DNA of 64,000 nucleotides, from contig CP141143.1 in the NCBI GenBank assembly GCA_035235625.1, positions 26,209,092-26,273,091 of the forward strand. Direction: 5' to 3'. This DNA is from Saururus chinensis (lineage: Eukaryota; Streptophyta; Magnoliopsida; Piperales; Saururaceae). A program made the translations under genes and the position numbers. The notes under the pieces are model-generated. The model made no database searches. It was not told the origin of the DNA and saw only the letters and a list, made by a program, of their open reading frames with translations. This document shows, piece by piece, positions 1 to 64,000 of this stretch (positions are counted from its first letter, which is position 1; every line of letters starts with the position of its first letter).

Positions 1-79
1 AAAAATTAACCTTAAAACATTGCAAACTTTATAATATGATAAAACATGGTGGGACTTTGATTTGGACTCATTAGGTCCC

Positions 80-2900
80 CAGCCGGCTGGCCTCTAATGA
101 TTCACCTTTTTTGAGGAATCTTTGAAGCATGTGGGTACAATGGCTGATATGGTTGAAACTATCATTAAACTTTTCGAACAAATGAGATAATTTATGGAGT
201 GGAGCTAGAACATGATGCTTGTACTGGTTGCTGTCAATCAAGCCGGTCTTGAGAGGAAGGAGAGAAGTTTGTAGAGGAGAAAATGGGAGGATTTGGTGGG
301 GGAGATGTTAACGGTTGAAGATCATTGTTAATTGGTTGTAGGGTTTGCCATTTTTAAAGTTGGGAAGAACTACTCACACTAAGACCAGCTCGCTGTGAGA
401 CTTAATTATGTACACTATAATATCAGGAAGCTACAACCGTATTGTGAGTAGACCAACGATGGTCCATATAGAAGCACAAACATGGTCAAACAAGAGGAGA
501 GAGCTAAGTTGAGGGACATGCAAAGTTCAGAGATAACGGATTGAAGAAGAACCCTATCTCCAGGTGACGAGAAGCTGGTATTTTGTATCAGATAAGTAGG
601 TAAATCAGTAGCTGGATTTTTCTTATAAAAGCAAAATTCTGTTTTTCTTAAGCATACGTTTTTTTGCATTAAGAAAAAATTTCATCGACTAATTACAAAA
701 AAGTAGCGAGTATGAATCCTTGTTAATTACCTTCATGGAGAGAACATAAAGAGAGAAGTAATATCACAAGGAAAGTGTGAATAGCCTTGAAGTCTACCAT
801 TAGGTATAAGATTGATGATCTTAATTGCCCAACTCTTAAAAGCTATCCAAACTTGTCAAAACAGGTACTGGTATATGTGCTTAGAAAAATAAGAGCACCA
901 TGAACATGCTTAGGAGAATAAAAGCACAATGAACAACATATTCAAAATTATTAAAAGGTAACAAAAAAATGTTAACTTTGTTTAGTAATTTCGTATGATT
1001 TGCACACAAAAAAAGGTGCAAGATTCTCCATTTTAAATAGAAAGTATGAAGTGAAAACTAAAAGTACTGGCACAAACGGCAACCTAATCGAATGACAACA
1101 TGCAAGATTTGTATCCTTGAGGCATAAAAACTTTAGTGCAACATTGCTATACAATCAATCACAATACATAGCAACTTGCTCACCTTTAGGTCACAAAAAA
1201 TCTCCAAGCTCCCAAACCGATACAAGCCAAATTGGAGATGGCAGCAAAAGACCCTAACTGCCGCTCTACTTCATCAAATAGAGACAGTCCGGTGCGCCCT
1301 CCATTTATGTCAAGCCATTATAGGGACTTCAACAGAATACCCTATCCTCCCGCATAAGTATCTAGCCGTTATGGAGACTCTTACAGAGGTGAGTGGATTT
1401 GAGTTCCTTACGGAAGACCTTAGGATGACCATTTCAGCTAAAAACCCATTCCGGGAGGATAAGGACGGAAGGGGTTCTTAGTAGAAATGGTCATCCTAAG
1501 GTCTTCCGTAAAGAACTCAAATCCGCTCACCTCCGTAAGAGGTCCCATAACAGCTAGACACTCATGCGGAAGGATAGGGTATTCCATTGAAGTCCCTATA
1601 ACGGCTTGACATAAATGGCATGGAGACCATACTGTCTCTTTTTGACAAAGCGTAGTCGAGGTCTTTCGCTGCCATCTCCAATTTCGCTTTCATCTGTTTA
1701 GGAGCTTGGAGATTTTTTGTGACCTAAAGGTAAGCAAGTTGTTATGTATTGTGATTGATTGTACAACAATGTTGCACTGAAGCTTTTATGCCTGTATTCT
1801 GCACGTTGTCATTGGATTAGGTTGCCTTTCTATCACTTTTAGTTTTCATTTCATACTTTCTATTTAAAAATGAGAATCTTGTATGTTTTTGTGTGTGCAG
1901 ATCATACCAAATTACGAAACAAAGTTAATAATTTTTTGTTACCTTTTAATAATTTTAAATACGTTGTTCATGGTGCTTTTATTCTCCTAAGCGTGTTGTT
2001 CACGCTGCTTCATTTTCCTAATCACATTTATCAGTTTTAGGTACTTGTTTTGACAAGTTTGGATAGCTTTGAAGAGTTGGGTAAGATCATCAATCTTATA
2101 CCTAATGGCGGACTTCAAGCTATTCACACTTTCTTGTCATATTACTCCTCTCTTTATGTTCTCTCCGTGAAGGTAATTAACAAGGTCTCATACTAAGCTA
2201 CTTTTTTGTAATAAGTTGATGAAAATTTTCTCTTAATGAAAAAATGTATGCTTAGGAAAAACAGAATCTTGCTTTGTATGGGCAAAATCCAGCTACTGAT
2301 TTGCCTACTTCTATGATACAAAACACCAGCTTCTCTGTGTCATGTACTACACTACAGATAGGTTTTTTCTTCAATCTATCATCTCTAAACTTTACGTGTC
2401 CCTCAACTTAGCTCTCTCCTCGTGTCCAACCACGTTTGTGCTTCTATATGGACCATCATTGGTCTACGTCACAATACAATTGTAGCTTCCTAATATTATA
2501 GTGTACATAATTAAGTGCCACGTAAATTGGTCTTAATGTGAGTAGTTCTTCCCAACTTAAAAAATTGGTAAACCCTACAACCACCTAACAATAAACCCTA
2601 CAACCAATTAACAATTATATTCAGCTGTTAACATCTCCCCCACCAAAACCTCCCATTTTCTTCTCTACAAACTTCACCCCTTCGTCTCAAGACCAGCTTG
2701 ATCGAGATCAACCAGTACAAGCATTATGATCTAGCTCCACTCCATACAATTATCTCATTTATTTGAAAAGTTTAATGACCGTTTCAACCAAATCAGCCAT
2801 TGTACCTACATGCTTCAAAGATTGCTAAAAAGGTGAATCATTGCCGGTTGGGCACATAATGATTTCAAAACTAGAGTATCTAAAAGTTTAACTTTTTCTT
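80..2900. repeat. Long foldback (palindromic) element, copy 1
   Basis: Bases from about 80 to 1447 are repeated as the reverse complement from about 1472 to 2900, with only a short loop (about 1448-1471) between. For example, the left-arm text around 120-230 (tgaagcatgtgggtacaatg, then gtggagctagaacatgatgc) returns inverted at 2690-2830. Identity is high but broken by many small indels, so the arms have aged. Short reading frames inside (for example 1176-1481) show no family likeness and I do not call them genes. A second copy at 40960-44665 shares arm sequence and order but has a longer centre, so copy 1 looks like an internally deleted derivative. The outer right end is cut by a CACTA end at 2916. 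I cannot identify the transposase family that moves it. Confidence 0.85.
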
Positions 2901-2915
2901 TATCAATAAAACAAT

Positions 2916-4600
2916 CACTATAACAAAATGTACTATTAGCGACGCAAATAAAAGTGTCGATAAAAACCACTACTTGCGACACATACAAAATCTTCGAAAA
3001 AATGAACTATTAGCGACGCATCGTAATATTCGTCGCTAATAGTCATCTTTTAGCGATGCTTAATTTAAAGTGTTGCTAATACTAACCATATTAGCGATGC
3101 TTTCCAATAAACGTCGCTAATTAGTTACGCTATCAACAAACATCGTTAAAAGATATTTATTTAGAAAAAAGAAAAAAAATTAAATTATAACTATTAGCGA
3201 CCCTTTTTCTTAAGCATCGCTAATAATTTTAACAATAGCGATGTATGTTAGAAAGCGTTGCTAATAGTTATGATATTAGCGATGCTTAATAAAAGCGTCA
3301 CCAATAGTAATAAATTGAAAAAAAAATATTAAACTATTAACGGCGCTTTAATTAAGCGTCGCAAATAGCATTGATAATATCAGCACTTGTTTACAAGCGT
3401 TGCTATTAGCTTTATTTATTTTATTTAATAAATAATTACATTATAAATAAATATTAAAAAAACTAAAATAAACTTCTTAAATACAATATATTTTATTCAA
3501 TATTTACTATTTGTATATATAATAAATAAATATTAAAATTTTAATAAAAGGTAGTGCCAATAATAGATTAGACTTTCACTATTTATATATAATATATTTT
3601 ATTTCTTAAAATTTTTTATTAATTTTAAAATATAATTTATAATAAAAAAGAGAGAGTGAAGAGAGCAAGAGAGAGAAGAGAGAAAGGGTGATTAGGAGAG
3701 AGAGGGGGTGACTCAGAGAGAGAAGGAGGAGAGAGAGAAAGAGAGAAGAGAGAGAATAAGGAGAGTGACAAGAGTGCAAAGAGAGGGGGTGATAGAGAGA
3801 AAGAGAGAGAAGAGAGAGGTTGAGGAGAGAGGGTGAGGAGAGAGAGAAAGAGGGGAGAGAGGGTGAGGGGAAAGAGAGGGTAGAGAGAGAGTGGAGAGAG
3901 AGTGTGTAGAGAGTGAGGAGAGAGATAAGAGAGAGTAGAGAGGGAGAGTGTAGAGAGAGAGAATTAAAATTGATATTATAAATTATTTTTTTAAAATTTT
4001 AAAAATAAAAAAAATCTTATTAGTGACACATATATGTATGCGTCCCTACTAACTTAGGGTATTAGCGACGCATACATGTCGCTACTATCCTATTGCAGTA
4101 GCGACACATGCACGTATGTGTCACTACTAACTAGTGTAGTAGCGACTCATATATTATACGTCGCTAATAGTTTTTTATTTTAAAAAAAATAAATTAAAAT
4201 AGATAGAGAGACAGAGTGAGGAGAGAGGAGGGAGAGAGAGTGAGAGAGAGAGGAAGAGAGAGGAGAGATAGAGCGGAGAGAGAGAGGAGAGGAGAGGGGA
4301 GAGAGAGAGGAAGAGAGAGAATTAAAATTGTTATTATAAATTATTTTAAAAAAAAATTTTTAAAAAAATTCTTATTAGTGATGCATATACTTATGCGTCG
4401 CTACTAACGTATGTTAGTAGTGACGCATACATTATGCATCACTAATAGTTTTTTTATTTTAAAAATATTTAAATTAAAAGAGATAGAGAGAGTGAGGAAG
4501 GAGGAGGGAGAGAGGGGAGAGAGAGAGTAGAGAGAAGGGAGAGAGAGGAGAGAGAGGAAGAGAGAAGAGGAGAGAGAGAGAGAATCGATAAATAATACTT
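2916..4600 (+). mobile_element. CACTA element A, left terminus and subterminal repeats
   Basis: The segment opens with CACTATAACAAAATG, close to the plant CACTA terminus, followed at once by dense copies in both orientations of a TTAGCGACGC-type motif (2936-3400, 4020-4170, 4375-4450). These alternate with GA-rich blocks (3650-3960, 4200-4320, 4480-4585). This terminus-plus-subterminal layout is how CACTA (En/Spm) ends bind their transposase. It matches the left end of element D at 59732 better than that of element B at 14935. I find no matching right end before 14935, so the extent of A is unknown. A and D could each be a truncated copy of one family. Confidence 0.75.
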
Positions 4601-4824
4601 TATGCGTATTAGGGGCAATTTAGGATTTCTATGAGAACATTTTACCCCCGTTTTCACTTTTAACAATAGTATAGATTTTTTTAGACATATAAGCATGACT
4701 GATACGCTGAAAACGCATATTGGATTCTTGTGAAAGGCATTCCACCCCTTTGTACTATACTGAATGATATGATGATACTCACCTACATTGATCGACACTT
4801 CCTTCCATATGGAGAAGATAAGGT

Positions 4825-6993
4825 TAAGGGTGCTAACGAGCCGAGTCGAACCGAGTTTTGAAGTTTTTGAACTTGAGCTCAATTTTTCAAAGCTCGGCTT
4901 GAGCTTGATCGAACAACTCGAAGCCTAGCTCGAGCTCGGTTCTGCCAAAAACTCGAAGCTCGATTTAAGCTCAAACTCAAAAATTTACTATAGCAGTTCG
5001 AACTTATGTTCGAATTGAGCTCAAATCCCATTTACAACCCAATTTTTTTCCCTATAAAAAACCATATCAATCTAAAGAATCACATCAACATTACAAAAAT
5101 AAAAAAGATTATAACAACTATAATTTCATTCTATTAAAAATATCACTTCAAAATCTATGGCTTAAATAAGAGTTAATAAATTACCCACAAAAACCTTTCA
5201 TTGGTCACCAAAAATTTAGCTAATGTTGTACAACTCTCTTACATAATAATCCACCAAAAACTGAATTCACCAAAGTGCCATGACAACGCCAATTCATAGA
5301 TTCCAGATCTGATTACTCTTGTGACTACAAAAAAATTCGTTATTAGAACACTATATGGACCATTGGAGTTACATATTTCCTGTTGTGTGCATTGCCTGCA
5401 AATATAAAAATTAATAGGTAAGGCAAGGTCCGACAAAAACAGATAAACACATATCTTAATTTTCACACAGTCAAGAAGAGACCTCATAAAAAATTATTCA
5501 AGGTACAACCTCTCTCACTTATAACATTAAATAAGTTACAAAAACATTAAATAAGTTACAAAAGTCATCTTAGCAACCACCAAAGTTTCGCTGTCTATTT
5601 ATACATATGGACATGTTCAAAGCAGCCTCAAACTTCATGAATTGGTGTAAGTAGTGTGTTTACTTTGGCCTAAAAAATTCATAAGAAAAAGAAAGTTTGT
5701 GCTAAGTTAGCACTAGTTACTAAGATTTGAATTTACATTGAATCCTTGTATTCTTGATAACATAGGGAGGAGACATAGTGAACAATCGATTGGCAAAAGT
5801 TGGTGTAGTTACCACATTTATTCACTTTTACACAGTTTTGTCAAAGGAATCTTTTACCAAGTGCATACATGACATTTATAATATTTGTATTTGTATATAT
5901 AGTATTGATATGAATTTAAAATATTTAAAATTATATAATTTATTCTATATAATTTACTAATTATATTGAAGTCAATGTTATAGAGTTGGAGCCTCGGTTA
6001 TGCAAGTGTGTGAAAGAGTTTTGACAGAGTCTAAGAGACTCACAACACATTACAAATCACAAGTAAAACTTTTGGACCTATAATTGACTATTTATTTTAT
6101 GGTTTATAAATATAGGGGAGGAGCCAATGGTTTATTCTATTCAATTATATTTTTTAGTGGTCGTGACTCGTGACTGAAACTATATATATATATATATATA
6201 TATAGTAGTTAATAGGCAAAATCGTAGTTACTAGATATACTTAATAGGCAAAATTTCGACTTAGTAAAAGAGAAGTACAATTGTACGTACATAAGCAAAA
6301 GAGATGTAAAAACTTTAAATTAATAGGTAGAAATCTATACTTAGTTCCTAGATATACTTAATAGGCAAAATCTAGATATAGTTCACTAGCTCTCTAATTC
6401 TAGACCAATATGATTAGTTAGATTAAGAATATGCAAGTAGAATTACATATTTATATTTATTAGGATTAGAATGATTAAAGATAGTGTTTTAAAATTTAAT
6501 AATATATATTATATAGATGAGTAAGGGTATAATAGGAGTAAAATAAATTTTCATACCAAGATTCTTAATTTTATTAGTAGTAGGATTTATATTTATTTTA
6601 AATAAAATAGCATAATATGGATATTACATACTATAATATATAGTATATTATATACCTTATATTAATGTATATATAGTATATATATTTTTATAAAATAACA
6701 TAGAATATTATGGGTACATAAAAGGTGAAAGTTAAAAAATTTATATAATATGGGTATAATACGTAGGAAGTAATATATAACAAATCGAGCTCGAGCTCGA
6801 GCTGAGCTTCAAGTCGAACCGATTAAGTGTCGAGTCGAGTCGATTCGAGCTAACCCATGTTCGAGATCGGCTCGTTTATTTTCGAGTTCAAATCAAGCTT
6901 GAGTTGAGCTCCATTCGAGCCGAGCCAAATTCGAGTCGAACCGAGTTGAGCCAGTTCAGCTCGACGAGTTGGCTCGACTGGTTATCACCCTTA
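4825..6993. mobile_element. hAT-like non-autonomous element, AGCTCGA-rich ends
   Basis: The ends are TAAGGGTGCTAACGAGC and GGTTATCACCCTTA, an imperfect terminal inverted repeat of which the outer 8 bp are perfect. The element is flanked by an 8-bp direct repeat GATAAGGT at 4817-4824 and 6994-7001, the target duplication size of hAT transposons. Both ends carry runs built from AGCTCGA and CGAGTCGA words (4840-4990 and 6781-6980). The inside is AT-rich and I see no transposase. Removing it rejoins one open frame of the host sequence. A relative of about 1.6 kb lies at 28264-29845. Confidence 0.85.
6181..6203. repeat. TA microsatellite
   Basis: A run of alternating TA of about 23 bases lies inside the hAT-like element. 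Confidence 0.95.
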
Positions 6994-8168
6994 GATAAGG
7001 TGTGCAGTTATCTGCCATGAAAACAATACTGATAAGTCCCGTAGTTTAGCCCAATCCCATACTGATTGAACAATGTCGGATAGCAGTTGACCCAAAACAA
7101 TATAATCGGACTCAGGTTGGGCTGGTCGATCGAGCTCACGTTCCAATTGACAATGGAGTTGTTGATGACATCCTTGCACACATTGGACTCGTCAAAGGAT
7201 AATACTTCCAAGAGTCACCAACTTGCTAATCTACTAGGCCAAGTAGTGGAGAAGGGGCCTACTCCATGTCCTAGTTCATTTTCATCAGCACTAGGAAGAT
7301 ACCCTATGTTCCCTAGAGCCACAATGGCCTCATCTCAATAGGAGGCAGACTGGCCCCCACCATCGTTAATATGGATATAGGAAGAGGTTGTTGATTGTGT
7401 GGTCATGGCTAGTGGAGTGTAAATCCTCAAGGTTTACGTTCTCCAGCAAGTTGGGACGAGTATGTATGAGTTCTTCCACTGGTTGTAGGAGGCTAAGAGT
7501 TAGCCAGAGATGGGGAGATTGATCTGTTGCTCTATGTGAATAAAACGAGGACCCCCATGTGTACGATGGCCAATTGTGCTAAGTCCTCGTTTGAGACAAC
7601 CCACATGTTGTCTGCCACTTCATTCAAAATTTGTTTAATAAGATTCTTCTTGAGCCGCTTCCTTGGAAAAAAACCTTTTGAAGAATTGCCCCTTGCCTTG
7701 GGCAGCCTTCCTCTTGCCACTGTCCAACTTTAACGGATTCCTTTTCATACGCAAACCCATGATCAATGCAACCTCTTCCACCATAAGGTGTAGTATTTTG
7801 CTCCTAATGTTGAACACCTCTTGTGAGTCGTTGCAACACTCACCTATTAGAATGTTAAGGAGTGGCCTTAAGATAATGATTAACTTGCAATCGTATACTA
7901 GGTAGAACCCAATCTCCTCTAAGATTGCCTTGCATCCCAACCTCGATTCAATGAGGCCTTTAGATAGTCTAATTCCAGTAGGGAAACTGTTAGTTCCCAG
8001 ACCCGGTCTCCTCATGTAAATTCTCTTATTCTTCTTCTCTTCTGAGGCCTTCAGTGATTCCACCATTTGACTATATTCATCTAGCTCTTCATCTGTAAAA
8101 GATGTTATACATATGTATATCAACAATGGGTTGTGACCAAAATCAAAGAGTCCCGTTGATTCACATTA

Positions 8169-11100
8169 TGTAACTAACATACAAATACACGATGTACAAG
8201 GGCTAGTCGAAGCACACGGGGGCGACAAAATTTCATTGCAGAAGACTTTAACCCATAAATTGGGTATTTAATACATGCACGGAGTCGCACACCTTTAGTC
8301 CTTTGTGCAAGAGAAATAAGGTAAAATAAAAAGGGATAATAAGTCTGAAATAAATCCTCGCTCTCAACCCACATACATAACATCCTGAGCCAACACATGG
8401 CTTAAATCAGAAAATCTATGACAAGTCTAAAGGCAACAGATACACACGAGTTAGAAAACATAGTAACCCACACAAGATGTTCTGTGACCATAATAGCATA
8501 AATCAGAAGACAAATATAACATCCGGAAGCATCCCATGCATATCCCGGTCGTCCCTAATACAAGGAATCCTTATCAACTGCATGTCGTACAATGCAGCCC
8601 CACAACAAAACACAAAAAGAGGGGTGAGTAAAACTTAGTAAGGTTTGAAATAAGGCAACATTAATCAGAAAATAACCACGACATATCAACATGGTAATTC
8701 AGATCCACATTTCACCTACTATTCTCATTTCTGATTAATTTCCTTACCATGCCCCTATTTACCTATAAGTAATTATCTTGCATACAGGTATCTCATACAT
8801 ACTAATCATGACAAGAATAATTACCATATGACATAACATCCATCCTGCATAATAAGTAATTCTCACTCAATCACATCATGCATAAACCTTATATATAACC
8901 TGCATGAACAATGTCTCTAGCACACATTCAAATTATGCATAATAAACCATTCTCCTTCGTAGCATTCAACATGCATAACACGTGTCCCTAACACGTAATC
9001 ATATAATTCACATTCATATCATACATCCATAGATCATTCACCCTGCACGATAAGAGTCACAATCACACGATACTAAATCATGCATAAATCATATTCACAT
9101 GTGTCACATAATCTCAAATTATCCTTACACAACCTGTGTAATTTGGGCATAATATTATTTTATACACATGCATCATCAACAAATGGTGATTGTCTCCATC
9201 ATGGAGAGAATACAATCAAGCCACATAGGCTGGACATAGTCTAATTTCCACGAAGGAAACATAAAGTGTTTGGGGTAGTTAGCCCCTAAATTTGCTCGCC
9301 CTGGACAATCTTAGCCAAAGATGTCCAAATCCCACATAGAAAACCTAGAGTAGGTGTGTTCACCCTGGACATCTTATGCGGCGGGAAGAGTCTGAATTCT
9401 CACACAGGGAAACCTAGAACATGTGGTAGCCGGTGCACAAAGGCATACCACTCTAGATTCTCAGGGTGTGGATGACTATCTCAAGAAATCTCAACCGCAT
9501 GACAAGTACATAACTCGTCACCATTCAACTCAACTCAACATTAAATTAGATTGACTCAACTCGGGTAGTATCCATGTTCCACACAGGAACTCAAATCGAA
9601 ATCATGTCCTTTCGGACCAACCAATTTTCGATAAGCCAACTATCGATTAATCTTGCACGCAATCTCATATCATTGCATCTAATCGATTAAACACAGCTAA
9701 TCTCGATAAAGTCTTAATCGGAAATCCGTTTCATGATGCATGCAACATGGTACATATGTGGGCAAGGCATACATGAATCCTAATTTATGATAAATGCTCT
9801 CATTAGCCCTTCATGTATCATTTATAATCATAATACTAAACATCATCATAATTATTCTCCCACATGTGTGTGTACATGGTAAAAATATTTAATTCTAAGC
9901 ATATGAACATGCACTGTAATTAACTCATCATCATACTACACATGCACATTAACTTCTAATCATGGTTCTAACTGAAATTATGGGTGAAAACTATAAAAAA
10001 CCATTAATTAAGTCAAGTGTAACCTCATGCTAAACCTATGCAAGCATATTCACACCACACTTGAGTCTAGACATAGCATCACTATTCACCCATAATTTAA
10101 TCACATTATATGAAGACATACCATTTCATCCTCATGCTATAATCTTGCTAGAATCATGTTTAAAACATAAGGAATTAATCAATCATAGATTCAAGATAAG
10201 CAATTCTAACATGTGTAACCAACAACATGAGATTTTCACATAATACTTAAATATTCCTCATAATTCTCAACATCAATATATCATACCCTTCTAGTAGCTC
10301 ATTCTAGTTCAAATTACTCAACATAAACATAAGAAATGATACTTAAGCATGGAAATAGGGAAATGAGCCAAAAATGCACAAAACAGCCAAATCTACTGTG
10401 TTGGCGTTCGAACGCTCTGCAGGGGCCGTTCGAACAGCTGGCTGTTCGATCGGCCTGCATGGCCATTCGATTGGCACAACAATAGTTCCTAGTTCATCTT
10501 CCCCACTTCGAATTCAAAATCAAAACTTCACATACACTTCATAAAACATCAAATCTCATCGCCAAACTTCATGATAATCAAATCCATGCTTCCAGAACAT
10601 CAAATCTAGCCATTGCAAAATATAAACCCAAAGAAATCGCATCAAAGATTACTTCATTCACAAATCACCATTAAAGCTCATAATCATGGAACCCATTTCA
10701 AAATCCTATCAAAACTTATATCCGAATCACAACAACGTTTGAGAGCAAAACACTTACCTTCCAGCAAGTTCTTTATTTGAAATGACTCCTCAAACTCCTT
10801 CAAAACTTATCCAAAATATGATTTTTATTAATACTTCTCAAATCTGATTTTAAAACACCTAAAACCTTCAAGAACAAGTAGATTTAGGGTTCAAGAGACC
10901 CAAAAACAAAATTTCAAACATTAGGTTTTGAAATAGAAACCCAAATCAGTAGTTTTTTAGTGAAAATTGAGATTAATCCAAAGCAAATGAAGGGATTTGA
11001 AGGATTTAAGCAAAACCCTAATGGATTAATGAAACATCAAGCAAAACCATACCTTAATCTCCTTTCTCTTTTATGAAAATGAGGATTAGGCTCCTAACTC

Positions 11101-11311
11101 CAGGTCTCAGCCTTTTCCCAATAGGGAAAGTGGCTTAGACTTTCATTTTATAGTAAAGGGTGGGGTAGACCGAATTAACTAATGGGGAAAAAATAGGATT
11201 TTATACTAAAAATAGTAAAATTTGCTTATTTAAAACCTAATTTGATGTCTAAAAATTTCGAAATAATTTCTCAGGGTCTTAGGTTAATGTTATATCGTGT
11301 TATCGGTTACA
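8169..11311. mobile_element. Candidate solo LTR (Ty3/gypsy-like), about 3.1 kb
   Basis: The segment begins TGTAACTAACATAC and ends GGTTACA, giving a 6-bp inverted TGTAAC/GTTACA terminus as in many plant LTRs. It contains TTCGAACG words around 10400-10470, a run near 8620 reading GGGGTGAGTAAAACTTAG, and no coding capacity. These features are typical of LTRs of Tekay-like Ty3/gypsy elements. The flanking 5-mers (CATTA and CGATA) do not match, so the boundaries or the single-insertion reading may be wrong. It interrupts the coding remnant that ends at 8165. Short frames inside (8174-8398, 10061-10243) look like noise. Confidence 0.4.
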
Positions 11312-12349
11312 CGATATGATGCGTTCACATATACGATAACACAACAATTGAATGTCGTCTGTGGAATATCATGTTATTAATAACACATTATGTATACTAC
11401 ACATACACAATATGATGACATCTCCATATCATATATCGTATCATTGATAACACTATATAGTAAATATCGTATAATTGATAACATGGAAACCTACTAAGTG
11501 AATGGAAGTACAAACGATTGTGTGTTCCATAACATGATATATGAACAAGTGTGTATATGAACCTACGATTTAGAGCTAGAGAAGGCCATTACCACAAAAT
11601 TGATCCGAGTAGGATTAACTCCAAGATCGGCTGGTGATCTTCACCAAAGTTCGCTACTTTACCAGAAGCACGTCAATTTACACTCGGACAAAACTTCACT
11701 TCATGGCTGGAGCTCGCTTTGTCAAGGAAAATTTGAAGATTGGCTATCATAAACAACAAAAACTAGATGCTTGTGAAGTTTTTTCGCATTTCACTGATCG
11801 AATTTTGGAAATCGAGTCGACTGCCGATTTTTTGAAATTGCCAATTGGATGGGTTAAAAATAAGAACTTCCGCTACGCATTTGCTTCTCACTGATTGGAC
11901 TATGGAAACCAATGGTCAGACTGGTTGTTTGGGTGAAAATGCGATGGTGTAATGGGTTTACACGATATAAAACCCTAAACCCTAAGACATGGGTATTTCT
12001 ATCCAATTTTTTTCTAATATTGTGTAAGTCTAGGTTATGTGGCATTTTAGTTTAAAACCAGGGAATATGGAATATTGGCTTCTTTAGCCAGGTAATATGG
12101 AAAAATCTCTTAGTTTATTTTCCTTTCGGAGAGGAGTTTGGTTCTTAACAAGCTTCATCATCTGCAAAAAGCCTTGTGACTGTCAGCTACAGAGTCAAGA
12201 AGTTGAAGATGATGAACAATTGGTTATTGTTCATTGGTACTGTAGTAAGTCAAAAAGTTTCAATTTTTATCGATTTTATTCTAAACTTGTAAGTTTCTTT
12301 TCACTTAAGTTAATGGAGATTATAGTTTTAATTCTTAGATGAATGAGTA
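11312..12349. other. Unassigned AT-rich stretch with ATATCGTGTTATC repeats
   Basis: From 11290 to 11500 the sequence repeats short words related to TATCGTGTTATC and GATAACA in both orientations, which looks like a subterminal region of some DNA element. Reading frames at 11634-11894 and 12097-12342 are short and match no family I know. I see no gene. Confidence 0.4.
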
Positions 12350-13135
12350 GCTAAGTTTTTTCATCTAAGGCTGGGATTGATGATCATGATAGTTGATTAA
12401 ATTTCTTTTACATGTGCTTCAATGCTTGATTGTTTTACCTATTTTCAATTGATAAACTCTATCTTGGATATAAGATTAATAATGTTTTTCTTCTAATTTA
12501 AGGTGGTTTCTATTAGTTAGTTGCATGAATTTTTTAACTCTTGAATTAGGGTTGGGTAATAATTGTGATTTGCATCTTGTGGATACAATTATGGACTTAA
12601 TCTAATTATTATTGAGCAAAGGAGAACATAATTTTTACTCTTGAAAGTATTCTTAACGATGATATTTGTAATACATGGGATTGAATTCTAATGTGTTATG
12701 AGATAGTTTGGAAATTGATTCAACAATCATAGACATGGCTCTTTACAAATTAATTCGTGTGGATTCCCATGCCTTAGTAATTTTGTTAATTGGATATTTG
12801 AATAATTGCATATTACTTTCTTAGTTTAAATTGATTCTCAAAGATTTGATTTTTGTTAGTTTTTAGATTTAACTTTGAATTTTATTAGTTGTTCTGATAG
12901 TTTCAGTAACTTTACTTCTTTTATTTTCTTTGCTTTTCATTATTACTTATTTTAGGGCTTTTAAAGTAGGCGATTACTTGATAATTCGTTAACTAGGTTA
13001 GAATTAAACTAACTTAGATTAATATTAAGTTTTCCGATTTCAAGTCCCTATGGGATCGACCTTGTTTAACGGCTTTTCTACCTTTGATTTGTGCACTTGC
13101 GGGTAACAATTAAAATTTATCGAAAAGAAGCTTGA
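12350..13135 (+). mobile_element. Ty3/gypsy LTR-to-leader-like remnant
   Basis: The text ends with AAGTCCCTATGGGATCGACC at about 13040, then a phrase ending GTGCACTTGCGGGTAAC near 13110. Very similar phrases stand just before the primer binding site in Tat/Athila-type plant Ty3/gypsy elements. There is no PBS, gag or pol after it in this window, so it is a fragment. The identification rests on recognising this phrase only. Confidence 0.4.
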
Positions 13136-13239
13136 GCATGACCCTAGACTTGATCTAATCACATTTTGGTTTGTTTTACTCACTACGTTGTGAAGACGAA
13201 AGAGGTACCATACCTTTTTTAGGAGTAAATGATATAGTT

Positions 13240-13510
13240 GTAATGCCACAACAATATTGTTGTAATGTTTCAACTATATTTATTGCAGTATTGTTTCAAC
13301 AATATTTATTGTTATATTATTTTAACGATATTATTGTATTGTTTTAACACAAAGACATTCCAAGTTGATTACTATTGTCAGACTTCAGCAATAATGTTGA
13401 AATGTTTCAATAATATTGCTGAAATATTTTGGCAATATTGCTTAATTGTTTTAGCAATTTTGTTAAAATGATTGTACATTATTGCTGTAACATTTCAGCA
13501 TTATTGCAAA
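13240..13510. repeat. Array of CAACAATATTG-type motifs, left block
   Basis: The block has many copies of an imperfect palindromic word (CAACAATATTGTTG and variants such as AACAATATTGCTGAAATG) at short, irregular spacing. The same words return at 14310-14934, on the other side of MULE-like coding fragments. The two blocks may be subterminal arrays of one element. Confidence 0.6.
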
Positions 13511-13689
13511 TGCTTGATTTAACAACTAATTTATTGATGTTGTATTTTAGAAATATATTTCTGTATGGATTCACCCAAATTTATACATATATTATTTGAA
13601 TGATGTTGATGTATAGATTCAACATACTATTTTTATTCGGCCTTGTTGTATTAAGTCAATTATTTTGTTGATAGGAAATTACTAACAAG

Positions 13690-14150
13690 GAGATTGTGCC
13701 GATTAGTCTATATTATGGTGGTGTATTCACCTTCAATATATGGAAGGGAGTATATGAGAGGGAAAATGTAACTAATGAAGGTTGATAGGATATTGATTGG
13801 TCACTTTTTTTAACCAAGTGCGAGAAAGACTTGGATATAGATCAAGGGGATGGGAGGTTGTGGTAAAATTCCAAGTGTCCAATGGAGAAGGTGCCCTGAT
13901 ACTATATGAGCTAACTAATGATGAGGATCTAAGTGGTTATGAGTTTGACTTAGTATATTCCTGTTTATTTAATTGGTCACATTTTTTAGACCAAGTGCAA
14001 GAATGACTTGGCTATAGAGTAAGAGGAGTGGAGGTTGTGGTCAAATTTCAATTGTCCAATATGGCATATGTGTCGATACCATACAAGCTAACCAATGACA
14101 AGGATCTAGAGGTGGTTATGAGCCTAACTCTGTACATCCTCATTTATTTA
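13690..14150 (+). pseudogene. Duplicated fragments of a MULE N-terminal domain
   Basis: From 13690 the plus strand reads EIVPISLYYGGVFTFNIWKG, which fits the start of the N-terminal domain common in plant Mutator-like transposases (a short GG-F stretch followed by an acidic, LWYKIP-like part). Two stops follow, then DIDWSLFLTKCEKDLDID. A shifted frame continues VVVKFQVSNGEGALILYELT and NDEDLSGYEFDLV. The part from about 13795 is repeated with period about 177 bp from about 13972 to 14150, with substitutions. The fragment is thus frameshifted, stopped and tandemly duplicated, and lacks the catalytic domain. It sits between two CAACAATATTG arrays, perhaps as cargo or relic of one element. Confidence 0.5.
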
Positions 14151-14309
14151 TCTAGCTTCAATGACACATGTTCACTTATTTGAACTGATTGAAATTGTAT
14201 TTTGTGCAGAATTAAACTTTTTGAGTGTATTAGCATAACCCTACATATCTATTAATTTTTATTTATAAAAAATGTGAATGACTCATCTATTAATATATAA
14301 AGACAAGAT

Positions 14310-14934
14310 GAATGATAATTATTATAGGGACATGCTTCAATAATATTGTTGAAATGATTTAACAATATTACAGAAGTGTTCCTCCAAATAGTGTTGAATC
14401 ATTTTAATAATATTGCTAAAACGTTGCAACAATATTGATGAAGCTTGATTGAGCAACTATATTCATATATCTGAATTATTCATCAAAGATTGAGCACTGT
14501 TGTGGAAACGATTCAACAATATTGTAAAAAAATTATAGCAACATTGGTAAAGCTTGATTCAACAACTATATTCAATCATCTTATTCATTTTTCATATATT
14601 TGACGTTGATATTATTTTTAAAATTAAATTATTTTTGCCACACTTGAAAATTCTATGTGGATTAATATTTACAACAAATTTCAACAATATTGCTGAAGTT
14701 TGATTCAACAACTATATTCAAAATTCTTATTCCATTTTCAAATAATCTAAGAATTTAAATTACTTTTGTTAACACTAAGAAATTTTACGTGGATTAATAT
14801 TATTGACAAACTTCATCCATATTGCTAAAATATATATGCAATATTGCTAAAACGTTCAAGCAATATTGCTAAAATATTACAATAATTTTGTTAAAATGTT
14901 ACAACAATATTGTTGAAATATTATAGCAATATTG
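14310..14934. repeat. Array of CAACAATATTG-type motifs, right block
   Basis: About 600 bp are filled with variants of CAACAATATTGCTAAAATG, ending abruptly at 14934 where CACTA element B begins. Related to the block at 13240-13510. Confidence 0.6.
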
Positions 14935-15539
14935 CACTACAACAAAAATGACTATTAGTGATGCTTTTAAGCGTCGCTAATAGTTATTAGTTATTAGCGA
15001 CGTAGAAAAATCATCGCGGTATGCATCGATCAAACTATAGTCGCAATTACTCATTAGTGATGCTTAACACAAAGCATCGCTAATAGTTTGCAATTAGCGA
15101 CTCATATTTATTCATCGCTTATTATTTTACTTTAGCGATGCATAGAAAAGCATCGCTAATAGTTTGCAATTAGCAATGCATAATTATAAGCGTCACTAAT
15201 GATAGATTATTAGCGACGTTATTTTATGTGTTGCTAATATAAAAAAATATTAAAAAAAAGCTTATTAGCAACACATAATTATATGCGTTGCTAATAAGTT
15301 GTTATTAGCGACGCTATTTTAAGTGTCACTAATATAAAAAAAGATTTAAAATTTTTAAAATTGCTTATTAGCGACGATTATTTAGGCATTAAAAAACTGA
15401 AAGAATAATGGTTAACATCGCTTATGGAAAACAATAATAATAATATATAAATTTAAAAAATATAATATATAAGTAAAAAAATAAAAAAGGCTTCAGCGAT
15501 GCTTGTATAAATGTCACTCAAAGCCTTAACATGTTTTTT

Positions 15540-15975
15540 TTAAAAAGCTCCCTGATTGCAGGCCTGGGGAGGGGAGAGGGGACCGGATTCCGGCTTCGCA
15601 CCATAATCGGGTGGTCCTCTCTCTCTCTCCTTGTTGGGGGGGAGGGACCGGGGGTGGGACTAGAGAGGGGGAGGGGAGTGGGAAGGGCGGTATCCGGGAG
15701 GGGTGGCATCTGAGGACGGATTCCGGCTTACCGTCTGAATCTGGCACCCCTCCTCCCTCCCTATGAAAAACAGAGGGGAAGGAGGGGGGGACTGGGGAGA
15801 GAGGGGGAGCGGGAGGGAGGAGGGTGGCCGTCTGAGGCCGGTCTCCGACGGGGAGCCGAAATCCGGTCTCAGAAGCCACCAGCCGGGGAGAGCCGTCTGG
15901 GGGCGGTAACCAGGATAATCGCTGGTAGGTGGTCACTGGGGACACTCAGACATCAACATAGGACAGTGAGCGGGG
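15540..15975. other. GC-rich island inside CACTA B
   Basis: An abruptly GC-rich block stands in AT-rich DNA, with repeated words such as CCGGATTCCGGCTT and GGGAGGGG. Overlapping frames on both strands (for example 15526-15945 minus) are proline-rich low-complexity translations without a recognisable domain. It may be a captured genomic fragment, as similar islands occur at 63200-63780. Confidence 0.4.
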
Positions 15976-16039
15976 GCAGTTAAAAAGAAATTTGCGGGCA
16001 AAATTCACCCGCGGAAGCTTTTTGCGACGCTTGCAGAGG

Positions 16040-16470
16040 AAGTGTCGCAAAAAGTAGAAGAGAGAGAGAGGGGGAGGGAGTGAAGAGAGAGGGCAGAAAG
16101 AGTGGGAGGAGAGAGCAAGTGGAGAGAGAGAGAGAGAGGGTAGAGAGAGTGGGAGGAGAGAGCGAGTGAAGAGAGAGAGGGTAGAGAGCGGAGGAGGAGA
16201 GAGAGAAAGTGAAGAGTGATAGAGGAGACAGAGGGAAGAGAGAGAGAGAGTGAAGGGAAAGAGTGTAGAGAGAGAGTGGGAGGAGAGAGGGGGACAGTTG
16301 GGGAGGAGAGAGGGGAGAGTGGGAGGAGAGAGAGTGAAGAGAGAGGGTAGAGAGAGAGGAGAGATAGGAGAGAGAGTGGCAGAGAGAGATAGTGAAGAGA
16401 GAGAGCATAGAGAGAGAGAGTGGGAGGAGAGAGAGAGGGGGAGGAGAGAGGGTAGAGAGAGGGGGAGAGA
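16040..16470. repeat. GA-rich low-complexity block
   Basis: Polypurine GAGAGA runs; the long frames here (for example 15980-16507 minus) are artefacts of low complexity. Confidence 0.95.
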
Positions 16471-17527
16471 GAGTTAAATTTCCCTCTCCCTCTCGATTCC
16501 CCTTCAACCTCTCACTATCTCCCCCTATCTCTTTTATTTTAATTTATTTTAAAAAAATCGGGTAGTAGCCAAACCGAATTAAAGAACTGAGATATAAGAA
16601 CCGATCCGAATTAAAGAACCAAGATCCAGAAACCGAACCGACATAAGAACTGAAACCGAATAAAAATCGAACATTTTAATTAAATTACTTTAATTAATCA
16701 AAATCATAGTACAAAAGTGCAGCATTAGCCATTTATCACATACATTTAAACATAAAAATTGATAAAAGTTTGTTCAAAAGTCCCTGGAGCTCTGTCCTCA
16801 CTCAGGAAGATAATTTTTTGCCTCTCTATGCTCATCAAATCCCCCTTCATTTATAATAAGAAATAATTACAAAACACAGGTGCATCCGTAGCACAAACAA
16901 GTTATCAATCCAAACGGTTAAGCATCATCAGAATCAAAACCAATTTCCCAACTGATCCCTGCAATGCAATGGCTGGACAATGATCCAAAAATTAAAAAAC
17001 TGCCTCGTGCGATCCCCTCTTACCTCTCAAACAAAATATCAACTTTCACTAGCCTTTCATTAGAACTTTGCCATGCGAGCGCACCCAACATGGAATAGGT
17101 GTAACGACCCAACCCGAGCTGGGCCTACAAAATCAACAATAGAAACTTGAAATTTTCCTTAAGCCAGGAATCATCGTCTGTGTGCGAGAGGCACAACATT
17201 TGTCTACGCACTACGGAGCTTAAAGGCTTCCCCATACGTAGCCTTAGGTTGTAACGAACGCATACACACAATGAAGCTTCATAGTTCATCGCGTGTAAAA
17301 TAGAATAAAACATATTATTAAACTTAATTTGGATCGGGCCAACGTTGCCTTGCCGTTGGTTGCCTACGTATGTATTGGATATTATTTCAATACAATCGGA
17401 TCCGAACGTAGTTTTGCCTAACGGCTACTACATACATCGGATATCACAAAGTTATATATGTATAACATATGTATCTCCGAATATTTAATCGGAGTTATAC
17501 GGAAACCCAATAAAATACCGGCAACAC

Positions 17528-17765
17528 ACATCTCGCTCTATCATAGAGCGGGATCAATCACATTCACACGTCTCGCTCTATCATAGAGCGGGATCAATCA
17601 CATTCACACGTCTCGCTCTATTAGAGAACAAGACGAAACATATCTACAGGTCTCGTCTACCACTGAGCCGAGACTGAAAACACACTACATGTCTTGCTCT
17701 ATCACTGAGCCGAGACCGAACACACACATCATGTGTCTCGCTCTACCCTAGAGCGAGACAACACA
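17528..17765. repeat. Hairpin-bearing tandem repeat in the solo LTR
   Basis: About six units of roughly 38-45 bp, each with a hairpin of the form CTCGCTCTATCATAGAGCG. The first two units are nearly identical and the later ones diverge and shorten. Confidence 0.85.
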
Positions 17766-18154
17766 CATCATGGCATATAAGTACACATCATGGCATATAA
17801 GCATAGCAAGCATATGGATCATAGCATAGGACACACCCCATTCTATAATTAAAATGGGAGATTAGAAATGCTTACTCCCCTCATGTCTAGTGAGGTAGTA
17901 GTATTCGGAGTTGCTCGCATGAGCATCCTCCCCTTCAGATCCAAAGATAGTAGATGGAGCTTCCTCTAGCCTCCATACGTTCCTCGTTTTGTATTGAAAG
18001 ACTACGTATAAATGTTCTCCTGCCGGAGACTCTTCTCGTTTTCTGTGCCTGTGAGCGGCGGACAAAACCTCCCTTACTCTGGATTACTTCTCTTGATGTA
18101 GCCCAGCAACTTCGGATAGAACCCCGTCTTGCTCCGGGCCCCTTTTTCTTGTTC

Positions 18155-18510
18155 GGTGCTCGAGGATAACGGGCAGAGCCTCTCCTTGTCTTGGGGTATT
18201 TCCTCTTCATACGGTTGCCAACTTGGAAAACGGAGCCCTCCATCGCATAGAACACACTTGATTTAGTCAAGAACGCATCTTGAATCGACTAAATCGGAGT
18301 TAGGATGGTCAGAAACAGAGAAATTGAAGTTGGTCGGTGCTCGAGGACAACGGGCAGAACCTCTCCTTGTCTTGGGGCGTTTCCTCCTTATACGGACTCC
18401 AACTCGAAGAAAGGACCCCTCCATCGCATAGAGCACGCTTGATTTAGTAGGAAACGGGTCTTAGATGGGCTAAATGGGACCTAGAACGCTCAGAAACGGG
18501 GGGAGAGAAG
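18155..18510. repeat. Two-copy tandem duplication in the solo LTR
   Basis: A unit of about 180 bp containing AGCCTCTCCTTGTCTTGGGG and later CCCTCCATCGCATAGA occurs twice (from about 18165 and from about 18345) with scattered differences. Confidence 0.85.
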
Positions 18511-19810
18511 TTCTGGTTGAAAAATAGGAGAAATGGGGGTATTTATAACCCCCGAGCCGCGCGGGTCACGCCCGCGTTAAACCGTGGTGCCCGCAGGCGC
18601 GTGCTAGCAGCGCCCGTCGAAACACGGTGCTCGCGGTTTTGCGGGCGCGTATTGCACCGCGTCGGCTGCACGCGCCAGTCGCGCGCCGTGCGCCATTTTT
18701 CTTTTTCTTTAATATTTTTATATATATTTATTTCAAACACGCGCAACTTCCTACCCCGAACTCGGATTCGCGCGTTCTTTGTACCGTTGGACTCATATCG
18801 ACGAACCCTTCGATACAAAACCACTTAAAGTAATAAATCGTGCTCTTACCAAGTGGGTCCCACCTATATTACACATTTTCCCTGAGGTCGTAACTTCTGG
18901 TCCCGACCTCCATTTCACGCGTTCTTCAAATCGTTACGCTCGTTTCTTCGAGCTCTACTCATATGCGAAGGTTTCAACCTATAGAACCCTCTAAAATTCA
19001 TAACAAAATTATCCAATTAGGCCTAACCCTTGAGGTTAGACGTAATCGAAAAACGAGTTGTTACAATAGGCCACCACATCTGATCCCTGCAAGACGAAAA
19101 TGTATCAGCCTTCGATTGTCAACGCCACAACACCGTATCTACTCGTGGATCTAGCAAGCTCGGATCATCGAACGGGTCCTTCATGGCGAAAAAACACCTC
19201 TCCGTAGACCAAAAAGAGCAGGGCGAAGATGATCTATGGCGTCCTGCAATGAAAATACGAAACAATAACTGGATCAGAGAATACATGGAAAGACAGATCA
19301 GAGAATGAAAAAAACCATGCGCAAAGCAGAATGAAATAATAACGAAGATCAAAGGAAACATAGATCAACATATATGAAAAGACAGATCAGAGAATGAACT
19401 CACCAGATATGGGATCTGAATAGAGAAAAAACGGAGGCCACAGAGGTCGGTGACCCCCCTAGACGGCGCCATGGCAAGGGCGGAAGGAGGAAAACATAGA
19501 GAGAAATCGGAGGGAGGGAGGGAGGGAGATGAAGATCGGAGAAGCCACTGTGCCACAGCCGCCCGCTTGGGATGGGAGAGATTTGGGATTAGGGTTGAGA
19601 AACGATGAAAGCCGAAAGTGACATAGGGCTTTATATATGGGCATATATTTCGGTTCGGTTCCGGTTTCGATTTTTTTTGTAAAACCGAACCGAAATTCAT
19701 TCGGTTTTTTTTCTTTGAAACCGGACCCGAACCGAATAAGGAACCAAACCGCTAAATTTCGGTTCGGTTTTAACCGGTTCAGTTAGGTTCTGGTTTTTTG
19801 GTGCACCCTA

Positions 19811-20827
19811 GCGACACATACTAATATATGTAGCTAATATAATTTATTTTATTTTTAAAAAAATTTAAAAAATAATTTATAATTTAAATTTTTTTCGTTC
19901 CCCTCACCCTCACCCTCTCTCTATATCTCTTTCTATTTCTCTCTCTTTCCTCTTTCTCTCTCTTCACCTTCTCTCTTCTCTCTCTTCACTCTCTATCTTC
20001 TCTCTCTACCCTCTTTCTCAAGTCTCTCTCTTCCACTCTCTCTCCACACACACACACTCTCTTCTCACTCCCTCTCTTCTCTCTCTCCTCACTCTCTCTT
20101 CTCTCCTCTCTCTGCTCCCACTCTCTACCCTCTCTCTCTTCACTCTCTCAATCCTCTCTCTCCTCCCTCCCTCTCCTCTCTCTCTATACCCTCTCTCTTC
20201 ACTCTCTCCCCTCTCCCTCTCTCTCTTCACTCTCTCTCTACCCTCTCTCTCCGCTCTCTCTTTCTCTCTCTCCTCTCTCTCCCTCTCTATTCCCCTTCAA
20301 CCTCTTTTTCTCTCTCCCCCTATCTCTTTTATTTTAAATTATTTTAAAAGAAAAAACTAGTAGTGTATGTGTCGCTACTAGGGTAGTAGCGACACATATT
20401 AGTATGCGTCGCTAATATAATTTTTTTACTTTATAAATTTTTTAAAAATAATTTATAATTGAAATTATTTTCCCCTCACTCTCCCCTCACCCTCTCTCTA
20501 TCTCTTCCTCTCTCTCCTCTTTCTCCCCTCACCCTCTCTCTCTCCTCACTCTCTCTTCTCTCTCTCTAGCTACCCTCTCTCTCCTCTCTCTCTTTAGCTA
20601 CCCTCTCTCTCTCCTCTCTATCTCTATCTCTCCTCTCTCTTTCTTTTATTGTAAATTATATTTTAAAATTAATAAGAAAATTTAAGAAATAAAATATATT
20701 ATATATAAATAGTGAAAGTTTAATATATTATTGACACTACCTTTTATTGAAAATTTAATATTTATAATTATATATACAAATAGTAAATATTAAATAAAAT
20801 ATATTATATTTAAGAATAATATTTTAA
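19811..20827. repeat. CACTA B interior: CT-rich runs and TAGCGACAC repeats
   Basis: Long CTCTCT polypyrimidine blocks (19900-20300 and 20465-20645) are separated by a cluster of the subterminal word TAGCGACACAT in both orientations (20350-20420). No gene. The frame at 20018-20230 is low-complexity. Confidence 0.85.
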
Positions 20828-20836
20828 AATTTTTAA

Positions 20837-21205
20837 GGGAAAATTATATAAATAATAATAAAAAAATTATTTACCAAAATAAACCACTTTGGAAAATATT
20901 TTCCAAAATGGTGTTCCTTTTTGCCACGTTGAGCGCGCAAGCGGTACCGGCGCACATGTGGCTTTTTTTTAAAATTTTTAAGTTGATTTTGTCGTTTAGA
21001 ATGACGAAATTGGTTTTAAGACGATTTCGTCGTTCTAAACGACGAAACTGTTTTAACTTGACCCGGTTTCGTCGTTCAGAATGACGAAATCAACTTAAGC
21101 TGATTTCGTCGTTCTAAACGACGAAACTTCCACACTTATGCCATTTCGTCCTTCGGTCTCGGCAGCAATACTGAATTCGTCGTTCTAAACAACGAAATCA
21201 AAATA
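20837..21205. repeat. MULE left terminal inverted repeat
   Basis: Matches the reverse complement of 27185-27514 over its length, including a phrase that reads ACTTCCACACTTATGCCATT here. It carries five copies of the palindromic word TTTCGTCGTT-nnn-AACGACGAAA (20990-21205), most conserved in the CG-containing halves. Confidence 0.9.
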
Positions 21206-21373
21206 AATTTTTTTAAAAATAGTATTTGAAACTAATTTTATCACCTGTCCTTGTTCATTCATTCAAAACACACAATACATATACGACTTCATTCATTCCA
21301 CCCATAACAAATATCATTAAAATACATCATAGACGAATATTAAATATATTACATCACAAGTTGAGAAAATGTT

Positions 21374-23659
21374 TAACATATAAAAAAAGTAATGTCATAA
21401 TCTCCTACGTCCTCGACCTCATCCTCGACGGTGGTGTACGAGCTCCTCATGATCTGCCTCTAGCTCTGGCTGTGGCTCTGGCTCGGGCTGCGACTCCAGG
21501 TCCAGCTCCTGCTCGGGCTCCGGCTCCGGCTCAGCATAAGTAATAGATGGTACAACACGAGCTGGCCAATGTCGTCTATAATATAAAATTGGATCTGGCT
21601 GAGCTACATGGCAGTGTCCAGAAATGATGAACATGGAGGAGAGCTATATGTTGCTGATGATGATGGAATATCAGGGCATGAAGAGTGCATTGATTGCGTC
21701 TGAGCGGCCTCGTGGACAGGATAATCTCGATGAACATCCGTGATCACCGAATGAAGTAGTGGCAAGCTACGAAGGACATCATCAGACTCTCTAATCACCG
21801 ACTCACATGCTGCTGATAAGTCCTTGCACGAAGTACAGGTCATAAGTGCATCACTCAAATGCGCATGTGTACGTCGAACTAGACGAAGCTATAAAAAAAT
21901 AAATTAAATATTAGATAAATAATTAAAACGAAATAAGAAAATAATATATGCCTTAATTAACAAAGTTGTAATTACTAGAGCTGCCTCAGACGCTCCCCTA
22001 GGCTGATATGTCATCTCCTCTACATCATCGCGCGGTAAAATATATCGTCGTGTAATCGGTAAATACCACTGCATATAAGTACTACGAACATCTCACAATG
22101 TCGTAGCCATCTCCCCTCTAATAACAATGACTCTCCTATCCTCCCATCGAGCAATATACGACGCATGATGTATAGCCCAATCGGTAATATGGCGGCCCTA
22201 TCGAGTGATGCAGTGGACAAACTCGACGATAGAAGGTGGGACCCCTTGCTCCAGGTTAAACTGGAGCATTACACGATCCGGCACATGCATCTCGATAATC
22301 TCGTAACATATTAACGGAGTTCGAGATAGCCACACCTCTCGACCGTCCGTGCATAGGGGAGGTAACACAGCCAACACGTCCTCTGAGTACGGCTGCCAAA
22401 TAATCTATACAATATATAAAGATAATTTAGTTTAAATAATGACAATTTTTTTTAAAATCATTACATAAAAAAGTTCAACACGGTAATAAAATTACCTGGT
22501 ATGTGGTCTAACTCCCCTCTGTATAGGCGGAGTACTCCTTGTGGATTTTCGGTTCTCTTTTTCCGAACATTCCACCTTAAGGAGTTAAATTAAAAAAATA
22601 AGTTCAACATATGTATATAAAACATTGCTAAAAAAGTAACGTGGTAAACATAAATACAACCTACCTCACCCCTAATGGAGCACCCTCGACCAAGCGACCC
22701 ATCTCAGCACTTGGTTGGCCGACGTGTAAGTGCTCCCACGACCATAACTATGTCAGAAAATAGTGATAACAAATATTACAATTAAAGAATTATACGTGAC
22801 TAAAACACCAAGTAAAGTTACACAATTAATTACCTGAAGAAGGGTCAAACAGCCCGCAATCCCCGAGGTCATGGCTTGGCATGCTTTTCCTAACTCTCGG
22901 TATAAGAATGCGAGAGTAGTACTGCCCCATGAATTAGTACCAGCCATGTCAAAGTCGGCAAGGAGGGAGAAATACGAAACATGCACGTGGCTGCTCATGG
23001 TATCCACAAATATCGTGGCTCCAAGTAAATGTAATAGATAAGCTCGTGCATGCTGCTCGATAACTATCTCTGTAGCATCAGCTGGGAGCTCGCGAAACTC
23101 ATGTAAGAGCCATCGTAGGCTCACTCGGCTACCACGCATCACTGTAGTAGGTGGAGCTCTACCAAGAAGTCTAACTAATATATCCATATGAGCTCCTCCT
23201 GTCGTGCCTATCGTAGGATGTCCATCAATACAAAGTCCTAATAGAACTGCCACATCCATGAGCGTGATGGACATCTCTCCATATGACAAATAAAATGTCC
23301 GAGTCTCCCTCCTCCATCTCTCAATGAGAGCTGTCAATAGGGGCCGATCTAGACGGACATACTGTATATGAATGAAATGGCTGAAACCCGCACGCTCGAT
23401 ATAAGGTAAAATATGCTCGTCTATAGGCCAATGGCAGAGATATTTAAAATGTTCGGTGCACTCAAGGCACCAGGGGTCCTAAAATAAATTTTAAAATTTT
23501 AACATAAGAGTACTATTTCATCTAAAAAATGAAACAAATTTTATAAAAAAATTATCATACCTCTCCTCTCCAAATAGCAGCAGACCTATGTGACTCCTGC
23601 TATATGAGTATGGAAGTGTCACTCGGTCCTGGCCTGTAACAAGGCTCTGCATGATCCAT
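21374..23659 (-). pseudogene. Plant mobile domain (PMD, aminotransferase-like) gene, degraded
   Basis: PMD proteins occur in plant MULEs and Ty3/gypsy elements and in the Arabidopsis MAIN/MAIL family; their molecular role is unclear. I read exons 23659-23561, 23478-22834, 22747-22666, 22575-22496, 22404-21976 and 21888 to about 21374, mostly with GT-AG borders in phase. The core reads TALIERWRRETRTFYLSYGE, then DVAVLLGL, RGSRVSLRWLLHEF, SWGSTTLAFLYREL, LWSWEHLHVG, WQPYSEDVL, MHVPDRVMLQFNLEQG and YMQWY, the usual order for the family. The C-terminus is an EPEPEPE-rich tail. Lesions: in-frame TAG at 23602-23600, TAG at 22200-22198, TGA at 22095-22093, an out-of-phase exon 4/5 junction, and a frame change near 21620. 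It lies 96 bp downstream of the transposase stop, same strand. Confidence 0.85.
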
Positions 23660-23755
23660 ATTATTTACAAAAAAATAAGATCATATCATTAATCAAAAGG
23701 AACACATGCATACGTAACTACAAATATAGAATAAATACAGAGGTTGATTATATGT

Positions 23756-26604
23756 TTACCAATCAACAGGAGGGTTTCTACATGATTTAATATTATGCCC
23801 ACTTTGTTTACAACTCCCGCATTTATATCCTCCTCTACCATCTCTCTCCATTGTTCTGCAGTCCATAGTATTCCTAATGCGAACAGACCGTGGGTGACCG
23901 GGTTGCCTTGTTGCTATCGGAGTGTATAACACAAAAGGTATATCCCTCTCCCAATACTCCCGACCACGAGGAGAATAAAATTCTGCGGAGTACATATTTT
24001 TATAAGTATTAGATGTGTAAAACAGTGATGCATGGATTGGCTCCCGCCGCTTTGCCCACACGGCGATAAGGTGCGAGCAAGGATAACCATAAACTTGAGG
24101 GATGTTGCATGTACAAGTATGCATCGCAACATTTACCATAACCTTTCGGGCTTGAATTGATGTCACTTCGTACTGACTCCTGTTGATCCTATTAACTATA
24201 TACTCCCCAATTTTTCTTGTTTGCTCTCTCAATATAGCTTCCACTCTAGGAGTATACGGGGTGGCCATGGCAGAGGCGGCAGAAGATCGTTTAACAAAAA
24301 AATTTATGAGCCGATAAAAGATAGCAGACAGTAAAGCCTGCATGGGTAAACCTCGTGCCCCCTTTAAGACGCTATTTAAACTTTCAGCCATATTTGTAGT
24401 CGTCATGCCAAATGTCATAATTCCACTGTGGGCATGGGACCATTGTGCAGGATGCAATTCTCCTCCTAAGAGGAGATGTTTTGCCCTAAGACTCTCTTGA
24501 CCAATCAAGTCCATTTTAGCATCAAACTTTTCTACTGTGAGTGCACAAGCTGCTGCCCCAATCAAATCCGTCAGTGTATCATTTTTGAACTCTTTCTTAA
24601 AATTTGCTTTTATGTGACGGAAGCAATAACGATGGTGGTAATCCGGCTCAGGAAGAACCTTAGGCACGGCCTTCTGAAGCCCCTTATGTTGATCTGAAAT
24701 AATGACGATGTTCATCATGCCCATCAGTACATGATCCCCCAGTTCCATTAGAAACCATTTCCAATTGTCTCCATCTTCCTTCCCGACAAGCCCGAATACA
24801 AGAGGAAATAACCCATTGTTTCCATCTGTAGCCGTTGCAGCCATAAGAGCACCAGGATACCTGCCATACAAGTGAGTGGCATTAACACCAATCACAGGGA
24901 TGCAATGTCGAAACCCCGCTATAGAAGGCCCAAATGCCCAAAACAACCGTGTAAATCTCTTATAAGTGCCACCATCTGCACGAGGTACTACATCATCCTC
25001 TAAGCGGTAGTAGGTGTCTGGATTTGCTTCTTGCACTGCCCTTAGGTACATTGGCAACAATTTATACGATTCTACCCAACCTCCATAAATAGCCTTGATC
25101 ACCATATTCCTTGCTGCCCATGCTTTCTTATAAGATATGTCAACATGATACTTCTCCTTCATTCTTTGAATAATATCCCCTGGTGTGAGAGTTAATTTGG
25201 CTTGGATAGCGGGCATTATGACCTTCGAAATAAAGGAGGCACTGCACTGCCTATGATCTGTGCTAAGCTGGGCATTCCGACATGTGTGGTCACCTTTGTA
25301 CATCTTCAATTTAAAGGACCCACCACCCCTTTTTATTGAGCCATGCACTCTCCAAGGGCAAGTGCTATCAATGCACTTCACTATATACTCTGACAAATTT
25401 GTTCGTACAACCTTGTATTCGACATGATTTTGAATGGAAAACTCCTGCAAGGCTGTAACATATGCTTCTTTATTCTCAAAGATGCGGCCAACATATAAGT
25501 CATCTTCATTTTGTTGGTCCATATCCATTGTTGAATTAACTGCCACATCTATCTCCTCATCTGTGATGTGTGCATAAAGTGGCTCCACTTCACAGTACGG
25601 CGGCTTTTCATCATCTACATTCATATCATTCCCAGCAATAGCATTGTCTACCGCATCATCCCCCTCGCCGTGAACCATCTGTTGAGCGCTTTCTTCACCT
25701 CTAACCCCTTCTACATTCATGTGAGAATCTTCTCCACTTACTTCGTCAATATTATCTTCACCTTCATTATCCTCATTTTCATCAATATCTTCACCATAGA
25801 GATATCCCCCCCTACATATAAATATCGCATATGTATTAAATTTCGTAAACCTAAAAAAGTTGAATTCATTTATAAATATATATTTCACCTTTGATTGGAT
25901 GGTCCAGCATCGGTATGACCAACATACGTGTAGGGGTAATGAAGGCCCACCGAACTTTGAGTTTCATACCATGCACCGCCTTGAGACATTTGAATGTTGA
26001 ATGGCTCGTGTGCATGCATCGTGGACCTTCCATATTACGCACAAAATCTCAAAATTTAGCTAAACGTATTTTCATTAAAAGATAATAAGATTGAAAACGT
26101 ATTCACAACTAAATCAACCTTACCTCCAATTAGGTCCACTTCCATCGTAAATAGGGGCAGACGACCTATGATGTTCATTTGAAGCTACTGTCATAGATAA
26201 ATTTCCTTCTTCTTCGTCGTCCACCGGCATTTGCATATGACTTTCATTGTTCACATTTCTATTCGAGCTCTTGTGTGAGCTTCTGTGAGAGCTCCTATGT
26301 GAACTACTTCGCCTTTCACTAGGCACTCGGGCCTCTTTTTCGAGAAATAACTCGAAAGAAATTATGTGACGCGAGTGGTGAAACATAAAACCCATTGATG
26401 CATCATCATTTATACATATTAATACCATCCTCAATGCGTATGATAGAATATTACATTTGATAGTAATTTTCCATCTTCTTCGATCCAACCCAACCTTGTT
26501 TGCTACTTGCATCTCAAATTCATCATATGTCGACGATTTCTTAATTAATAATCCTTCCGTACTCTGTCATAGGTAATTAAAAAACTAACCAATTCTTCTG
26601 TCAT
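23756..26604 (-). pseudogene. MULE transposase (MuDR type), first catalytic Asp changed to Asn
   Basis: I read three exons: 26604-26124, 26026-25889 and 25811-23756, with GT-AG borders that keep frame (NWR|STMHAHEP and SNQ|RGGYLYGED). Exon 1 encodes the MULE N-terminal domain (GLDRRRWKITIKC), exon 3 the DNA-binding and DDE parts. Numbering from an ATG at 25888, I see the catalytic region PVIGVNATHLYGRY (Asn336 where DGTH is usual), the second Asp in ISDQHKG (399), CxxH at 422-425, the Glu in TNMAES (502), a SWIM finger (CTC at 592 and PCSHL) and a CCHC knuckle (C690, C693, H698, C703). Exon 1 has a frame change between MTEELVSFLITYD and STEGLLIKKSS. The exon 3 frame of 711 codons is otherwise open. 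It would cut and integrate the element if repaired. Confidence 0.92.
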
Positions 26605-27184
26605 TTCTATTCAATGAATTCATAAACAATAAATTAAATTAATATTAGATTAAGCAAACTAATACTAAGATTTACACAATTTCCTAATCAATAAAATTAC
26701 ACAATTGATGTGATAAAACATGCAATGTCACAAACCATATAAGCCGTAAAAAAAAAGCATCTAAAGCCACAAAACAAAAAATGCTCATTTTTAAATAAAC
26801 CATCCAAAGCACACATTACACCAAAATACCGAATCAATGTCACAAACCATGCAATGTCACAAACTATATTCTCTAGATATGCAGCAAATATTTAATTTAA
26901 GCACATACTTTCAATTAACACACTTTTAAAGTAATTATTAAAAAAATTAGAAAAATTAGGGTACCACGGAATAGGTGCGAAATTGGAGCGGTTAAAATGG
27001 GGGCTGACGGCAAAGGCGGCAGGGAAGAGGAGGCAGGACCAACGGCGGACCAGAGGAAGTGAGATTGGCGGCGGGCCAGATGACGGAAGCCTGGAGGCGG
27101 TAGAGCGGAACGTTTTCACGGCGGACTGGACTGAAAAACTTACTTGAAATCCGTATGGAGGCGGAGAGGATTCGTGTTAAAACG

Positions 27185-27514
27185 ACGAGGATTTCGTCGT
27201 TTAGATCGACGAGGATTTCGTCGTTTAGAACGACGAAATCAGTATTGCTACCGAGGCTGAAGGACGAAATGGCATAAGTGTGGAAGTTTCGTCTTCAGAA
27301 CAATGAAACCGGGTCAACTTATAAACGGTTTTGTCGTTTAGAATGACGAAATCGTCTTAAAACCAATTTCGTCGTTCTAAACGACGAAATCAACTTGAAA
27401 ATTAAAAAAAAGCCATGCAGGCGCTAGCTGCTTGGCTGGCGCCTGCGTGGCAAAAAGGAACACCATTTTGGGAATTATTTTGGTAAATAAATTTTTTTTT
27501 TATATAATTTTCCC
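27185..27514. repeat. MULE right terminal inverted repeat
   Basis: Counterpart of 20837-21205, with the same TTTCGTCGTT palindromes and the terminal word ATATAATTTTCCC. It lies upstream of the transposase start at 26604, so it likely holds its promoter. A GC-richer region of about 200 bp (26960-27180) lies between the repeat and the first exon. Confidence 0.9.
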
Positions 27515-27523
27515 AATTTTTAA

Positions 27524-28255
27524 ATATTTATTTATTAAATAATATTAATTAATAAAGATATTAGTGATGCTTGATTACATGCGTCGCTACTAATATCAAT
27601 ATTAGCGACACTTGTAACAACGAGTCGCTATTATTACTAATATTTGTGATGTTTATAATTAAGCATAGCTAATAGTTCTAAATTTTTTATTTTTTATTTA
27701 TAACCATTAGTAATGCTTTTGTAAAGCGTCGCTAAAAGAGTAACTATTAGCGACGCTTAAGAAAAAACATGGCTAATAATTATATTTTTTTTTATTTATT
27801 TAAAATATAGATCTTTTAGCGACGCTTGTTGAGAGAGAGAAATGATTGAGAGATTTTAAACAAAACTTTAGCCTATTTGTGCCCTTCTTAACTGAGCATT
27901 TCAAAAAGTACCATTTCTTAAAAAAAGTTTTATACTATTAGCGACATTCATAAGAAGTGTCACAAATAGTATAACTAGTAGTGACACTTATGATTTAGCG
28001 TCACTATTGTTTCAACTATTTGCGACGCTTCTCGTAAGCGTTGCAAATAGTATAAAATAATTTTTTTAAAAATTGTCCTATATTGTGACGCTTATAAGCT
28101 TCACAACTATTATAACTATTTGCCATGTTCCTAAATGAGCGTTGCAAATAGGCTAAATTATATTTAAATACTTAGTTTTCTCTCTCTCATCTATGTACTT
28201 GCTCACTTTTCTCTCCCTCTCTCTACTCGCTCTCTCCTGTATCTCTACTGTCTCT
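27524..28255. repeat. CACTA B interior: subterminal repeats
   Basis: Multiple TTAGCGACGC-type words in both orientations (27560-28150), then CT-rich runs. It continues the text left of the MULE at 20836 once the MULE and one TSD are removed. No gene. Confidence 0.85.
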
Positions 28256-28550
28256 CTCTCTCTTAGGGCTGTTAACGTGCCGAGCTAGCTAGTTGAGCAG
28301 GCCTAGCTTGGCTCAGATTAGCTCGAAATAGGCTCGACTCGATTCGGGCTCGTCTCAAACTCGATTTGAGCTCGAATAGGCTTGAGCCCAGTTTGCTCAG
28401 ACCCCTACTCGACTTGGCTCGACTCGAATAGAACTCGAACTAGAATATAATATTAAAATTATATATAAATAAAATATATAATAAATTATACAAGTATATG
28501 CATATTTTATATAAGCATACTTGTTAATTTAAATATATATTTATGACATA

Positions 28551-28631
28551 CTTCCTCTGTTCCAAATTAATAGCTCCAAATTAGTTCATTTTGAAAAATC
28601 AAATGGAGCTATTAATCTAGGACGAATGGAA
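28551..28631. mobile_element. Stowaway-like MITE, about 81 bp
   Basis: The ends are related inverted repeats (CTTCCTCTGTTCC, and GGACGAATGGAA on the other side), continuing inward to AATTAATAGCTCC/GGAGCTATTAAT. It is flanked by TA at 28549-28550 and 28632-28633. The CTTCCTCTGTTCC end is a variant of the Stowaway CTCCCTCCGTCCC terminus. Non-coding. Confidence 0.6.
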
Positions 28632-28992
28632 TATATAAAACGACATATAATTACATATATGTACCAATACCATGTATCATATATGATATTTGAGACCTGT
28701 TTATATGAGCCAAGGCTCACTCACAACTGCATGAGCTCGATGTCGTACATCCTCATATTACAATCCAACAACACACATAACTCATGAGGTAGATTAGTTT
28801 ATGTCTTCTTGCACCCTCGGATCTCGATCTGATAGCCCATGATGCCTTGGCTTACACTAACGTATGTGAACCCAAACTCATATAATTTTTTTTTGATATA
28901 TATCCTCGTTAAATTGTAATGGATATATAATTTTTATATATGATATATATTTTTTTAAAATAAAAAAGCATGGAGACACAAACACTAATATA

Positions 28993-29092
28993 TTCAATCT
29001 ATCTCAAATTAATAGCTCCATTTTTGAAGATGAATTAAAATTAGTTCAATTGAAAAACCAAATGGAGCTATAAGTATACGATGGATGGTCAA
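28993..29092. mobile_element. Stowaway-like MITE, about 100 bp, second copy
   Basis: Same inner words as the MITE at 28551 (AATTAATAGCTCC near the left end, GGAGCTATAAG near the right end) with diverged outer ends TTCAATCTATCTC and GATGGATGGTCAA, each next to TA. Boundaries approximate. Confidence 0.5.
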
Positions 29093-29589
29093 TATGATGT
29101 CACACCAATATACTTAAAAATACTTCTGAAAGAAGCATAACATTAGGGGGACAACCTTAGTTTATAAAAGAATGATTAGATATTCTTTTAATAGTTGAAG
29201 CATGACACTGGGACCGTCCTCAGCTTACAAAATATATATCTTTTTACAAGTACTTGGGAATTTTTTAGTGGCATACTATGGCTAAAGAATAGTTCTTTTA
29301 TAAGTGATTTATAAGCATGTAATGAAAAGAAAATATGAAGAAGTAGATGGTAATGTTGCTTAAGTGTATTTTTACTTTCTACATCTTTTTTAGTGATTAT
29401 ATGTACATAAAGAGAGGAAAATAGTGATGCTGCATTTTTTGAGCATATGTAACTAAAACTTATTTGTCATAGTTTTCTTCTTTCCTAGTGACGATAGTCA
29501 AATATTCAAGGTGTAGTCATAATACTTGTTGAAGTACAATTATTAATATTCAATACTAAAAGCATGTTAGTATGTGTGATATTTTATAT

Positions 29590-29593
<4 letters not shown>

Positions 29594-29642
<49 letters not shown>
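29594..29642. repeat. TA microsatellite
   Basis: Uninterrupted TA run of about 49 bases in the hAT-like element. Confidence 0.95.
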
Positions 29643-29648
<6 letters not shown>

Positions 29649-29845
29649 TAATTTGTTTAGTTCGAGCCTAGGCTTATGATTCACTTATTTCAGTTTGAGC
29701 TTGAGCCAAGCTTTGGATTTCCAATTCGAGCCAAGCTCGAGCTGAAAATTTCTAGCTTATTCGAACTTTGAGCCGAGCTTAAGAAATTTGAGATTGAGCC
29801 GTAAAAGCCCAATACTCAGCTCAACTTAGCTCGTTAACACCCCTA

Positions 29846-30789
29846 CTCCTTCCTCACCCCCTCTCCTCTTTCTACCCTCTTCCTCTTCTCTCTCTCTCTT
29901 CTCTCCTTCCTCTCTCTCTTTGTTCAGTATCTCTCCTCTCTCTCTCTTCTCATCTTTCTCTCTCTTCTCTCCTCTTTCTCTCTATCTCTCTCTCCTCCTC
30001 TTTCTCTCACGTGCATTGGCTGAGCCCTGACTATGAGGAGGAGAGGGGAAAGAGTAGGGGTATTTAATTTTATTTTATTAAGATATTTTTATTATATTTT
30101 ATATTTTAAAAATAATAAAATAAAATGTATTAGTGACGCATACTCCTATGCGTCGCTAATGCACTTGGTATTAGTGTCGCACATGAGTTTGCGTCGCTAA
30201 TACCCGTGGTATTAGCGATGCATACTCCTATACGTCGTTAATAACTTTTAATTTAGTCTATTTTTATAATTTTGAAAATATAATACATAATAAAAAATTT
30301 AAAATTATATTCCTCTCTCTCTCTTTCCACTCTCTCTCCTCTCTTTCTCACGCATGTCAACATGGGCCCGGCTCTGAGGAGGAGAGGGGAGGGAGTATAG
30401 AATTTAATTTTAATTTTTGTAATTTTTTATTAAATATTATATTTTAAAAATAATAAATATAAAATACATTAAATATATTAGTGACATAAGAATATGTGTC
30501 GCTAGTAGCTAAGGTATTAGGGACGCATATTCCTATGCGTCGCTAATACCTAGGGTTCCTATACATCACTAATATATTTTATTTCTAAATATAATATATA
30601 ATAAAAAGTATAAAAAAAATCAAAATTGAATTCCTCCGTCTCTCTACTCCTCTCTTCTTTTCTCTCTTTCCTCTCTCTTTCTGTCTCTCTCTCCTCCTCT
30701 CTCTCATGCGCGTTAGCATAAGCCCTTGGTATGAGGAGGAGAGGGGAGAGAGTAGGGGTATTTAACTTTATTTTATTAAGATATTTTTA
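29846..30789. repeat. CACTA B interior: CT-rich runs and paired TTAGCGACGC hairpins
   Basis: Three successive units, each of CT-rich sequence followed by AT-rich sequence and then head-to-head words such as TAGTGACGCATACTCCTATGC and its partner GCGTCGCTAAT. A phrase GGAGGAGAGGGGA recurs at about 30040, 30380 and 30735, so the unit is a repeat of roughly 350 bp. No gene. Confidence 0.8.
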
Positions 30790-31950
30790 TCTTGAACCAA
30801 TTAACCCAGGTTCAAGATAACAGGGTTGAATACTATGATATTATGCTAAAAACACAACGCAAATCAAGCATCTAACAATAGGCTTCTTATCACATACTAC
30901 CCAATTATCTTAAATCTAGTTTCTTGGAAGAGAATTATTCAGTTTTTTGATGTCAAAGATCGGAACTGTGCCGCAATGATAGGGCATACTAATCAGAATT
31001 ATCTTCAATGAGGAGAATGGATGAAGGAGAGGAATGAAGTAAGAAATGCACAGAGGAAAATAGTCTTTATTTTTTTATAAACTAAAAAATATTACAAACA
31101 CTCAAGAGAGATTACAAAAGAAGTGAAGAGCACACAAGAGGAAAACTAGGGAAGACTTCTCTCTCTATCTTATATTCTTTCTCCGAAGTCCCTCAAACGT
31201 GAAATGAGTTGCATATTTATAGAGGGATATGGGTAGTGACCATTTGGTGGAGTTGGTATCCGTCTCCATCATTAGTTGTTGGGTAGAGCAAAGTTTGGTC
31301 GGGGTCTACCCCTTTGATAGAGACTGCAATCAACTTTTCCCTTTCTTCACGTGCTTCATTTTTTAACATTGTGCATGCTTTAACTAAAACCTTCAGTGTC
31401 ATAGTCATTAAGGAGTACTAGGGGTTAGGGTCCTGTGAGTCCTAGTCACAGGTTGGCGTGAGGCGGTAGGTGTTGACAAAAGCATCAAATCCATACAGAT
31501 AGAGTTTTGAATCACCATTGGAAAAGGGATATACCAGGATATTTGCTAGGATGTCCACATAATACACGCTATTCAGACTAGCCATGCGCATCTTAAATTC
31601 GTAGAAGTCATCTCGGAACCGATGGTAATTCTGTGACAAATCAGTATTTGCCCATTGGGGTTCTATGATGTATGGGACAAAGAAATTTGAATTTGGAGCG
31701 ACAAAGTCTCTTGGATGATGGAATAACCATTCCACTAGTATCTTTATTCTGAAAGCATGACCAAAGAGATTCTGGTGAACTTGGATCTAGAAATGATAAG
31801 CAGAGAGGCATTCAACATTAAAGAAGATGGAAATATGCCATTTTTCGATAATATACCATAAGAAACAAAGGGCTTCCTTAGAACAATAATAATAATTTCT
31901 GAAACCAAAAGGGCAGAGGTATGCATACTGGGGGTAGGTAGTAGCGACAC
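30790..31950 (-). pseudogene. Unidentified insert with degraded minus-strand frames
   Basis: The CACTA text is interrupted at about 30790 (CTTGAACCAATTAACCC) and resumes at about 31945. On the minus strand, open stretches at 31735-31442 (including DLVEWLFHHPRDFVAPNSNF-like text and YHRFRDDFYEFKMRMASLNS) and at 31408-31217 are separated by stops and frame changes, which looks like one decayed coding sequence. I do not recognise the family and no terminal repeats or target duplication stand out. Confidence 0.35.
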
Positions 31951-32007
31951 ATAGGTATATGCGTCATTAATACCTAGGGCATTAGTGATGCATATTCCTA
32001 TACGTCA

Positions 32008-35000
32008 CACTACAAAAAGAACTTTTAGTGGGGGTTTTAAAACCCCCGCTAAAAGTCTCAAAACTGCCGCTAAAACTTTTTATGGGGGTTTTGAAGTTGC
32101 CGCTAAAAAGAGCCCCGCTGAAAGTTTTTGTGGGGAACTTAGCGGGGGTTTTGTGATCCGCTAAAACATAAGCTTTTTAGCGGCGGGTTTGGCAGCCCCT
32201 GCTAATAAGTTTCAAAAATAGAACTTTTTTAACGGAGGCCAGGCTAACCCCCGCTAAAAGCTTAATTTTTTTAGCGGGGGTTTTCCAAAACCGTCACTAA
32301 AGCATTTTAGTGGGGGGTATATATGAGTGTCAAAAACCGTCGCTAAAGCATTTTAGCGAGGGGTCTATATGAGTGTGAAAACCTTTTAGTGACTATTTGA
32401 GAAACCTCAGCTAAAAGTCAAAACCGCAGCTACAAATAATTTTTTATTTCCCAAAATTTTAATTAATTTTTCTTTTCTCACTTGCACATTTATGTATTCT
32501 CAAATACACTCTGCTTCAATTTGCACCTTACATAAGTTGACACTTTAATTATAACATAAAATATCTTAAAATAACAAAATTATTTAAATCAAATACGTAA
32601 TACAATAAGTATAGAAAAAGAAGTTTGCAAATACAATAGTTCCAAATATTTACAATGTCTAAGTACTAATGACAAGATTTATTTAATATAAAGAAGAAGG
32701 AAAAGTCTTCGATAAGACTTAGATTTGTCAGCGCAACTTGTCAATTTAAAATCATTCACCATTAGCCTACACAAAAATAAAATAAAACAAAATTAGCTTA
32801 TGAAATTGTTAAACTAATAAAAAAATATAATTATACTTTACAACTACTTTGTATGCTTTTACCTAACTCATTTGAGACTAAAATAAACTCATCATTTGAT
32901 CCATCTTTGATAATAATTATGCTTGTTGATCTTTAAGTTGCACTATTTCCTCCTTGTACTTCGTGCTCTCATCTTTTAATTTTAAACTGTCCTCTTCTAT
33001 ATTTTGACAATTTTTCTTTCATAGAATTATATTCAGCTACTAAACTAATTAATGTGGAATTTAGCTTTTCCTGAAATGGTTGGATATCGTGCATGATCAC
33101 AGCTTGGACCCATTACAACTATGACCTTTTGCTTTGGGATTTACCTCTCGAATCCTGAAGCAACAAAAGAAAACAATTCACAGAAACTATAGGCTCCATA
33201 AGAGAGAAAAATAAATGATCAAGACAAACTCTGAATCACCATAATTTCTACATCAAAGTACTTCACTAATCTAAGACTAGATTTATTGTACTTCTGAAAG
33301 ACCCACAAATTTGTAACTTCGAGCTGAGTCAGTTCAAAATGATCTTACACAAACAGGACTAGATGACAGACAAGAGACTGATATATTCATATAAGGAAAA
33401 TGAAAAGGAGGAGACAAATACAGAATAACCAGTCATCACCAACCAAAATCAAAGCAACAACCCTGAGTAACCCACAGGCTCATTGTTGTGCAGATACATA
33501 ACACAGTTGAAGAACAAATTGCCTAATTTCAGGTTTGATTTGTATTCTTAGCTGTTATATTCCTATGTAATAGAATTACCACCGGACCAAAATTCTTTAT
33601 CAACATTTCTGTTCAATTTGTTTGCATTCTACCAGATCAAATAAATGAGTTTCAATTGACCTCATTGCATCATATATTAAAAACCATCAAAAACAACAAT
33701 GTTAACTTGATTTCTGCATTTCAATTACCTACTTAAACATAGTGTATTTATACTTTAACGGGATTTCTGCATTTAATCAGTTAACTGTTTTATAAATATA
33801 TCATTAGTTAGAGATTATTGCTTTACTCATAAGTCAAAACTTACTTACCAAACTGTCAGTCGGTTTTTGTTTCATTGTGACCCATATACCTGTCTAGAAT
33901 GTTTGCTAATTATCTTATAACTAATATATCTCTAGACTGCTCTTTTAGATAGGATAAGCTCAAGTTTCTTTTATATCAGAGTTCACTTAAATAATCTTTT
34001 GTATATCTAAAAAGTGAGCACATCAAGAATCCTGTTTCTCATCTTATGAGACAGCAGGCCTGTAATGTAGTCTTCTTCGATACAAATATTACTAAAATTG
34101 TTCTTTCCGGTATTTTAATCCGGAAAAATGTCTGAAATTATAGATATATGTAGAAAGAAAACGTCTATGAACAATCCACAAGGCAGTGACTATGTATAAC
34201 TAAATGTATGTAAACCAACTCTTGCATTTTAAATAGAAAATCAGTAATAAATGAGGAAATACAACAAAATGTAGTTTTAAGAAATCAAAATATTTCATAA
34301 ACAAAAATGATAGAAAGAAAGCAAATGTCATATCTCCAGACAAAGGAAACAAACAAAGGACTAGGAAATAATGAAATACTTATATGAAGACAAAACAAAC
34401 CTTACGATTCAGAGCACTCAACACATCAAATGCCTATGATAATGAATAATGATAGAATCAAACCGAGAAGAAAAACCATGGAAATTCATGCTTTTTATAT
34501 CCAATGTAAAAACCTTCAACATTGACGAAGCAAAGAAATAAACAATCAATTCCAGCCAAATAATTTGAAAAGACAAAAGAACACTTACAAACAGAGAAAT
34601 CTAGACTTGACTAAAGAAAGTAAATAACTGACTTTTTTTTACCACAGATTTCTTTTCCAGGTTTATCTGACCCTTCTACTATCAAAGCAAAGAAAATATA
34701 GGAAATAATATATAAGTCAATGAATTATAACAGTACAGTGAAAAATAGAGATGTTAAACAAAAGTTAATTGTCAAAAGAATACCATTTTATTTGCTTAGG
34801 TATTAAATAATTGTTCTAAACATATAGTAAAAAGCATAACCAGTAATTAATAAGACAAAGTTCAATGTTGATGTACTGACAAAGTGCTTCACTGTTTCAC
34901 ACAATTTGTCAAACATCTAATACGCTATTTTGAATTGGCTTTGTATATAACTACATTTGCCTAAATCTGGTGCTATTGAAAGTGCCGCAGAATAGGAAAA

Positions 35001-35767
35001 AATGAACTGTTGACAAAGAAAATCACTGTTAGATAAAACAACGGAATTAAACTTCACTTGAATATTTATCAGATGAATCTGCAACCCCTGAAGCAATTGT
35101 ATTATTGTTCAAATACAAATTTGTATCACCCAAAGAGACTACCTCAACTAATGTGGTCGCATCTAGGCATTTGAACAGAAGAACACTTTAGCAGGGAGGG
35201 AGCAGGGAGAGAGCAGAGCGAGATTCCTAATCAAATAGAGAGGGGAAATTGAGTCGAGCAAGGAAATACAGGGAGTCCTAATCAAAGAGAGAAAGGGGAA
35301 ATTGATAAGTCATAGAAGATAGAAAATATGGCGGGAGGGATTATCGGGATTGGTTTAGATTTCCCCCCACGATGCACGCCTCTGGCACAAGCTTCAGTGG
35401 CAACCTTCCCATTAAAACCCACGCCAAATCCATAGTTCGCAGCCTAATAAAAAATCTCCCGTCAATCCTTCCCGCCAATGACATATTTAGGATCTTCGGT
35501 GGCGGCTTCTTTAAGATACGTTGAACCTCCCTTTCATAGTAACCTCTCCCGCGGAGGCTTCTTTTGACTATATGTCGAACCTCCCTTTCTTAGTAACCTC
35601 TCCCGCGGTGGCTTTGTATTTCTTACCCCCGCTAACGAAGGTACTGAATCCTCTCGAGTGACTTTAGCGATGACCCGATCAAAACCCCCGCTATATGACC
35701 TTTTCAGCAGGAATTTATGTTGGCCCTAACTAAAATACCCCCACGAAAGGGTTCTAATTTTGTAGTG
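32008..35767. mobile_element. CACTA element C, 3760 bp, non-autonomous, TSD TCA
   Basis: The left end is CACTACAAAAAGAAC and the right end TTCTAATTTTGTAGTG. An exact 3-bp duplication TCA flanks it (32005-32007 and 35768-35770), as CACTA elements make. Removing the element and one TCA gives TATACGTCACTAATAC, matching the undisturbed word elsewhere in CACTA B (30550). The subterminal repeats are a different word, TTAGCGGGGGTTTT and its complement (32025-32420 and 35500-35750), so it is another family. The interior is AT-rich, with no frame longer than noise; the stretch 35170-35640 is more GC-rich and has a tandem duplication around CCTCCCTTTC-TAGTAACC (35520-35610). Confidence 0.93.
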
Positions 35768-36441
35768 TCACTAATACATTTTATTTTTAAATATAATATT
35801 TAATAAAAATCTAAAATAATCATAAAATTCCTCTATCTACTCTTTCTGTCTACACTCTCTCCTCTCTTTCTCTCTCTCCTCACCCTCTCTCTATCCTCTC
35901 TCTCATTTCTTTGTCTCTCTATCTACTCTCTCTTCTCTCTTCTCTCTTTCTCTCCTCTCTCTCTCACACGCGCAGCGTGAGCCCTAGCTCTGATGAACAT
36001 AGGTGAGAGAGTAGGAGAATTTAATTTTTTTGGGTATTTTTATATTATGTTATATATAAAAATTTATAAAAATAAATTAAAAGGTAATAGCGACGCATAG
36101 GAATATGCATGCTACTATCATATGTATTAGCGATGCATAGCCATTTAACCAAGGTATTAGTGATGCATATACCTATACGTCACCAATACCTATAGTATTA
36201 GCAACACATCATCCTATGTGTCACTATTAGTACCAGTATTTGCGACGCTTTAATAAAAGCATCACAAATAGTGGTACCATTAGCGACACTTTTATAAAAC
36301 CGTCGCTAATATTACTACTATTTGTGACACTTTTTAAAAAACATCGCTAATAGTTATTTTTTGCGATACTTTTAAATGCACTGTAAATAGAAATTTTTAG
36401 CGACGCTTTGCATTGTGTCACTAGTCATTTTTGTTGTAGTG
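35768..36441. repeat. CACTA B right subterminal region and terminus
   Basis: CT-rich runs (35830-35970) are followed by clustered TTAGCGACGC-type words (36085-36420), ending at the inverted terminus TAGTCATTTTTGTTGTAGTG. No gene. Confidence 0.85.
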
Positions 36442-37112
36442 TTTCTTTAATTTTGATTGGTTAGTAATAAGGTAATTAGAAATTAGACTCTTTATTTATA
36501 ATTATGCTACTAAGAGTTGTATAAATACTTTGCTCTTCCATTAAGGTCATAAATTTTCTGTAATTTTCTGACATTTTGAAGAAGAAGAAGAGGTTATTCC
36601 TTTCTCCTTTATTTTTTCTCTATTTTCGGTGAGTTTATCATAGAGATTCACAAGAGAGGAAGGTTGTGTGTATATGTAGCCGGATTCATCAAACAACGTT
36701 AATCTTGTTAATGCAGCCCTGTATTAGATAGCATTGCCCAACGTTCAAACAGAGCCCTGCAAATAGGAGATGAATGTGAAGCACAAGAAGAAAAAGCTTC
36801 TTGTTCAGCCAAGTCGGCAACTACTACCTACAGTTCAAGTATCTTTCAAGGATTGCTTTCCTGATCCCAATTATTTTTGCAGATTCTAGCATGTCCAAAG
36901 GCAGCCTAGCCCACAAGTTTCGATCTCTCCGATCACCTCCTCATAATTCAATAGAGGCCCAACCGCCTTTCCCTCCTTGTCATCTTCCTCGCGATCACCA
37001 CCAGCACCACCTCTCGTGGAGTAAAATTTTCCATTGCCACCATCGGCACTAGAGGAATCCTTATTATCGTTCAAGATGCATGCTCCTAGTTTCAAGCCTT
37101 ATCGTTCCTAAT
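36442..37112. other. Unassigned stretch after CACTA B
   Basis: The start resembles the transcribed part of a copia-type LTR (AGTTGTATAAATACTTTGC near 36511, then a GAAGAAGAAGAAG run), but no ends are visible. A frame at 36801-37052 and its complement match nothing I know. Confidence 0.3.
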
Positions 37113-37616
37113 GCACCACCCATCTTATACCAACATGTACCCAAAACGGTTGGCCATAAAATTAGAGCTCTGGGCTGAAGTCTAGGACTTCCTGAACCAA
37201 GATTGAATAAGCTCAGTATTGGGCTTTTTATTTTTATATTAAAACATCAAGTGACCCAACTATCTCAATTGATATTGTTTTGGGCTTTTAAAATAGTCTG
37301 GGTAAGGGGCCTAAGTTTGAATACCCTTTAAGCTATAGTTTTAAGTGGCAAATCTGGACTGTTGGCTGACCTCTGGATGGAGGGTTAGGATTCTAGGGTT
37401 CTTAACAATAGTGTCATGTTTTAGTTATAAATACACCATTAGTCATCCTAATATAATGCCTTAAGCAAGATTATTCTCAGTCAAGTTCTAAATGAGAAAT
37501 TCATTTTGTGATTCTGAAGAGGATTAGCAGAGACAAGGCTTCATCAAAGGGATACAACTTAGTTGAAGGCTCTAATGACTACAGGTATGCCTAAACCTTG
37601 TGTATTATATTCTATC
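37113..37616 (+). mobile_element. Copia-type LTR end and primer binding site-like region
   Basis: The stretch has a TATAAATACACC box near 37426, and is followed at 37617-37636 by ATTGGTATTGGGGCATGGTT. That is close to the TGGTATCAGAGC primer binding site complementary to initiator methionine tRNA, used by most plant copia elements. It lies about 1.9 kb upstream of a copia gag remnant on the same strand, so it is probably the 5' LTR tail. The left boundary is not determined and a 3' LTR is not seen. Confidence 0.45.
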
Positions 37617-37636
37617 AATTGGTATTGGGGCATGGT

Positions 37637-39387
37637 TTTCTACGATGGAAAAAAAAATTTGTCGCTTGCCGTCATTGTAATAGGGCGGCTGCTAGTCCAC
37701 TGGACTACTGGCCGGAGCAGACAGGCCTGCTAGAGCTGCCGCCGCTAGGTGTTGGGCTCTGGCCAGAGCCGCCACTGCGCCGGCCCTCTGGATATGTTAG
37801 CACAGTCCAACGACGGCTAAAAAATCTAATTTTTTCCTCTGTTTCCATGCGCGGCTTCGATTTTTCAGCCGTTGGGGGCTTCCGGCCTTTGCCCTTGTCT
37901 TCAATCTTGCCTGGCGATGGCCGGCCTCGCCGCCTCACCTTGTCTGGGCACTGGTTGGCGCCTTTGCTACGCTCAAAGCCGTATTTTTTTCGTCTCATTG
38001 GTTTCACTCTAGGGGTGAAACGCCCACCGCCGGTCGATATCTTCTGAAATTAGTGCCGAATCTCGAACCTTTGCCATTGGCAAAATGATTTCGGCCTCCT
38101 AGGCTGCCGGCAGACGATGCGCACAGTCGTCAGATTCTTTCTCTCTCACTGTGCACTTTCCGTTACACCCTCTATAGGATGCCACTTTCGGGTTTTTTGC
38201 CAGATTTGGTTTTTCTGCCGTCCGACGGAACTTTTTCCGCCCTCTCAGCTGCTAATGACCCCTCTGGACGGCGGCAAGAAGCCTTGTTTCCTACAGGGAT
38301 GCCGTCTTCAACCTCTTTGTCAAGAGGTTAGCTAAACCACGCTGGGCATGAGTCTGTTCTGACTCGCGCCCTGTCGCAGGTTTTCATTGACCCACGTCTC
38401 GGGTCAACCGCAACACATGTCAGGTTCTGACCCGGCCCAAACCGGGTCTCCAGACCTGGTTTGGTCCATTCCGGGTCACAAAAAAAGGAATTTGATTCCT
38501 TTCCTGGAATTCTTTATATATATACAGTTGTGATTGCATGTGGAATTATGGATGTGTTTTTAATTATCATGTAGAGGCTTTATTAATGTTATGGGTTGGC
38601 CAGAGGATTAAATTGCAATCATATATTTTATCAATTTTTTTTAAAATTGTTGAGAGCACCACTTATGTAATTTTAGGAGAAAGTGTACATTATATTTATT
38701 GTAAGTGACACTAGAATTCAAGGACAACATCTACATTTATTTTCTATTTTTAGGGGCTTAAAGCTTCCAATTTAAACAATTTTTTTTTATTTTTTGAAGG
38801 ATTGTACATGGACATTGGACCATATTTTTTTAATTGTGGTGTGTGGTGATGGAACCCCTGGATGAGTCCCAAAAGCCCGATGGTGAAATTGACATAAAGG
38901 CGCTTGTCAATTTTGTATATAGATATTTTTTGATTGTATGATAGTTAATTTCATTCATTTTATTATATATAAAAAAAGTGATAAGCACAAGTTCAGTTCC
39001 CACGTCGGTTGAGATTACTTAAGAGTGTCCAAAGCATTATAAGTTATTTTTCAACATGTAAATCATATAGAATGCTACCATGGGGTGCATCGATTCACAT
39101 ATATAAAAATATTGTGCTATCATCAAATTTTGATTATGTGATAAAAATTATCATCTAGCCCCAAAGGGAGGTGGTAGTTAGCGCCACATAATCAGGATAG
39201 GGTGGAGGGTTATATATTTTAACATGGGTGAATCCCTAGGACCAAAGGTGTTAGATTTTTATGTAATGTTTTATGTATAACCCACTAGCCTTATCATGAA
39301 ACAAAATGAACATTTGTTTCTATACAGCTTAGTAATTTTGATGTAGATTGCAACATTTGCCCAAAGGGAGGTTTACAATTTTACTAA
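37637..39387 (+). other. Putative copia leader region
   Basis: A GC-rich part (37660-38480) with overlapping frames on both strands (37598-38047 plus, 37705-38007 minus) lacks recognisable domains. AT-rich sequence follows to the gag remnant. I see no gene I can support. Confidence 0.35.
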
Positions 39388-40436
39388 ATGATTTTAGCAT
39401 TGGCTATTTCATACTTATGTTATTATTTCTTGTCCTTATTAATGTTTGCATGTATTTATTCTTTTATTGTAGCTTATCTGTCTTTTATTTCTGACCCTAA
39501 TCAGCACCTTCCATTATTGTCTGGGGACAATTTTACGGATTTGAATGAAACTATTCTTTTACTATTAGGGTGCATGGACTTGGATTTAACGTTTCGTATG
39601 GATGTACTCACCACTCATACAGAAAAAAGTACTCCAAGTGAGGTAGCATCTTTCAAAAAGTGGAAACGGTCTAACCTCTTAAGCATGATGCTCATGAATT
39701 CATACATAAATAAAAGCATTAGGGATCTATCCTAGAATGCGCTATAGGTAAAGAACTTTTGAAAGCTATTGAAGCTCAATTCAAGAGTTTTGATAAAGCT
39801 TTGGCCAGCACCTTAATGTCCAAATTGTCATCCATGAGGCTAACAGATGACAAAGATGTGAGAGAGAATATCATGCAGATACGTGATATTGCTAATTAGT
39901 TGAACAATATGAAAATAAAGATTGATGATACATTTTTGGTCCACTTCATTATGAACTCCCTGCCTGGACAATATGGGCCATTTAAGATCTCTTACAACAC
40001 ACATAACACTCAATGGTTAGTCAATGACCTTTTGAGTATGTGTGTCCAGGAAGATGAATGACTTTAGCAAGAGAAGCTAGAAAGTGCTCATCTAGTTTCT
40101 CATAAATGATAGAAGAAGGGAAATTATAGTGCTCCAAAGAAGAAAGCTGATATCCAAAGAAGAAAGCTAATAAATGTGTGCCAATGAAGTCTACTGGCAT
40201 CACCAAGGAAATCAAATGTATTTTCTGTAAGAAAAAAAGACAAATAAAGAAAGATTGTCCTAAATATCAGAAGTGGCTTGCCAAGAAAGGATGTAATATC
40301 ATGTCTTTAGTGTGTTATGAATCTAATTATATTGATTCTCATCGTAATAACACATGATAGATTAAATATGGTTCTATAATCCATGTTTCTACTGTTATGC
40401 AGGGGTTTCTTAGTCTAAGGAGACTAAATTATGGAT
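39388..40436 (+). pseudogene. Ty1/copia gag remnant (Tork/TNT1-like)
   Basis: The plus strand reads LPLLSGDNFTDLNETILLLL then GCMDLDLTFRMD, the usual start of copia gag (the family's LNGTNF...LGCMDLDLAL). After a stop it continues LLKAIEAQFKSFDKALASTL, MRLTDDKDVRENIMQIRD, MNSLPGQYGPFKISYNTH, WLVNDLLSMCVQEDE and then a zinc knuckle CIFCKKKRQIKKDC in which the usual His is Gln. The start of protease is also present: IIHVSTVMQGFLSLRR matches the stretch after the DSG motif, but the catalytic Asp-Ser-Gly itself is lost. Several in-frame stops and frame changes make it dead. Integrase and RT do not follow; the text becomes unrecognisable after 40436. Confidence 0.85.
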
Positions 40437-40959
40437 ATTTTTCTATGAAACAGTGTGAAAAAAACTTTTTTTATTTGGCATTTGGCTTGAAAAGAAGTCA
40501 TGCATTGATAGTAATTCAGCTAGTTTATATCCACTTTTGTATTCAACTACATTTGTCCTTGTGTATGGCTCGATCTTCTTGTAGAACATGAAATGAGAAG
40601 GATAAATCGAGAGAAGAGGAAGAAAAGACACTAGTTGGATAGACATTGGAATTTAAGTAATAATTGTGTAGAAAATTTAAGTATCTATATTTTTGCATTT
40701 CTCTGTACCATTTTCTCACATCTACCCCAACAATCTGATGCCAAAAAAACCTTCTACTAAGATTGTGGTCCTTAGGTTTGTTTGCTCAAATCGGGCAAAG
40801 TGGAGGCCAATAAAGTAAGAGGATTTATAGGAGAAGATGGATTGAAGACATTATTATTAGTTTTGAGAACATCCTTGATAAAGCCCTAGAAGCATGTAAT
40901 GTTATTATCTCAGGATTTCCGAAAAAATGGTGATGCAACTAAGTCAAAGTTTTTCTTAT
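40437..40959. other. Unassigned AT-rich stretch
   Basis: Between the gag remnant and the palindrome I see no domain, no terminal repeats and no RNA gene. The frame at 40443-40646 is probably noise. Confidence 0.4.
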
Positions 40960-41674
40960 TGTTTTATTGCTAAACAAGAAGTCAAACTTTTAGACACTAT
41001 ATTTTTTAAATCATTAGATCCACAGCCCGCTGGCATCTAATGATTTACCTTTTTAGCAATCTTTGAAGCATGCGGGTTCAATGGCTGATTTGGTAGAAAT
41101 GGTCATTAGATTTTTCGAACAAATGAGATAATTGCATGGAGTGGAGCTAGAACATGATGCTTGTACTGGTTGATCTCGATCAAGCTGGTCTTGAGAGGAA
41201 GGAGAGAAGCGTGTAGAGGAGAAAATGGGAGGTTCTGGTGGGGGAGATGTTAACAGTTGAAGATCATTGTTAATTGGTTGTAGGGTTTATTATTTGGTGG
41301 TTAAACGGTTTACCAATTTTTAAATTTGGGAAGAACTATTCACATTAAGTCCAGCTTATTGCGGCACTTAATTATTTATAGTATAATATCAGGAATCTTC
41401 AATCGTGTTGTGATGTAGACCAATGATGTTCCTTACAGAAGCATGAGCATGGTGGACAAGAGGAGAGCTAAGTTGAGGGATACGTAAAGTTCATGGATGA
41501 CAGATTGAAGGAGAAACCTATCTCTTGTATAGTGCATGTGACAGAGAAGCTGGTGTTTTGTATCACAGAAGTAGTAGGCAAATCAGTAATTGGATTTTGC
41601 TCATAAAAAAGCAAGATTCAGTTTTTTCTTAAGCATACACTTTTTTGCATTAAGAAAAATTTCCATTAGACTTA

Positions 41675-42012
41675 GGCGTCGTTTGGATGACGCTTTGTGT
41701 CATATGGAAAGCTGCTTTTAGTTGAAATTGCTTTTTGAAAAATAAAATAAAAACGGGTTATGTTTGGATATATATTATAGAAAATTAGCTTTTCAAAAAA
41801 AGTTTTATAAATCAGCTTTTAGCCTAACCCTCCTCAGGAGGAGAGTTAAGCATAAAGCTGTTGAAAAGCAAAAACAAGTCAAAAATAGAAATAAATACGT
41901 TTTTGAAACAAAGCAAGGCTTTTAGTCTAAATTGCCTAACCAAACAAGATTTATATGGAAAACAATAAAAACCAGACAGAAAGCCGTTGCAAAGCGTCAT
42001 CCAAACGACGCC
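41675..42012. mobile_element. Tourist-like (PIF/Harbinger) MITE, 338 bp, TSD TTA
   Basis: Perfect 23-bp terminal inverted repeats begin GGCGTCGTTTGGATGACGC and end in the complement. TTA is duplicated at 41672-41674 and 42013-42015, the Harbinger target. The inside is AT-rich and non-coding. It is present only in the left arm. The corresponding sites in the right arm of the same palindrome (44530) and in the right arm of copy 1 (2200) read the intact empty site ACTTATTAC, proving the insertion and its borders. Confidence 0.95.
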
Positions 42013-43241
42013 TTATTACAAAAAATTAGCTTAGTATGAGTCCTTGTTAATTACTTTCATGGAGAGCACATAAAGAGAGAAGTAATATCACAAGAAAAGT
42101 GTGAACAGCCTTGAAGTCTGCCATCAAGTATAAGATTGATGATCTTGCCCAACTGTTAAAAGTTATCCAAACTTGTCAAAACAAGTACCTAAAACTGGTA
42201 AATGTGCTTCGGAAAATTAAAAACCCATATACAACACAGTTTAGAGAATAAAAGCACCATGAACAACGTATTTAAAATGATTAAAACGCAACAAAAAATC
42301 TTAACTTTGTTTAGTAATTAATATGATTTGTACACAAAAAAAAATACAAGATTCTCCATTTTAAATAGAAAGTATGAAATGAAAACTAAAAGTGGCACAA
42401 AAGGCAACCTAATCGAATGACAACATATCCTTGAGGCATAAAAGCTTTAGTGTAACATTGCTCTATAATCAATCATAATACATAGCAACTTGCTTACCTT
42501 TAGGTCATAGAAAATCTCTAAAATCCCAAACAGAAACAAGCCAAATTGGAGATGGTAGCGAAAGATCCTGACTTTCGCTCTGCTTCGTCAAATAGAGACG
42601 GTCTGGTCTGCCCGCCATTTGTGTCAAGCCATAATAGGAAATTCAACGGAATACCCTATCTTCCTGCATGAGTATCTAGCCGTTATGGGTACCCTTATGG
42701 AGGTGAGCTGATTTGACTTCCTTATAGAAGATCTTAGGATGACCATTTCAGCTAAGAACCTGTTCCGTCCTCATCCTCCCAAATTGCTAACATCTTCGCG
42801 AACTCAAACAAACTCCATGGCTGTCTCCTCGGATAGGGTGTTTTTGAGAATATCCACTACCCCATATCCCAGCGACTGCGATTGTCATCTCCTACACACT
42901 TTCCATCTTCCAACATTATTTTATTGATGTTTTTAAAACAATAAGAGAGATTAACTAAACAGTTGTACCATCCCTTTAGTTTCCTTTGAAGTTTGTGCAT
43001 GAGTTGCAACCATTGAGAATAAGGGTTCTATCACATAAGGATATTAATAACAACAAAAATTAATTTAAGTCTAGCTGCCGTGAATTCTATCACTTAAGGA
43101 CACTTAATTGATGCTAATAATAGAAAACATGTAACAAAGCTGATCATAGGTCATGACTAGTGTCTTCTATGGTAGACTCAGGCCATGGCTAGTGTTTGTT
43201 GGTCAACTCCGACCGTGGCCAGTGCTAGCCTGCAGACCCAT

Positions 43242-43271
43242 GGCAGCTCTGGACCTTTGTCCAGAGCTGCC
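43242..43271. repeat. Central hairpin of the palindrome
   Basis: GGCAGCTCTGGAC and its exact complement are separated by CTTT. It lies within a GC-rich 300-bp core (43160-43390) with repeated GGCCATGGC-related words. Confidence 0.9.
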
Positions 43272-44665
43272 AGCAGATACTGGCTATTGTCACTCTGGCC
43301 ATGGAAAGAGCTAGCTAGCAATCGCTGGCCATGTCCCAACAAACACTAGCCATGGCCAGCGTCGGCCATAGCAGACACTGGCCATGACATATGATTAGCT
43401 TTGTTACATGTTTTTTTATCATTAGCATCAATAGTGTTCTTAAATGATAGAATTTATAGCAGATGGAATTAAATGTATTTTGTTCTCATTAATGTCCTTA
43501 TGTGATAAAAACTTCTATTCTCAATTGTTGCAACTCATGCACATAATTCAAGGGAAATCAAGGGATGCTACAACCCTTTATTAAATTTCTTTTATTGTTT
43601 TAAAAACATCAACAAAAGAATTTGGAGGATGGAAGGAGCAAGGGAGATAATAATTGCAGTCGTTGGGATAGGATACGGTGGATATTCGGAATGAAACCCT
43701 ATCCGAGGAGACGTCTGTGGTATTTTTTTTAGTTGGAGGAGATGTTAGTAGTTCAGGAGGATATGGACGGAACTGGTTCTTAGTTGAAATGGTCATCCTA
43801 AGTTTTTCCATAAGGAACTCAAATCCACTCATTTTCATAAGTGTCCCTGTAACCGCTAGATACTCATGCGGGAGGATAGGGTATTCCGTTGAAGTCCCTC
43901 TATTGGCTTGACAAAAATGGCTGGCGGACCAAACCGTTTCTATTTGACGAAGTAGACTGGTAGTCGGGGTCTTTCTCTGCCATCTCCAATTTGGTTAGTA
44001 TCCATTTAGGAGCTTGGAGATTTTCTGTGACCTAAAGGTAAGCAAGATGCTATGTATTGTGATTGATTGTAAGCAATATTGCATTGAAGCTTTTATACCT
44101 CATGGATATGTATCCTGCATGTTGTCATTCGATTAGGTTGCCTTTTGTGCCACTTTTAGTTTATCTTCATACCATCTATTTAAAATGAAGAATCTAGTAC
44201 ATTTTTGTGTGTGCAAATCATAGCAAATTACTAAACAAAATTAAGATGTTTTTGTTGCCTTTCAATAATTTTAAATGCTTTGTTCATGGTGCTTTTATTC
44301 TCCTAAGCAATTGTTCATAGTGCTTTTATTTTCTGAAGCATGTTTACCAGTTTTAGGTACTTGTTTTGACAAGTTTGGATAGCTTTTAACAATTAGGCAA
44401 GATCATGAATCATATACCTAATGGCAGAATTCAAGATTGTTCGCGGTTTTCTTGTGAAATTACTTCTCTCTTTATGTGCTCTCCATGAAGGCAATTTATA
44501 ACAAGAACTCATACTAAGCTACTCTTTTGTAATAAGTCCATGAAAATTTTCTTAATACAAAAAAATGTATCTTAGGAAAAACAGATTTTTGCTTTCTATG
44601 AGCAAAATCCAACTATTGATTTGCCTACTTCTGTTATTCAAAACACTAGCTTCTTTGTCACCTAT

Positions 44666-45308
44666 CCTACATCATCACTAGATATTATATATTCTACTTA
44701 TCTTATGTAATTTATACTATATAATAAATTTATAATTATTAAATATTAATATTTATGTTTATATATGATAATGTTTACTTAGATTGTTAAATATATGTTT
44801 GGACAAACTTGTTTTGGTTACTTAGATAATCGAGATTATTTTACATGATCTGTTCAAGATTTCTCCAACTTCTCTCCGAGATCTTATTTCTTTGGCTCAT
44901 TGAGAAAAGACTGAATGGTAGTTGTTTTACATGAATGGTGGTCGTCATCAACGTTACACCTATCTTAAGCTCTTTGAAAATTGGTTGTGCTGCAAATTAA
45001 TTTTGTTTTAACAAAAAAAATTGGGTATAAATGCCAATCCCATTCACAGATAAGATTCGGTTCTTGACTAGAACAAATCAATGGGCTTAGCAACAGGTTG
45101 AACTTGATCAGTTGAACTTGACCTCAAAAAAATATCTTACCGAATTGTCATGAAATATTAAAATTCTCTTCCTAGTTATTTTTTAGCTGCAATGGCTTTA
45201 GGTTATGAAGTTCTCCCATTAAGGAAGAAGGACGTGATTTATATAAGATAACTAAGTTTCCCAAAAGCTCAAGCTGTAGAAGGGAAAATCTTATTTTATT
45301 TATTTATA
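44666..45308. other. Unassigned flank between the palindrome and the Helitron
   Basis: AT-rich sequence without a convincing frame, inverted repeat or RNA gene. It ends at the Helitron 3' border. Confidence 0.5.
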
Positions 45309-45339
45309 CTAGGAATAGTGCACGTGCAAAAAGCACGTG
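45309..45339 (-). other. Helitron 3' terminus (hairpin and CTAG)
   Basis: Read on the minus strand: CACGTGC, TTTTT, GCACGTG (hairpin 45339-45321), then 12 nt ending CTAG, followed by T. This is the defining 3' structure of Helitrons: a short GC-rich hairpin about 10-12 nt before CTRR, acting as the rolling-circle stop signal. Confidence 0.93.
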
Positions 45340-46324
45340 AAAACTTGTACGGTAAACAACCGTGTACAATGTTTTTTGTTGTATAATTATACCTTAGTTT
45401 ACCACATAAAATGTATAACAAGTTCGACAAATTCGATGTATCTTTGAAATTAAATTAAATATATAAAATACAATGGCATACATTTTATCTATAATTGGTA
45501 TAATAAAAAATGTTGGATAGCAAATGTGGAAAATAGAACATTGAAACTAAGTGTAATTTACTTTTTGTGTTACTATTCCAATGATGATTGAACTATTAGT
45601 CTGTCCAACCAAAGTTATATATAAACAAATTTTTTAGCGAAAGTGTGTAGAAAACATGGCTTAAATAGAAGTGATTATACCTATTGTATGACTAAAATCG
45701 ATAGCTCATTACTTTTACATGTTTTTTTTTACTTTTTGCATTTTATAACAAAGTTGAACAACGTAGTGTCCCTTAACTGAACGCATAGATAGGGTGTAAC
45801 AAAAAATAATGAGAGTAGGCATTTTATGGTCGTCGTTTTTTAGTGCATTTAAAATGAAAACCATTGCATAAGTAAAGATGTAATCATTTTTTTCCTTGTA
45901 TAAAAGAGTAACCATTCTCACATGTTGGACAAACATGGAAGATATTATTGCAGTAAAATCTATATACTTTTCTAAATAATCAGATATATTGCATTTGCTA
46001 TAGTGCCTAATAAGGTTATTTAAAAACGAAGTTAGAAATTACGTAGATCGATCATAATCATAACAATCCCAAGTGTTACAATCTAATTCGTCCAAATTAG
46101 TCAGAAGGGATATATAAGACAAGCCAACAATTTATAAAAGTACGAAAACAAACAAAAATTAAATAGTAAAGAAAAAGAAGGTGCAATTTATTTTGCTGGG
46201 AAAACATTGTCATCTTCATGTTTAATTGTACCTGAAAATAAAAACCAAACAAACATTAAAATTAAGAATAACCTCAACATAGATTGTTAAACAAATGTGG
46301 GTTACAAACATTTGGGAAAACAAA
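45340..46324 (-). other. Helitron 3' non-coding region
   Basis: AT-rich sequence between the RPA-like gene and the 3' hairpin. The short frame at 45715-45936 is unsupported. Confidence 0.5.
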
Positions 46325-48391
46325 AAGTACCCTTTTTAGTTCTTGTAACTGAGACACATGTGGTCGATCTAACGACCTCGTCTGCAATAATTTTCTGATC
46401 TATTTTGAGGACAAACATAAACGATTTCTAAATGATATCATCTATAATTGTTTTGAATTCACGCTCATTAGATACCTTCATAATGTAACGAATGCATATA
46501 TGAACTTTTATACTGATATGTATAAATATGAATTAAGTATATTATTAAATACTATAACATATCATAGAGGTTACCTTTAAGTTATGCATTGTATCGGCTA
46601 AGTATCCAAACATTTTTTCTGCTTGTGCATCGAAAACAGTTATCCACATGTTACCAGTACTATCTCCTATTTTTGCTCGGAAATAAAACGTATATATGAA
46701 TAATAATAACAAAACAGTTATGACCATTGCGAAACGATTTTAAATATATGAAGATAAATATGAAATATACCTGTGGACTTTCACTATTGGAGTAACATGA
46801 TATTTATCGCATGCATCAACATTATAATGATTGCTAACTTTTTTGTTGCATTGTAAGCATGCAATGTACAAAATATCTTAATCCAAACTTATCTTTAAAA
46901 CCCACACATCATCAGCAACAAATTTAGGCTAAAGAAGGGTATGAATGTAAAGTTAAATATTACAAACAACTTTCCCTCTATCTTTGTCTATATAAATATG
47001 TATATATATATATACATATATAATGTAAAAATGATAATTATATATATGTTATTGAAAGAACAAGTAAAATAACCTGTAGTATGTCTTCTTTAATGTTCAT
47101 CATATCCATAATTTGTTTTGTTGGTCTTTTCAAACTGTTTCGACGTGACATCTCTGTGTCCACCATATTTGAAACTTCTAACATATTCTTGAAGTACCTA
47201 ACATGTATTTTACAGAAAAAACAAATAAATTGAACAGTTTAGTTTAAAGCAAACATTTTTTTTTACATTGGGAAATATTTTGGTAAAACTTACCAAGTTT
47301 TAAGTTCTACAGCCGCTTCAAACATTGGGTTCATGGTTATTTTGGTCTCAGTTGTCGATGATAACGTTAGTTGTTCTACAAATATAATAGTGAAATAATA
47401 TTATACATAAAAGTTGTTCACACAATACCCTAGATTGTCAACAAAATAAGGATACCTCGAAATTCTTGGACTCGCACAGCTGTTAAATAAATAATTGAGT
47501 AATTGCCACGACATTCCTCAAGAATGGGTACATCATTTTCTACGATATCTCCCCATAAGGTTATTAAAATCGGCATTGTACACCTAGTAAGAAAAATGTT
47601 TAGAAAACCAACATATCATAAACTACAAAATTAGGTTGTGAATTTACTTTTTTACAATCAACTCAAGTGATTGACGATTTACTTCAGTTCCATTACGCCT
47701 GCGCACAATGGTTTGATTACCAATGCTAATTACAACTCCAAGTACATCTACCAAAGGAAAGGACCAAAACGCTTACACAATGCATATATGAAAAAAAAAT
47801 ACTTTTCAAGTATGTTTTCTTACTGATTGTTTCTTGTATATTTTTTGGGACTTGAAGTTCATCTAGACAAGTTATTCCACAATTGTCATAACTCGTTATA
47901 GCAAATTCATCTAGTACAAGAATAATTGTTGTACGCTTCTTAACAATTATCTTATACTCGGTTGTACCCCATTGAAATCTTGGATTTGAACATTTGATCA
48001 ACCCATTTGATATGTAGTACGTTTTACCTTCCAAGGTAGTAGTCTTCAATGATTCAACTAACTCAATAAAAACCGACAACTGAATTCTAGAACCCTATCA
48101 AAATAGACAATCAAGTAAAGACCAATATTGATCAAATTTTTTTTGTAACAATTCATTCAAATTTGGATAAACATAAATGTAAATTATTGTAAACAAGAAG
48201 AGCAACAACTATATGTAAGGAAGTTCTTAGGGACTAACCTCTTCATCAATAACACATATGTTCATAACGATTCCAGAACCCTTTGAGTTGTCAAACCAGC
48301 GTATTTTGGTCTTTTCCAATATAAGACATTTTATTGTCCATTGAACCTTACTCGTTGATAGTTTAGATATTGGAATGTAGGTCATTGCCAT
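46325..48391 (-). pseudogene. RPA1-like (replication protein A large subunit) gene in the Helitron
   Basis: Plant Helitrons often carry RPA-like single-strand DNA binding proteins thought to assist rolling-circle transposition. I read about eight GT-AG exons. Exon 1 (48391-48239) reads MAMTYIPISKLSTSKVQWTI and then GSGIVMNICVIDEE, the RPA1 DNA-binding-domain A start. Exon 2 (48094-47824) reads QLSVFIELVESL and YYISNGLIKCSN. Later exons read VLGVVISIGNQTIV, ITLWGDIVENDV, YIACLQCNKKVSN with a Cys finger, and IGDSTGNMWITVFDAQAEKMFG (last from 46727), the C-terminal OB fold. The final exon EFKTIIDDII then KSFMFVLKID has an in-frame TAG at 46430-46428, so at least the tail is broken. It starts 180 bp downstream of the Rep/helicase stop on the same strand. 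Confidence 0.85.
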
Positions 48392-48570
48392 TGTAAACCT
48401 ATGAAAATAGTAAACAATGTAAATGTTATGACCAAACAATAATCTAATTCCATATAAACAAAAAGGAAGACAAATTGTTATACAACTCACAAGTTATTTG
48501 GTAAACACTTCTTTAAATACAACATTTCGTGTTACTCCATGTGGTATAGTCTTATCTAAAGAATGTTTGA

Positions 48571-51500
48571 TCAAGATTTTGTTTTCGATTTAGAAGTACC
48601 TCTTGACAAAGCAACATATAATTGGCCATGTAAAAAAATAGGTTCTGGTAAGTACAATCTTACATTTTCAATGGTCTGACCTTGAGCTTTATTAATAGTC
48701 ATTGCAAATGCAAGCCTTATCGAAAATTGTTTACGTTTAAATCTAAATGGGCACTTTTCATTATCTGCTTACATGAGTGAAATCCTTAGCAAAAAAACAT
48801 TTCTTCCCTTATATTCCCCTGTTGCAATTTGAGCGTGTATAACATTACGATCAAACTTGATACAAATCAACCTTGCGCCATTACACAAACTATTCCTTGG
48901 ATCGAGGTTTCGCAATAACATAATTGGGCAATTTTGCTTGAGTACCAATTTATGTGGAGGCAAGCCATTCGGAGTAAGTGTGTTAAGGAACTCATGTGGA
49001 TAAAAATTATTTGTATCATCAATTGCCGTGTCATAACTGTTGTATGTTACTGCATTGCCACTGCACATAGAAACGATTCTTGAATTTATTTGATCAACAT
49101 ATTCATTTTTTGTTGTCAATATGCACCTCTCTACCAAGTAACTTGATTCCAAAACTCGTGCTTCTAAAGATGGGAATATTTCCGCAATCAGTTTGCAAGT
49201 TTCATTTTCAAAATATGTGGCTTCAATCAACATATCGGATGACATTCTGATGTAATCGTCTTGAACACATGTTTCATCTCCATCACCAATTCGAAGTAAA
49301 TATGAACAAAAATCTGGATCATTCCTTGCTCGCATATTTTTAGTGAGAGGCAATATCTCAACAATTTGCCAAATCTTTGAGTGCACCAAACATGCATCAA
49401 CTATCTCTTCTCTTGTACCTTTGGAAGTCGAAAATCTCCACCAAACACAACCACTTTTCCACCAAAAGGTTTTGAACAATCTAGTATATCTTGAAGTGTG
49501 TGATCCAATGCCTCAAATGCATACCTTTTTGTCATTGGTGCTTCGTCCCATATAATCAAAGCTGCTTGTGTAAATAATTGTGCCAACCCACTTTGTTTTG
49601 AAATATTGCATGAGCTATTAATGCCAATCTCAATTGGTATATTAAATCTAGAATGAGCAGTACGTCCTCCAGGCAAGATTGATGCAGCAACCCCAGAGAT
49701 TGCTGTTGCAAGTACGATCATTCCTCGTTGCCTAATTGTTGCAAGAATAGCTCTATACAAGAAAGTCTTACCCGTTCCACCAGGACCATCAACAAAGAAA
49801 ACACCTGTGGACCTAGCTTCCACTCGTGCAATAATTATGTCATATGCTCTTCGTTGATCTTCATTTAAATAATTAACTACTTCCAAATCTTGATAGCATA
49901 TTGGAACTAATCCCTCCTCGATGACCTCCCTTGCTCGGCTATATCTAAAACAATCAATTTCAATCCTTGGTAAATCAAAATCTTCTAAAGAACGACCTAA
50001 ATTTGCAATACACTCACCAATTTCTTTCAGAACATAAGCAACACGTACAATGTCTGAAACTCCATTCGCGAGAACACAATCATCAGACATATCCAAAAAC
50101 ACCGTATCCCATAATTTTCGTACGTCAACAGGTTCACAGAATACTAAAATTGTTGCGAACAATGTTCTTAAAGAAGCCGACATTGAGAACGTTGATGCCT
50201 CTTCCAAACATAGTAATATATCATTGTCATCAACTAATAATCCCATCATATGTGCTGCCTCACGAAATGTCCTACATTGCATGTTGTTAACACATAGCAA
50301 ATGATCAAACGATTCTGCACCACAGACATGATTCAACAAAAGCCTTAAATAATATCTCTCTCCTTCAACTGGATTTGCAACATTTATTCTACCAATTGCA
50401 AAACCAAATTTTCGAGGATCCCATGAACGACCTTGACAACTATACACATAAAAGGTTGGAAATTCTCGGTAGAGTAACGTTCGAGCATGTGGATCAACCT
50501 TATTTCTATCAAAGTAAGCTGTCAACATTGTCTGGCAAATCACCTCTTTATCAAGGAAATCAGCTAAATTTTGTCCATCATAAAAAGAGAATGTATGCTT
50601 ATTTGGTAAGTGAAGTTGGAAATTGATAACAGCTGGATGATTATCACTAAGGCTGAATGCAAAAATTCGCTAAGCTGCTTCAGGTGGAGATACCCACTGT
50701 GCATTTTGATAACTCTTAATTTCATCTACATCATCAACATGTAAGTTGTTCATCAATTGCATAGAGACACGATCATGACCCTTATATATATATATATATA
50801 TATTTGTAAAGGTACTTTACTGCCTTAATACTTGAACATACCTCAACATTCATGTGACAATCATAACGCTTCAACAAAAAAGGATTGTAAGGAACAACCC
50901 ATTGATTATCCAACGTGTGACCACACACATATACAGACGAACCATTGTTTCGTCTCCTATATACTGGGTATGAATCATCACCTTCTATAGTGACATCTGT
51001 AAATCTTATTGGATATCTAAAACGATAACCTCCTTGTGTCATACATGGTGAGTTCATTTTAGAAATCCCACAGGGTCCATGCATCATGTGTTTCATGACA
51101 CGACTTTGTAATAATGCGTCTTCTTCAACTTTTGGAATTTCTACACAAACAAACTTGTCATATGTATTAGCGCCCATTATTTTGTCTTCTTTTGCCATTA
51201 TAACCAATAAGTGCATATGTAGCAACCCTCGTTTTTGGAACTCTATAACATCCACGTGGGCAATAACTCTACCCATGAAACCTGATTTTATAATAAGGTC
51301 CTTCAAATCATCTATCTTGGCCTTAAAAACTCGGGAGACAATATCAGGTCTATTAGATGCAACTTCTCCAGGTTTCAAATTACTGACAATCTCAGGCCAT
51401 TCTGGGTTGCATGTCATTGTAATAAACAAGTCCGGTTTACCATATGTTTGAACAAGAGCCATTGCATCCAAATATCTTTGTCTCATATCACGTGGTCCAC

Positions 51501-53072
51501 CAATGAATGACGCAGGTAACACAACTCGTTTACCTATTCTTCTTCCTTCTATCTCTCCAGCAGTAACACTATCAACTACACCTTGGTAAAATTCTGCCCT
51601 TAAAGCACGTTAATTATGTTGTATAAAGTTCAATCTATTTGTCTCAATTTTCACACACATGTCAACTATATATTGTTGAAATAAATGCCCACCATTGATA
51701 ATACTCCATGACGGGTTAGATCTCATCTGGAATAAATAGGCATAATATTCTCTACAAGTCACATCAGTGCGTCGTCTCTGAAGTTGGCCTTCAACCTGTA
51801 ATTCTTGCTCAAATTGCTCAATGATATTTGGATACACTGAATTTGCCAAACAACGACATTTAATCCCAGCATGCCAACCAGTCTCCCCACTTGGAAACAA
51901 CAATGGGTATTGCAAAGGGTCATAGCACCCATAATAAGGTTGAACTTTATATGATTCACCTTGTTTTCCATGAACAATAATATGTCATTCTCGTTCACCT
52001 GTTACCTCATCTCCTTCGATCCAAATAGCAGCCACTTGAGATGAAGATGGTGCATTGTAGACACGTTGATCATGACCACAACTCTTTTGAATACCCATTC
52101 TTAGTTCTCGAACATCCCCCATATGTCTAAGATGCTGCAGAAACTGTGCATACAGATTCATATTGAGAATATCAATAATCTTTTATACCAATATCGGGGA
52201 CAAGTTCGACATTAAGCACATGCGATTTTCTACCTCATGATCAGTATCATAAAAATATAGCTACAAGAAGCGGGGACCCAAATCCGTTGGTTCTAGAGAG
52301 TGGAGGGAATGATAAATTTGACCGTGGATTCGATACGTATATGTCCCAACCCTCATATTATTAACACTCTCATTGATCTCAGCACAAATCGATGTGAAAG
52401 AAAAGAGGCTATTATAACCTCTGACACAATCACGGAAAGCCCTACACTCATTTGAGGTTCCAAGATAAAGTTCCTCCAACTCTAGTGGAATTCCATTAAG
52501 ATGAATCATAACACCCCCATTTTGACAACAAAAAGCCTTTGTCTCTGTCCTAATTTTTTTTGCTCCACAATATATGCAGTCAGCAGCTAGGTCTATACGA
52601 TGGACCTTAGCCTTCTTTCTTATAGTCTTGGACATTGAGGGCAATTCAAATGATTCTGTATCCAATAGATTGGGTCTAATGTTAGTCGACTGCTCATTGG
52701 AAGTGAGACGATCATGAGTAGCAACAATTTGATCACCCACTCGATCTACCAATGAGGAAGATCCAAAAAATGTTATTCCCAAAATCAATTGAAAAAAAGA
52801 AAATAGGAAGCTACCAAATATATAGTCAAGTTACCGTTATTTATATATATAAGTTGATCATCATGGTTTCTTAAAGCACTGATTGGATTGGAATCCACGA
52901 GTGAACTCGATGAATTCCTATTTTCTAGATTCAACCGATCCTTTGTAGCAGCCTTATTTAAAGCCCTCTTCTTGCGTATTCAATCTTTTTCTACAACCGA
53001 GAGTTGGGCATACAATGCATGTTTTCTAGCATTGTTTGCTTCTCTATGTGATGTCGATTTATCTGACACCAT
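48571..53072 (-). pseudogene. Helitron Rep/helicase (HUH endonuclease plus PIF1-like helicase), degraded
   Basis: This protein nicks, ligates and unwinds DNA in rolling-circle transposition. Order seen: N-terminus MVSDKSTSHREANNARKHAL, a likely intron near 52830, a Cys region (CIYCGAKKI...CCQNGG), QRVYNAPSSSQVAAIW, CYDPLQYPLLFPSGE and PASFIGGPRDMRQRY. The HUH motif follows in KRGLLHMHLLV (51212-51220), then the tyrosine region VKYLYKYI, interrupted by a TA run at 50783-50803, after which the frame shifts to KGHDRVSMQLMNN. The helicase has Walker A GPGGTGKTF and Walker B IIWDEAPM, and ends with [12 protein letters not shown] and [10 protein letters not shown]. Lesions: TGA in exon 1 (KD*IRKK), stops at FL*LYF, ILV*KI and ERE*HI, TAG at 50672-50670 (EAA*RIF), a small deletion with frameshift after GGDFR (about 49430), and TAA at SLM*ADN. 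Confidence 0.92.
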
Positions 53073-56000
53073 CTAACACATTCGAAAACCAAAAAAAAAA
53101 AACCTAATAATATACCTATCACACATGTTTTATGTAAATATCATTTCAAAAATGAGTACACCATTTAAATATGAAAGGGCAAGTCTATTTACTTCATATG
53201 TAATCAACTTTTTGTTTATTCAATATGGGAATAATATACGGTTTGATTTTCCATATGAAGCTAATAGAAAAAGATGTATACAAATGTGTGTATATATAAG
53301 TGGATATAACCATCAAGACTTCAATTTTTAAAAGAGAGCAACGTTTAACCTAATAAAAAAAAATGAAGGAACATATAATCTATGATAACAAGTAGGACAA
53401 CCATATAGCTAAGAACAACTTAGCAAAAAATAATTCACTTTTCGGAGAAGGAGGAAAGACTTAGTCAATTTTTATATACTACTGATCAATCTACATATAA
53501 TTATGAGCAATTGCTACTACCATATGAACATCTAAAAATAGTAACAAGTTTAGGAGAAAGAATAACCATGTGAAGGCAGCAAAGTAGTATATATATTAAT
53601 TTAATATCTTAGGATAAATACCATAATATATATTGATACATATAGGAAGAAACAAAAGTATCATGTACCTAACTGAAGTAGTTAAAAATACCGACCACAA
53701 GCAGGTAGTTGATTGTATCTCCGCTAACTACATCAAAATGAAGTAAACATCAGTTCAACAAAGGGCACGTCTTCTTTAACACGTAACAATTGTTTTAAAA
53801 ATTGATTATTATATCAAATTTAATATATATATACCTATCAATCTAATTGAACAATTTAATACGAAAATAGGATATGCTTAATTTTGTCAATAACGTAAAA
53901 GTCTGAAAAGTCACATGAACGAATACATTTAACCTGATTACAATTTTTCATTTTTTTTAAAAAACATAACATTTCGAAAAGAAAAGTAGAATTTTCACGT
54001 TTGAATAGATTCAAAATACATAGAAAGCAACAAATGGTAATGCTACACGCTTGGTATATATATACATCAACGAAACCCATAACCACTAATGCACTTCAAT
54101 TAGTTTCATATAATAAAGTTTAGACTAGTGCATTAAACATTTGAATATGGTAAAATAATTATATTATATATTTACAATGACATATATAGCGATTTGTTTC
54201 TTAAAAAAAACACATGTTGGTATTTAGTGCATTTATTTTTGTAGTTTTGTTATCAAAAGAAGATCTAGGAATCACCTTTTTCAGAGAACATTTCTTCAGG
54301 GAAAAGATACATACACCAATAATGAAGTATTGGTTTTTAAAATAGCAAAATTATTCGAGGAAATCACACGTTCATAGTTTAACTATGTGGATTTTTCAAG
54401 AAAAGACTTTGGACCATACAAATTATAAAAAGTTTGAATTCTCTAGAAGCGATTGATTTTGAGATTTAGTGCAATACCTCTTAGAAGACACCGAAAGAAG
54501 TCGAGGGAATTGAATCAACAAACATGTGGAGCGAAACTACTAACTTGTAGAGATGTGTAGCTAATGAAGATCATATGGGTGTGGAAATGAAAAGTTGTGT
54601 ACATTTTAATTACCATAAATTATATATTTATTGTACCCCACAACTTGTACTATTAATGGCCGAGTAATTGACTATCATGGATCATGGTGAAACTATTCAA
54701 CTTCCGTTATTAATAGAATTTATTGTTTTGAAACTATAATTGCTATCAATTAATTTGAGCCCATCACATTAAATATTTACTATTAAGTAATCATAACATA
54801 GTAAATAAATATATGATTTATTACATGCATTTTTAAATCAGAGATGTTAGCAACATTTCGTATATGAAATTAATAGCACAATATGCATACGTGTCAATAC
54901 ATAAATTGAATGTAATACTTGCATTGTTGGTGAAATTAAATGACAGTAATTTAAGCATTACGTATAGGTACTACCAAATATTGGAAACTATTATTTTGTA
55001 TGTGGCTCCATATGTATTTATAATACTCCCATTAGTTACTAAATAATATACTCTATAGATAGAAAATACCATTAGGTTCATTAAGTAGAACATAATTTGG
55101 TGCACTAAAGTTTTGGATTGCAATTCGAAATGACATATTTACTGAGGTAGATACGTACAGTTCTCCATCTATTAACTGAATATACATGAATCGACTACAA
55201 ATTGAAAGGGTTTTCGAAATGCTTAACTAAGATGTGTTTCGATGACACCTGGTGCAACAAGTGTCACGTATACATTAAAAAATATGTCATTAATTAGGAC
55301 ATGAAAAGTTTAGTTAGGAAGCTAATAATATTTTTGGAACTATTTAGTGAATGAGAAAGAATTGACTATAAATTTCAATGGCTTTGGAAACGTTTAACCA
55401 ATTCATGTGTCTCCTTGTCCTTAGTGCATCAAGTCCCACATATGCATTTCAAAATTATGCCATTAATTAAGTAGATTAACGAGTTCTTAGAGGAGAGTAT
55501 TATTAAGTTAGTTTTGAAGATATGATTAACTATTGTTATTCATAGTAGCGATTACCATTCGGATCTATTTTAAATATTAAAGTTGTTAACAAGACATGGT
55601 TGGCTCGAAAAAAGCATGACTAATCTAAAAAAAAAGGCACGCATTGATTATAATGAACTCGACTACAACAACGTTGTTCGCCAAAGATAATGAATGTTCA
55701 TGTAGGTCAATACATTAATTTATTAATTGATACTTTGCATTCTATACTTAAACCATCATTTGAAACTTCACAAGTTATCAAAAGAAAAGATAAATGTACT
55801 CTTAATTCCTCATTGTACATTTTGTTTCTCAATTTATATAATTGATATATATTATACTATACATATGTATTCTTAGATATGTTTATAAACTATGAAATAA
55901 GTTAGATAAATCTATTATCAGTTCAAACATATATCATTTGTGCGTCGTGTAAATCAAGACCATAAGAAAGCATTTTTTTTGTTAAAAACTGGAAAAACTC

Positions 56001-56376
56001 ACATAATTCGATACATTAAAAATGAACATAATATGTAATAAATGAAAAATCTAATATTCCAATAATTTTTACTACAAGGAGTTAAAACTACTATTAGTTA
56101 GAAACTATAGCACATATGAACATAGTCTAGAATGGGGATACGATATATCAATTTCTTTTATGAAGTGGGTAATAGTTGCATAATTAGATACATATGTAAA
56201 CAATAAAATTAATGAGAAAACATCATATATTATACCAATCACTTTTAGCACAAGATAAATGTACACTACTTACCCAATAGTCAACATATATAAAAAAAGG
56301 AACACATGTTCTGGAAACAAAAGAAATACGCATCAAAAGCTGTAAAAAAACTTGCACCACCACACAAATTTCAAAT
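53073..56376. other. AT-rich non-coding stretch
   Basis: It holds the upstream part of the Helitron with both 5' border candidates (54553 and 55059) and then unassigned sequence. Frames at 53125-53331, 53856-54086 and 54864-55046 are AT-rich and unsupported. Confidence 0.5.
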
Positions 56377-57545
56377 CTACTCATCATCTACAAGACGAAT
56401 CAGGTCTCGATTTTCAACAATCCATTTGCCATTATAGCTTGTTGGATCTTCACTGCTATGAGAAATTAGATCAATGTCTTGATCACTCATGAAAAGCATA
56501 ATTCCAGGCTCACGGAAAGAATACTCCAGTTTGACAGTTGTAATGCTTCTATTAATTACATCGCAAAAGAAAGCCTCCTTTTTTGTGACCAAGACGAATA
56601 CATCAAACGAGTGGTATAAAACACTAATAACTTCACCATTATTGAGAACTAAATCTGATATAGGAAAACTCAAAACTTGAGACCAAACTGATTTTACCCG
56701 GCAATCCAATGTATAAACATTCATGATCCCTCCAATAAGGGAGACAAGATCAAGACGTCCCTCACGGCTTGCTAAAACTAATATATGATCTCCATCATGT
56801 TTTTTGATAATGGTAGGCAGTTCAATATAACCACAAGCACAAGTGTCCATATCAAAAACTAAAACCATTGTAGAATCTATAAGCAAGTGCACATACTTAA
56901 CAACACATATGGGTGGTTATGACCCAATTGAAGAGAAATTCTCTATATTTGATTCACCAATATGCTTCCATTTCCATGTCTCAGAACTAAATACTTCGAT
57001 AAGGTAATTGTCATGCTTGTCAGACAAACATAATCGAAATATCTTATAATGGCGGCCATTCATACGATTTTGAAGAATAGCATAAGCAAGTGACATATAC
57101 CTCAATCTAGGACATGGAATAAGAACCCAATCTCCAACCATTGGCCGAATAATGTAGTATCTATCTGTGCGTTGAGCATCATTTTTACATAGAACTACCC
57201 ACTAAGAGAAGTTGCCAAATAAATCATCTCTTCAGGAAACAAGAAGTCTAGATCAGCATCTAGTGCAAGTGATGGATGAAATGGAAGGTAACTTCGAGCG
57301 ACCTGCATATGTGCTAACCATTGAAGAAAATAACCATATGTTTGATGGTTTGTGGAACACCACTCAACAATAAAATTGGAAGTGCTCATAGCATGCCTCC
57401 AACCTTTGCAAACCATCTTACAATGCTTAAAATTAAACCCTGCTGTTTTCAACAAAATCTGAAGAGTAAGTGTTTCCAACAAAGACCGGGTGGGAAAGTA
57501 ATTTCCGGATTTAGCTTGTTCCAAAAACAACAGAACTCGATCCAT
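56377..57545 (-). pseudogene. F-box-like protein gene with F-box-associated C-terminus, broken
   Basis: Starting at ATG 57545 the minus strand reads MDRVLLFLEQAKSG, then KHCKMVCKGWRHAMSTSNFI, which fits the second half of a plant F-box (VCKxWxxLISDPxF). About 300 residues follow in the manner of F-box-associated domains: WVLIPCPRLRYMSLAYAIL, YLIEVFSSETWKWKHIGES, VFDMDTCACGYIELPTIIK and DRVKSVWSQVL-like text, ending RDLIRLVDDE. F-box proteins recruit substrates to SCF ubiquitin ligases. Breaks: a frame change at about 57200 (SLSG to WVVLCKND) and an in-frame TAA near 56915 (ENFSSIGS*PPICVV). The first helix of the F-box is weak. It lies upstream of the Helitron in the same direction. Whether it is a captured gene or a host relic is not decided. 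Confidence 0.6.
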
Positions 57546-58787
57546 AATAGCCTAAAAAAAACACGAAGTCAACTTACATCATGAAAATGACATAGTACAA
57601 GTGAACCACTAAACCTGCAACAAAAATATTAGAACAACCTCAATACACTACACCAATTCAGGCACAACATATATATGTTAAGAAACGAATAATATATACA
57701 TATGGACTAACCTATCAATGAGCTTTATATATAAATTAGTAATGGCTAAAATTAAAATAATGAAATAAAAAATGAATCAGAAAATGCTAATCAAATAATG
57801 TGTCTTTACCAATTGGATACTGAATACGAAAGCGCTAATGTTAAATAAAGAAATGGTAGAAAGATATAGCTTTAATGTTAAAATAGTCACCAATTCACGA
57901 TTATTTACAATTTCCTAAGAAGCGTTTATGCATTATTTAATGTATAGATATATAGAATATTGCATAAAACAATTTTTTCAAGACGGTCGATCCTCAAAAA
58001 CACACAAAGTGGCCTGTGCAAAATATTGCCCTATATGTTTGCAATCCCTAGCAACTTACTATTTAGAGCATTGTATATTCTAAGTATACAAGAACAAAAC
58101 CTAATATATCCAAAGTGAAATAAATCAAACATGAAACATATAAATAAAAAAACACGGAGCATCATTTATGAAATAGAAAATCAATTTTAAACCACACATA
58201 TTATGTACTCATTATTGGATGTATGAATTCCTCCTAGCAAAAGAATAATTTGGTGTAGCCTGAAAACCCAGACTTATGAGGTTTCAATTCTACATATGAT
58301 TAGGTATCATTGTTTATAGTGCACTAATATAACATGTTTTATTTTACATATCCCATCTCTAGATATTTTGGAATTTACAGTCCGAGTTGAATCTCTACTT
58401 ATGAAATATCTATGATTCTTCAAATTTTTTGGCAATTTCAGTCCCTTTGATCATGTAGCTGTAAGTAATATAAAACTATAGCTGGAATGAGAATAGCCAG
58501 ATCTACAATTCATTTTATACTGTATTTAGGGATCTCACAATGCAACTATGAAAAGAACTAATAGTATGTAACAAAAATGTGGATCACAGAATTTGGAATA
58601 GAAAGAACATATATGTGTAAAAAAGAACACAATGCATGAATGACCTAAAAACATGATATAAGTAAATCCTTCATGCAAAAAGTTTGTAGTACACCATATT
58701 GATGGGATAGTGGGGGTCATTGAATCTAGGGATATCTATTTCTTAAAAGAAGACTTAGACCCTAAAATTCATAGTAAAAGAATATAA
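57546..58787. other. Unassigned AT-rich stretch
   Basis: No supported gene. At about 57950 a word TCTATACATTAAATAATGC on the minus strand, preceded by A, is a third possible Helitron 5' end. The frame at 58535-58720 is probably noise. Confidence 0.4.
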
Positions 58788-59731
58788 ATGTTTGATGTAG
58801 AGAAAGAGCAAAACACTACTACTTCTACAAAGATGGTTATAGGATTTGAACCTAGGGGAGTGTCTGAAGTAAGGGAGATGAGAGATAAAAGAACCTCAAC
58901 CTTGTTGCAGGACTTCTATGTCATGTTAGAAGATGATAAAGTAACAATAGATGATATTTTATTTGATGATCTTTTGACCTATGAGCAAGCAATGGACAGT
59001 CCAGATTCTAAGGAATGACAATAAACTATTAAAGAGGAAATGGATTATATTATGAAGAACTAAGTCTGGGAAGTTGTTGACTTGCCCAGTGAAAGAAAGC
59101 TTATTGGCTGTAAGTGGATCTTCAATAAAAAGCTCAAGGCAGATGGGTCTATAGATAAATATAAGGCAAGGCTGATAGCTAAAGGTTTCAACCAAGTCAG
59201 GGAAAATAACTTTAAGGAAACCTATTCGACTGTGACTGGATTTACATCTATTAGGTGTTTGTTAGCTATAGTGGCACAATTAGACTTAGAGTTGCACTAA
59301 ATGGATGTAAAGACTACTTTCCTAAATGGTGATTAAGAGGAGGAGATTTACATTGAATAACCTGAGGGTTTTGTTGTTCCTGGAGAGGAACACATGGTGT
59401 GGAAACTCAAAAAGTCTTTATATAGCCTTAAACAGTCTCCTAGGCAATGGTACTTCACTTTTTACAAGGTGATTAGTGACTAGGGGTTCATAACAAATGA
59501 ATGTGATCATTGTGTCTACTCCTTTAAGGATGAAAGTAGATTATGTTACTCTCTCTCTATATAGATGATATCTTTTTGATGGAAAATGACTTGAGCTTAA
59601 TAGTCAGTTTAAAGGAGTACCTTAAGACCTAGTTTAAAATGAAAGACATGGGTGAGGCCTTCTACATACTTGATATGAAGATTAACAAAGATAAAAAAGC
59701 AAGGTTGCTTAGTATATCTCAAGAATCATAC
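58788..59731 (+). pseudogene. Ty1/copia reverse transcriptase fragment, cut by CACTA D
   Basis: The plus strand shows KLIGCKWIFNKKLKADGSID, YKARLIAKGFNQ, ETYSTVTGFTSIRCLLAIVA, MDVKTTFLNGD, EEEIYIE, PEGFVVPGEEHMVWKLKKSL and YSLKQSPRQWY, the conserved order of copia RT. In a shifted frame LYIDDIFLMENDLSL follows (YIDD instead of the usual YVDD), then KMKDMGEAFYILDMKINKD and LLSISQESY. Stops replace the usual Gln or Leu codons (H*MDVK, GD*EEE, IE*PEG), consistent with CAA-to-TAA and TTA-to-TAA changes. The fragment ends exactly where CACTACAAC begins at 59732. It could belong to the same copia as the gag at 39388, separated by later insertions, but integrase is absent, so this is open. Confidence 0.9.
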
Positions 59732-60479
59732 CACTACAACAAAATGTAGTATTAGCAATGCATTTATTAGTGACACTTAGCTAAGCGTCGCTAAAAATAA
59801 TTATTTGCGACGAATAAAAAAAGTCATAAAAAGAATAAACTATTAGCGACGCATTTTCTTATGTATCGCTAATAGTCATATATTAGTGACACTTAGTTTA
59901 AAGCGTCGCTAATACTAATCATATTAGCAACACTTTATTTTAAGTGTTAATAATAGTTCTTCTATTCGTGACGCTTTGCACAACCGTCGCTAAAAGATAT
60001 ATATTTTAAATAAAAAAGAAAAAAAACATAACTATTAGCGACACTTTTCTTGAGCGTCGTTAATAACTTTCAAAATAGCGACGCTTATCCAAAAGTGTCG
60101 CTAATAGCAGTGCTTACAAAATCGTCACTAATAGTTATGAATTAAAAATAAAAAAATAAAAATTTTAAATTATTAGCGACACTTTTGAATAAGTGTCGCA
60201 AATACCATTTCTAATAGCGACGCTTGTTGACAAGCATCGCTAATATCTTTATTAATTAATTTTATTTAATAAATAAATATTAAAAAAATTATAATAAACT
60301 TCCTAAATATAATATATTTTATTTAATATTTATTATTTGTATATACAATAAATAAATATTAAATTTTCAATAAAAACTAGTGTTAATAATATACTAAACT
60401 TTCACTATTTATATATAATATATTTTATTTCTTAAATTTTATTATTAATTTTAAAATATAATTTATAATAAAAGAGAGA

Positions 60480-60920
60480 GTGAGAGAGTGCATTGAGAGA
60501 GAGAGTGTGAGAGTGAGGACAGAGGGGGATTGAAGAGAAGAGAGAGAGAGGAGAGAGAGAGAGGGAGAGAGCGAGAGGAGAGAGAGGGAGAGAGAGAGAG
60601 GAGAGAGAGAAAGGAGAGAGGGAGAGAGAAAGGAGAGAGGGAGAGAGAAGAGAGAGGGAGAGAGAGAGAAGAGGGTGGAGAGAGAGGAGAGAGAGAGAGG
60701 AGAGAGAAAAGAGGGTGGAGAGAGGGAAGAGAGAGAGGGTAGAGAAAGAGGGGTGAGGAGAGAGAGGAAATTTTATTATTTTATTTGTTTTATATTTTTT
60801 ATTTAAAAATTAATTAAAAAGTAAAAAAATATTAGCGACATATATAAATATACGCCGCTAATACCTTAGAGTATTGGCGACATATAGGCCTATACGTTGC
60901 TAATACATTTGAGTATTAGC

Positions 60921-60983
<63 letters not shown>

Positions 60984-62655
60984 CTAATACCTTTGAGTAT
61001 AAGTGACGTATAGGCATAGTATTAGCGACGTATATCCATATGCGTTGCTAATACATTTTTATTTATTTGTTTTTAATTGATTTTTAAATAAAAAATATAA
61101 AATAGAGGGATGAGAGAGGGAGGGAGAGAGAGGGAGGGAAGAGAGAGAAAGGGGAGGGAAGAGAGAGAGAGAAGAGAGAGGAGAGAGAAAGGGGAGGGAA
61201 GAAGAGAGAGGGGAGGAGAGGGAGAGAGAGAGAGGAAAGGAAGGGGAGAGAGAGAGAAGAGAGAGAGAGGGGAGGGAAGAAGAGAGAGGAGAGAGAGGAA
61301 AGGAAGGGAGAGAGAGAGAAGAGAGAGGGGAGGGAAGAAGAGAGAGGAGAGAGAGGAGAGGGAGAGAGAGAGAGGGGAGGGAAGAAGAGAGAGGAGAGAG
61401 AGAGAGGAGAGGGAGAGAGAGAGAGGAAAAGAAGAGGAGATAGAGAGAGGAAAGGAAGAGGAGAGAGAGAGAGAGGAAAGGAAGAGGAGAGATAGAGATA
61501 GGGAGGAGAGAGAAAGGGGAGGGAAGAGAGAGAGAGAGACCGGAGGGAAGAGAGAGAGGGGAGGGAAGAGGGAGAGAGAGAGAGGAGAGGGAAGAGAGAG
61601 AGAGAGGAGATCAAGGGAAGAGAGAGAGAGGAAAGGGATGAGAGAGAGGAGATCGAGGGAAGAGAGAGAGAGAGGGGGGAGGGATGAAGAGAGAGGAGAG
61701 AAGAGAGAGGGAGAAGAGAGAGGAGAGAACAGAGGGGGAGAGGAAAGGAAGAGGAGAGAGAGGAAAGGAAGAGGAGAGAGAGAGAGAGGAAAGGAAGAGG
61801 AGAGATAGAGAAGAGAGAGGAAAGGAAGAGGGGACGGAAGAGAGAGCGTGAGAGAGGGAAGAGAGAGGGGTGGGAAAGAGAGCGTGAGAAAGGGAAGAGA
61901 GAGAGGAGAGGGAGAGTAATTTTAATTTAATTTTTATATTTTTAAAGTAAAAAATAAAACTTAAAATAAATACTAATAGCGAAGTATATACATACACGTC
62001 GCTATTAGTATATGTATTAGCGACGTATATAATTATACGTTGCTAATACTATGATTTCTTTTAATTCTTTTTTTAATTTTTAAAATTAATTTTAAAGAAT
62101 AAAAAATGTTAAAAAATTGAAAGAGTGAGGGAGACAGAGAGGGAGAGGAGAGAGGGAAGAGAGAGAGAGAGAGAAGACATAGGAGAGGGAGAGTAATTTT
62201 ATTTTAATTTTTTTTAAAAAATTATTAATTTTATATTTTTAAAATAAAAATAAAACTTAAAATAAATACTAATAGCGACATATATATATGTCGATATTAA
62301 TATATTTATTAGCGACATATATAATTATACGTCGCTAATACGTGACATATTAGCGATGTATAATTATATACGTCGCTAATATGATTTCTTTTAATTCTTT
62401 TTAAAATTTTAAAATAAATTTTAAAGAATAAAAATCTTAAAAAATTAAAAGAGGGGGAGAGAGAGAGGAGAGAGAGAGAGGAGAGAGAGGAGAGGGAAGA
62501 GAGAGAGAGGGGAGAGGGAAGAGAGAGAGAGAGAGGAGAAGGAGTGAGAGAGAGGAGAGAGAAGAGAGAGAGGAGAGGGAAGAGAGAGATAGAGGGGAGG
62601 GAAGAGAGAGAGAGAGAGGAGAGGGAGGGAAGAGAGAGAGAGGAGAGGGAGTGAG
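60480..62655. repeat. GA-rich low-complexity blocks in CACTA D
   Basis: Polypurine runs at 60475-60770, 61105-61915, 62125-62190 and 62455-62660. The long frames on either strand (61110-61808 plus, 61084-61614 minus, 61611-61997 minus, 60530-60742 plus) translate to Arg/Glu or Leu/Ser runs and are not genes. Confidence 0.95.
60924..60982. repeat. TA microsatellite
   Basis: TA run of about 59 bases that replaced the middle of a TTAGCGACATATA hairpin unit in CACTA D. Confidence 0.95.
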
Positions 62656-63206
62656 GGGGGATATATTTTTAAAAAAAAGTGTATTAGCTATGCATATATG
62701 TAAGCGTCACTAATAAGTATATGTATAAGGACGCATTGGTATATGTGTCGCTAATAATATAGGGTATTAGACACATATAGAATTATATGTCGCTAATACT
62801 CTACAATATTAGCGATGTATACTACTATGCGTCACTAATAGCTAAAAATATATTGCAATGTTTATAATGGCAAATACGTTTTCTTGTGACACTTAACTAT
62901 AAGTGTCACAAAAAAACTAATACTATTTGCGGCGCTTTATCTAAAGCGTCGCAAATAGTTTCTTTTTAACGACGATTATTGTGAAGTGTCGTGAAAAGCA
63001 TGAGTATTTCGGTAATATAGTAACTGGCCTTTTGCGACACTGCTGACAAAGCGTCGCAAAAGGGCTGAAGTTTCACCGCACACGAAATTTCATGCATGGC
63101 TGAAATTTCTCTCGGGCAGCTGAAATTTCTCGTGCGCGTGGCCGCAAAATTTCGCGCAGGCAAAATTTTGACCAGTCTGTTATAACCCGAGCCGACGGGC
63201 TGTTTT

Positions 63207-63767
63207 ATGTCGTTCTGCGTCCCTCCTCTCCACTTTGCTGCGTTGCACTCCTCCTTTCTTATTTCCACCGTTTCCACCTCACCGCCACCGCCCACACCGT
63301 CGTCAGCCCCCCGTCGGGCCTCTTTCCATCCCCAAGCATCTTCTTTCTTCGTATCCCCCTTCCTTGCCACTCCACTGTTCCGTTTGCATCCTTATGCCGG
63401 TTCCGGTGGGAAAAGCTTGGGCGGCAGCGGCAGCAGCAACCTGATCCCTTTCGGATCCGAAGACGACGGAGGCAGGCCCAACCTAGAGTGGAACCACGCG
63501 GTCAGGTTCGACCTCGCGGGCATCCCCAGCCCTGAGCGCGCTGTCCTCTTCGTCGAATTTGATCCTTCGCCCAGGCCGTCTTCGGAGTTTGCGTTCTATT
63601 TTTCGCCTGGGCAGGAACTTTCCATTCTGTATCTGTTGCCGCCGTTTTGGTTTCGTTGTCGGGCCGGTTTTTGCCTTGAAGAAGATGACCCGCAGACTGC
63701 AGGTCGCTCCTACCCGCACCGGGCGCGAGTGTGCAGTGCATCGATCCAATCCGTGGGTCTGCACTGA
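63207..63767 (+). pseudogene. GC-rich captured fragment resembling a C2-domain gene, in CACTA D
   Basis: A frame of 186 codons in an abruptly GC-rich island. The middle reads EDDGGRPNLEWNHAVRFDLA then GIPSPERAVLFVEFD, which resembles the beta-strand pattern of plant SRC2-like C2 domains (DGGTNPxWNxxxxFxL...LxFEI). Upstream the sequence is Ser/Pro-rich low complexity, and downstream the likeness ends after FVEFD, so only part of a domain is present. The AT-rich subterminal repeats on both sides (62680-63060 and 63900-64000) suggest that the CACTA element carries a host gene piece. The start codon is not supported by homology. A minus-strand frame overlaps (63502-63807) and I treat it as a shadow. 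The domain call is tentative. Confidence 0.45.
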
Positions 63768-64000
63768 CCTGTTTCCAAACCGGGTCTATTTTTTTTAGTA
63801 AGAGCATCTCTAAAACAATTATTTTATTTTTCTTTTTTATGTTATTATTTATTTAATTTTTAAATATATTTTTATATTTTTTTAAAAATAATTGTATACA
63901 ATAGCGACGTTTAAATAAATGTCACTAATAAAATATTATTACAATGCTTAGTCAAAAGCGTCGCTAATAATTATATTTTTAATTTATTTTTTAAAATATA

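Follow-up and report, generated by a model that had tools for sequence, protein, structure and literature searches.

A MULE family of Saururus chinensis carrying transposase and PMD genes as a unit, seen in an inactive copy

What a gene with a plant mobile domain (PMD) does inside a transposon is the question raised by a MULE in the 64,000-nucleotide stretch of Saururus chinensis DNA analysed here (the window; contig CP141143.1, positions 26,209,092 to 26,273,091), in which a transposase gene and a PMD gene lie side by side. Two papers, in the portions available (PMC7156037, PMC8616336), treat PMD as a domain whose function is unknown, and its association with MULEs is already known: according to the accessible text of Ikeda 2017 (PMC5418596), the first PMD was found in a rice MULE, and PMD-C is fused to MULE transposases in grasses and Amborella. 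Comparing sequences, we show the borders, the target-site duplications (TSDs), the gene order, the family-wide linkage of the two genes, their co-descent, and purifying selection on PMD. The analysis adds this family-scale evidence, the out-of-frame junction between the genes and a VANC fold predicted for PMD relatives. Because the family offers numerous copies with clear borders, a PMD under selection and relatives whose predicted fold is that of VANC21, PMD function becomes directly testable.

Borders and genes of the element

The element occupies positions 20837..27514 of the window (6,678 bp), its termini being GGGAAAATTATATAAA at 20837 and the inverse ending at 27514. A preliminary description had claimed an exact 9-bp TSD and matching long TIRs, and both are borne out: the flanks at 20828..20836 and 27515..27523 are identical copies of AATTTTTAA, a match expected by chance at a fixed place with a probability of about 2e-5 (local base composition), and the left TIR on the PMD side (20837..21199) pairs with the right TIR on the transposase side (27214..27514) in arms of 89, 80 and 66 nt at 91, 94 and 80% respectively. 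Chance resemblance was rejected on the arm pairing, the odds of the 9-bp match and the exact TSDs of other copies. Long TIRs, a 9-bp TSD and a MULE transposase domain with DDE columns in homologues place the element among the MULEs. Long GA/CT-rich arrays recur in the window (3649-4583, 16056-16473, 19910-20644 and 60473-62656), some of them adjoining repeats with TTAGCGACGC-like units, probably of another repeat family.

The TIRs hold arrays of a 23-bp near-palindrome, TTTCGTCGTTTAGAACGACGAAA. A pattern scan allowing up to four mismatches found five on the left (20987..21197; starts 20987, 21025, 21067, 21104 and 21175) and four in the right TIR region (27192..27389; starts 27192, 27216, 27329 and 27367), with no match on the plus strand of 10 mononucleotide-shuffled windows. 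Five further copies scanned end to end (L039-L043) carry three to six at each end. Conservation of the palindromes is not above that of slid controls (0.924 vs 0.88-0.94). Within the palindrome lies CGACGAAAT, a sequence also known from the TIRs of maize Mu, close to the MURA site.

The two genes are encoded on the minus strand, 96 bp apart as first described, with the transposase stop at 23756-23758 and the PMD ATG at 23659. The transposase gene has three exons. Exon 1 (26124..26604), with an N-terminus that looks PB1-like by eye and in a relative's model, is out of frame in the window copy, where the frame is lost after 19 codons; it is open in 9 of the 14 other copies compared (a set of 15, of which L053 gave no match). 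Exon 2 (25889..26026) rests on a gene model with GT-AG sites, and exon 3 (23756..25811), open for 684 codons, encodes a MuDR DNA-binding domain (PF03108), the MULE DDE domain (PF10551, E 2.1e-16), a SWIM finger (PF04434) and a CCHC zinc knuckle that scores under its Pfam cut-off. The first Asp of the DDE triad is replaced by Asn here, while the 12 homologues aligned (of 25 found) have Asp; among 25 genome copies, that of the window included, 23 have GAT at this codon, and the two that differ are the window copy and its near relative L010. An Aristolochia fimbriata model outside that alignment (P0054) also has Asn. The Asn common to the window copy and L010 could reflect mobilisation in trans of a copy that was dead beforehand, or two separate occurrences of the change.

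The PMD gene belongs to its family by a wide score (PF10536, 159.2 bits against a gathering cut-off of 34.9). Its exon 1 (23561..23659) starts at the ATG and has an in-frame stop at 23602 (TAG); exon 2 (22834..23478) is open in this copy and encodes the first half of PF10536 (E 2.1e-46 for 22753-23478). Exons 3 (22665..22747) and 4 (22496..22575) have well-kept splice sites in the other copies aligned (acceptor AG in 40/40 and donor GT in 39/40 for exon 3; 40/40 and 39/39 for exon 4). The junction of exon 4 to exon 5 is uncertain, the phase not fitting in the window copy on inspection, and exon 5 (21976..22404), with in-frame stops at 22200 (TAG) and 22095 (TGA), has a 3' end placed by the GT at 21975. 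A putative exon 6 (21607..21888) comes from the gene model, and selection gives its frame no support (0.78 vs 0.65 and 0.77 in the other frames).

The three in-frame stops of the window PMD, in exons 1 and 5, are not errors of the gene model, an explanation rejected because at all of these columns the copies most often have a sense codon. The changes are mostly CGA, CAG or TGG to stop, a pattern expected of methylated DNA in decay, which we infer to be the cause. The element is thus a dead copy, both of its genes since lost to mutation, without the intact transposase plus accessory gene of an autonomous element. It should be unable to move itself, given the Asn in place of the first DDE Asp, the loss of frame in transposase exon 1 and the stops in PMD.

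Linkage, co-descent and purifying selection across the family

We searched the genome (516 Mb, 11 contigs) with three parts of the element, scoring the best 40 of 3394 first-look candidates for the TIR, the best 150 of 2020 for PMD exon 2 (each at least 85% identical) and the best 65 of 5505 for the transposase, so that all copy lists are lower bounds and favour the nearest copies. PMD exon 2 is free of stops in 71 of the 150 best matches and has at least one in the other 79. At loci picked by PMD (L010-L038), transposase exon 3 stands directly upstream in 26 of 29; two (L026, L034) have none within the stretch read, and in L017 and L038 the transposase is partly deleted. At L035 a TIR stands directly upstream of PMD, where the transposase would be. 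Among the 65 transposase matches listed, 41, window included, have PMD exon 2 at a distance of 239-295 bp, mostly 280-281, and the other 24 have no partner among the PMD matches listed. All 11 transposase-picked loci that were cut out (L046-L056; L053 is the same element as L032) contain PMD sequence. One of them, L051, has full-length transposase exons and has lost PMD exons 2-4, and so offers a natural way to ask if PMD is required in cis.

Ten other loci were picked by TIR (L002-L008, of which 1.5 kb was read to each side, and L042-L044). Five of them (L004-L007 and L043) hold PMD exons, so that copies with these TIRs do not consistently lack PMD; the other five (L002, L003, L008, L042 and L044) show no gene piece in the stretch read and are gene-less derivatives. 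A transposase without PMD was found at none of the ten, with L002, L003 and L005-L007 read for only 1.5 kb to each side. Exact 9-bp TSDs flank the short derivatives L008 (1,283 bp) and L042 (2,132 bp), as well as four coding copies of 6,719 to 7,398 bp that were read whole: L039 (TTGAAACAC), L040 (TTGATTATA), L041 (TTTTAAATA; with a deletion inside PMD exon 2) and L043 (TAAAAGTTT). A scan of L044 and L002 for TSDs found no 9-bp duplication. The proposal that transposase and PMD form a two-gene unit is upheld by an order, spacing and phylogeny common across the family; exceptions to the pairing are L051, with PMD exons 2-4 deleted, and L026, L034 and L035, with no transposase in the stretch read. 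PMD as a separate, nested insertion was rejected, as it has no borders of its own and its order and spacing are shared.

Purifying selection on PMD, for which a check had been suggested, was found in exon 2 and is specific to its frame: mean pairwise dN/dS is 0.27 among 30 copies (wrong frames 1.06 and 1.19), these copies being the best scorers by PMD exon-2 protein, a choice that favours low nonsynonymous change there. The corresponding means are 0.44 for PMD exon 5 (34 copies; wrong frames 0.60 and 1.15) and 0.45 for the transposase part (25 copies; 0.68 and 0.91). When copies were picked by transposase or TIR, PMD exon 2 gave 0.40 (11 copies; wrong frames 0.73 and 1.06) and the transposase 0.42 (12 copies; 0.64 and 1.07). 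Variants seen once compared with those in at least three copies fell from 0.54 to 0.14 in PMD exon 2, from 0.67 to 0.20 in the transposase and from 0.55 to 0.42 in PMD exon 5, the wrong frames of the shared variants giving 1.82 and 1.48, 0.67 and 1.03, and 0.47 and 0.78 respectively; in the set picked by transposase or TIR, the values for variants seen once and in at least two copies were 0.45 vs 0.31 (PMD exon 2) and 0.61 vs 0.29 (transposase). The constraint on PMD exon 2 roughly matches that on the transposase and is stronger among shared variants than among private ones; for exon 5 the signal of constraint is less clear. The distance matrices of PMD and transposase are closely correlated (r = 0.90, 24 copies; 0 of 2000 permutations).

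Probable expression, predicted fold and possible role of PMD

The two genes are separated by an intron-like spacer (23665..23759, minus strand), of which the window copy keeps the donor GT and has lost the acceptor AG (now AA). In the other copies aligned (37 of 41 loci), GT is present in 36 and AG in 33, three of the four copies that miss AG being alike. The spacer measures 95 bp in the window and 94-96 bp in other copies, and the seven other introns of both genes 73-98 bp. Its splice sites are not above its other dinucleotides in conservation (donor 0.97, acceptor 0.89, mean 0.93). The gap between transposase and PMD is nevertheless probably an intron, given the quality of its sites, its length and a pyrimidine tract that changes between subfamilies while AG mostly stays. 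In every one of the 33 copies that retain both sites, splicing would create a TGA where the exons meet; the PMD ATG would lie 4 nt further on in 29 of these, and in the other four the exact start string was not found. Two transposase gene models of A. fimbriata (P0067 and P0069) run through PMD exon 1 in the wrong frame, at the same offset; 17-20 of 21 residues are compatible with this, whereas shuffles reach 12 at most. This supports a join immediately upstream of the PMD start, with PMD in its own frame, in A. fimbriata too. Splicing of transposase exon 1 or 2 straight to PMD was rejected on inspection, the phase being unfit in the family.

Beyond this genome, PMD and MULE domains are listed together in 7 of 41 PMD matches, all from A. 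fimbriata, and a Vitis model (P0072) lists PMD with SWIM; over its first 25 residues, P0002 shares 72% identity with a MULE transposase. In a tree of 38 rows the window PMD forms a clade of 14 (support 100/99) with 12 A. fimbriata PMDs, which include MULE-linked ones, and a metagenome protein (P0001), apart from the genic-type PMDs sampled in a tree built without Arabidopsis or Ikeda 2017 PMD-C sequences. By eye, the N-terminal stretch of PMDs from Macadamia, Aristolochia, Linum and Dendrobium (P0035, P0033, P0052 and P0065) resembles MULE transposase N-termini, and the P0035 model has a PB1 fold there. The Linum PMD groups with a Brassicaceae PMD-phosphatase protein (95/88), a hint that MULEs may be the source of some 'genic' PMDs.

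The predicted fold of PMD relatives (models of relatives, not of the window protein) matches that of VANC21 (structure 9lnj), at a TM of 0.47 by target length and 9-12% identity. In Foldseek, VANC21 was absent among the best 50 matches listed for the first PMD model and appeared only at a second look; residues 1-109 of that model also match PB1 and ubiquitin-like folds (VIA-align). Sequence searches against solved structures gave no match at E <= 1 for P0035, and the PMD profile gave nine matches up to E 10, all in the C-terminal low-complexity part. The profile probability of PMD with DUF1985 is only 34%, from a DUF1985 set of little diversity; the best PMD protein (P0001) reaches 18.2 bits against a cut-off of 35.1, and a DUF1985 match is absent in 25 of 33 PMD proteins and in window exon 2, which lists only PMD. 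The same genome has many DUF1985 (VANC-domain) reading frames, at least 150 (the best 150 of 957 candidates were scored), so that VANC-type elements may exist in it alongside PMD-type ones. In the portions of the literature available we found nothing joining DUF1985 with the plant mobile domain and no claim of VANC-PMD homology; for the VANC21 crystal structure only a meeting report was found, and the 9lnj paper may say more. A shared VANC21 fold by itself shows no function, but as a prediction it suggests what PMD may do.

On balance we lean towards an autonomous-type MULE family, here in an inactive copy, whose unit is transposase plus PMD and whose VANC-type PMD counters silencing. One promoter beside the transposase-side TIR would drive both proteins; removal of the 95-bp spacer would leave UGA at the junction with the PMD AUG 4 nt on in another frame, and PMD would be made as a separate protein, by reinitiation or from a shorter transcript, with no fusion. 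VANC21 binds a short motif arrayed in the non-coding DNA of VANDAL21, leading to methylation loss (PMC5735166, in the part available), and by analogy PMD, as a putative VANC-type DNA-binding domain, would bind repeats in its own element's non-coding DNA. Its most evident candidate target is the set of palindrome arrays within the TIRs, which may equally serve the transposase. PMD would then help the family to escape silencing, as VANC21 does for VANDAL21, so that transposase is made and active; gene-less copies, which keep TIRs and palindromes, would be moved in trans. The accessible text of Ikeda 2017 (PMC5418596) already speculates on an anti-silencing role of MULE-borne PMD, and the predicted fold adds a molecular reason for that idea, which the VANC21 structure paper may itself have put forward.

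Three other roles deserve weighing. A PMD that adjoins the transposase and is inherited with it could be its co-factor in transposition, acting in end binding, synapsis or insertion and playing no role in silencing, with mudrB of MuDR and TnpA of Spm as parallels; the palindrome arrays sit in the TIRs, where end-binding proteins act, and are kept by gene-less copies, and a VANC-like fold could bind DNA under either role. We think this rather unlikely, since the protein matched by the fold is described as anti-silencing (PMC5735166, partial text) and PF10536 occurs in the same protein in none of 25 plant MULE transposase matches, where a separate adjoining PMD gene would not show. It seems improbable that PMD is a captured host PMD-C of MAIL type, acting as a dominant interferer with MAIN, MAIL1 and PP7L and not binding element DNA. 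As far as the available texts go, Ikeda 2017 inferred capture of genic PMD-C by MULEs and speculated on anti-silencing (PMC5418596), and MAIN and MAIL1 act with PP7L (PMC7156037); but the window PMD groups with the Aristolochia PMDs and a metagenome protein in a clade of its own, which looks like an old separate lineage, and an interferer, we reason, would release silenced elements at large, giving little ground for selection within a single family. That PMD is a passenger, a transduplicated host gene fragment of the Pack-MULE type with no role, was already disfavoured and strikes us as very improbable. Capture of gene pieces is common in MULEs (PMC5418596, in the sections available), and both the broken window PMD and the stops in over half of the best exon-2 matches (79/150) would suit a passenger, but the frame-specific constraint on exon 2 is close to that on the transposase even in copies not picked by PMD (0.40 vs 0.42), the PMD introns are kept, and gene models of A. 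fimbriata again combine MULE and PMD (7 of 41 matches list both).

Whatever the role, the two genes might also yield a single fused protein if alternative splicing joined them in frame, the situation described in grasses and Amborella. Fusion proteins are described in the available text of Ikeda 2017 (PMC5418596), some A. fimbriata gene models are fused, and weaker in-frame donors are present in exon 3 on inspection. We nonetheless doubt this strongly: a stop codon separates the genes both unspliced and with the best-placed splice, weaker splices being possible besides; the best-placed donor and acceptor would form TGA in all copies that keep both; and the shared wrong-frame offset of P0067 and P0069 again speaks for separate frames.

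Comparison with known systems

Mutator MuDR of maize has two genes, TIRs and 9-bp duplications, as the window element does, but its second gene, mudrB, is not known to be a PMD. Like the MULEs with PMD of Ikeda 2017, the present family joins a MULE transposase and PMD in a single element; unlike the fusions described there, it has two separate, out-of-frame genes with an intron-like junction, and many copies with exact borders in which selection and co-descent are measured here. VANDAL21 of Arabidopsis belongs to the VANDALs, which the accessible part of PMC13317346 treats as non-TIR MULEs, whereas the window element has long TIRs; the sequence identity is 9-12%, and the 23-bp palindrome is a putative target only.

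The genic PMD-C proteins MAIN, MAIL1, MAIL2 and MAIL3 share the PMD domain, but they are host genes in silencing and gene expression, and the window PMD forms a clade apart from the sampled genic-type PMDs. In the text available of PMC5418596, the host PMDs MAIN and MAIL1 promote silencing, an effect of opposite sign to the one proposed here, and direct recognition of the promoter 'DOWN' motif by the MAIN/MAIL complex is one hypothesis of Nicolau 2020 (PMC7156037, partial text). A link between PMD and VANC would give MAIN and MAIL a concrete molecular hypothesis. We offer tentatively, as possible and not as probable, that PMD and VANC form one superfamily of transposon-borne anti-silencing proteins that bind specific DNA sequences, aimed at repeats in their own elements' non-coding DNA (in this family the 23-bp palindromes of the TIRs), in which the host silencing factors MAIN and MAIL turned the opposite way, with PMD expressed from the spliced message it would share with the transposase, across a stop-start junction of 4 nt. 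If such a superfamily exists, TIR-MULEs and the non-TIR VANDALs would use the same fold as their second gene.
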